Positions 1 through 34,890 of a DNA stretch of 34,890 nt are shown piece after piece. The DNA lies in IMG/VR virus record IMGVR_UViG_3300009285_001228, positions 1 through 34,890 of that record; one strand, written 5' to 3'. Position 1 is the first letter of the stretch, and every line of letters starts with the position of its first letter. A program made the position numbers and the translations under genes. Under the pieces are notes generated by a model. The model was given only the letters and a program-made list of their open reading frames with translations. It was not told the origin of the DNA and did no database searches. This stretch comes from a virus.

Positions 1-747
1 AGTTATAAATAAGTTCTTACAGGTTGCCCCAACTGGCCCCGCCGTGGTGAACCCGAAAGTAGGATCAATAATAATCGGGTAAACTGCATCATCAAGAAAG
101 GCTTGAGGAATAGTTAGAGTTAAAGTACCAGAGATAGTATTGATGCCAATATCTGCCCAAACTTCTTTTCCGAGGGCATCTATTACCTTGGGTCTGTAAA
201 TATGGAAAGCCTTACCAGTTGCGTAGTTTTTCTGTCCCTCAACATGATCTTTCTTGCTTTCGTGGTAAACGGAATAGGAATTGACAGTATTCTCGGCCAT
301 TGTCCAACCCCTATCTATCATTTCTTTAGTTAGGGGTGGTTGTTTATAGAATTTAAGCCCTTTTGAGCTGATGGAAAGGCTTAGGGTATTAGTTGCGGGT
401 TTAGAAGGTATCTCAATCTCAAACTCGTATCCACCAGCACTCGAAGCATCGGGTTTATCATAGAAAATAGCTCGGTAGCCATTCTTAGACCAAATGATCT
501 TTTCGCCTTCGTAAGAGATATTTTCAGTAAAAACTCCTGTAACGTTTAGTCTCAAAGAGAAATTGACTTCATCATCCCAACGCTTGATTTTGAATTGGGG
601 AACAAAACTGTTAGTGGTTAATAAATCACCCACCTCAACTTCAACCCTATCTTCAATATCGCTTTTAGGAACATAAACTAGGGTATTATTAACAATGGTA
701 TATTTATTAGTTATAAATACTGGTGGTTGATTGGGTAATTTTGCCAT
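1..747 (-). CDS. Partial structural-looking protein, C-terminus beyond left edge
   Basis: The frame is open from the ATG at 747 to the window edge (249 codons) with no stop. The protein is rich in beta-strand-like alternating sequence and reads DPTFGFTTAG near the edge, a phrase I associate with large repetitive surface or virion proteins of uncultured phages; I cannot name a family. Its ATG overlaps the stop of the upstream glycosyltransferase gene as TAATG, so it is translationally coupled and belongs to the same leftward transcript. No signal peptide or membrane segment is seen in this part. A virion or fibre role is inference from composition and place only. Confidence 0.7.
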   Translation of the reverse strand, partial: MAKLPNQPPVFITNKYTIVNNTLVYVPKSDIEDRVEVEVGDLLTTNSFVPQFKIKRWDDEVNFSLRLNVTGVFTENISYEGEKIIWSKNGYRAIFYDKPDASSAGGYEFEIEIPSKPATNTLSLSISSKGLKFYKQPPLTKEMIDRGWTMAENTVNSYSVYHESKKDHVEGQKNYATGKAFHIYRPKVIDALGKEVWADIGINTISGTLTLTIPQAFLDDAVYPIIIDPTFGFTTAGPVGATCKNLFIT

Positions 748-1715
748 TAGATTTTCTCTTTTTCTTTGAGTTCTAATAATGCCTTTTCATTCCAATCTTT
801 AACAGGCCAAAATTTCTCTACTAACCAAGATATAGGATAGATTTGTTTCGACCATCTATTATTAAAAAAAGAATCCCAAACTTTCTTTTTAGTCTTTTGA
901 ACCTCACTTTCATTATTTCCCCAAGGAAAAGTAAATCCTGATTGAGTTCTAAATAAATGGGCATACCAAGTTTTATGATTACAAAGAACTTTGCCTCCAG
1001 ATAACCAAGTTTTCAAAGCTACTTCAATACCTTGATTCCCCCAACTACCGAAACCTTCATCACAAAGATTAAGCTCCCAATATTTATCTCTAGTACACAT
1101 AAAACAAGACCCCTGTAAACTCATGGTTTCAGTCAGACCCTTTTCTGCCTTATCTTTAATATATTTAGGTCTATGTTTCCAATCCTCAAAGTATTTGAAG
1201 TGGGGTTCAGAATCAAAACAATATGAGGAAGATTGAGGATTATGCTTACCAATCCACATCATTTTTCGGTGTAATCTATGACTTCTACCACATTGACCAC
1301 ATTTCTCTGGTTTTGGCCCCTGATATTTCTTCCAACCGCATTTGTAACACTTCCAATCAAAAACCCAAAGATTCCTCATTAAAGGAACCATCGTCACGTT
1401 ATCTTCTACTTCCTGAAATGCCTCTAACATCTTACGGTCAAATCCCTGGTCAAAACTACAATGGGCATCTAATTTCATTACGTATTTAGCTTTACTAACT
1501 TTACAAGCCAGATTGGTAGCTGCCCGTTGACCCACACTTTCTGGAACATAAATGATATTGACTCTTTTATTTTCTTCAAGTGGTGGATCAGCCCAATTAC
1601 CATCTAAAGTAACAATAATATCAGTATTAGCTTCACTGTTTTTTAAGATGTCATCAACGGTATCTTTAAGAAACATCTCTTTATTCGCTGGTATCAAGAT
1701 TGATAAATCATTCAT
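747..1715 (-). CDS. Family 2-like glycosyltransferase with zinc-ribbon insertion
   Basis: GT-A type glycosyltransferase of 322 residues. The N-terminus LSILIPANKE followed by TLDGNW (37-41) is the nucleotide-sugar binding start of family 2, and KLDAHC (81-86) sits where the DxD metal site is expected. A late segment DEGFGSWGNQGIE with a Trp and acidic residues resembles the C-terminal motif of polypeptide GalNAc-transferase and galactosyltransferase relatives. An inserted CxxC...CxxC pair (Cys 123, 126, 139, 142) looks like a zinc ribbon. I chose the ATG at 1715 because it overlaps the upstream stop as ATGA; a longer form from 1778 would overlap the upstream gene by 67 bases. It is a paralogue of the gene at 3652-4440. 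The acceptor is unknown. Confidence 0.85.
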   Translation of the reverse strand: MNDLSILIPANKEMFLKDTVDDILKNSEANTDIIVTLDGNWADPPLEENKRVNIIYVPESVGQRAATNLACKVSKAKYVMKLDAHCSFDQGFDRKMLEAFQEVEDNVTMVPLMRNLWVFDWKCYKCGWKKYQGPKPEKCGQCGRSHRLHRKMMWIGKHNPQSSSYCFDSEPHFKYFEDWKHRPKYIKDKAEKGLTETMSLQGSCFMCTRDKYWELNLCDEGFGSWGNQGIEVALKTWLSGGKVLCNHKTWYAHLFRTQSGFTFPWGNNESEVQKTKKKVWDSFFNNRWSKQIYPISWLVEKFWPVKDWNEKALLELKEKEKI

Positions 1716-2416
1716 AAATGAAACATCTTCCGTAAATCCCATCCTGGTATTTCCTCTATCGGTATTTCTTTCCACCACTTAGGTTTGTGCTTAAAATCCT
1801 TCAAGTGTATCTTAGGACTAGAGAAAGTTCCTTTATGACGAATATCTATAACTGGATATTCGGACTTCCAAGTAGCAAAATCATCATCAGAAAAACCTCC
1901 CCGTTTCTTCTTCTTTGTCCCTGGCTCATAACCAATTAACCTAGCCCATCTGGGTTCTCGACTTCTTATTTCATCCCATCCTAATTCTTGAATCATTTGC
2001 TGCCTTCTCAAATAATGGTCTAGGACAAACTTACGATTGGCACACATGACAGATAAAGGCAACATCCTTTCATGCCTAATAGCTTTATCATTCCCAAACC
2101 ACCACCGCCAAACATTCTCGTTATAGTAAAAAATGTCATCTCTTGGAGGAGCAAAGTCAAAATGTGATTCTGGATACAAAACATCATGTTCACAGAAAAA
2201 TACATAGTCAGTTAAACTTATCTTCAAACCAGCTATTATCTGCTTAACCATTGTAGGATAACTTCGTTCTCCAATTACTACTATATTTTGTCCAAATTTA
2301 ATTGGCTTTAACGAAACACTTACAATTGGCAACCAAACCATTGAAAGTTGATCTTGTACTTTTGAGTAAATCGGGTTTCCTAATCGGTTATCGGTATAGT
2401 ACAAAATGCTTTTCAT
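1712..2416 (-). CDS. Glycosyltransferase-like protein, paralogue of 3008-3667
   Basis: Protein of 234 residues beginning MKSILYYTDNR. It aligns by eye with the product of 3008-3667: ILYYTDNR against VIYYTSNR, PIVSVSLKPIKFGQNI against PIISVSQKPIDLGKNI, and FFCEHDVLYPESHFDF against VISAEADCLYPPDYFQF. The EHD/EAD position looks like the metal-binding acidic motif of a GT-A fold. I recognise the pattern from phage and bacterial glycosyltransferase-like proteins but not a named enzyme. ATG at 2416 overlaps the methyltransferase stop as ATGA, which favours it over the upstream in-frame ATG at 2434. The donor sugar and acceptor are unknown. Confidence 0.75.
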   Translation of the reverse strand: MKSILYYTDNRLGNPIYSKVQDQLSMVWLPIVSVSLKPIKFGQNIVVIGERSYPTMVKQIIAGLKISLTDYVFFCEHDVLYPESHFDFAPPRDDIFYYNENVWRWWFGNDKAIRHERMLPLSVMCANRKFVLDHYLRRQQMIQELGWDEIRSREPRWARLIGYEPGTKKKKRGGFSDDDFATWKSEYPVIDIRHKGTFSSPKIHLKDFKHKPKWWKEIPIEEIPGWDLRKMFHL

Positions 2417-3021
2417 TTTCGTATCCACATCCAACTTAACGCATTATCATTTCCTCTTATTCCCCGACCAAAGATATACCAGTTTTTTATATTAAACGCC
2501 TTTACATAGGCATCAACTACAGCCCCAACGTGAGGAATCATTTTTTGGGCTATAGAATTATTACCAAGGTAATCATGCCCCGAAACCACACCACCCTTTC
2601 TTACCTTCCAAGTCCACTCATAAATATCCTCGGCTATATGTTTAAAACTATGGTCGCCGTCTATATACACAAAATCCAGACTTTCATCTTTAAAATAATG
2701 AACTGCATCCATTGAGGTCTTTCTAATAATCGTACAATCTAAATAAGGGGCTAATGTCCGTTGGGTATGACCATATAAAAAATCCTGCCTTTTTTGTTCT
2801 TTAGCTGCTCGACCAGCTCCACCATATGAATGCCAAGGGTCTATGGCATACATTTTCAATCCAGCTTTACAAAACTTCTCGGTAAACTCCCCTTTATAGA
2901 CTCCAATCTCTGCTCCTACAGCATAACCCATTTTCTTAAAGAATTTCGGTAAGTTTTCTCTTGAACAATCTGGTATCTCAAAAGGATTACCACTATGTTT
3001 TATGCCTTCACTTAATTCCAT
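2413..3021 (-). CDS. Class I SAM-dependent methyltransferase (Methyltransf_24-like)
   Basis: Protein of 202 residues with a Rossmann methyltransferase layout. Motif I is GAEIGVYKGEFT (36-47), the adenosine-binding acidic region follows at YAIDPW (58-63), and VYIDGDHSF (118-126) then GGVVSGHDY (143-151) match the DGDH and GHDY landmarks of the Methyltransf_24 group, which includes sugar- and small-molecule-modifying enzymes. It lies in the centre of four glycosyltransferase-like genes and overlaps both neighbours, so methylation of a glycan or its precursor is a reasonable inference. Its start overlaps the upstream gene by 14 bases. The substrate is not shown by the sequence. Confidence 0.85.
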   Translation of the reverse strand: MELSEGIKHSGNPFEIPDCSRENLPKFFKKMGYAVGAEIGVYKGEFTEKFCKAGLKMYAIDPWHSYGGAGRAAKEQKRQDFLYGHTQRTLAPYLDCTIIRKTSMDAVHYFKDESLDFVYIDGDHSFKHIAEDIYEWTWKVRKGGVVSGHDYLGNNSIAQKMIPHVGAVVDAYVKAFNIKNWYIFGRGIRGNDNALSWMWIRK

Positions 3022-3667
3022 ATAAATACTTTCTCCTAAAATCAGGGCCGAAACCCCAATAAGGTAATTGATGAATAGGAAACCTATCTGAATGAGTATA
3101 ATATCTCATCCCCCGATGGGTCTTAATCTGAACTACAGGATTTTCAGTTTGAAAATATTCAATAGTATCAAATATATCCAGCTTATGATGACGTTCTCTA
3201 GGAAAATTCTTTTCTTCTACATTCCAATCTGGAGCATCAACAAAAAGCTCATTTAATCTATTAAGATAAAATTCCCTACCGACTATTTGGGCATGAGTAG
3301 CCCCTTCCTTTTTATAGAAAAAGAAATTCCGTTGGTCAGGCATCACATACAAATTTGAAGTCCGATACGGTAAATCATCTCTAGCTGGAATAAACTGAAA
3401 ATAATCAGGTGGATATAAACAATCTGCTTCTGCTGAAATAACAAACCTAGTCTTGACTTCCCGTAAAGCTATTTGGACTTGCCGGAACATATTAAATCCA
3501 GAAACACCTACATCACCTACACAAATGTTTTTACCTAAGTCAATTGGTTTCTGGGAAACACTAATAATCGGAAGATTACCACAAACTTTAAGCAAATTAT
3601 CTTTAATCCGTTGCTCAAATTCCGGCTTTTCTCGATTACTGGTATAGTAAATTACCGTAGATTCCAT
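3008..3667 (-). CDS. Glycosyltransferase-like protein, paralogue of 1712-2416
   Basis: Protein of 219 residues starting MESTVIYYTSNR. It shares the YYT-NR start, the PIISVSQKPI block and the acidic EAD site with the product of 1712-2416, so the two come from one duplication. The middle RYFQFIPARDDLPYR-type stretch (after the acidic site) corresponds to FDFAPPRDDIFYY in the paralogue, so the PARDD/PPRDD element is probably functional. No membrane segment is visible; it should be cytoplasmic. The gene overlaps its neighbours at both ends (16 and 14 bases). The exact reaction is not known. Confidence 0.75.
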   Translation of the reverse strand: MESTVIYYTSNREKPEFEQRIKDNLLKVCGNLPIISVSQKPIDLGKNICVGDVGVSGFNMFRQVQIALREVKTRFVISAEADCLYPPDYFQFIPARDDLPYRTSNLYVMPDQRNFFFYKKEGATHAQIVGREFYLNRLNELFVDAPDWNVEEKNFPRERHHKLDIFDTIEYFQTENPVVQIKTHRGMRYYTHSDRFPIHQLPYWGFGPDFRRKYLYGIK

Positions 3668-4440
3668 TTAGGTTTAACCTCCTGTTCGTAATAATCTTTC
3701 CAGACTCTTAAAGCATACAAACCACTTTCTCCTCGTAAGGAAGGATTTTCAGGAGTTCCTTCATGGCGGTTACTAGCAAAACTCCGATGCCTATGAGCAA
3801 ACCAAGTATGCTTATTAAGCATCATTTTCCCTCCGGCTTGCCAAGTCTTAAAAATCATCTCATGGGAATCCTGGTACATTTGTCCATAACCTTCAGTCTG
3901 CAATTCTTTTATCACTTCATCCCACCATTCTCTTGACATCACCCACATACTACCCTGCATAGCCATAGTCTCATCTATCTTAAATATCTTTCGCTTTTTA
4001 TCTCGACTTCGCCAAGGCTGACCAGCAAACTTAACTCCTCCCTGGATTGTCAATTTCTCGTAATCAATAGGGGGAATATCCATAACTTGCCATTTAATCG
4101 GGTCAAGAAAAAATCTACGAGCCGTTACTATCCAATTAGGTTTACAAGTTGATGTAAGTATTCGGTCATATCCCTTATCAAACATACAATGCTCATCTGT
4201 TCGCATCAAAAACTCTCCCCTAGCTATATCAATTCCAGCATTGATAGCTCCTCTCATTCCCCGATTTCTACCTAAATGCAAGTATCTAACCCTAGAGTCA
4301 TCAACAATAATTTCCGGTTCAGGCCAATAACCATCAAGAACTACAATTATCTCAATCTCACGCTCTGCATTATCCAAAAGGGAATTAACTGTCTTTTGAA
4401 AAACTGGGTCTTTGTAAGAAGGAATAATAATGGATAGCAT
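3652..4440 (-). CDS. Family 2-like glycosyltransferase
   Basis: Protein of 262 residues, first of the five-gene glycan cassette in transcription order. LSIIIPSYKD (2-11) and VVLDGYW (33-39) form the nucleotide-sugar site, NRGMRGAINAG (59-69) is the usual conserved helix, and MRTDEHC (79-85) is the likely metal-binding loop. MAMQGSMWVMSREWW and the later KTWQAGGKMMLNKHTW align with MSLQGSCFMCTRDKYW and KTWLSGGKVLCNHKTW of the 747-1715 product, showing paralogy, but this copy lacks the cysteine insertion. It follows the 4448-4936 gene after seven bases, so it shares the virion operon. Confidence 0.88.
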   Translation of the reverse strand: MLSIIIPSYKDPVFQKTVNSLLDNAEREIEIIVVLDGYWPEPEIIVDDSRVRYLHLGRNRGMRGAINAGIDIARGEFLMRTDEHCMFDKGYDRILTSTCKPNWIVTARRFFLDPIKWQVMDIPPIDYEKLTIQGGVKFAGQPWRSRDKKRKIFKIDETMAMQGSMWVMSREWWDEVIKELQTEGYGQMYQDSHEMIFKTWQAGGKMMLNKHTWFAHRHRSFASNRHEGTPENPSLRGESGLYALRVWKDYYEQEVKPKWNLR

Positions 4441-4447
4441 ACATAGG

Positions 4448-4936
4448 TTAAATGATTTTATAGACTACTACTATATCAAGTGAACCGCCTGTAGCAATTT
4501 CACTGGTAATCAGTAAATCATCTCCTAATGTTTGAGAAGCAATACCTGTATCACCAAAAAACTCAATTATTCCTGAACCTGCTGCTAAACCAGGATGGGA
4601 TAAAACTACTCCTGTAGTCGTTGGTGTAGTTGAAGCATGGAAACCAATCAAGACCGATACATCTACCGAACAGGCATGGTCTAATAACGCCGCACATTTC
4701 TTAACCACAATCGTTTCTGCTGCTCCTGCCGTTACAATCGCCGTATTAGTCTGAGTTGCCGTATAGTTAGCCCGTAATGTCAACCAATCGCTGTCATAAG
4801 AAATAGCCGCAGTTGCATCTACCAAAAGACGGTGAGTAGTCGGGTCAGCCCACAAATTGATAGGCGTAGTATTATCCGCATTAGAAAAGACAATTAAAGT
4901 CGTGACTCTATTACCATCTCTACCAGCATTAGCCAT
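4448..4936 (-). CDS. Small beta-rich virion-like protein
   Basis: Unrecognised protein of 162 residues. It starts MANAGRDGNRVTTL, contains many Thr, Ala, Val and Gly residues in short alternating runs, and ends with a strand-like DIVVVYKII. The N-terminal RDGNRV element recurs as RDANRV at the start of the 5841-6311 product. This composition and its place after the capsid genes suggest a virion component such as a fibre tip, neck or decoration protein, but the sequence does not decide which. No catalytic motif or membrane segment is seen. Confidence 0.7.
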   Translation of the reverse strand: MANAGRDGNRVTTLIVFSNADNTTPINLWADPTTHRLLVDATAAISYDSDWLTLRANYTATQTNTAIVTAGAAETIVVKKCAALLDHACSVDVSVLIGFHASTTPTTTGVVLSHPGLAAGSGIIEFFGDTGIASQTLGDDLLITSEIATGGSLDIVVVYKII

Positions 4937-4945
4937 AAATTTATC

Positions 4946-5839
4946 TTAGCCCTTTCTTTTTAGCCTTGCAATCTCTTGGGCTGTTCTTTGTAACGTAGCC
5001 GACCAATCCTTTAATCTCCTAGCCTCTTGTTTTTGCTGTTCGGTAGTAATTTCCAATTCCATCTTCAGAGCCACTAACTCTTTCTCTTTTCTTTTGACTT
5101 CATGTTCTTTTGCCAAAATCTCTTTTGATGTCTTTTCCAACAATTCCTTTGTCAGATTCCGGTCTTTCATTATTTCATTCTTTAATCCTTCTACTTCAAC
5201 CTTATCATTTTCGACCTTTTGGAGAATATCACTCAATTTCTGTGATCTATTTACCAATTCTTTCTCAAGTTGAGCAGTCTCTTGTGCCAATTCTTTAATT
5301 TGGAGCCGTTCTAGCTCATCCTGAGAGCTTCTACTCAAGAGATTTTCATGGATTTTGGCTATCAACACATAAGTTTCCGCCAAGACTTTCTCTTTAGACT
5401 TCAAAAAGTCTATTTGCTTTTGTAAAACCCTCTCTTTTAACTTAAAATCAGTTAATAACTTTGACCTTTTTTTACGAATATCCCTATCTATAAATTCCAC
5501 ATAATCATTTTGGATGCTGATAATGCCGTTTTCCCGTTCCTTGAGCTTTGTCAGCATTTGCGTATGGAAACCAACCTCAGAAATGGTTTTTTTCTTGACT
5601 GAAGTAAGAGCCTGTAACGACTCCTCTATTTCCCGCTTAGATTGGTTACGGGTTTCTACCAACTGTTCCAGTTCTTTTGTCAATTCATCCCGCACCAATA
5701 ATACCTGGTCAATCTGGCGTTTGACTTTATTGAAAGAAGAAACTACTTTAAGGGGAACTTGGGTGACATCAATCTTATTATCGGGAAATTCTGCTACCGA
5801 TTTCTTAGATAGGTTGGTAAGAGATGATAGACCTGGCAC
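4946..5839 (-). CDS. Long coiled-coil protein
   Basis: Protein of 297 residues, almost entirely Lys/Glu/Leu/Gln-rich heptad-like sequence from about residue 30 to the end, with no Gly- or Pro-rich breaks after residue 25. It should form a long alpha-helical rod. The ten N-terminal residues are not helical in character and may anchor the rod. It sits between two related small beta-rich virion-like proteins, which suggests a structural linker, whisker or scaffold role, but scaffolding proteins normally lie before the capsid gene, and this one lies well after it. The function is unknown. Confidence 0.75.
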   Translation of the reverse strand: MPGLSSLTNLSKKSVAEFPDNKIDVTQVPLKVVSSFNKVKRQIDQVLLVRDELTKELEQLVETRNQSKREIEESLQALTSVKKKTISEVGFHTQMLTKLKERENGIISIQNDYVEFIDRDIRKKRSKLLTDFKLKERVLQKQIDFLKSKEKVLAETYVLIAKIHENLLSRSSQDELERLQIKELAQETAQLEKELVNRSQKLSDILQKVENDKVEVEGLKNEIMKDRNLTKELLEKTSKEILAKEHEVKRKEKELVALKMELEITTEQQKQEARRLKDWSATLQRTAQEIARLKRKG

Positions 5840-5840
5840 A

Positions 5841-6311
5841 TTAGGCTGGTGTAATAACTGTTATATTTCCTGTAGAACTTAAAGGTCGCCATAAACAATA
5901 CCAGTCAACTACTCCGGCTGTCAGGGTCGCTCCCGTAATCTTCAAGAGGACATCCAAACCATCATTGATTATCTGCATAGCCGGAACTGCTCCAGCCCCA
6001 ACCCTAGTATCAGTCGCATCTACATAGATATCACCATCAGCATAGTTCTTGGCTGTCCCCTGGGCAATCAAGACCGCCGTATTCCCTGTTACTCCCACCT
6101 CAATAGTCGGTGCTCCAGCAGAATCCAGAGTAGTATCAACTACGCCAAAAACAGAAAGTAAGACATTACCAGTTACAGTGAAAAGAGTATGGGAACCAAT
6201 AGCTCCAGTAGTGGCTGCTGCAAAAGTCCAGGTGGATTCGAGCTTGAAGGCTTCGTTAGAAAGAATAGATACTCTGTTAGCATCCCTATCAATAGCAGAA
6301 GAAAACTTCAT
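5841..6311 (-). CDS. Small beta-rich virion-like protein
   Basis: Protein of 156 residues, MKFSSAIDRDANRVSILSN at the start, then a predicted beta-sandwich-like run of Thr/Val/Gly/Ala sequence. Residues such as FTVTGNVLLSVFGVVDT and WYCLWRPLSS recall small head-fibre or decoration proteins found beside capsid genes, without a match I can name. It shares the RDxNRV start with the 4448-4936 product. The stop lies two bases before the coiled-coil gene, so the pair is co-translated. Confidence 0.7.
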   Translation of the reverse strand: MKFSSAIDRDANRVSILSNEAFKLESTWTFAAATTGAIGSHTLFTVTGNVLLSVFGVVDTTLDSAGAPTIEVGVTGNTAVLIAQGTAKNYADGDIYVDATDTRVGAGAVPAMQIINDGLDVLLKITGATLTAGVVDWYCLWRPLSSTGNITVITPA

Positions 6312-6320
6312 ATAAATCCT

Positions 6321-6506
6321 TTAAGGCCCTGGAACTAATAAATATCCCCATTCAATTTGGCCTTCACCATCACATTGATTACAGGTAATCGTAGTGATTA
6401 TAGGAGGCTCATTAGAACCCTCTGAAACTTCCTCACTTATAGGTATAACTTTAGTACCATGACACTGAGGACAAATCTGAAATATCTTCTGCTTGGTAGC
6501 AGCCAT
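6321..6506 (-). CDS. Small zinc-ribbon protein, DnaJ-type CxxCxG repeats
   Basis: Protein of 61 residues with two cysteine pairs, CPQCHG (12-17) and CNQCDGEG (42-49), spaced as in the zinc-binding domain of DnaJ. The rest is short and polar. Such miniature ribbon proteins are common in phages; they may bind a protein or nucleic acid partner, or help fold a virion protein. It begins three bases after the stop of the beta-helix gene and is therefore part of the head operon. Confidence 0.7.
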   Translation of the reverse strand: MAATKQKIFQICPQCHGTKVIPISEEVSEGSNEPPIITTITCNQCDGEGQIEWGYLLVPGP

Positions 6507-6508
6507 AT

Positions 6509-7525
6509 TTAGGTTCTAATAATTTCTCCAGCCTTGTCAGCAGTAGTCGTTTCTCCATGACAGTCAACAATAAACACGGTAGCTGGTACATAAGCGTATG
6601 TCCCTGATGCTGCAAAAGTTCCTTGAGTGCCAGTTGTATCGCAGATGTGGGCAAAATAACAATGAGCCAAGATACCCACACTACCTGTCAACTGCAGATA
6701 AAGAGCAGTTTCTCCAGAAGTAATCGCTGGCTTGGCACTAAAGGTACTATCACGGATTACAAGACCGTCTATCCCACCTGTACCAGTATAGATATTACAG
6801 TCAACACTACCTGCTGGCCCTGAAAACTCACAATTCTCAATGACTATATCTTGAGGAATTGTTGATGCTCCATCAGGAAGGCTTATGTCCCCGACATTCT
6901 TGTAAAATCTACAGCCACTTACTAATCCCTGCCACGCACCACCATTTGTTGACCATTGAATTGCTGCTCCAGTCTCGGCATCTGTAGCATCCGTTCCCTT
7001 ACAGTTCTTAAAGTGGCAATTTGCGACTGTCCAACCAAAAGCAGCAGCCGTTGAACCCCCATCATCATAAAGTTCAATTCCACCACCAGTTGCACCAGCT
7101 CCATTTATACCAATATTGGCGATTAAAACGCCAGGTGCTTTGATTTGAATAATCGGACTGGTTGTAGTTGAACCGACTTTAAGTTGTGGAAGCCCACCTT
7201 GAGTCCTACCCCTAGAAACACCAATAATAGAAAGTTGAGGGGTATTGATAACCAAATTTTCCGTGTAAGAAATAGGGTCAGTATCAGTAGCAGCCATTGT
7301 TCTTCCTGCCACATAAACTACATCTCCCGCTGAAGCAGCCGCTTCTGCTTCTACTACTGTCTTAAAAGCATCTTCCCAACTTCTACCTGCTCCGCTAGCA
7401 CTCTTATCACCATCAACATACCAAATCCTACCCGTTTCCAATGGTGTAGCCGCAGAAACATAATCTTCTGGATACCATTTACCATGTGCTCCATGAAAAC
7501 CAGGATAATAACGATTAGCTCTCAT
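6509..7525 (-). CDS. Right-handed beta-helix protein, tailspike or surface-type
   Basis: Protein of 338 residues. After an N-terminal tether (1-30, MRANRYYPGFHGAHG start), IWYVDGDKSASGAGRSWEDA and the SAGDVVYVAGRT block match the DUF1565/pectate-lyase-like opening of parallel beta-helices. Following residues show repeated short strands ending in Asn/Cys turns (VANCHFKNCKG, VSGCRFYKN, IENCEFSG, IRDSTFSA), typical coils of the helix. In phages such folds form tailspikes or head-attached surface proteins and may bind or cleave glycans; no catalytic pair can be assigned. AAAAAGGAGAAC lies upstream of the ATG, inside the end of the preceding small gene. Confidence 0.8.
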   Translation of the reverse strand: MRANRYYPGFHGAHGKWYPEDYVSAATPLETGRIWYVDGDKSASGAGRSWEDAFKTVVEAEAAASAGDVVYVAGRTMAATDTDPISYTENLVINTPQLSIIGVSRGRTQGGLPQLKVGSTTTSPIIQIKAPGVLIANIGINGAGATGGGIELYDDGGSTAAAFGWTVANCHFKNCKGTDATDAETGAAIQWSTNGGAWQGLVSGCRFYKNVGDISLPDGASTIPQDIVIENCEFSGPAGSVDCNIYTGTGGIDGLVIRDSTFSAKPAITSGETALYLQLTGSVGILAHCYFAHICDTTGTQGTFAASGTYAYVPATVFIVDCHGETTTADKAGEIIRT

Positions 7526-7637
7526 TTTTGTTCTCCTTTTTAGCTTCAGCCGCTTTCTTAGCAGCCAAAAATTCTCCGTAATCTGAATAATCGTCTTGAT
7601 TAACTATAGGCTTTTTAACTTTCTTTACTTTAGGCAT
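7515..7637 (-). CDS. Small lysine-rich protein of 40 residues
   Basis: ORF from ATG 7637 to TAA 7515, starting MPKVKKVKKPIVNQDDYSD and ending in an Ala/Lys/Glu helix. AAGGAAA sits six to eight bases upstream of the ATG. It overlaps the first codons of the beta-helix gene in another frame, and its last codons carry that gene's ribosome site, a clear coupling arrangement. The charge pattern (basic N-terminus, acidic middle, helical tail) suggests a small accessory or virion protein. It is not recognised. Confidence 0.65.
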   Translation of the reverse strand: MPKVKKVKKPIVNQDDYSDYGEFLAAKKAAEAKKENKNES

Positions 7638-7650
7638 ATTTTCCTTTCTT

Positions 7651-7677
7651 ACAAGAAAACCTCCGTAAAGGAGGTTT
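7651..7677 (-). terminator. Rho-independent terminator after decoration-like gene
   Basis: On the minus strand AAACCTCC, a five-base loop and GGAGGTTT form an eight-pair stem (arms 7670-7677 and 7657-7664) followed by TTTTCTTGT. It lies 77 bases after the 7754 stop and just before the small gene at 7637. It may only partly stop transcription because the genes downstream have no other clear promoter. Confidence 0.65.
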
Positions 7678-7753
7678 CCTCTACGCTTCTATCCTTACGG
7701 ACAATGTACTCCCTGATAGGACTACAAAGCGTTTTAAATTGTTAATAACAAAG

Positions 7754-8494
7754 CTAGTCTATAAATAAATATACAGGATTGAACTCTGTTGCAGTTCCAG
7801 TAGCCATCCCCTGACCAATCCTCATTTCCTGGTCAATGTCACTGATGACTCCGGCTGCTCCAGACGTTTCATTTGAAACAGTCACAAAGTAACCATCAGT
7901 CCAACCAGTTGCATCTGCTAAAAGAGCAGTCATCCCTCTAGTCTTGAGCCAACCAAAATTAGCTACCGACACATCCCAATCTTGTAAAGGCACTCCTGCT
8001 ACTGGCACTACCAATAAAGAGGTAGTAGAAAGCAGAGGGTTATTCCAGGGATTACGGACTAATGATACTTCAGATGAAGTAGTCGTCACCGTCTTTAAAG
8101 CCGGACTTATACGCACATCAGTTGCTAAAGAACCAGCATTGGCTTCGTGATGAGTAACAAAGTAGGTTTCCCCTTCAGGAGAAACGTCATTAAAAACCAA
8201 GCTACCCTGGTCATACTCGTTAGCCGTAACTGCCGTAGCTCCAACAGTCGGAATAACTAAAGTCGCTCCAACTGCTGCTGCTGCTGACAAAGCTACGTTT
8301 TGGTGATTAGCGATATTGTCTTGAGCCACATAGAGTTCCCCTGCCACAAAGTCTGTCGCAGTTGCCAAAACTCTCGTATACCTATAAATATCACCATTCG
8401 CAGCCACTAGCTTTGCCCCGTATTGGTGCATCGCTACCGAGTGCTCCTCATAAGGATTGCCTTCAAAGATAACGGCATCGCCTCCAAATTTCAT
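7754..8494 (-). CDS. Capsid-associated (decoration-like) protein
   Basis: Protein of 246 residues encoded directly after the major capsid gene, 49 bases downstream of its stop. It has a beta-rich composition with few charged runs: MKFGGDAVIFEGNPYEEHS at the start, then Ala/Val/Thr blocks such as ALSAAAAVGATLVIP, and SLLVVPVAGVPLQDWD. No enzymatic motif or membrane helix. Head decoration or stabilising proteins commonly hold this position and have this composition, so that is my reading; a second capsid-lattice or head-fibre protein is the alternative. AAAGGAG lies before the ATG. Confidence 0.7.
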   Translation of the reverse strand: MKFGGDAVIFEGNPYEEHSVAMHQYGAKLVAANGDIYRYTRVLATATDFVAGELYVAQDNIANHQNVALSAAAAVGATLVIPTVGATAVTANEYDQGSLVFNDVSPEGETYFVTHHEANAGSLATDVRISPALKTVTTTSSEVSLVRNPWNNPLLSTTSLLVVPVAGVPLQDWDVSVANFGWLKTRGMTALLADATGWTDGYFVTVSNETSGAAGVISDIDQEMRIGQGMATGTATEFNPVYLFID

Positions 8495-8543
8495 AATTCT
8501 CCTTTATTTGCCCCAACATACTTTGGAAGGGGCTTTCTATTTA

Positions 8544-9611
8544 TTAAACACCTGTAATTCCAGTTAATCTGCCACAATCTCTTGGATTCCAGTTGACCAA
8601 ATTACCGAGTAGGTAAATATGTCCCACTTGACCGTATTGGTTAATGGGGTCACGGAATCCAGTCCATTGTAACCCGACATTCTTGGAAGGCACTTCTTGA
8701 TATGGCCCTTCAATATCTGCCGCACCCAAGCTAATTGCTTGTAAGTCTGGGTCTCTTAGTCCATACCATTCCAAGAAATTCTCATTGGTCATCCAGAGTG
8801 TCTGGGAAGTTGACTTCTCGTCAGCAATCCAGGGAATCCCTCGGAAAGTAAAGGCTTCAAACCCTGCCGCAGCTCTCATCTCCGCTTGAGGAATTGGGGC
8901 TTTAGACTTCATGGTAACAACAGGCAAACCGAATGAATTGATGTTGTTCCGCACATACGGAGTCAACAGCGATTCATATAAATCCCTGACGGTTTCATCA
9001 GATGAGAAAAAGCTCGGTCTGTGTAGATTACCAGAACCTCGATGGACAGCAGTAAGCAAAGTAGCCATCTTATCAAGGTCAAGCACTCCACCTGATGCGG
9101 TTCGAGTTCCTGCCAGAGTCGTATAAGTCGTTCTGGACAATCCTCCAACAGTGCTAGCCGTAGTTCCATCATCATTTAGATTATCATAACCATTAAAGTC
9201 CTTGGAACTATTACCTGTACCATCTCCATAAAGAATGGTTCCCAGGTCATCTAAAGCATCTTCTTGACGGGATTCCATTTCAACCCTGACTAATTGTAAT
9301 ACTTGAGCATCAGTCCGGTTGACGGCCTTATCCATACCAGCAATTGCTACCGGCATTTCATAACCTCTCAAGTCATAGGACATCAAAACTCTATCTTCAA
9401 CAGTTGAAGTCGAGTGAGTATCCAGACCAGAGAAAGAACCACCGAGAGTAGATTTTTGGTATTTGATAGGTCGCTTTAGGGTTTCCCCTGACCATTTCAT
9501 CGCATTACCAAGATGGCGAAAAGTTATAAAATTACCTCCTAAAACAGTATCAGCCACTTTAGGAAGGATTTTGTCTTGAGTAATTGTCGTTACTCGTGCA
9601 GAAAATGTCAT
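8544..9611 (-). CDS. Major capsid protein, HK97-type fold
   Basis: Protein of 355 residues. The order of recognisable parts is an N-terminal arm (1-30), an E-loop-like region with GETLKRPIKYQKSTLG, a long helix around VLQLVRVEMESRQEDALDDL followed by GTILYGDGTG, then the P-domain and A-domain with SFFSSDETVRDLYESLLTPY and FTFRGIPWIADEKS. This last motif (an amino-acid sequence near the late beta strands of the A-domain) is a hallmark of HK97-fold coat proteins. It follows portal and precedes a decoration-like gene. GGAGG lies four bases before the ATG. No N-terminal protease or delta-domain is obvious, and no prohead protease gene is nearby, so assembly may not need cleavage. Confidence 0.85.
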   Translation of the reverse strand: MTFSARVTTITQDKILPKVADTVLGGNFITFRHLGNAMKWSGETLKRPIKYQKSTLGGSFSGLDTHSTSTVEDRVLMSYDLRGYEMPVAIAGMDKAVNRTDAQVLQLVRVEMESRQEDALDDLGTILYGDGTGNSSKDFNGYDNLNDDGTTASTVGGLSRTTYTTLAGTRTASGGVLDLDKMATLLTAVHRGSGNLHRPSFFSSDETVRDLYESLLTPYVRNNINSFGLPVVTMKSKAPIPQAEMRAAAGFEAFTFRGIPWIADEKSTSQTLWMTNENFLEWYGLRDPDLQAISLGAADIEGPYQEVPSKNVGLQWTGFRDPINQYGQVGHIYLLGNLVNWNPRDCGRLTGITGV

Positions 9612-9629
9612 ATACCTCCATTATTGGTT

Positions 9630-9638
9630 TTTATAGCA
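9630..9638 (-). promoter_or_regulatory. Extended -10 promoter for the major capsid gene
   Basis: TGCTATAAA on the minus strand, between the terminator and the capsid gene. It keeps the TGnTATAAx form also seen at 15519 and 15983. A -35 would fall inside the terminator loop (TTATTT) and is poor, so function would rest on the extended -10. This is inference from sequence only. Confidence 0.4.
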
Positions 9639-9639
9639 T

Positions 9640-9667
9640 TAAAAAACCCACCAAATAATAAGTGGGT
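9640..9667 (-). terminator. Rho-independent terminator before capsid gene
   Basis: On the minus strand ACCCAC (9667-9662), a ten-base loop and GTGGGT (9651-9646) form a six-pair stem followed by a T tract at 9640-9645. It lies between the basic-peptide gene and the capsid gene in the same operon, so it either separates transcripts or attenuates readthrough. Confidence 0.8.
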
Positions 9668-9711
9668 CGCTGTACCTCTTTCTTTATGTTAGAACACTTA
9701 TCTAGCACTTG

Positions 9712-9921
9712 TCAAGTCTTTGCTCTATGTTCCATTACTTTCTTTTTCATCTCCGCATCAGACATCATGTGTTTACCTGGCATCATATGTTGACTACCCT
9801 TATCAACACCTTTAATCGTACCTTTATTCTTACTAGCATAAAAAACCTGTTTGCCTTTTTTGGCTCCATACTGTTTCTTCATAGCAAACATTACCTTTTT
9901 GCCTTTCTCTGTCATCGGCAT
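9712..9921 (-). CDS. Small basic conserved phage protein
   Basis: Protein of 69 residues, MPMTEKGKKVMFAMKKQYG then GKQVFYASKNKGTIKG. This KVMxAMKxQYG...VFYASxNKGTI phrase is one I recognise as a small conserved protein next to portal or capsid genes in many phages, of unknown role. The strong positive charge would fit binding to DNA or to the capsid interior. It starts two bases after the portal stop and ends before a terminator, so it closes the packaging transcript. Confidence 0.75.
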   Translation of the reverse strand: MPMTEKGKKVMFAMKKQYGAKKGKQVFYASKNKGTIKGVDKGSQHMMPGKHMMSDAEMKKKVMEHRAKT

Positions 9922-9923
9922 AT

Positions 9924-11909
9924 CTATCGCCTCCCCCCAAACGCTTGTAATGCTCTCTGAATTATATTCGGTTGTGGCTGTCCTGACTGTCCCTGTTGTC
10001 CTAGTTGTCCATCACCTTGCTTAATCATTTGTACTGTACCTTGAGCATGAGCCATATGTAATTGCTGAACTTCTGGGTCAAGTTGCTGGAAAGCAGGAGA
10101 ACGGATAAATTGGTTGTAAGCCGCCACATAATTCTTACTGGCATTAGGCTTAGGCGGCACATTCTCTCCAGTATTGATTCTCATAATCACGCTCTTGGCT
10201 TCTTCTGTTTCTTCTTCACTCTGGCCTTCTTCCAAAACCTCACTCATATATCTATCAGGAGCAAATAAAGACAAGAACAATCGCTTTGCCCATTGTTTCG
10301 GATTAGATACATGAAGTTTCTCAAAGAGTGATAGGGGATCAATCCTGCCACCTAACTTTGCCAATTCCAGGGCTTGCAATCTATCAGTCGTCTTATCATC
10401 AGGCATCATTGAACCTGGCTGGATATTCAATTCCATACCATCTTCAATAATATCATTGGAGAAATTAACAAAAGTAGTCCGACTATTCTCTCCTGCATAT
10501 TTGACAATATGTTCTTCTACTCCAAACACTTTATAAAGTTGGGTAACACCTTCATAAACCTGCAAGGCTGCCTTCTCCAGTGAGTCAACAAAGGAATTAT
10601 CCCGACCTAAATCTGCCCGTTGAGAAATAACTTCCTGTCCCAGAGTCGGTGATTCTGTCTTTTCTCCCCGAATCGGGCCATGAGTCCCAAAGATATTATC
10701 TATCTCTTGTCGAGCATCCAATTTATCTTGATATACATAAGAAGGCAATAGAGGTGGCGGTACTCGATTTACTGCAGTCCGAACATCTCCTTTAACAGTA
10801 ATAATCTGCCTGGGATTACCCACATACTTTTTAGCATCTTTAGCTGGAATTTGAGTTGAATTAAATACTAAAGTCGAATTAGCCTGATCTGCATTTTCTA
10901 CAATCTGCCGACCCCGCTTTTCCAATACATCTTGAAGTGTAGCTGATTGTTCAGTCAAAGACGTATTATCAAATACATATTCACCTGTTCGATAATAATT
11001 AACTAGAACATAAGGTTTTCTGGGTTTGTCAAAGAAATTAGCTTTACCATCATAATTAAAATAAGGATTAAGTCCTGCTCCTAAAAGAATTGGACTCAAC
11101 TTCCAGGCTACTCCTTCTTTCTTTTGATTCTTTTGGAAAAAGGTAAACCAAATCTCCCGATACTTTAACTTTTTACCCAATAACCTTTTATTCAATCCTG
11201 CTTCTGAAGTCAGACCAATATACTTTAATATTTCTGTCCGTTTCTCTGGAAAACGATGGATAAGTTCTTCAACTGTGGCTGACATAGTTTCAGCAATTAA
11301 AGGAATATTATCTGGGTCATCAGCCGCTTCTTCAAATATTATTCGATGGGGCCGGATGAATTTAACTATCGCATCACCTACATAGGTTCCATCTTCTTTC
11401 AACCTACCTGCATCAAAATCCCAATACCACTTTAAAATTCCAACCCGATATCCCATCAGGATATGCCGAGTTACCATCTGAAATTGCTGTTTCAAATACC
11501 AATCCCTTTGGGCTTTGGTTTTTAATACTTTACCGTAGTTTTGAGCCATCTCCCTTGACGCATCAGTATCTTGACCTTCAATCACTACTGGTTCTGGAAA
11601 TTGCTTTACCAGATTAGCGACTTTGGTTTCAACTGATAAGAAAATACGATTGTCCCGATAAGGGACTTGATGTTTATATAAATGGTCTTTGGTAACTTCC
11701 AGGTTTTTGTTTTCCCACCGAAGTTGGTTAGTTTTCCTGATATTATCTATATCAAGCTCTTTATTCCAATAGGTTTCTGCATCACTGACTTTCTTACCAA
11801 GAATTTGCGTAACTTCATCGGCAGACAAACCTAAATCAATAGCAATTCCTTCTTCATCAAAACCTTCAGAGCGTTCAGCTAAATCAGCATTATAAGATGA
11901 ATCTTCCAT
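9924..11909 (-). CDS. Portal protein
   Basis: Protein of 661 residues. Length, location between TerL and the capsid gene, and internal sequence fit a portal: an N-terminal helical part with YRDNRIFLSVETKVANLV, the RDWYLKQQFQMVTRHILMGY helix, WYWDFDAGRLKEDG, then FIRPHRIIFEEAADDPD, and a long C-terminal stalk-like helix before a Gln-rich tail (residues about 610-660). The portal is the dodecameric ring through which DNA enters and leaves the head. The extended Gln/Gly tail may lie in the barrel. AAAGGAG is about 14 bases before the ATG. Confidence 0.88.
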   Translation of the reverse strand: MEDSSYNADLAERSEGFDEEGIAIDLGLSADEVTQILGKKVSDAETYWNKELDIDNIRKTNQLRWENKNLEVTKDHLYKHQVPYRDNRIFLSVETKVANLVKQFPEPVVIEGQDTDASREMAQNYGKVLKTKAQRDWYLKQQFQMVTRHILMGYRVGILKWYWDFDAGRLKEDGTYVGDAIVKFIRPHRIIFEEAADDPDNIPLIAETMSATVEELIHRFPEKRTEILKYIGLTSEAGLNKRLLGKKLKYREIWFTFFQKNQKKEGVAWKLSPILLGAGLNPYFNYDGKANFFDKPRKPYVLVNYYRTGEYVFDNTSLTEQSATLQDVLEKRGRQIVENADQANSTLVFNSTQIPAKDAKKYVGNPRQIITVKGDVRTAVNRVPPPLLPSYVYQDKLDARQEIDNIFGTHGPIRGEKTESPTLGQEVISQRADLGRDNSFVDSLEKAALQVYEGVTQLYKVFGVEEHIVKYAGENSRTTFVNFSNDIIEDGMELNIQPGSMMPDDKTTDRLQALELAKLGGRIDPLSLFEKLHVSNPKQWAKRLFLSLFAPDRYMSEVLEEGQSEEETEEAKSVIMRINTGENVPPKPNASKNYVAAYNQFIRSPAFQQLDPEVQQLHMAHAQGTVQMIKQGDGQLGQQGQSGQPQPNIIQRALQAFGGRR

Positions 11910-11927
11910 ATATCCATTCTACTCCTT

Positions 11928-12191
11928 TTACCATAGCAAGCGATAGATGATGCCACACCTAACACATTCCAAATCCATCATCTTATTTGACCTTGGAGGA
12001 GCTACATTTACATTTAACATTAACACATCTTGGGCATGGGTAAAAAGAAACAAACCACAATGGGAACACCTAAAATTCATCGCATCCCCGTCAGTCCCAA
12101 GAAAAATAGGTACAATCTTATTCTTACCAAAAAACTCTCTCCTAATTGGCTTACTAGAAGCGGTTGACTCATTCGCCACCATTATCTTCAT
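11928..12191 (-). CDS. Small zinc-ribbon protein between TerL and portal
   Basis: Protein of 87 residues, MKIMVANESTASSKPIRRE at the start and two cysteine pairs CSHC and CVRC in the C-terminal half, so likely one zinc ribbon. The ATG at 12191 overlaps the TerL stop as ATGA and has GGAA six bases upstream; an in-frame ATG at 12203 would lie inside terL. Role unknown; the position suggests a terminase accessory or head-completion function, but nothing in the sequence proves it. Confidence 0.7.
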   Translation of the reverse strand: MKIMVANESTASSKPIRREFFGKNKIVPIFLGTDGDAMNFRCSHCGLFLFTHAQDVLMLNVNVAPPRSNKMMDLECVRCGIIYRLLW

Positions 12192-13804
12192 ATTGATTTC
12201 CAACTAGGCTGTTCTGGCTGATTAGCCTTTTCAAGAACTTTCCTCAAATCCAAACCTTCTTCTGTTTCATCGGGATTAACAATAATACCCTTCTTACCTG
12301 TTGAAACCATATCTGAACCAAATATACCACCTTCACCCATAGTTTGCTCAATAGCCACCCGCCAATAAATTAAAGCATGCAAAAAATGGTCTGGCCTACC
12401 TTCAATCGTTTTCCAGACAGGTCGCCTAATTCCCTTCTTACTCATTTCAATCTGCCGATATACTTGTTCACAATGATAAATAAACTCCTCTAATTGAGTC
12501 GAGGTCAGATTAAATAAAATGTCTTTAGCATTAAGTTCTGCTACTACCGCATCAATTACTTTAGTCCTATCTGATTTAACTAAACCTTCATCGTGATCCC
12601 ACCGCACTACTCCCATACCTGTCGTATCCTTCTGGTAATAATGAATATAGACTTTACCAGGATATTGATTGACTAATCGCATGGGAATAGTCGGATAAGG
12701 ATTAGCGTCAATTACCATATAGGCATTGTATTTATTCCGTAAGTTTTCAATATCCTTCCAGTCCTTTGTCTTGCCATATTCAAAAATGCCAGCCCTATTG
12801 CCAACTACATAATGCTTTTCTACACCGTTATCCACTCCGATTGCTACCTCATTTCTACGGTTATAACCAGGAGCCATACATCTAATAATAACTTCTCTGG
12901 TTACACCAGTTTCTTTACTAACGAAAGGCAATCCCAAAGTAAAGTTGTGGAATACTTCTTCATCACCTTCAGAATCCTTAATGATTTTTCCAGCAGTAAT
13001 CCAGGGAACAAACATTTGGGAAATCCAATAACCAGATACATCTCGGTTAAAATACTTCTTTACCCATCTACCATTCTTTAATTCTTCTTTACCAATTTCC
13101 TTATGACACCTACTACATATTCTCAATTTACGGTTAAAATCAATATTCTCTGGAAATTTCAAATACCAATCATATCCACAATGACGACATTTTACGAACC
13201 AATGCTTCTGATCTGACTCTTGCCATAATTGGTCAACTCCATAACCAGGAACGGTTGGGTTAGAAAACCGCCACTCCCAACCTAATTGGGGATTTTCCCG
13301 TTTAGCATCATCTAACCTGGATTTATAAGTCCGAAGCACTTTAGGATTAGAACGGTCATACTCATCATTTATTAAAATACTGGCTGAAATAGAAATAGCT
13401 TCTGTCTGTTCCCAAGTTCCCCGATAATAAATAAACCTGTCTCCAATCTGTTTCAAATAACGGGAATCAAGACCGATCATGCTTTTAAGAATAGGATTCT
13501 TTTCAATTAAGGGATCAACTTTAGGTACAACAAAATCCCTGGTAATAGAACGGGAAGGAAAAGTATGAATGATATTAGCTCCGGCAAACCGAGCCAGATG
13601 AAAAGACCGAATAATGGAAAGAGTTGACCAACCAATCTGGGCACACTTCTTAATAGCCTGGATTTCAGTATTATCAAGATAGGGGTCTATTAAAAAAGAG
13701 TGGTCAACAAATTCTATCGGAGTACCATTTTCATTAACAATGTTGTTATTAAGTACAAAAGTAATAGCGTTAAAGCTCTCTGCTTCTCTAATATCAATCG
13801 CCAT
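12188..13804 (-). CDS. terL: Terminase large subunit, GpA-like
   Basis: Packaging motor ATPase and nuclease of 538 residues. The Walker A region is KCAQIGWSTL (53-62), a deviant form as in the lambda gpA group; Walker B is ILINDEYD (143-150). A zinc ribbon follows the ATPase domain (Cys 206, 209, 230, 233), as in the gpA family. The RNase H-like nuclease has acidic residues at GVDNG (Asp 325), VIDANP (Asp 366) and RPDHFLHALIYW (Asp 472). The protein drives DNA into the head through the portal and cuts it. It overlaps the downstream zinc-ribbon gene by ATGA. Its small subunit gene is 4 kb away on the other side of an opposite-strand block. Confidence 0.92.
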   Translation of the reverse strand: MAIDIREAESFNAITFVLNNNIVNENGTPIEFVDHSFLIDPYLDNTEIQAIKKCAQIGWSTLSIIRSFHLARFAGANIIHTFPSRSITRDFVVPKVDPLIEKNPILKSMIGLDSRYLKQIGDRFIYYRGTWEQTEAISISASILINDEYDRSNPKVLRTYKSRLDDAKRENPQLGWEWRFSNPTVPGYGVDQLWQESDQKHWFVKCRHCGYDWYLKFPENIDFNRKLRICSRCHKEIGKEELKNGRWVKKYFNRDVSGYWISQMFVPWITAGKIIKDSEGDEEVFHNFTLGLPFVSKETGVTREVIIRCMAPGYNRRNEVAIGVDNGVEKHYVVGNRAGIFEYGKTKDWKDIENLRNKYNAYMVIDANPYPTIPMRLVNQYPGKVYIHYYQKDTTGMGVVRWDHDEGLVKSDRTKVIDAVVAELNAKDILFNLTSTQLEEFIYHCEQVYRQIEMSKKGIRRPVWKTIEGRPDHFLHALIYWRVAIEQTMGEGGIFGSDMVSTGKKGIIVNPDETEEGLDLRKVLEKANQPEQPSWKSI

Positions 13805-13813
13805 GCAATTATT

Positions 13814-13993
13814 TTACTCTACTTCCTTTTCTTTCTCAAAAAGTTTCTCAAGTCGCCATTGGACTTTAGGCAATAACTCTTTTTCCCAAAATAATTCAGT
13901 AAAATATCTACCAGGCTTAATACCAAAAAAACCCTTTACCAACATTTGCTCTTTAAAAGCAAACTTGAACTGCTCAATGATTTTATCTTTCAT
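13814..13993 (-). CDS. Small protein of unknown function
   Basis: ORF of 59 residues, starting MKDKIIEQFKFAFKEQMLV, rich in Phe/Lys/Glu and largely helical. The ATG at 13993 is preferred to an in-frame TTG one codon earlier. It overlaps the preceding gene by 11 bases and ends 9 bases before terL. Not recognised; the position suggests a packaging-related accessory. Confidence 0.55.
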   Translation of the reverse strand: MKDKIIEQFKFAFKEQMLVKGFFGIKPGRYFTELFWEKELLPKVQWRLEKLFEKEKEVE

Positions 13994-14264
13994 CAATCTT
14001 CTTTATAACTCTTTTTATCAAATTCCTAATATTATTAAGCACTATGTCTTTATCGTATGTATGAAAAGTCCCATCTATTTGAATCCAGGTTTCATCAAGA
14101 ATGTTACTCCTGAAATCAACCAATTCGCTTTCGATAAAATCAGACAGGTCTTTTTTCATATTTCCTCTCTCGGTTGTCGTAGCCTCCCAAACAATATCCT
14201 CAAGGATAGTTGAGCCTATATGGTCAGTGTTTATTTCTGCGTTTTGTGTATTGTCTGTTTTCAT
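13983..14264 (-). CDS. Small acidic protein of unknown function
   Basis: Protein of 93 residues, starting MKTDNTQNAEINTDHIGST, with a helical C-terminus NNIRNLIKRVIKKIDER. The leader AATAAATAAAAGAAT before the ATG is identical to that of the 14271-14372 gene because of a direct repeat. No family is recognised. Confidence 0.6.
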   Translation of the reverse strand: MKTDNTQNAEINTDHIGSTILEDIVWEATTTERGNMKKDLSDFIESELVDFRSNILDETWIQIDGTFHTYDKDIVLNNIRNLIKRVIKKIDER

Positions 14265-14387
14265 ATTCTTTTATTTATTTAGTATTTTTTTTAAAAGGAA
14301 TAGTGGTAATAAAATTGCCAAAGCTATTAACAAATATTTCGGTACTGGTATTTCAATTATCAAGTTTGTCATATTCTTTTATTTATT
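14261..14387. repeat. 19-base direct repeat flanking the membrane-peptide gene
   Basis: TCATATTCTTTTATTTATT occurs at 14261-14279 and 14369-14387, 108 bases apart. Each copy spans the ribosome leader and start of a gene, so the segment between them is one gene unit that could be gained or lost by recombination. Confidence 0.85.
14271..14372 (-). CDS. Tiny single-pass membrane peptide
   Basis: ORF of 33 residues, MTNLIIEIPVPKYLLIALA then ILLPLFLLKKILNK. Residues about 14-28 form one hydrophobic helix with a lysine-rich end, which would place the C-terminus in the cytoplasm. The leader matches that of the gene after it. It lies exactly between two copies of a 19-base repeat. Its role is unknown; a small inner-membrane toxin-like, holin-like or exclusion peptide are possibilities. 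Confidence 0.5.
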   Translation of the reverse strand: MTNLIIEIPVPKYLLIALAILLPLFLLKKILNK

Positions 14388-14478
14388 GAGAGTTGTAAAT
14401 TTTTCTTCGTTGCGTTTTACTCATACTCAAAAGTATTTTCCCTAACTTAACTCCATCAGCATCCCCTCTTTTGGTTAT
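14383..14478 (-). CDS. Candidate 31-residue ORF with ATA start
   Basis: The frame reads MTKRGDADGVKLGKILLSM (if ATA starts it) through QRRKIYNSQ and stops at 14383. It fills an otherwise empty 95-base gap, with protein-like composition. The only ATG in frame gives 13 residues. An ATA start is rare, so the gene is only a possibility; ATAGGC upstream is a poor ribosome site. Confidence 0.25.
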   Translation of the reverse strand: MTKRGDADGVKLGKILLSMSKTQRRKIYNSQ

Positions 14479-14487
14479 TGCCTATTT

Positions 14488-14664
14488 TCATTTCTTTTCC
14501 TTCACCCCTAAATGCTCTAAAAGTAATCTTAATAGCCTGTTATGCTCCTCCATGTTGGCGTTTAAGACTTCCAAGTGGTTAGTTACCTTCCCCCGCCATT
14601 CTTCCGGCATCATGTACTCCTCGTACCAGTCCTTTTGCTTGATATTCGTAGGAATAAAAGTCAT
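14488..14664 (-). CDS. Small helical protein of unknown function
   Basis: ORF of 58 residues, MTFIPTNIKQKDWYEEYMM then a leucine-rich helix LLRLLLEHLGVKEKK that looks amphipathic and may mediate dimerisation. Its ATG overlaps the upstream stop as TAATG. Not recognised. Confidence 0.6.
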   Translation of the reverse strand: MTFIPTNIKQKDWYEEYMMPEEWRGKVTNHLEVLNANMEEHNRLLRLLLEHLGVKEKK

Positions 14665-14864
14665 TATTTTTCTTTCCGCTTAGCATAATTGACCCTGTTC
14701 CTTATAGTCCTGACTAACTCATGCTTCTCAATAATCGCTCCTAATTCTTTGTCAAAAGGAATCACCATCGCCCGTGGCTCACCCCATTCTCCTATAAGAA
14801 AAGGTAAATTCCGTAATTCCTTATTGATGGTCTTACGAATCTGGGTTAAACCGACAATCCTCAT
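14664..14864 (-). CDS. Phd/YefM-like small protein
   Basis: Protein of 66 residues. MRIVGLTQIRKTINKELRN followed by PFLIGEWGEPRAMVIPFDKE follows the pattern of Phd/YefM antitoxins: a first strand, the short helix with L..IRK.I, a second strand, then a G-x-P-x-A-x-V-I-P phrase before a C-terminal helix. In antitoxins this fold binds DNA, and the C-terminal part neutralises a toxin. No toxin gene lies next to it, so it may act as a small DNA-binding regulator. It overlaps the gene before it by four bases. Confidence 0.6.
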   Translation of the reverse strand: MRIVGLTQIRKTINKELRNLPFLIGEWGEPRAMVIPFDKELGAIIEKHELVRTIRNRVNYAKRKEK

Positions 14865-15343
14865 TTACTCCTTATCTTAATTTTCATCTCTTTTAATATC
14901 TGTTCTTTAGTCCTACCCTTATTCAGTTTCCATAACGGTACAAAAGGTTGAGGCGGCATTAAACCAAAAGTCTCTCGTTTACCTGTCTCCGGCATCCAGC
15001 TTTCATTTTTTAACATTGTCAACTGCCGGATATACTCATCCTCAAGATCAAAATAGGTTCTGGAAACAACTACCCTGGCCTTAACTCCACCCGCCAGCTT
15101 TGATTCCATATTAGCCTTACCCCCAAAGTAACCCCGTTTAAGATACGTTACCGTAGCCCGCTTCCGAGCTTCATCTTCAATAGTCCAACCATCATTCTTA
15201 GCGTTCTCTTTTATTGCTGGAACGCTAACTTTTGGAACGCTAACTTCCTTACTGTGGAACGCTAACTTTCTACATCTACTAGAACAGAATCTAGCAGACT
15301 TCCTTTTAGCCTGGAAATCTTTACCGCACCTCTGGCACTTCAT
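14861..15343 (-). CDS. Zinc-ribbon N-terminal protein carrying repeat DNA
   Basis: Protein of 160 residues. MKCQRCGKDFQAKRKSARF followed by CSSRCRK gives a Cys4 ribbon of the kind found in small nucleic acid binding proteins. The rest is basic with a conserved-looking C-terminal part GRTKEQILKEMKIKIRS. Residues around 33-44 (EVSVPKVSVPAI) are encoded by three direct copies of a nine-base DNA repeat, so the coding sequence may also hold a site. The start lies inside the upstream ribbon-helix-helix gene. Function unknown. Confidence 0.65.
   Translation of the reverse strand: MKCQRCGKDFQAKRKSARFCSSRCRKLAFHSKEVSVPKVSVPAIKENAKNDGWTIEDEARKRATVTYLKRGYFGGKANMESKLAGGVKARVVVSRTYFDLEDEYIRQLTMLKNESWMPETGKRETFGLMPPQPFVPLWKLNKGRTKEQILKEMKIKIRSK
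15198..15268. repeat. GAACGCTAA repeat cluster, one inverted and three direct copies
   Basis: TTAGCGTTC at 15198-15206 is the inverse of GAACGCTAA, which follows at 15220-15228, 15235-15243 and 15257-15265. The direct copies extend to GGAACGCTAACTT (13 of 13 bases). The steps between starts are 15 and 22 bases. The cluster lies within the zinc-ribbon gene, close to terL, and could be a binding site for TerS, a repressor or a replication protein. Confidence 0.8.
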
Positions 15344-15473
15344 TTACCCTCCTATTCAAATAAACCCTTAAAGCCCTTCTAACGATTTTACTCTGGCTTA
15401 TCCTTCGCTTAAAGCTAAATTCACGTAAGCGTTCATATAAATCAGGAGTCAACTGGAAAGTAGTCCGTATCAT
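15321..15473 (-). CDS. Ribbon-helix-helix DNA-binding protein
   Basis: Protein of 50 residues. The pattern IRTTFQLTPDLYERLREFS, then ISQSKIVRRALRVYLN, matches the MetJ/Arc/CopG fold: a short strand with alternating residues (Thr4, Phe6, Leu8) that enters the major groove, followed by two helices. It is the first gene of the leftward packaging operon and lies under an extended -10 promoter and a short palindrome, so it probably controls its own operon. It overlaps the zinc-ribbon gene by 23 bases. Confidence 0.75.
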   Translation of the reverse strand: MIRTTFQLTPDLYERLREFSFKRRISQSKIVRRALRVYLNRRVNEVPEVR

Positions 15474-15481
15474 ATCTTTTA

Positions 15482-15492
15482 AGGCTAAGCCT
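15482..15492. promoter_or_regulatory. Palindrome between promoter and RHH gene, possible operator
   Basis: AGGCTAAGCCT is a perfect palindrome around its central A, nine bases before the RHH start and just before the purine-rich GAGGAGG. In mRNA it could fold and mask the site; in DNA it suits a dimeric ribbon-helix-helix repressor. Inference from position. Confidence 0.4.
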
Positions 15493-15518
15493 CCTCAAGT
15501 AATTAACATAACCTCATC

Positions 15519-15547
15519 ATTATAGCATATTACGTCCTAAAATACAA
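15519..15547 (-). promoter_or_regulatory. Promoter of the leftward packaging/head operon
   Basis: On the minus strand TGCTATAAT (-10 at 15519-15524 with the TG extension) follows TTGTAT (15542-15547) after 17 bases. The -10 is consensus, the -35 is weak. Transcription would start near 15512 and run into the RHH gene. Confidence 0.7.
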
Positions 15548-15883
15548 TTCCTCTATTTATAGTCTCTAGGGGAGGTAATACTAATTAAAAAAATATCTCG
15601 TTTTTGTGTGTGGAAGGGGAGGTACAATTTAAAACTTAGATGGCACCATATCAGGGCATACCCCCCTTCTCTCTCTGGAATGTCGCACAATCTACATTCT
15701 ACGACATTATACCAGGCTAAACTAGTTTTATACTTGACTAGCTTGCTTCTTAGCTTACTACTTACTGGCTTATCTGATGTACTTGAGTAATTCCTTCAAT
15801 CTACCTCAATAACTCATCGCTAAAACCCTAACACGCTAAACTACAACTCTAATTCATTACTTACTATCTTATTTATTAAGATC
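15548..15883. other. Intergenic regulatory region, no convincing gene
   Basis: No ORF here has a good start and ribosome site; the frame 15608-15790 starts from GTG and has low-complexity Leu/Ser sequence. It holds GGGGAGGTA at 15569-15577 and 15616-15624, a pyrimidine run CCCCCCTTCTCTCTCT (15661-15676), and an inverted pair AATGTCG (15679-15685) with CGACATT (15702-15708). These are features of a control region or origin, but nothing here proves either. Confidence 0.5.
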
Positions 15884-15935
15884 ATTAGCTTAAGGGACTT
15901 TTTAACAATGAAATATATTAGCTTAAGGGACTTTT
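15884..15935. repeat. 19-base direct repeat upstream of the rightward promoter
   Basis: ATTAGCTTAAGGGACTTTT is present at 15884-15902 and 15917-15935, 33 bases apart, close to three turns of the helix. The second copy ends 25 bases before the -35. This is the layout of paired operator or activator sites on one face of the DNA. Confidence 0.8.
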
Positions 15936-15960
15936 GAGCCGGATAAGTACAAGCTGGGAC

Positions 15961-15988
15961 TTGACTCTATTAGGAGAAGTGCTATAAT
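15961..15988 (+). promoter_or_regulatory. Promoter of the rightward small-gene block
   Basis: TTGACT at 15961-15966, a 16-base spacer and TATAAT at 15983-15988 with a TG extension (GTGCTATAAT). The start near 15995 leaves a short leader with AAAGGAA before the ATG at 16018. Confidence 0.8.
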
Positions 15989-16017
15989 ACCATTATATAT
16001 ATCAAGTAAAGGAACCC

Positions 16018-16173
16018 ATGAAGAACTATCAATCCCCTAATCTCATTATCAATTATGATTTCCTGGACTTAACGCCGGATGAGCTGGTGGCGTTCAACGA
16101 TTGGGACTATCAACAAGAAACCAAAGAAATCGAGGCTATTATCAGTCAGTATCAAGTAAAGAAAGGTGAATAA
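16018..16173 (+). CDS. Small acidic protein, first gene of the rightward block
   Basis: ORF of 51 residues, MKNYQSPNLIINYDFLDLT then PDELVAFNDWDYQQE. AAAGGAA lies six bases before the ATG. The acidic, aromatic-rich sequence, and its place first after a strong promoter, suit an early phage protein that acts on a host partner, but nothing identifies the target. Confidence 0.65.
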   Translation: MKNYQSPNLIINYDFLDLTPDELVAFNDWDYQQETKEIEAIISQYQVKKGE

Positions 16174-16174
16174 T

Positions 16175-16378
16175 ATGAATAAACACATACTAAAAGCCGA
16201 AGGTTATCAATACATCAGGTACTTAGGTAACGGCGAACATCTTTTGCTCGATACTAACCAACCTTCTGATTATAAATACCGCTATGAGATATGGTTTGCT
16301 AATAAGAACCATGCTAGTTACGGTCTAATATACAAAAATACCCACCTAGAGTTCGCTCGGAACTATTTTAACAATTAA
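16175..16378 (+). CDS. Small protein of unknown function
   Basis: ORF of 67 residues, MNKHILKAEGYQYIRYLGN then several Tyr/Trp-rich strands (YEIWFANKNHASYGLIYKN). The ATG at 16175 follows AAGGTG at a good distance; an in-frame GTG at 16166 is less likely. It starts two bases after the previous stop. Not recognised. Confidence 0.6.
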   Translation: MNKHILKAEGYQYIRYLGNGEHLLLDTNQPSDYKYRYEIWFANKNHASYGLIYKNTHLEFARNYFNN

Positions 16379-16402
16379 AGTTAAAAAGGGAGGTGAAAAA
16401 AT

Positions 16403-16576
16403 ATGAGATTATACTACCACAAAACGGATGGGGGAGCAGAATATCTATTCGATACTTATATCAAGTGTAAAGATGGCAGTAGGGAGGGAACACTTAATGA
16501 TAAAACACAATACATAGTAAGAATTGATGGTGATATTACCAAAGATGCAGAACTAATTATAAAAAATGGGCAGTGA
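16403..16576 (+). CDS. Small protein of unknown function
   Basis: ORF of 57 residues, MRLYYHKTDGGAEYLFDTYI then several short strands. GGGAGGTG is seven bases before the ATG. YLFDTYIKCKDGSREGT reads like a small beta-rich early protein. Not recognised. Confidence 0.6.
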   Translation: MRLYYHKTDGGAEYLFDTYIKCKDGSREGTLNDKTQYIVRIDGDITKDAELIIKNGQ

Positions 16577-16613
16577 CAGTGAATTATATCAATTGAAAAG
16601 AGGTGAATAAAAA

Positions 16614-16802
16614 ATGAGAGAACTATCAGAAAAAAAACTAAAAGAAATATGTCTTAATTATATCAACGGAAATAGAACAATCGTACATGAGGCTATAAGA
16701 AAACTTAATAAACTACAAATAGCTAACTTCATAATGAGATGTAGCAATTATGGATTAAAGAGGCACAACGCATATACGCAAATACAATTTGCTCTTAAAT
16801 AG
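16614..16802 (+). CDS. Small helical basic protein
   Basis: ORF of 62 residues, MRELSEKKLKEICLNYING then two further helices ending QIQFALK. AGAGGTG lies before the ATG. The Lys-rich helices could bind nucleic acid. The gene ends directly at a 14-pair hairpin. Not recognised. Confidence 0.6.
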   Translation: MRELSEKKLKEICLNYINGNRTIVHEAIRKLNKLQIANFIMRCSNYGLKRHNAYTQIQFALK

Positions 16803-16807
16803 CCTAG

Positions 16808-16844
16808 TGAGTAGCCTTCAACCTCTGGGCTTGAGGGCTACTCA
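16808..16844 (+). other. Long hairpin after the 16614-16802 gene
   Basis: TGAGTAGCCTTCAA (16808-16821) pairs with TTGAGGGCTACTCA (16831-16844) to give a 14-pair stem with one G-T pair and a nine-base loop. No T tract follows, so it is not a classic terminator. It may stabilise the mRNA end or be a processing site. Confidence 0.6.
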
Positions 16845-16914
16845 GTACGCTATAAACGCACTTTAACAACCCGCACACGATAGCGTCATAAGATCCACGA
16901 AAGTGAGGTTATCT

Positions 16915-17325
16915 ATGACATTTAATAAAACAGATTCCCTGGAAGCCAGGAGAGAACTCCAAGAATTATTTGACAAGTTCGGCACAACTACCGTGTTTGT
17001 AAACCAGAGGCACGTATCACGCTCAGGTATGACTCGTTACTTAGACTTATATCTATTACCGAGTTATGACAAAGCCTTTTTCTGGTCACAATCCCCTCTG
17101 TTGATACTGGCTGGTACGCAATCGCAAATTGAACCACGCCGTATCACCTTACTGATAGCCAAAGCCCTACAATGGCCGTATCATAAGGAAAGAGAGACAT
17201 TGATAGTTTCAGGATGCGGAATGGATATGCACTTTCACACCGTTTATTCTCTATCTTGTCTATTATATTGCAATAAGCATTATGACCATGAGAAAGCCTA
17301 TTATTTAAAACATCAAACGATCTAA
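16915..17325 (+). CDS. Conserved phage/plasmid protein with RHVSRSGMxR and GCGMDM motifs
   Basis: Protein of 136 residues. RHVSRSGMTRYLDLYL and, later, SGCGMDMHFHTVYSLS are a pair of motifs I know from an uncharacterised family spread over phages and mobile elements, in which the two are joined by a short strand-rich segment. Here the segment between them contains IEPRRITLLIAKALQWPY. The invariant Ser, Cys, Asp and His residues suggest a small enzyme or ligand-binding domain. The ATG at 16915 has GAGG six bases upstream; an in-frame GTG at 16903 is less likely. A terminator follows directly. Confidence 0.7.
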   Translation: MTFNKTDSLEARRELQELFDKFGTTTVFVNQRHVSRSGMTRYLDLYLLPSYDKAFFWSQSPLLILAGTQSQIEPRRITLLIAKALQWPYHKERETLIVSGCGMDMHFHTVYSLSCLLYCNKHYDHEKAYYLKHQTI

Positions 17326-17341
17326 GACGCTATAAACTAAC

Positions 17342-17367
17342 AAACCCGTACAGTGTGCGGGTTTTTT
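17342..17367 (+). terminator. Strong rho-independent terminator
   Basis: AAACCCGTAC pairs with the GTGCGGGTTT side to give a ten-pair stem with a three-base loop (one G-T pair), followed by TTTG. It closes the rightward block. Confidence 0.88.
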
Positions 17368-17425
17368 GTTGGCTTATGAATAACAATCTATTTTTATTTT
17401 ATGGACAAAATGACTTTAAAAATCT

Positions 17426-17539
17426 GTTCACCTTTTTTACCAACTAAACGGCTCTGGAAATCGGTTCACCTTTTTTACGATTCTCCGTATAGGGCAATCT
17501 CCGTATAACCGTTTTCTCCGTATATTCACCTTTTTTTAA
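17426..17539. repeat. Two iteron-like repeat families
   Basis: GTTCACCTTTTTTAC is at 17426-17440 and 17464-17478, with a related ATTCACCTTTTTTTAA at 17524-17539. TCTCCGTATA occurs three times at 17482-17491, 17498-17507 and 17515-17524, 16 and 17 bases apart. The region is AT-rich and has no supported gene. Such a set could be a replication origin or regulator sites. Confidence 0.8.
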
Positions 17540-17545
17540 ATAGCC

Positions 17546-17676
17546 CTAGTGCTAGAAAGGAGGCCGTTACTTGGCTGTGAGTCGTACCTCGGCTTATATC
17601 CAATGGGAAAAGAACAATGAAGTTCAAACCACGCAGTCATATACCCTAACCTGCCCTGTCAGCTTTCCAGCACTAG
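17546..17676. repeat. Large inverted repeat downstream of terS
   Basis: CTAGTGCTAGAAAG (17546-17559) pairs with CTTTCCAGCACTAG (17663-17676) with one mismatch, closing a loop of about 100 bases. The right arm ends two bases before the terS stop. It could end the leftward terS transcript as a structure or form a structured RNA. Confidence 0.75.
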
Positions 17677-17705
17677 AACTACTTACTTGCTTGTCTGCTT
17701 CGTAA
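17571..17705 (+). CDS. Candidate 44-residue ORF with TTG start and perfect ribosome site
   Basis: AGAAAGGAGG at 17554-17563, a full complement of the usual 16S rRNA tail, lies seven bases before TTG 17571. The frame reads MAVSRTSAYIQWEKNNEVQ then PVSFPALELLTCL to TAA 17705. It runs antisense over the end of terS. No promoter is certain between it and the terminator at 17367. The strong site argues for translation, the composition is only fair. Confidence 0.35.
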   Translation: MAVSRTSAYIQWEKNNEVQTTQSYTLTCPVSFPALELLTCLSAS

Positions 17706-18182
17706 GAATCTTTTAAGGTTCTTATTAAATTCACCTTGTTTGTCTTTATTTGTTGAAAAGAAATTGTATTGGTTCATTTGATGAGGCAATTCTTGTTGTT
17801 CTGTTTTCCAGCCAAAGAACTTAGAAAATTCATCAGCGAATTTCTTTCTAGTATTATGATCCGTAAGTCCTTCTTTGTCTTTAGCATCTAAGCCTTCGGT
17901 ATAGACTTTCATTACCTTGTCGGGCAGAGTAATACCAGTGCCTTGTTTGTATTCTCGATTTATCTTTTCCAAATACCACTGAACGCCTTTACGTTCAAAT
18001 AAATTAAGCCAAGGATTGATAGCTGAAGTTTTAGAATAGCCCGCATCCCGCATAGCTGCTGCTGTCGAATCAAACTTACCTGATAAGACATTATCAACTG
18101 CCTTTATCTGCAAATCAGTCGCTTGAATATCAGTAGTAACGGCATGGGCTTTGGGTTTCTTGATATAAACTCGGCGTTTCAT
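17679..18182 (-). CDS. terS: Terminase small subunit (likely)
   Basis: Protein of 167 residues. The segment IKAVDNVLSGKFDSTAAAM then RDAGYSKTSAINPW (25-59) follows the helix-turn-helix pattern of phage terminase small subunits (the AMRDAGYS phrase is a good marker). A central helical part with DKVMKVYTEGLDAKDKEG and an Asn/Gln-rich C-terminus complete the usual size. It should bind the packaging site and load TerL. It is the last gene of the leftward early-type operon, with an ATGA overlap with the HTH gene. It is separated from terL by about 4 kb that includes an opposite-strand block. Confidence 0.7.
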   Translation of the reverse strand: MKRRVYIKKPKAHAVTTDIQATDLQIKAVDNVLSGKFDSTAAAMRDAGYSKTSAINPWLNLFERKGVQWYLEKINREYKQGTGITLPDKVMKVYTEGLDAKDKEGLTDHNTRKKFADEFSKFFGWKTEQQELPHQMNQYNFFSTNKDKQGEFNKNLKRFLRSRQASK

Positions 18183-18460
18183 TTTATTTGCTTAATTTTA
18201 CCATCTTCAAATGTACCTCTATCAAGCTGTGGACTTGGTAGATTACGTTCTAATGGAGTAATTGGCTGTGGGGGTGGAACTGGTTTTCCTCGCTCAATTC
18301 CTTTCCAACCTCCTAATGACTTAATGATTGATGGCTGATTAACCCCAAAGGCTTTGGCTATCTGTCTGACTGTTGGTTTTCTGCCTGGGGCTGAGTCAAA
18401 CCAACGTCTAATCTGTAGTATTTCTTCTTTATTTAATCGCCTTTTTCTCTTTTGAGCCAT
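18179..18460 (-). CDS. Helix-turn-helix protein
   Basis: Protein of 93 residues, very basic at the start (MAQKRKRRLNKEE), then a homeodomain-like HTH: TVRQIAKAFGVNQPSIIKSL with GGWKGIERG. The last third is Pro-rich. It precedes terS with a stop-start overlap and may be a regulator or a packaging helper. Confidence 0.65.
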   Translation of the reverse strand: MAQKRKRRLNKEEILQIRRWFDSAPGRKPTVRQIAKAFGVNQPSIIKSLGGWKGIERGKPVPPPQPITPLERNLPSPQLDRGTFEDGKIKQIK

Positions 18461-18639
18461 CGTCTAATCCTTTTAAGAAAGATAATAAAGCGTTCCCATC
18501 TGGTCGGAAATATCTTCTTGCCATCTTGAAAGGTAATCATGGGACTAACAGCTAATCTTTTGAATAAAAGAATATTTTTCTTTTTATCTACAGTTACTCT
18601 AAAGTCCTTATATCTTTTCCAGGTACTTATGTACTCCAT
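18433..18639 (-). CDS. Small basic protein of unknown function
   Basis: ORF of 68 residues, MEYISTWKRYKDFRVTVDK then strands and a Trp/Arg-rich C-terminus RWERFIIFLKRIRRWLKRE that would form an amphipathic helix. GGAGGAAT lies just before the ATG. It overlaps both neighbours. Not recognised. Confidence 0.6.
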   Translation of the reverse strand: MEYISTWKRYKDFRVTVDKKKNILLFKRLAVSPMITFQDGKKIFPTRWERFIIFLKRIRRWLKREKGD

Positions 18640-18889
18640 ATTCCTCCACTCTGTCTTTATTAGCTTTGAAAAACTCTGGATTAGGTTTGCCTGACAGGTA
18701 TGGTTGTTCCATGTCTTTTAAGTGTTTGTCTCTTTGGGCTTGAATACGATGGTATTTATTTACCCCATGTTGCTCTGAACAACCCCTGATAGAATACTGT
18801 TCGTCTTTCTTCTGGCATGATTGGCAAGGGAGGACTCCATAAGTTCTATCTATAATAGCTGGTTCTTGATGACAACGAGGGCATTTCAT
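18608..18889 (-). CDS. Zinc-ribbon protein
   Basis: Protein of 93 residues with CPRC (3-6) and CQSC, giving a likely zinc ribbon, followed by a Lys/Glu/Gln-rich helix. AAGGAAATG is seven bases upstream of the ATG. Small ribbon proteins of this type are frequent in phages; I cannot give a function. Confidence 0.65.
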   Translation of the reverse strand: MKCPRCHQEPAIIDRTYGVLPCQSCQKKDEQYSIRGCSEQHGVNKYHRIQAQRDKHLKDMEQPYLSGKPNPEFFKANKDRVEEYGVHKYLEKI

Positions 18890-19116
18890 TTCCTTTTTAA
18901 CCTTTTATCTAAGCCTTCCTCAAATTCATGTTGGTCTAATCGTTCTACTTCTTCTGGACTAATAGGGTCAGTGATACCAACGTCCTCAAGTGTCCCAGGT
19001 TTACTTGGTGAAAGGTCTATACTATGAGACTCATCAGCTATAGCCATTGTTGCTTTAATAAACTTAATCTGTCCGTTTTGTTCGACTACTATTCCAAGTA
19101 AGTTTAAGTCCTTCAT
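18886..19116 (-). CDS. Small acidic protein of unknown function
   Basis: Protein of 76 residues, MKDLNLLGIVVEQNGQIKF then a Pro/Ser/Asp-rich middle and an acidic helix EEVERLDQHEFEEGLDKRL. The start has no clear ribosome site, so it may rely on coupling with the HNH gene, which it overlaps by 53 bases. Not recognised. Confidence 0.5.
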   Translation of the reverse strand: MKDLNLLGIVVEQNGQIKFIKATMAIADESHSIDLSPSKPGTLEDVGITDPISPEEVERLDQHEFEEGLDKRLKRK

Positions 19117-19447
19117 ATATATATTGGTAATCTAATAAACTTATACTAACTATTTCGTTTTTCTTTTTAGCTAAATATCTATATCTATATGGATATCTTT
19201 CCTTAAACCATTCAGTAAATTCAAATGGTTCTTTATGTTGCCAGTAAAGATGATGTCTTACACATAAACATAAAGCGTTCTTTAAATCCCATCTTAACGA
19301 TAAATGCCTCCGGCTTACTACATGAGCACACTGTAAATTATCTTTACTATTACACCTTTCACACTTACCTACTGATCTAACTATCTTAGAGAATAGAATG
19401 TCGCATTTCTTTTTATAATAGCTAATTGATCCCTTTTTGGCTTTCAT
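19064..19447 (-). CDS. HNH-type nuclease, NinG-like
   Basis: Protein of 127 residues. CERCNSKDNLQCAHVVSR followed by ALCLCVRHHLYW gives the zinc cysteines (CxxC and CxxHH) and the AH active-site part of the beta-beta-alpha metal fold; YWQHKEPFEFTEWFKERYP after it resembles NinG-family proteins. These nucleases act in phage recombination or DNA processing. It sits between an unknown gene and groEL's downstream partner in the same operon. Confidence 0.7.
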   Translation of the reverse strand: MKAKKGSISYYKKKCDILFSKIVRSVGKCERCNSKDNLQCAHVVSRRHLSLRWDLKNALCLCVRHHLYWQHKEPFEFTEWFKERYPYRYRYLAKKKNEIVSISLLDYQYIYEGLKLTWNSSRTKRTD

Positions 19448-19766
19448 CTGTTCCCGATGTCGCTCTACTTAATTGGACTTGCTGATGAGCAGACTTTTGA
19501 ATTTTCTGTTGAAGATAAATATTATGTTGATTAGCTAGTTGATTGATAAGACCATAACATTTAGCATCCTCCCCCACAAAACCACTCATTTGCGATTGAG
19601 CATAAGGACTATCAATACCTACTACTAAATTACCAATCATGGCTTGTTCTACTCGATTAAGATTTTGATATTCTTCATTAAACTTACCGATATTAGCAAT
19701 CACTCCAGAAATAAATTGAGCTAATTCATCTAGTTTCTTATAGTTAATCTTCTTATCGTTTATCAT
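19422..19766 (-). CDS. Protein of unknown function after groEL
   Basis: Protein of 114 residues, starting MINDKKINYKKLDELAQFI. AAAAGGAGAAGA lies before ATG 19766 inside the groEL end, which favours it over an upstream in-frame start. The body is helical with many Gln/Asn residues and ends RATSGTDESQKGIN. No family recognised. Confidence 0.6.
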   Translation of the reverse strand: MINDKKINYKKLDELAQFISGVIANIGKFNEEYQNLNRVEQAMIGNLVVGIDSPYAQSQMSGFVGEDAKCYGLINQLANQHNIYLQQKIQKSAHQQVQLSRATSGTDESQKGIN

Positions 19767-21339
19767 TCTTCTCCTTTTCTTCTTCAAATGAAATTAAAGT
19801 ATTGGTAGTCAAGATTGAGGTCGCTACCGTTACACCATTTAAGAGTGTTAGTCGAATAACTTTAGTCGGGTCAATCACTCCAGTTTCTTTCATATTCTGT
19901 AGTTGTCCTGACTGGACTTCATAACCAATACCATTTCCTTTGCTTTCTATCTCAGTTATTAAGTCGTTTATATTACGGGTACTTTCTCCACAATTTTCCA
20001 TAATCTTTCGGGTAGGAGCTGATAAGATTTCATACATCAAGCGTTCACCCTCATTCCTATTTCTATCTAAGACTTTTCTTAATTGCAAAAAGGTCACACC
20101 TCCACCAGGCACAATGCCTTCATCTCTAGCTGATGTAGCTGCTCCAATTGCATCCTTAACCCGTTCCACTTTCTCCCGCATATCAATCTCGGTCTTAGCT
20201 CCGACTTTAATAACTGCTACACCTGATGTAATCTTGGCTAACCGCTTCTCGGCTTTCTCTACCTGAAACTCATTCTTTTCTTCTTTAATACGGTTACGTA
20301 AATAATCAATTCTAGCTTCAATCTCTTTTTTATCGCCCTTACCATTGATAATGACAGTTGTTTCTCGATTAGCAATTACCTTATCAGCACTACCGATTAC
20401 AGTCATATCAAAACCTGTACTTCGTTTTTCGCTAATGACTTTAGCTCCTGTCACTACTGCAATATCATCCATGTAATCTTCCCTATCTACTGGTGGAGCT
20501 TTAGCAACTACGATATTGATATTTCCCTTTTGCTTATTAACTGCAAGTGTAGCTAAAGCATCACCACTCATATCCTCACATAAAATTAGAAAGTCTTTCT
20601 TACCCGTTACTACTAATTGCTCAATGATTGGCACAATATCACTGATTACTGTCAACTTCCGCATAAATAAAAGAATGGTAGGATTATCTACTATTGCTTC
20701 CATCCGGTTAGGATTAGTCACAAAGTAAGGACTGATATAACCATTCATAATTTCCAAGCCGTCAGTATATTCAATCTCTGTTTCTAATTTACCTTCCTCA
20801 ACTGTTACCATTCCATCTTTACCAATCTTAATAACTGCTTCAGCTACCATTTTTCCAATCTCTTTATCAGCAGAAGAAATAGTAGCTACTTCTACCAATT
20901 GCTCTTTATCTTTAGCTTCCTGGCTTATCTTCTCTAATTCTTTGGTCAATAAGGATAAAGTTTCTTCTATTTGTTCCCGCAGTACCATCGGATTAACACC
21001 TTCTTCAATGAGCTTAAAACCTCGCTTAACAATCTCGTATGCTAATAAGGTAGCAGTAGTCGTACCATCTCCGGCTTGGTCATTGGTTTTTTGGGCTGCT
21101 TGTTGAACAAGGTTAATACCAATAGCTACTAATGGGTCTTTGAATTGATGGTCGTGTTCTGACACTGAACGGGCTACTGTTACTCCGTCATGCACCACAA
21201 TTGGTATCCCCCACTGACGCTGGATAGCCACATTTCGGCCTTTCGGACTCAGAGTGGAAACAACTGCTTTAGCTAATATCTCAACACCCTCTAAGAGCTT
21301 CTGTCGGGCTTGATTATCAAACGAAATTATCTTACTCAT
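19753..21339 (-). CDS. groEL: GroEL-type chaperonin, phage-encoded
   Basis: Chaperonin subunit of 528 residues, close to the usual 540. Equatorial ATP-site motifs are in place: SPKGRNV (31-37), DGVTV (51-55), GDGTTTATLL (90-99), the catalytic Asp in VKDAIGAATS (about 396), and GIVPGGG (408-414). The apical domain spans about 190-370. The C-terminus ends in a Glu/Lys run and lacks the GGM repeat of bacterial GroEL. Phage copies are thought to help fold capsid proteins or replace a host function. It is co-transcribed with a GroES-like gene, with one small gene between them. GAAGGA lies upstream of the ATG. Confidence 0.93.
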   Translation of the reverse strand: MSKIISFDNQARQKLLEGVEILAKAVVSTLSPKGRNVAIQRQWGIPIVVHDGVTVARSVSEHDHQFKDPLVAIGINLVQQAAQKTNDQAGDGTTTATLLAYEIVKRGFKLIEEGVNPMVLREQIEETLSLLTKELEKISQEAKDKEQLVEVATISSADKEIGKMVAEAVIKIGKDGMVTVEEGKLETEIEYTDGLEIMNGYISPYFVTNPNRMEAIVDNPTILLFMRKLTVISDIVPIIEQLVVTGKKDFLILCEDMSGDALATLAVNKQKGNINIVVAKAPPVDREDYMDDIAVVTGAKVISEKRSTGFDMTVIGSADKVIANRETTVIINGKGDKKEIEARIDYLRNRIKEEKNEFQVEKAEKRLAKITSGVAVIKVGAKTEIDMREKVERVKDAIGAATSARDEGIVPGGGVTFLQLRKVLDRNRNEGERLMYEILSAPTRKIMENCGESTRNINDLITEIESKGNGIGYEVQSGQLQNMKETGVIDPTKVIRLTLLNGVTVATSILTTNTLISFEEEKEKNDKR

Positions 21340-21351
21340 TGATATATCCTT

Positions 21352-21591
21352 CTAATTTGCTAAAACTTCTATCCAGTCACTTCCAACCAAATCACCATCA
21401 CTTACAATTAGGTCATAATAATTACCATCAGCCTTATGAATCTGTAACCTACCGTTTCTCAACAACACGTGAATTTCCCTATTATTCCATTCTTTTCTAG
21501 TAAATCTTTTACCTTCCAATACTCTTGCTACTACTAATGGAAAACCAATTGTATCTGGTTCTTCTTTTTTAATGACTGGACTTGGACTCAT
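21352..21591 (-). CDS. Tad2/DUF2829-like protein, possible anti-Thoeris factor
   Basis: Protein of 79 residues. VVARVLEGKRFTRKEWN (20-36), a strand VLLRNGRLQI, and SDGDLVGSDWIEV (64-76) follow the DUF2829 pattern, in which a short helix with GKxVxRxxWN is followed by strands and ends in D-L-x-x-x-D-W-x-V. Tad2 proteins of this family bind the signal molecule of the Thoeris defence system; others in the family are not tested. The match is by pattern only. Stop-start overlap with groES and AAAGGAG upstream place it firmly in the chaperonin operon. Confidence 0.55.
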   Translation of the reverse strand: MSPSPVIKKEEPDTIGFPLVVARVLEGKRFTRKEWNNREIHVLLRNGRLQIHKADGNYYDLIVSDGDLVGSDWIEVLAN

Positions 21592-21875
21592 TTTTTCTCC
21601 TTTGTTAATCTACAAATAATATCATCCATGCTAACGAATTTATGTTCTTTACCCTCAAGCATAATAGCCGTTTCTCCAAAATGACGGTAGGCAACAATTT
21701 CCCCCACCTTCAAATCGTCTACAGGTAAGCCCGTTTTACCTGCTCTGCCTACAGCCAAAACCTTGCCGACTTCTGGTTTTTCTTTTTGCACTAACTCTAA
21801 ATTACCCATTAAACCAATATCTTTTAAGTCAATCGGCTCTAAGACTACGATTCTATATCCTGCTTCTATCTTCAT
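21588..21875 (-). CDS. groES: GroES-like co-chaperonin
   Basis: Protein of 95 residues. YRIVVLEPIDLKD at the start, GKVLAVGRAG in the middle and VGEIVAYRHFGETAIMLEG then KEHKFVSMDDIICRL match the beta-barrel of GroES in order and length. The mobile loop (about 20-30) reads GLMGNLELVQ and lacks the usual GG(I/L)V-L phrase, so binding to the host GroEL may differ; the phage GroEL is the likely partner. The protein forms the cap of the folding chamber. Confidence 0.8.
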   Translation of the reverse strand: MKIEAGYRIVVLEPIDLKDIGLMGNLELVQKEKPEVGKVLAVGRAGKTGLPVDDLKVGEIVAYRHFGETAIMLEGKEHKFVSMDDIICRLTKEKK

Positions 21876-22153
21876 TTAATTTTCTCCAATATGGTTTGGG
21901 GTATGCAATAGAGTAATACTTTCTTGTTTCTACCCGCTAAGTTTTGCGTATGATGCTTTTGAGCATAATTCTTGACGGTTACTGGACTAACTACATATTG
22001 TTCCTTAAACTTCCAGATGTTTAAGTAAATTTTCTCTCCTTTTTCAATCGCTTCCTCTACCTTATGTTTAGCAATACTCACTCCCCAAATACCATCTGCC
22101 CACCCCCAAAATTTCCAGGCTCCCCACCAAGGCTCTTGAATTTTTATTTCCAT
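21872..22153 (-). CDS. Tryptophan-rich small protein
   Basis: Protein of 93 residues. EPWWGAWKFWGWADGIWG near the N-terminus is very Trp-rich, then a helical stretch and a strand-rich tail KKVLLYCIPQTIL. No membrane helix is certain. It is coupled with the groES gene at its end and with a tiny membrane ORF at its start. Not recognised. Confidence 0.6.
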   Translation of the reverse strand: MEIKIQEPWWGAWKFWGWADGIWGVSIAKHKVEEAIEKGEKIYLNIWKFKEQYVVSPVTVKNYAQKHHTQNLAGRNKKVLLYCIPQTILEKIK

Positions 22154-22245
22154 TTTAGTAATACTCCTACTACCATACCTATAATCAAAAAGGCCACAAG
22201 TAGATAAAGTAACGCAAAATGCGTGGCACTTAATATTCCATACAT
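22144..22245 (-). CDS. Tiny membrane peptide
   Basis: ORF of 33 residues, MYGILSATHFALLYLLVAF then LIIGMVVGVLLKWK, one long hydrophobic helix with a Lys end. It overlaps the start of the next gene by ten bases. AGGA is three bases from the ATG, close; a TTG at 22266 would add seven residues (MGAGAGL). It may be a membrane-active early peptide. Confidence 0.5.
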   Translation of the reverse strand: MYGILSATHFALLYLLVAFLIIGMVVGVLLKWK

Positions 22246-22282
22246 CAATCCTGCCCCAGCTCCCAAAATAGTAACATCTAGA

Positions 22283-22426
22283 TTATGAAAACAAATATCG
22301 TTTCTCTATACTAATAGAGCCTCTTTCGTCAACAATAATCAGTAATGACTTCTCCTTCGTACTAAATAAGAACATGATGTCTTTTAGTTTAGAGACTATA
22401 TCGTAATCAATCTCGTTTACTTTCAT
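22283..22426 (-). CDS. Small protein of unknown function
   Basis: ORF of 47 residues, MKVNEIDYDIVSKLKDIMF then a beta strand LLIIVDERGSISIEKRY. It overlaps the RHH gene by 20 bases. The IVDERG strand with alternating hydrophobic residues looks like a real small fold. Not recognised. Confidence 0.5.
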   Translation of the reverse strand: MKVNEIDYDIVSKLKDIMFLFSTKEKSLLIIVDERGSISIEKRYLFS

Positions 22427-22583
22427 CAAACCAACCTGTTTCTTTTAAATGGATTACATAATAACGGACTGCTTGCCGGACAAATTCACTTCTAGTAGGG
22501 GTATTGGTTTTCTTTTGCCATTTATTAAGAAAATCCATAAACTCTCTAGGAAAACTCATGTGGACATCTTGCCAAGGTTTCAT
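22407..22583 (-). CDS. Ribbon-helix-helix DNA-binding protein
   Basis: Protein of 58 residues: DVHMSFPREFMDFLNKWQK, then TPTRSEFVRQAVRYYVIHL. The strand VHMSF, the first helix, a T-R-S-E-F turn and the second helix fit the CopG/Arc fold closely. Its ATG overlaps the stop of the preceding gene as ATGA. It probably regulates an early promoter such as those at 24.7 kb or 16 kb. Confidence 0.75.
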   Translation of the reverse strand: MKPWQDVHMSFPREFMDFLNKWQKKTNTPTRSEFVRQAVRYYVIHLKETGWFDESKRD

Positions 22584-23161
22584 TCTTCTTCTACTCCTTC
22601 TTCTTCATCTGAACCAAAAACAAATTTATCAATTGCCTTACCAATAAAGGCAATCTGGTTTGGAGTCATCCCACAATGACATAGCCTATCCCAAGTAACA
22701 CCTTTAATACCCTTACATTCATTACAAATATAGATTTTTGGTAAAGGTAAACTCTTAGGTTCTGTCTCCTGCCGTTGGTGTTCGGATAGTTGATGGAGTA
22801 AATCACCTAATGATTGGGATTTAGCTAATAACAGCAACTCACTCTTGTTGGTTTCATTCAGATAAGGGGTGATAGTCGTTAATTTACTGACCGGAATGTC
22901 TTTGACTTCCTCAAATTGGGGAAATACCTCAACCAGCCTGATAGCTCGGTACACCGAAGTCTTTTTAAGTCCCAATTCGGGACTTGCAAAATAGGAGTTA
23001 AAGGTTTCATAACCCAGAGACTTCCAGGCTTCTTCATCTCGAATCTTTTTCAAGATAGCTCCCATCTGGTAAGAATAAAACGCTGCCTGACGGACTAACC
23101 CCAATAACTGTTCATGTAATTGATGGGCCTGGGTAGCCAATCCTACTTCACTCTGACTCAT
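22580..23161 (-). CDS. HTH-like protein with C-terminal zinc ribbon
   Basis: Protein of 193 residues. Residues 28-75, with MGAILKKIRDEEAWKSLGY, TFNSYFASPELG and KKTSVYRAIRLVEVF, follow the DUF3102/plasmid-type pattern of long helix, GYETFxxY element, and a helix-turn-helix that ends in a DNA-recognition helix. A CNEC...CHCG pair (about 143-165) suggests a zinc ribbon, and the tail is acidic. This suits a DNA-binding protein in replication or partition-like work. GGGGGAAG lies before the ATG. Confidence 0.65.
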   Translation of the reverse strand: MSQSEVGLATQAHQLHEQLLGLVRQAAFYSYQMGAILKKIRDEEAWKSLGYETFNSYFASPELGLKKTSVYRAIRLVEVFPQFEEVKDIPVSKLTTITPYLNETNKSELLLLAKSQSLGDLLHQLSEHQRQETEPKSLPLPKIYICNECKGIKGVTWDRLCHCGMTPNQIAFIGKAIDKFVFGSDEEEGVEEE

Positions 23162-23858
23162 CTTCCCCCTTTAACTTATCGGCAGTATTATCTGCTTGTT
23201 CGTCAAATCGCTTCGCCAATTGATAAAGTTCATCAAAAACTCCTTCATCTTTGACTATTTCTCCAATCCTACAAACGGGAATATACCAACTACCCTTTTC
23301 TCCCTCTAGCTTTTTTGTTTCCATCTTTATCTTGAAAGAAAACATGGGAGCATGATTGGTTTGAGAAGCAGTAAAGAGTGGTGAAAGAGTAAATATAGCT
23401 GATGACCGAAAAAGCATCGCAAACAGCGACAAATCATCAACCATCGCTCCCAAGGCTGAATATTGTTCTCGCTCCGGCTGTTCTTCTTTTCGCCTATCTA
23501 CATAAGTAGATTTGGATGCAAAAAGCCAATAACACTCAAAAATGTCATAAATTTCCCGCTTGCCAGTATGAAAGAACTGGCCGACATTGGCTTGTTTACC
23601 TTGTTTATCCTGCAAGGTAGTCAAGTCAGACGACTTCTGGACTAAAATTATTTGCGGTGGTCGAATATCCCCTGGATCAACCCGACTCATACCTACTCCT
23701 TGAATACTTTTAAGAAAATCTTTACCAATAGTAAGTACAGAGCTTTCTTTAGGTGTTTCTTCTCCAAAAGTTTCTTCGGCTATTTTCTCCAAATCTTCAT
23801 CACTTAACATTTTTCCTTTTAACTGGTGGGCTTTTTTCTTTAAGTCAGCAGTATCCAT
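23148..23858 (-). CDS. Conserved phage protein, possibly DNA-metabolism related
   Basis: Protein of 236 residues. PPQIILVQKSSDLTTLQD with GKQANVGQFFHTGKREIYD in the N-terminal half and SAIFTLSPLFTASQTNHAP then MFSFKIKMETKK in the C-terminal half form the pattern of an uncharacterised protein I know from many tailed phages, usually in the DNA replication or recombination block. The C-terminal acidic tail (DKLKGEDESE) resembles those of single-strand DNA-binding proteins, so that is a guess only. GGAAGGA lies before the ATG. Confidence 0.6.
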   Translation of the reverse strand: MDTADLKKKAHQLKGKMLSDEDLEKIAEETFGEETPKESSVLTIGKDFLKSIQGVGMSRVDPGDIRPPQIILVQKSSDLTTLQDKQGKQANVGQFFHTGKREIYDIFECYWLFASKSTYVDRRKEEQPEREQYSALGAMVDDLSLFAMLFRSSAIFTLSPLFTASQTNHAPMFSFKIKMETKKLEGEKGSWYIPVCRIGEIVKDEGVFDELYQLAKRFDEQADNTADKLKGEDESE

Positions 23859-23859
23859 A

Positions 23860-24117
23860 TTATCCTTCCGTTGGTATTCCTTTCTTTTGCTTAAATGTTA
23901 ATCTAAAATGATTACGAAACTCATCTATTTTTAACCAGGAAGGGTCAATATCAGACTGAACCCAAAGCTGCTGGTTTAATGTGTCCCATAAAGAGTCCCA
24001 ATCAACTTGTTCGTTCTCACCCAACTCAACTGTCATTCCCGCCGATGCAGTAATATTAGAAAAATTAGGTAAACCAAACTTAAATTGTTTTTCTACTTTT
24101 ACTTCTCTAATCTTCAT
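23860..24117 (-). CDS. Small protein of unknown function
   Basis: Protein of 85 residues, MKIREVKVEKQFKFGLPNF then two strands and WDSLWDTLNQQLW helix. It looks like an intact alpha/beta fold. It ends one base before the next gene. The pair with the 23148-23858 gene recalls a conserved neighbouring pair in phages, without a known function. Confidence 0.6.
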   Translation of the reverse strand: MKIREVKVEKQFKFGLPNFSNITASAGMTVELGENEQVDWDSLWDTLNQQLWVQSDIDPSWLKIDEFRNHFRLTFKQKKGIPTEG

Positions 24118-24274
24118 CTTCCCTTTCTACATCTACTGCAGCATCAGCTCTAGCACTTTCCCGTTCGGCAAACTCAATCAATTTCTTATCAGTCCAATCT
24201 CTAAAATCGTCTGGATCATAATAGCCTTCCTTAATCCCGTAGTTAATGTAGTCAATGGCATCCTCAAGTTTCAT
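24107..24274 (-). CDS. Small acidic protein
   Basis: ORF of 55 residues, MKLEDAIDYINYGIKEGYY then a helical, very acidic end (VEREDED). GGAG lies eight bases before the ATG. It overlaps the next gene by 11 bases. Not recognised. Confidence 0.6.
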   Translation of the reverse strand: MKLEDAIDYINYGIKEGYYDPDDFRDWTDKKLIEFAERESARADAAVDVEREDED

Positions 24275-24501
24275 TTCTTTAACTCCAAAATTATCCGGCC
24301 ACTACCAATTTGCTTTTCTACGTTCTCCCAATTGGCAAGACAGAAATCGAGCTTAACTTTAGTCTCCTTATGGTTAGAAATCTCTTTAAGATAAGCCTGT
24401 CTTAATAACCACATAATTCCTAAGACAATCAAAACACCAAAAATAGTCCAATTAGCTAAAATAATCTTTAACGAATTAAATCGGTTCGGATATGGTCGCA
24501 T
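24271..24501 (-). CDS. Single-pass membrane protein
   Basis: Protein of 76 residues. Residues about 16-36 (IFGVLIVLGIMWLL core) form one membrane helix, then a charged helix and ELKK tail. The ATG at 24501 follows GGGGAG eight bases upstream and is preferred over a GTG at 24510. It may be a membrane-anchored early protein or an inner-membrane spanin-like piece. Confidence 0.6.
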   Translation of the reverse strand: MRPYPNRFNSLKIILANWTIFGVLIVLGIMWLLRQAYLKEISNHKETKVKLDFCLANWENVEKQIGSGRIILELKK

Positions 24502-24671
24502 GATAAACACTCCCCAATCTTTCTAATAGCTTCAATATCTAAAGGGTCTGTCCTAAAAATCCGGCAAACTGGACATTGAACTTTCTCTATCTGCTCTCTA
24601 CCAACGACGATTAAATCATCAATTAGTCTTTTATGATTCTTGAAAAAGCTGTTCCTTTGCTTGAATAACAT
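24468..24671 (-). CDS. Zinc-ribbon protein, first gene of the leftward early operon
   Basis: Protein of 67 residues, MLFKQRNSFFKNHKRLIDD then CPVCRIF and CLSCDH (two CxxC pairs, 18 residues apart). Its ATG lies six bases after the -10, so the mRNA would start at or within one or two bases of the ATG. An upstream in-frame start would lie inside the promoter and is not credible. Not recognised. Confidence 0.6.
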   Translation of the reverse strand: MLFKQRNSFFKNHKRLIDDLIVVGREQIEKVQCPVCRIFRTDPLDIEAIRKIGECLSCDHIRTDLIR

Positions 24672-24677
24672 AGACAC

Positions 24678-24706
24678 ATTATAGACTATCAATGGAGAAT
24701 TGTCAA
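24678..24706 (-). promoter_or_regulatory. Full consensus promoter of the leftward early operon
   Basis: On the minus strand TTGACA (24701-24706), 17 bases, TATAAT (24678-24683). It matches the sigma-70 consensus at every one of the twelve key bases. The ATG follows six bases after the -10. Confidence 0.9.
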
Positions 24707-24729
24707 GCAATAGCCAAAACTGTTACAAT
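24700..24729 (+). promoter_or_regulatory. Back-to-back promoter of the hydrolase gene
   Basis: TTGTCA (24700-24705), an 18-base spacer and TACAAT (24724-24729) with a TG extension (TGTTACAAT). The -35 shares its bases with the -35 of the opposite promoter. The ATG of the rightward gene follows after six bases. Confidence 0.75.
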
Positions 24730-24735
24730 CATTAT

Positions 24736-25359
24736 ATGAAACTCACTATTCCAGAATCTTTTAAAAACAAAATGAAAGGTTGGTTCGCCGAAAAAAAAGA
24801 ACAATTAAAGGAGTTTATTCCTACTAATACCTGGACTCTTGAAGCCGATAAACCCCCTACTCCTTCACCCCAATTTGCTCAACCTACTCCTACTCCTCAA
24901 CCAGCTTTTGATTCTACCAACCATACTGAAATAGAAAGGAAAATGAGACAAGGCTTACGGGAATATTCACAAAAAGCTACCGGAGGCAAAGAATTACCAG
25001 TAGAACGCTATATCCCTAAATTCATGGAAGCAGTCAAGAAATATGATTTCTTTAAGAAAAACCCGTTCCTTCTACCTCAAATCGCTATTTTAGAAACATC
25101 AGGAGGTAAATACATTACTAGACCTAATAACCTTCTTAATTGGGGTATTAACTATCCAGGCAATAACCAACTCTTTGCCCAAATGAATATGGATGAAGTC
25201 TTAGACAGAGCGATTAGTGGCATAGGTGAACGCTCTCCATACTATAACGAAATCAGGAAAACTAATGACTTACAGAAATTCGCAGAGACTTATGAACCTA
25301 GTAACAAAGATTATTACCGTAGCTTGAAGTCTGGTATGGATTATTTCTCTAATTTGTAG
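24736..25359 (+). CDS. Lysozyme/transglycosylase-like wall hydrolase
   Basis: Protein of 207 residues. A basic amphipathic start (1-28) is followed by a Pro/Thr-rich linker (40-57) and a helical domain. PQIAILETSGGKYITRPNN then NWGINYPG (about 114-141) resembles the catalytic part of lysozyme-like and glucosaminidase enzymes, in which a Glu (here 120) at the end of a helix precedes a G-G-K/xTxxxNxxNWG phrase. No signal peptide. It could cut peptidoglycan during entry or lysis. It is the only gene transcribed rightward in this part, from its own promoter. The ATG at 24736 is preferred over the upstream ATG at 24700, which lies in the promoter. Confidence 0.65.
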   Translation: MKLTIPESFKNKMKGWFAEKKEQLKEFIPTNTWTLEADKPPTPSPQFAQPTPTPQPAFDSTNHTEIERKMRQGLREYSQKATGGKELPVERYIPKFMEAVKKYDFFKKNPFLLPQIAILETSGGKYITRPNNLLNWGINYPGNNQLFAQMNMDEVLDRAISGIGERSPYYNEIRKTNDLQKFAETYEPSNKDYYRSLKSGMDYFSNL

Positions 25360-25463
25360 TTACTAGCTACTTTCTAACTCTCTCAAAAAGAAAAGAAAAA
25401 AAAGAAAAGAAATCCCCCCCGAGCCGATTACGTTGGTGTTACCCTGCACTTACGGCATAAAAA

Positions 25464-25550
25464 ATCGCACCATTAAGCGATGATGTAGTCTATCGGCTAT
25501 AGCCGTTATAGACTTCACATCCAATAGTCAGGAACAAATTAAAGTGCGAT
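25464..25550. ncRNA. Candidate structured RNA element
   Basis: Outer arms ATCGCAC (25464-25470) and GTGCGAT (25544-25550) enclose GATGT-AGTCTAT (25482-25493), a tip CGGCTATAGCCG (25494-25505), then ATAGACT (25508-25514) and ACATC (25517-25521). The result is a long two-part stem with small bulges. The first strand of the fold could be DNA or RNA; transcription from the rightward hydrolase gene would produce it. No known family is recognised. Confidence 0.45.
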
Positions 25551-25551
25551 A

Positions 25552-25629
25552 GAGCTTATTAGCTCAAGGGGAGAGGCGAAGCACAAAAAAGAAGTGAATC
25601 TTATGAGACAGACACACGACGCTTCGCCT
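25552..25629. other. Further hairpins in the non-coding stretch
   Basis: GAGCT (25552-25556) pairs with AGCTC (25561-25565) around TATT. AGGCGAAGC (25574-25582) pairs with GCTTCGCCT (25621-25629), with further GGGAG to CTCCC pairing outside it. No gene is seen in 25360-25836, which otherwise holds a purine-only run (about 25385-25412) and terminators. Confidence 0.6.
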
Positions 25630-25644
25630 TCCTCCCTGAACCAA

Positions 25645-25686
25645 CAAAAAAGCAGTTCGTACACCCTTTTAAGGCAACCAACTGCT
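25645..25686. terminator. Hairpin with T tracts, possible two-way terminator
   Basis: AGCAGTT (25651-25657) pairs with AACTGCT (25680-25686) around a 22-base loop. On the plus strand CTTTTCT follows; on the minus strand TTTTTTG follows. It could end the rightward hydrolase transcript and back up the leftward terminator. Confidence 0.55.
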
Positions 25687-25722
25687 CTTTTCTAAACACA
25701 AATAATTTATGTTTGGCATAAT

Positions 25723-25781
25723 AAAAAATCCCCTCTTGGATAGGTCTAAGCGTAATAAACTTAGACCAGCCCAAGAAGGGA
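25723..25781 (-). terminator. Strong composite terminator of the lysis/fibre operon
   Basis: Read on the minus strand: TCCCTTCTTGG, a small internal loop, GGTCTAAG, a nine-base loop, CTTAGACC, an internal loop, CCAAGAGGGGA, then TTTTTT. The outer stem has one mismatch and the inner eight pairs are perfect. It lies 56 bases after the last gene of the leftward right-hand block. Confidence 0.9.
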
Positions 25782-25836
25782 CTGTAGCTGAAGTTTATTA
25801 CTAAACCTATCCAAAGTCAAGTTAATCCTTTTTTAT

Positions 25837-26046
25837 TTATTTGTCAAGTCCTTCTTCTTTCTCACATAAATCCTGGCCGTCAGGCTGAAAATAGGGTTCC
25901 AATTCAGCAAATCCGGCTTGACTAATAACTCTAGCTATTTCTATCGGTAAAGCCCTACGGTTGCCAAACACCCCTCGTTCCAATGTTGTTCCTCCATAGA
26001 CATTAAATAAGGCTTGCCAGTAGTCTTTAGGTATTTCAGGCAACAT
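25837..26046 (-). CDS. Small protein of unknown function, last gene of the lysis block
   Basis: Protein of 69 residues, MLPEIPKDYWQALFNVYGG then a Arg/Glu-rich middle and an acidic tail ending EKEEGLDK. It starts three bases after the holin-like stop with no strong ribosome site, so it depends on coupling. It may be a lysis helper. Not recognised. Confidence 0.55.
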   Translation of the reverse strand: MLPEIPKDYWQALFNVYGGTTLERGVFGNRRALPIEIARVISQAGFAELEPYFQPDGQDLCEKEEGLDK

Positions 26047-26049
26047 GGT

Positions 26050-26256
26050 TTATAGAGGCGATAATCCCTTTAATCCTTCACCCGTATCTTTCCAATTTTC
26101 GTGTAACCATTTGTCAACAAATCTTAATATAAAAGTTCCGACAATCGCCCATTGGACGTCTAATTTAGCTAATTCAACCACGAGCCAAGCTACAAACGCA
26201 AACGCAGCCAGCCGTAATGGTTCTTTTAGTGCTTGCTTTAAAGTTTCCCAATTCAT
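26050..26256 (-). CDS. Holin-like membrane protein
   Basis: Protein of 68 residues. LRLAAFAFVAWLVVELAKL (about 15-33) is a first membrane helix, VQWAIVGTFILRFVDKWLH a second, shorter one. A charged N-terminus and a polar tail complete the usual class II holin plan. It follows the endolysin gene by ten bases. GAGGTG lies six bases before ATG 26256. A holin forms holes in the inner membrane for lysis; a holin antagonist is the alternative. Confidence 0.6.
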   Translation of the reverse strand: MNWETLKQALKEPLRLAAFAFVAWLVVELAKLDVQWAIVGTFILRFVDKWLHENWKDTGEGLKGLSPL

Positions 26257-26266
26257 TTTTCTCACC

Positions 26267-27220
26267 TCACTTTCTTTTAAACCATTCTTTAATCTTTTGG
26301 ACTATCAATTTGATTGCCCAGAGTATTTGATTATGACTAATGCTACCCGATTTCAACTCTGATATGGTTTGATTGAGTTCACCAATCTTTCTACCCATAC
26401 CGTCAACCTGCTCTTGAAATGCCTTAAGTCTAGCCTCAAAGGCATTGGCAATTTCTAGTGACTTAGTTAGCTTGATAACAAGCTCATTCCTAAGCTCCTC
26501 ATTTCTTAGCAGTTCATCCTTGAGTCTGCCAACTTGTTCCTCCCTGTTTTTAGCCTCGGTTTCCCAATAAGCAACCTGTTTGGTTAGGTCTGTAGCTCTG
26601 GATTTTAACCCTGCTACTACATCTTGCACTCGTTCAAACGGGGTTAGGGTAGGGTCGGTAGTGGGTATTTCTAAATAGATTACAGTCTTGTCGTAACTCT
26701 CACTACCTGTCCGAAGTCTCTCAAAGTCTGCTTTAGTGATTTGGATTGTCGTCTGGTCATTTGCCATATTCTCCTTTACAAACTTAATTGGGTCTATCCA
26801 CTTCTTTAAATCATCTAATGTTTTAGCAATTCCATCTACTCCTGTTGGTTCTACTTTAATCGCCCAATGGAGATGGGCGAAATCAGTTCCAGTTTTACCT
26901 AACGTAGCTACCTTTTGTCCTTCTTTAACCCTATCACCAATTTTAAGAGGAATAAAATCACAATGAGCGTAATGGCAGTAAACGCTTCCAAAGGTTCCGT
27001 CATGTCTGATGTGGACATGGTTTCCAAAAGTCGGCTTGCCGATATGGCTATGGACTGAAGTAACCTCACCATCAGCGATTGCATAGATGGGTTGGCCTAA
27101 GTCGGAGTCGCCACCCGACTTTAGGTTGAGGTCACTCCCGTCATGGTAGCCATAACTGGTTTTTTTGCCGAATGGTTGGGCATCATACCAATTCTCCCAT
27201 TTGTCAACAGGCCATCTCAT
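26267..27220 (-). CDS. M23 metallopeptidase endolysin with C-terminal coiled coil
   Basis: Protein of 317 residues. The M23 domain (1-150) has HxxxD at His26/Asp30, the YCHYAH segment (81-86) and HLHW (116-119), so all zinc and catalytic residues are present: it should cut peptide cross-links of the wall. Residues about 185-290 form a coiled coil, and the last 25 residues are Lys/Trp-rich and may bind the membrane or wall. No signal peptide. The length beyond the domain and the coiled coil suggest a wall-binding or virion-bound form. It overlaps the next gene by four bases. Confidence 0.85.
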   Translation of the reverse strand: MRWPVDKWENWYDAQPFGKKTSYGYHDGSDLNLKSGGDSDLGQPIYAIADGEVTSVHSHIGKPTFGNHVHIRHDGTFGSVYCHYAHCDFIPLKIGDRVKEGQKVATLGKTGTDFAHLHWAIKVEPTGVDGIAKTLDDLKKWIDPIKFVKENMANDQTTIQITKADFERLRTGSESYDKTVIYLEIPTTDPTLTPFERVQDVVAGLKSRATDLTKQVAYWETEAKNREEQVGRLKDELLRNEELRNELVIKLTKSLEIANAFEARLKAFQEQVDGMGRKIGELNQTISELKSGSISHNQILWAIKLIVQKIKEWFKRK

Positions 27221-27474
27221 CTAATATTCAACTCCTTCTTGATCTCCTTTAGGTCATCTTTTATTTCAGACAAGTCATCTCCAAAACCAATATCATGTTG
27301 CTGTAGGATTATTACTTGTTCAGTTAAGTTCTCTATCTTCTCTAATCGTTCATCTAATTGCTGATGTTCTTGAGCTATAACCGCTACTTTGTTATTAAGG
27401 GTAGTCCAACCCACAATAAACCCAACTAGGATAATCAGAAAGTTCCAAGCGTTTTGTTTTAAAAAGTCTTGCAT
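27217..27474 (-). CDS. Membrane-anchored coiled-coil protein
   Basis: Protein of 85 residues. One helix (NFLIILVGFIVGWTTL, about 11-26) is followed by a coiled coil (30-82). This plan recalls XhlA-like hemolysin or spanin-like lysis proteins, without a firm match. It lies directly before the endolysin in transcription order. Confidence 0.6.
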   Translation of the reverse strand: MQDFLKQNAWNFLIILVGFIVGWTTLNNKVAVIAQEHQQLDERLEKIENLTEQVIILQQHDIGFGDDLSEIKDDLKEIKKELNIR

Positions 27475-27475
27475 A

Positions 27476-27766
27476 TTAGGCCAGCCTTTTTAACCTATCG
27501 CTCAAGGCTTTTATAATCAATTCTGCTTCTCCTGGTGCTGATTTGGCTAGTTGTTGCGTTCCTGGTTGGGAAGCAGTTTGTGGGCTACTAGAGCCTGTTA
27601 GAGAGGCCATTCCGCCCCTACTCATCGTTCCCTGTTGCATTAAAGGATTAGTCGGTGCTGGTTGGTTGGCTTGGGGAGCACCACCAGGGACTCCAGCAAA
27701 GGAAGGTTGCTGACCTACCCGCCTTCTCATGGCTTCTTGTAGTTCCGGCGTAATTTGCATTGGCAT
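27476..27766 (-). CDS. Low-complexity small protein
   Basis: Protein of 96 residues, MPMQITPELQEAMRRRVGQ then a Pro/Gln/Gly/Ala/Ser-rich middle and a final helix EAELIIKALSDRLKRLA. It looks unfolded apart from the ends and may be a virion linker or a head-tail helper. AAGGAGATAT precedes the ATG. Confidence 0.6.
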   Translation of the reverse strand: MPMQITPELQEAMRRRVGQQPSFAGVPGGAPQANQPAPTNPLMQQGTMSRGGMASLTGSSSPQTASQPGTQQLAKSAPGEAELIIKALSDRLKRLA

Positions 27767-27777
27767 ATATCTCCTTA

Positions 27778-27807
27778 TAGACAGTTAGTGTCTAGGTATA
27801 GTATAAT
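27778..27807 (+). promoter_or_regulatory. Rightward promoter with overlapping palindrome
   Basis: TAGACA (27778-27783), 18 bases and TATAAT (27802-27807). The -35 forms one arm of TAGACA-GTTAG-TGTCTA (27778-27794), a perfect inverted repeat that could be an operator. Confidence 0.55.
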
Positions 27808-27816
27808 AACAACATT

Positions 27817-27894
27817 ATGTTATGGATAGTTGCAATTATACTGTTTTTAATTGTAGCCTTTTTCGGTTCTGTAGATGATAGTGATTTATTCTAG
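27817..27894 (+). CDS. Tiny rightward membrane peptide
   Basis: ORF of 25 residues, MLWIVAIILFLIVAFFGSV then an acidic DDSDLF end. It is a single hydrophobic helix. No ribosome site is seen, but a promoter -10 ends nine bases upstream, so an almost leaderless mRNA is possible. It overlaps the end of the convergent large virion gene by nine bases. Confidence 0.4.
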   Translation: MLWIVAIILFLIVAFFGSVDDSDLF

Positions 27895-30075
27895 TTCAAA
27901 ATCCTCTGGTAATAGAATATCATTTTGAGTAGCTAATGTTTCGAGTATGCCTTCTTCAGTTGTATCTCCCCCTTGTTGCATATATTTCAAAAGCGTTTTT
28001 GTTAAAGTAGATAAGGATTCAAGTTTAGTCCTAGCTGTTTCAGGAGTATCACTAATAGTAGGGGTATAGCCTCTTGCAAGCTCAATATCTACATCTGACA
28101 TTCTGGCTCCCTGGAAACTTTTAACGATAATCTGTCGTAACAAGTTATATTGGGTATTCAGTTCAGTAACATTTTTAGGTACTCCCAAACCTCCTAGTTT
28201 TGTAAGTAAAACCCCAGCAGCTCCTCCAGCAAACGGGCCAAGACCAGTTAAATCACCGCTAAGAGCCTTATCAATCGTAATGCCAGCAGTCATAATGTTG
28301 GCTTCCCGTTCTTTAACCTCTTTAACTTTCTTTCCTTTTTCTTCTTTTTCGACTTTAATATCATAAAGGGATTTTAATTTAGCGATATTCTTACCACCAG
28401 TTTTTTGCAAATCTTCTTCCATCGCTTGCATTAACTTTTCTGGAGTAATACCAGTTTCAGTCTTAGGAACCCAATCGTTTGCTTCCTTGCTCCATCTCCA
28501 TTGGCCTTCTGGAGAAAGTATTTCTTGTTCTCCAGTTAAAGTTTGTTCGACAGTAGTTTCTCCAAATTTAGTTTCTGGCGTTGGTTTAACTTCTCCTGGT
28601 TTAGCATACATAGCCGCAGCACCAAGAGCAGTAGCCCTTTGACCTACTACCGAAGGGGCTTTAGTAACTGCTTTTCCAACTGCTCCTGTTCCTACTTTCA
28701 TCAATCTTGAGGTAACAGCCGGAGATTTTAAGGCAGACATTACTCCTGCTACACCTAATCCTCCGACTAAACCTAATGGCCCTCCAGCAGCTAATCCTCC
28801 AGCAGCTAATAAAGCAGGTATCTCAATTCCTGTAGTACCAGCTTTACCCCTGGCTAGATTAAGAATAGGTCGAAGGGTAAGTATTTCTTCTTGGGTTTTA
28901 AGAGCTTCGGCAACATCAGGAAATAAGCCTTTTGCTATTCTTTTGAGAGCATTGGCTTCAACCTTTTGAGCTGAAGAAGCCACAGCTCCTTTTTCTGTTT
29001 CTACAATAGACCTGCCAAACGTAGCATTAGCCTCACGGATAGTTTTCATGGCTTGATTCAAAGAAACACCCTTGTTATATTTCTTAATAGCCTGGTCAAT
29101 AACCTTTTTAAGAGAATTGTATTTAGTAGTATTGCCTAGTCTATCTTTCATTACTTTCAATTCTGATTTAAGTGCAGTAATCACTTCATCTTTTCCTAGC
29201 CTAATGTTTCTGCCAGCAGATTTAACTGTATCGCTAATGGCTTTTTCTGCTTCATCCATTTGTGATTTGAAAATACCACCCCTACCTCTTTCTGTTGCTG
29301 CACCCAAAACATCATCATAGCTAGCCCCTGTTGGTATCCTGCGTTGAGCAACATCGGTAATATCTATACCATGTTCTTCAATAGCTTCAGCAAACTTTGT
29401 TGGGGAAGCCTTTAGATATTGTTCTGTCGCCTTTTTGCCTACAACTGTTTTAAGTGGAGAAACTGCTCCTTTTATTCCCTGGAATAATTTTTCTCCCCCC
29501 CTAAAAGCTAGTGCTCCTCCTACTCCAAATGCTCCTGCTCTACCTACGGTTTGTGGCGTAGCCCCAGGTTGTCCTGCTTCAAATAAAGCTCCTGATGTTG
29601 CTCCTGGTATGATTGTCTTTGCTGCTAAAGGAGCTAGTTTTCCTAGACCTGGAGCTAGTTTACTTGCTACCGCACCACCTTTACCAAAGGGAACTGCATA
29701 GGAAGCCAGACCAGCAGTCGTTTTGAGAGCTTCTTTAAAAGGATGTTTCTGAATCTTCTCTAAACTTTCTTCAGATAAGAAGGGGTTTTGGACTGTCTCT
29801 CCCTGTTCCGTCACATACTCTAAATTCTGTCCTAATACCTTTTTGGGTATAGCTCCTCTGGCTGCTAAGACTCTAGCTACTTCAAAGCCAGCCCCTCCAA
29901 TCTGCCGACCAGCTCTCTCAAAAGGAGTAGCTAATGTCCGTAACAATCCTGGTTTCTGTTGGGGTCTGGTTGCCTGAATCTGTCTGGCTCTCATAACTGC
30001 TTCTTCCTGTGGCAAACCAGCCGCTACAGCAGCCTGGACTTTTTTCATTAAATCGTCATCGAGTTGTGTTGGCAT
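27886..30075 (-). CDS. Large virion-like protein with hydrophobic Ala/Gly segments
   Basis: Protein of 729 residues from ATG 30075. The start has DDDLMKKVQAAVAAGLPQEE, a UBA-like helical phrase. About 120-210 and 425-480 are Ala/Gly/Val/Leu-rich with membrane-active character (LLAAGGLAAGGPLGLVGGL), separated by long Lys/Glu helices. This plan is typical of internal or ejected virion proteins that line the DNA channel or pass into the cell. No lytic motif is visible. An upstream in-frame start at 30165 lies inside the previous gene. It could also be a structural protein of the tail. Confidence 0.7.
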   Translation of the reverse strand: MPTQLDDDLMKKVQAAVAAGLPQEEAVMRARQIQATRPQQKPGLLRTLATPFERAGRQIGGAGFEVARVLAARGAIPKKVLGQNLEYVTEQGETVQNPFLSEESLEKIQKHPFKEALKTTAGLASYAVPFGKGGAVASKLAPGLGKLAPLAAKTIIPGATSGALFEAGQPGATPQTVGRAGAFGVGGALAFRGGEKLFQGIKGAVSPLKTVVGKKATEQYLKASPTKFAEAIEEHGIDITDVAQRRIPTGASYDDVLGAATERGRGGIFKSQMDEAEKAISDTVKSAGRNIRLGKDEVITALKSELKVMKDRLGNTTKYNSLKKVIDQAIKKYNKGVSLNQAMKTIREANATFGRSIVETEKGAVASSAQKVEANALKRIAKGLFPDVAEALKTQEEILTLRPILNLARGKAGTTGIEIPALLAAGGLAAGGPLGLVGGLGVAGVMSALKSPAVTSRLMKVGTGAVGKAVTKAPSVVGQRATALGAAAMYAKPGEVKPTPETKFGETTVEQTLTGEQEILSPEGQWRWSKEANDWVPKTETGITPEKLMQAMEEDLQKTGGKNIAKLKSLYDIKVEKEEKGKKVKEVKEREANIMTAGITIDKALSGDLTGLGPFAGGAAGVLLTKLGGLGVPKNVTELNTQYNLLRQIIVKSFQGARMSDVDIELARGYTPTISDTPETARTKLESLSTLTKTLLKYMQQGGDTTEEGILETLATQNDILLPEDFELE

Positions 30076-30076
30076 A

Positions 30077-31135
30077 TCAAAATCCTTGATAATTAAGGGT
30101 TGCTGATGAACCTGCCGTATATGAAGGTAAACCAAATTCAGCCCAGGCATCTTCATTAGAAGCATAGGGAGAAGTACCTGCTGGTACTGTAGTTGGTTTT
30201 GCTTCTGTTGGTGTTGTACCTAAATTCAGAGCAATACCATCTCCACTACTTTCTCTTGTCTTATATGCTCTCTCCCAAGCAATACTTTCCCCATAGGCTC
30301 CGCCAATTAAGTCAAGTAATTGAGTAGCTGTTTCGTTGCCTGTAATGGTTACTCCCTGGGTAGCTGCCAGTTGTTGTAAACCTCTGGTATATTCCCGTTC
30401 CTCTACTGCCAGTTGGTTCATCAACGCCCAATCCTGATCGGCGATAGTATTACCTCGTTGCCAGTTCTCAATGAGTTGGGTTAATTGAGTTTCCCTATCT
30501 GCCGTAAAACCTGTTAGTGATCTAGCATTTCTATCTATTAAAGTAGTGTAAACCAATTTAGCTGGTTCCAAAGCCATTTCCTGACCTTGTACTGCCAAAC
30601 CAACCTTAGTAGCTATCCCTTGTAATTCCTCACCAATCCTGGTGGTAATCCTGCCTAAAGATGTCCCCAATCTAGTCAGGTTCTCTCGTAAGGGTTCCCG
30701 TTCCGCTTCTACCAACCGACCCCGTTGAGCTTCGGTCATCAATGATTCCCTAGTCCTACCCGCTACCTGAGTCTCCTTACCATAAATGGCATCTTCCAAT
30801 GAGCCTATTTCCTGGGATAAAGAACGGGAAGCACCCCGTAATTCTGGTACGCCAGCTTGAGTTTCCAATCTGCTATAAATATCAAGTGGTTGTTCCCTAG
30901 CCCGCATTTGTGATACCAGTTCCCGCAAAGCCACATCTTCACCTGCAAATTGTCCTTGAATAAAGCCTTGAGTTGATGGAACTTGAGATAAGTTTAAGGG
31001 AGTCATTCTATTAGCAGTACCGCCACCAGATTCCCAAGCAGACCTGGCAGCGTCATATTGACCAGACGCTCTTAGAGCATCAAGTTCTGATTGTCTACCT
31101 GATTCTGCATAACTTTGGTCAAATGTTTGAGCCAT
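30077..31135 (-). CDS. Helical virion-like protein
   Basis: Protein of 352 residues from ATG 31135, MAQTFDQSYAESGRQSELD. It has long Arg/Glu/Gln/Leu helices (about 70-290) and a Thr/Ala/Ser-rich C-terminus with PTEAKPTTVPAGTSPYASN. This suits an internal virion or tail-related protein, and its partner is the next large gene. GAGAG lies before the ATG; a longer form from 31177 would lie over the HNH gene. Not recognised. Confidence 0.65.
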   Translation of the reverse strand: MAQTFDQSYAESGRQSELDALRASGQYDAARSAWESGGGTANRMTPLNLSQVPSTQGFIQGQFAGEDVALRELVSQMRAREQPLDIYSRLETQAGVPELRGASRSLSQEIGSLEDAIYGKETQVAGRTRESLMTEAQRGRLVEAEREPLRENLTRLGTSLGRITTRIGEELQGIATKVGLAVQGQEMALEPAKLVYTTLIDRNARSLTGFTADRETQLTQLIENWQRGNTIADQDWALMNQLAVEEREYTRGLQQLAATQGVTITGNETATQLLDLIGGAYGESIAWERAYKTRESSGDGIALNLGTTPTEAKPTTVPAGTSPYASNEDAWAEFGLPSYTAGSSATLNYQGF

Positions 31136-31136
31136 A

Positions 31137-31532
31137 TTACTCTCTTTCTTTATCGTATTCTTTATGACAAGAAACACAAAGCCTTAACCAATCATTAATG
31201 TCTCTTTTGTATTTACCACTTTTATTTGCCCAATGATAAGCTAACCTATCTGTTTTTTTGCACATTTCACAATAGTTTGGTTGTCCTAATCTTTTATAAA
31301 TCCAATGATGAAGGGCTGCATACTTAACATTATTTCCTTTCCAGCTACCATTATTTTCTCCACGAATTTTTCTGGAAATCTTTTCTCCAGCAGTCATTTT
31401 TCTTCCCTTATTCCAAGGAGTAATACCTTTTTTGAAAGAACCACAATTAGTATAACCAGATAAATTCTTATTCCATCCACCACCAAGAGACTTTCCTTTA
31501 TTGTATGGTATGTATCCTTTAGCGTAAGCCAT
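31137..31532 (-). CDS. HNH homing endonuclease, NUMOD3-type
   Basis: Protein of 131 residues. The N-terminus has repeated WNKG/FKKG motifs (YIPYNKGKS, GITPWNKGR, RGENNGSWKG), typical of NUMOD3 DNA-binding modules. The C-terminus holds the zinc nuclease: CEMC, HWANKSG and LRLCVSCHKEYD. Such free-standing genes spread into phage genes by cutting an uncut allele. It sits between two virion genes, breaking an otherwise tight operon. Confidence 0.85.
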   Translation of the reverse strand: MAYAKGYIPYNKGKSLGGGWNKNLSGYTNCGSFKKGITPWNKGRKMTAGEKISRKIRGENNGSWKGNNVKYAALHHWIYKRLGQPNYCEMCKKTDRLAYHWANKSGKYKRDINDWLRLCVSCHKEYDKERE

Positions 31533-31550
31533 ATTCTCTCATTGTAGCAA

Positions 31551-31811
31551 TTAACCTAGAGTAACTTCAAGCCAATCGCTACCATCCCATATTGATAATA
31601 CTCCTGTATCAGTAGCAAAGTAACATTTGACTTCACTCGAACCATCAGGTTTACTAGCTGCTACTCCTCTAAAAATTAAGTCTGCTTCCAAATGGCGTTG
31701 TTTAACTGCCCGTTTAACTATGTCTCCTTGTTTTATCTGCATAGAGCGTTCAATCAATAACTTCTCAAAGAGTTCTATTATTTCTTGTTTAGTTAAATTA
31801 TCTTGTGGCAT
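31551..31811 (-). CDS. Small fibre-associated protein
   Basis: Protein of 86 residues, starting MPQDNLTKQEIIELFEKLL. After a helical half, YFATDTGVLSIWDGSDWLEV is the short beta phrase often repeated in phage fibre and receptor-binding proteins. It overlaps the large fibre gene stop as TGATG and likely assembles with that fibre. The ATG at 31811 is preferred over a GTG one codon earlier. Confidence 0.6.
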   Translation of the reverse strand: MPQDNLTKQEIIELFEKLLIERSMQIKQGDIVKRAVKQRHLEADLIFRGVAASKPDGSSEVKCYFATDTGVLSIWDGSDWLEVTLG

Positions 31812-34774
31812 CACACTCTTTGTTCTTCTACTAATGAATCTACTTCAAGAGCAATTGCATAAAATTCTGGTGAAGTAGTATTGCTGGTAGCCAAATCAAT
31901 AGCTATTTGGATTTCATTAAAGCGTGTTGATTGAGTAGGTACTTGATCCCTGCCTGTTTTTTCTCCAGTAGTTGAAACAACTGAACCAGAAGTCCAATCT
32001 GAATTTCTATCAACTTTCCATTTGGTAGTTACAAAATCACCACTGGCAATAGCTTTAAAATATGACCTAAAGTAATGAGCAGTTTTTTCTCCCCATACCT
32101 TATTTATATCGGTAATCAAAGATTCATAAGTAGCCGTTAAGAAAGGAGGATTAGTTGGTTTAACTATATCAACTCCATAAGAAGAACCGCTTTTCCAACC
32201 TATTAGCAGATTTGAACCAGTTGGATAAACTAAACCAATTGCAATAGTCGTACCTTTTCTAGCAAAATTAGATAGAGGATAATCATAACTTAATACTTCT
32301 TCTAATCTATCAGAAAATAAACCACTTCCCCAAGTATAGACTCCATGTTCAATATCAGAACTATCAGTCGAACCAGCAAAGCCTATTCGTACCAGTGATC
32401 GCCACATTGTTAAAGCACCAGGATAAACTTCGGCCTTAGTCAATTCAGTCATTTTAGGTATTCGTCTTAATCTAGCCGGACTACCACCAGGATATCGCAT
32501 TAAATCGCCTGAATAACCAGCTACAAAATACATGGGGTCGCCGGAAAGAATAGCATTTATTCCACCTTGGGAAATGGGTAAATAATAATTGTAAGTATCT
32601 GATGTACCATCCCAGAAGAATAAATAGCCATAATCATAATCTTCAATATTCGTTCCTAATACTACTCCCATAACCAGATATTCCCGCCATTTTCCAAGAC
32701 ATCTGATTTTATATCCAGAAGGTAAAGTTAATCGGTGAGGACTATAAGTAGCAGCATCCCATGTAGCCAGATAACGCTCATTTCCAAACACTATTTTCTC
32801 AAAGATATGTAGAGCAGGATGCCAGTCATATTCTACTAAGAACTGGTAATAAGTATGGAAATCAACTGTTTCTAAATCACTTGCAGTTGTAGTAGTTACC
32901 GTTCCATCATTTACAGTTGATGTTAGATGAAAATGATAACTGGCTCCAATAATGGGTCGCCAGACAGAAGCAAAAACGAACTCATAATCACCAGTATTCA
33001 AATTAGCATTAGTAACTGTTTTAGTAGCAATAGTCCTATTCTGGGCATCATGAACTGTTAATGTCCAATCTCCAGTTCCGACAGCAGCAATCAATACTTC
33101 TATAGATTTTTGGGGGTCTTTAGCTGGTATAAATGTCTGACGGTGAGTATCTCCTTCATCAATAGCTGTAGGTAATGTATAGGTCTGACCAGATGTATTT
33201 AGCTGCTGGTCAATATCCTGTCTGGTTGTAGGTGAGGAAAAAGGTACATCAGTTGTATCATAAGTGGCAGAATTGCGTAGGGTTAAAGTATTACTATTGG
33301 ATGAATCATCAGCAGTAGAACTATTAACTTTCCAATAAGCCACTAAATTCGCTTCACTACCACCTAATTGAGTTTCTTTATATTGAGCTAGTTCAGCATC
33401 AGTCCGAATATCACTCCATAGACGAATATCATCTAGTTTACCATCAAACCAATCAGCATCATCTCCACCACTATCAAAAACAGCTCCAATGGCAAATAAA
33501 GCAGTTGAATCATTTATGGCAGTTAAGGTTCCTGTAGATGTACCTAGACTGACTGCATCTTTGAAAAACTCGGCAGTTGAAGCTGAAGCATCAAAAGTAA
33601 CTGCCCAACGATTCCACTGTCCAGTCACAGGATCAGCCGATAAAGTCTTAGTTAAAAATTCCTCATTTGTTCCGGTACTAGATATACCCAATCGTAATTG
33701 ATATGAAGTATTAGTTACTAAAGTATTATCCTGAACTACATCTAATGTTGGAGTAGTTGTTCCTGTATAAGAAGTATAATAGTCAAGATGGATTCTACCT
33801 ACCGACCCATCACCACCCGTTTGTTGACTTTCACTGGAGTTAGTTCCTCCAGTTCCACCATTAGCCACAATTCTAGTTGTACCCAAAGTAGCTGTTTGGG
33901 CTTTTAGAAGGATTGAACCTCCAGCACCACCGCCTCCACAAGCAGCTTGAGTAGCTACGTCTGTTCCATCACCACCATTACTAGAAATAGTACCTGCTGA
34001 ATCAACTACAATATCTGTCCCGATAATAAAAATTGCTCCACCCCCATCACCACCATCATAAAAAGTTCCTCCCTGACCAGCAGCTCTACCACCCGAACCT
34101 CCACCTCCACCAAATACCATAGTGGTTAGATCAGCCGAACCAGCACTTGTTCCTGGTGTAGCACTATATCCGCCACCAAGAGTACCATCAGTGGCATGAC
34201 CACCTCCGGTTCCACCTCTACCTCTAGCATTATCGGCATCATAGTAACCACCACCAGCCCCATTTCCATTAGCACTGGTTGAGTTAGTATCTCCAGCAGC
34301 TATATTACCTTCTCCTTGTTTACCATTTACGTTGGTACTTGATTGAGCTGTTCCTCCCCGATAACCTTTTCCCGAAGCAGTAATTGTTCCATTAACAGTC
34401 ACGGTTCCACTTGCTAAAAAAGTCAAAATACCGCCTACATCTCCATCCCAGGCCTTAGCTGTCCAGGTAATTCCAGCATTAACTGTTACATTCGTATATT
34501 CTAATAAGACAATGACTTGGGCCTGACTAGCTCCGCTATCAGTAAAAGTATTGGTAAGAGGAGTAGTTAGAGTAATTGTTCCTGCTGTATAACCAGCAAT
34601 TTCATTCCGTTCCCAAACTCCAGCGTTAGTTCCCCTAGTCTGATGAATAAGTATTTTCTGTCCAGTAGCAAATGAAACATTTGTAGCAGATAGAGTATAG
34701 GCAGCAGCAGTTCCAGAACAAGAAGCATCTATTGGAGCTTGTGTGGTATTAGAAGAAATAGTTAAAGGGGCACT
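31811..34774 (-). CDS. Large glycine-rich fibre/surface protein with LamG-like domain
   Basis: The open frame runs 987 codons after an in-frame TAG at 34775-34777. Residues 1-120 read beta-rich with QKILIHQTRGTNAG and WERNEI, then a long Gly-rich region (GGGGGSGGRAAGQGG, GGGAIFIIG) as in phage adhesins, a concanavalin/LamG-like domain (WNRWAVTFDASASTAEFF, KLDDIRLW) and a C-terminal beta-propeller-like region with YLVMGVVLGTNIED. The only in-frame standard start below the TAG is a TTG at 34426, in the middle of a coding-like region. So the true start is uncertain: the gene may be interrupted, read through, or start at a rare codon. The likely role is host binding or virion surface. Confidence 0.75.
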   Translation of the reverse strand, partial: SAPLTISSNTTQAPIDASCSGTAAAYTLSATNVSFATGQKILIHQTRGTNAGVWERNEIAGYTAGTITLTTPLTNTFTDSGASQAQVIVLLEYTNVTVNAGITWTAKAWDGDVGGILTFLASGTVTVNGTITASGKGYRGGTAQSSTNVNGKQGEGNIAAGDTNSTSANGNGAGGGYYDADNARGRGGTGGGHATDGTLGGGYSATPGTSAGSADLTTMVFGGGGGSGGRAAGQGGTFYDGGDGGGAIFIIGTDIVVDSAGTISSNGGDGTDVATQAACGGGGAGGSILLKAQTATLGTTRIVANGGTGGTNSSESQQTGGDGSVGRIHLDYYTSYTGTTTPTLDVVQDNTLVTNTSYQLRLGISSTGTNEEFLTKTLSADPVTGQWNRWAVTFDASASTAEFFKDAVSLGTSTGTLTAINDSTALFAIGAVFDSGGDDADWFDGKLDDIRLWSDIRTDAELAQYKETQLGGSEANLVAYWKVNSSTADDSSNSNTLTLRNSATYDTTDVPFSSPTTRQDIDQQLNTSGQTYTLPTAIDEGDTHRQTFIPAKDPQKSIEVLIAAVGTGDWTLTVHDAQNRTIATKTVTNANLNTGDYEFVFASVWRPIIGASYHFHLTSTVNDGTVTTTTASDLETVDFHTYYQFLVEYDWHPALHIFEKIVFGNERYLATWDAATYSPHRLTLPSGYKIRCLGKWREYLVMGVVLGTNIEDYDYGYLFFWDGTSDTYNYYLPISQGGINAILSGDPMYFVAGYSGDLMRYPGGSPARLRRIPKMTELTKAEVYPGALTMWRSLVRIGFAGSTDSSDIEHGVYTWGSGLFSDRLEEVLSYDYPLSNFARKGTTIAIGLVYPTGSNLLIGWKSGSSYGVDIVKPTNPPFLTATYESLITDINKVWGEKTAHYFRSYFKAIASGDFVTTKWKVDRNSDWTSGSVVSTTGEKTGRDQVPTQSTRFNEIQIAIDLATSNTTSPEFYAIALEVDSLVEEQRV

Positions 34775-34890
34775 CTATAATAATTTGTTAATTGCATTTA
34801 CTGAAGCTGAAGTTGTCTTTTCTCCATCTGCATTTAATCGTAGAATACAATTAATTTTAAGAAGAGTCATGGACAAAGAAAGAACTGCAT
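34775..34890 (-). CDS. Partial frame ending at the TAG, N-terminus beyond right edge
   Basis: In the same frame as the fibre gene, AVLSLSMTLLKINCILRLN and then ADGEKTTSASVNAINKLL reach TAG. The first residues are open to the window edge. An ATG at 34870 is present but has no ribosome site. It may be the end of an upstream gene or the front of the fibre gene. Confidence 0.5.
   Translation of the reverse strand, partial: AVLSLSMTLLKINCILRLNADGEKTTSASVNAINKLL

Follow-up and report, generated by a model that had tools for sequence, protein, structure and literature searches.

Tandem intrinsic terminators at the ends of phage operons are GC-rich hairpins with U6 tracts in series that follow late or lysis genes and precede the next promoter. 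T7-type concatemer-junction and end-processing regions also lie between late and early genes and contain hairpin-forming sequence, and phage non-coding RNAs in Rfam are a third model for phage sequence that folds densely and has no gene. Here, we analysed a folded stretch (positions 25464-25629) of a phage sequence that has the hairpin make-up and the siting of the first of these systems. We favour, with moderate confidence, the reading that the late operon ends, at its junction with the early genes, in a terminator/insulator array that carries additional stems.

Genomic setting and folding of the stretch

The window, that is, the whole stretch of DNA analysed, is an IMG/VR virus record of 34,890 bases that encodes a phage large terminase (phrog_675), GroEL and an M23 peptidase. 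It is probably an incomplete phage genome, since related genomes reach 43-45 kb. Relatives of the terminase exist with identities of up to 68%; searching genome_contigs with the terminase gave 0 matches, and none was found when relatives were sought through the 207-aa gene or the M23 peptidase gene. The GroEL (528 aa, 19753-21339) is approximately 40% identical to GenBank phage GroELs, and its gene is also carried by relatives of this phage. The folded stretch lies in a non-coding gap of 477 bases (25360-25836) that separates the late/lysis operon on the minus strand from a plus-strand gene converging on it (Table 1). Judging by gene content and position, the minus-strand operon behind the tabulated promoter appears to be early.

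Table 1. Features at the late-early junction, with their positions in the window.
Feature	Position	Strand	Details
Perfect sigma-70-like promoter	24706-24678	-	TTGACA-17-TATAAT; heads the next minus-strand operon
207-aa gene	24736-25359	+	Converges on the late operon; no family match; called a hydrolase in the sequence-only reading
Polypurine (plus)/polypyrimidine (minus) tract	25383-25412		From sequence and tandem repeat finder; adjoins the 50-base element
Shared element, ~50 bases	25410-25459		Common to phage record G031/L111
D5, long bulged stem with palindromic tip	25464-25550	-	TTTTTT (25463-25458) directly 3'
Small five-pair hairpin	25552-25565		GAGCTTATTAGCTC; from sequence and folds
T3, stem of ~24 pairs	25553-25645	-	T6 run in the loop, none at the base
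T2, intrinsic terminator candidate	25645-25691	-	GCAGTT..AACTGC + TTTTTTG
T1, strongest predicted intrinsic terminator of the window	25722-25781	-	TCCCTTCTTGG...CCAAGAGGGGA + TTTTTTATT; late operon end
69-aa ORF	25837-26046	-	Last late gene region (25837-26265)
71-aa small protein gene	26050-26265	-	Late; homologues in G010, L105 and L111
M23 peptidase gene	26267-27220	-	Upstream of the last late genes

Folding of 25464-25629 gave a minimum free energy of -49.0 kcal/mol as plus-strand RNA (mean of dinucleotide shuffles -31.8; z -5.05) and -53.5 kcal/mol as minus-strand RNA (shuffle mean -35.8; z -4.78), and 0 of 200 shuffles equalled the fold. Folded as DNA, the stretch had a z of -5.85, again with no shuffle as good. 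ORFs of at least 60 aa, tRNAs and tmRNAs were absent from it, and a DNA similarity search in phages and plasmids returned nothing, or hits at chance level. An Rfam search, which the sequence-only reading had suggested as a check, identified no family, the 4227 models giving 0 matches at the gathering level and chance matches only at the relaxed level. The stretch is a real, non-random structure and, as that reading had it, free of genes.

The individual elements were also recovered. The outer arms of the long two-part stem (D5) are ATCGCAC/GTGCGAT (25464-25470/25544-25550), and its inner bulged hairpin, at approximately 25479-25521, carries the palindromic tip GGCTATAGCC. The small hairpin follows, and the reported nine-pair stem, AGGCGAAGC/GCTTCGCCT, grows to approximately 24 pairs on the minus strand (T3). 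The end that had been set at 25629 was not borne out: the folded unit continues to approximately 25815 and is stronger on the minus strand. In a scan of 150-base pieces (928 strand-windows), the strongest fold was the minus-strand piece at 25651 (z -7.5), and the minus-strand piece at 25501 ranked fourth (z -5.6).

Elsewhere in the window, the second-strongest fold lies at 16801-16950 on the plus strand (z -5.9), where two consecutive hairpins without a T-run immediately precede a plus-strand gene (start at approximately 16915) and resemble a structured 5' leader. The gap resembles this 16.8-kb leader weakly (p 0.006, for a comparison chosen after the fact). At 17405-17478, where no clear gene lies, a 38-base unit bearing CACCTTTTTTACCA motifs occurs twice as an imperfect direct repeat.

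Hairpins, T-runs and strand preference

Most elements (T1, T2 and T3) are more stable as minus-strand than as plus-strand RNA. For 25440-25836, z was -10.8 on the minus strand versus -6.2 on the plus strand. T3 reached -42.3 kcal/mol (z -6.8) versus -29.6 kcal/mol (z -4.1), its minus-strand helix being extended by G-U pairs that are A-C on the plus strand. The corresponding energies were -21.5 versus -10.8 kcal/mol for T2 (25645-25700), which is imperfect on the plus strand and has only TCTTTTCT as a tail there, -39.2 versus -32.0 kcal/mol for T1 (25722-25816; z -5.9) and -27.3 versus -25.6 kcal/mol for D5 (25458-25552; z -4.5). The minus strand is richer in G and U and folds better in general; z is clearly better on it for the whole gap and T3, but T1, D5 and the reported stretch alone give approximately equal z on the two strands. 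It is therefore T2, T3 and the T-runs that carry the strand argument.

On the minus strand, T1, T2 and D5 each have a T6 run directly 3', the D5 junction reading ...GGTGCGAT-TTTTTT. Such a run is absent at the base of T3 and of the small hairpin, which are not terminators by the hairpin/T-run test; on the minus strand, the bases of the small hairpin also compete with the longer T3 stem. Of the 23 T6 runs on the minus strand, four fall within 25459-25728 (270 bases), with a Poisson P of 3.6e-5 for that stretch; if placement were uniform, the probability of any such cluster would be approximately 0.01.

Candidate terminators were scored with a hairpin/U-tract discriminant, d (threshold d > 0). 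Over all 34.9 kb of the minus strand, four sites exceeded the threshold, the best two being T1 (d = 32.1) and T2 (d = 12.6). Three of the four lie inside the 380-base junction, the third being a weak site at 25402 (d = 2.0). D5 ranked sixth on this strand and fell below the threshold (d = -5.3) because its arms are approximately 70 bases apart. The hairpin energies in the scan (T1 -32.9, T2 -14.1 and D5 -25.7 kcal/mol) are those of stable, GC-rich hairpins. The sequence-only reading had placed the terminators further right and had taken the long bulged stem for something else, probably through reading the plus strand. On the minus strand, this does not hold: the long stem itself runs straight into T6 and closes a series that descends from 25781.

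Two further observations concern terminators. In the T1 region (25736-25814), a longer alternative pairing on the same strand, TTGGATAGG...CCTATCCAA, excludes the terminator hairpin, a geometry that, on sequence grounds, would be that of an attenuator. On the plus strand, the window has a single strong intrinsic terminator, CCCGTACAGTGTGCGGG + TTTTTTG at 17345-17368 (d = 24), which closes a small gene cluster of that strand (16.0-17.3 kb).

From the observed hairpins, T-runs, positions, strand bias and statistics, we infer that the hairpins terminate transcription and that insulation is their purpose. The late transcription unit on the minus strand would have its 3' end here, formed by intrinsic (Rho-independent) terminators in tandem together with strong stems (T1, T2, T3 and D5), and the array would stop late mRNA before the convergent plus-strand gene and the early operon, whose promoter lies approximately 0.75 kb downstream. 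On leaving the lysis genes, polymerase would meet T1 first; polymerases reading through would then meet T2 and subsequently D5, each a hairpin with an immediate U6, and the T3 stem probably helps as a pause site or as a stable mRNA 3' end. The site suits terminators because the lysis genes end here, a gene converges on them and a consensus early promoter follows downstream.

T3 and the small hairpin lack a basal T-run and D5 has d < 0, so termination alone leaves approximately half of the reported stretch without an explanation. With no T-run belonging to the 24-pair stem or the small hairpin, a non-coding RNA or an origin, two of the functions that the sequence-only reading had entertained, is still conceivable, but nothing found speaks clearly for either. 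The dense, non-random, gene-free structure on which that reading drew stands. An RNA on the plus strand, either a structured non-coding RNA or the 3' UTR of the 207-aa gene, would span approximately 235 bases and comprise 25464-25550, the small hairpin and the long stem, with T2 as its terminator. Ordered, stable structure does exist on that strand too (25440-25720, z -5.5), with T2 at its 3' end, and the adjoining 50-base element is conserved in another phage. However, most elements fold less well on the plus strand, which also gives T2 a poor tail, no good plus-strand promoter lies just upstream, and neither Rfam nor, in related records, a covariance model yielded a homologue. We regard such an RNA as unlikely.

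Related junctions and a shared 50-base element

The gene order at the junction is partly common to six relatives (G004, G009, G010, G011, L105 and L108), and DNA similarity between their junctions and that of the window was not found. The covariance model of 25464-25629 found only itself in 0.67 Mb and had no match in eight further loci or twelve whole records; over approximately 0.73 Mb of related records, no homologue came up. Exact patterns for the palindromic tip gave no match, and the palindrome is common to no relative; for the T3 stem, a single exact-pattern match fell within a GC-rich coding region and was attributed to chance. At the same junction, G004 has three late-sense units of hairpin and T-run (9505, 9570 and 9643) without sequence similarity, G009 has one, and G010 one or two. 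By the same scores, G011, L105 and L108 showed no clear late-sense array, and the sites of L111 were weak. The units recur by position without sequence homology, which fits terminators and not a conserved RNA. The 43.2-kb G011 also carries a 145-base repeat (99% identity) at both ends (L099 1-145 and L101 3056-3200), as would come from a circular or circularly permuted genome.

One sequence next to the array is shared with another, otherwise unrelated phage. In L111 (record G031, 49,755 bases), the copy AAGTCCTCCCCCGACCCGATTACGGTGGTTTTACTGTCTTACGGAAT at 4554-4600 aligns to 25410-25459 of the window, with 24 of 27 positions identical in the core. The local score was 45, whereas none of 3000 dinucleotide shuffles scored above 35 (Gumbel p 4.6e-6, for a single comparison out of ten made). 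In both phages, the element is non-coding and lies at a convergent junction beside the 71-aa small protein gene; relative to the flanking late genes, it is inverted in G031. It contains three TTAC motifs at successive intervals of 11 and 11 bases. A two-copy profile detected no third copy in the compared loci, and a viral scan returned the L111 record and seven other stretches, nearly all in reading frames and dismissed as chance.

The role of the element may be transcription-related or lie in replication or DNA processing. Together with the adjacent folded RNA, it might be an undescribed functional element, either regulating the 3' ends of late mRNA or marking a site of replication or DNA processing, which we consider possible but doubtful. 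A site acting at the DNA level (replication origin, packaging or concatemer processing), at which the palindrome and the 50-base element bind protein, would account for the 43-bp imperfect palindrome, the polypurine tract and the conserved TTAC-bearing element, for the location between late end and early start, and for the cruciform-capable fold as DNA (z -5.9). But the two phages have different terminase families (phrog_38 in G031, phrog_675 in the window), which makes a common cos/pac site unlikely, there is no GC-skew switch, and no relative shares the palindrome; a DNA-level site is in our judgement quite unlikely. An attachment site (attP) or the end of a mobile element could likewise be a non-coding palindromic region outside operons, and the flipped orientation in G031 would agree with one. 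However, long flanking repeats are missing, no integrase or resolvase occurs in the window (probably an incomplete genome) or G031, and tyrosine and serine recombinase domains were absent in seven of seven records (the window, G031 and five relatives) with controls detected; we hold this reading to be highly improbable. The 50-base element, kept despite a different packaging module, would merit attention however the hairpins act.

Comparison with known systems

Dense structure in a gene-free phage stretch is what the locus has in common with the phage non-coding RNAs of Rfam; unlike them, it matches none of the models at the gathering level. On the terminator reading, the locus would caution that dense folding in a phage region free of genes does not by itself point to a new RNA, the T-runs being visible on the other strand only. 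T7-type junctions are similar in position and in their hairpin, with sequence or gene evidence for such a region lacking here. Tandem intrinsic terminators are the system that we prefer for the comparison, and the array differs from the usual ones in that T3 has no basal U-tract, D5 has a large branched loop, and the stems are more numerous and longer. If this reading is correct, the region would be an ordinary but unusually heavy stop signal that closes the late operon of a phage.
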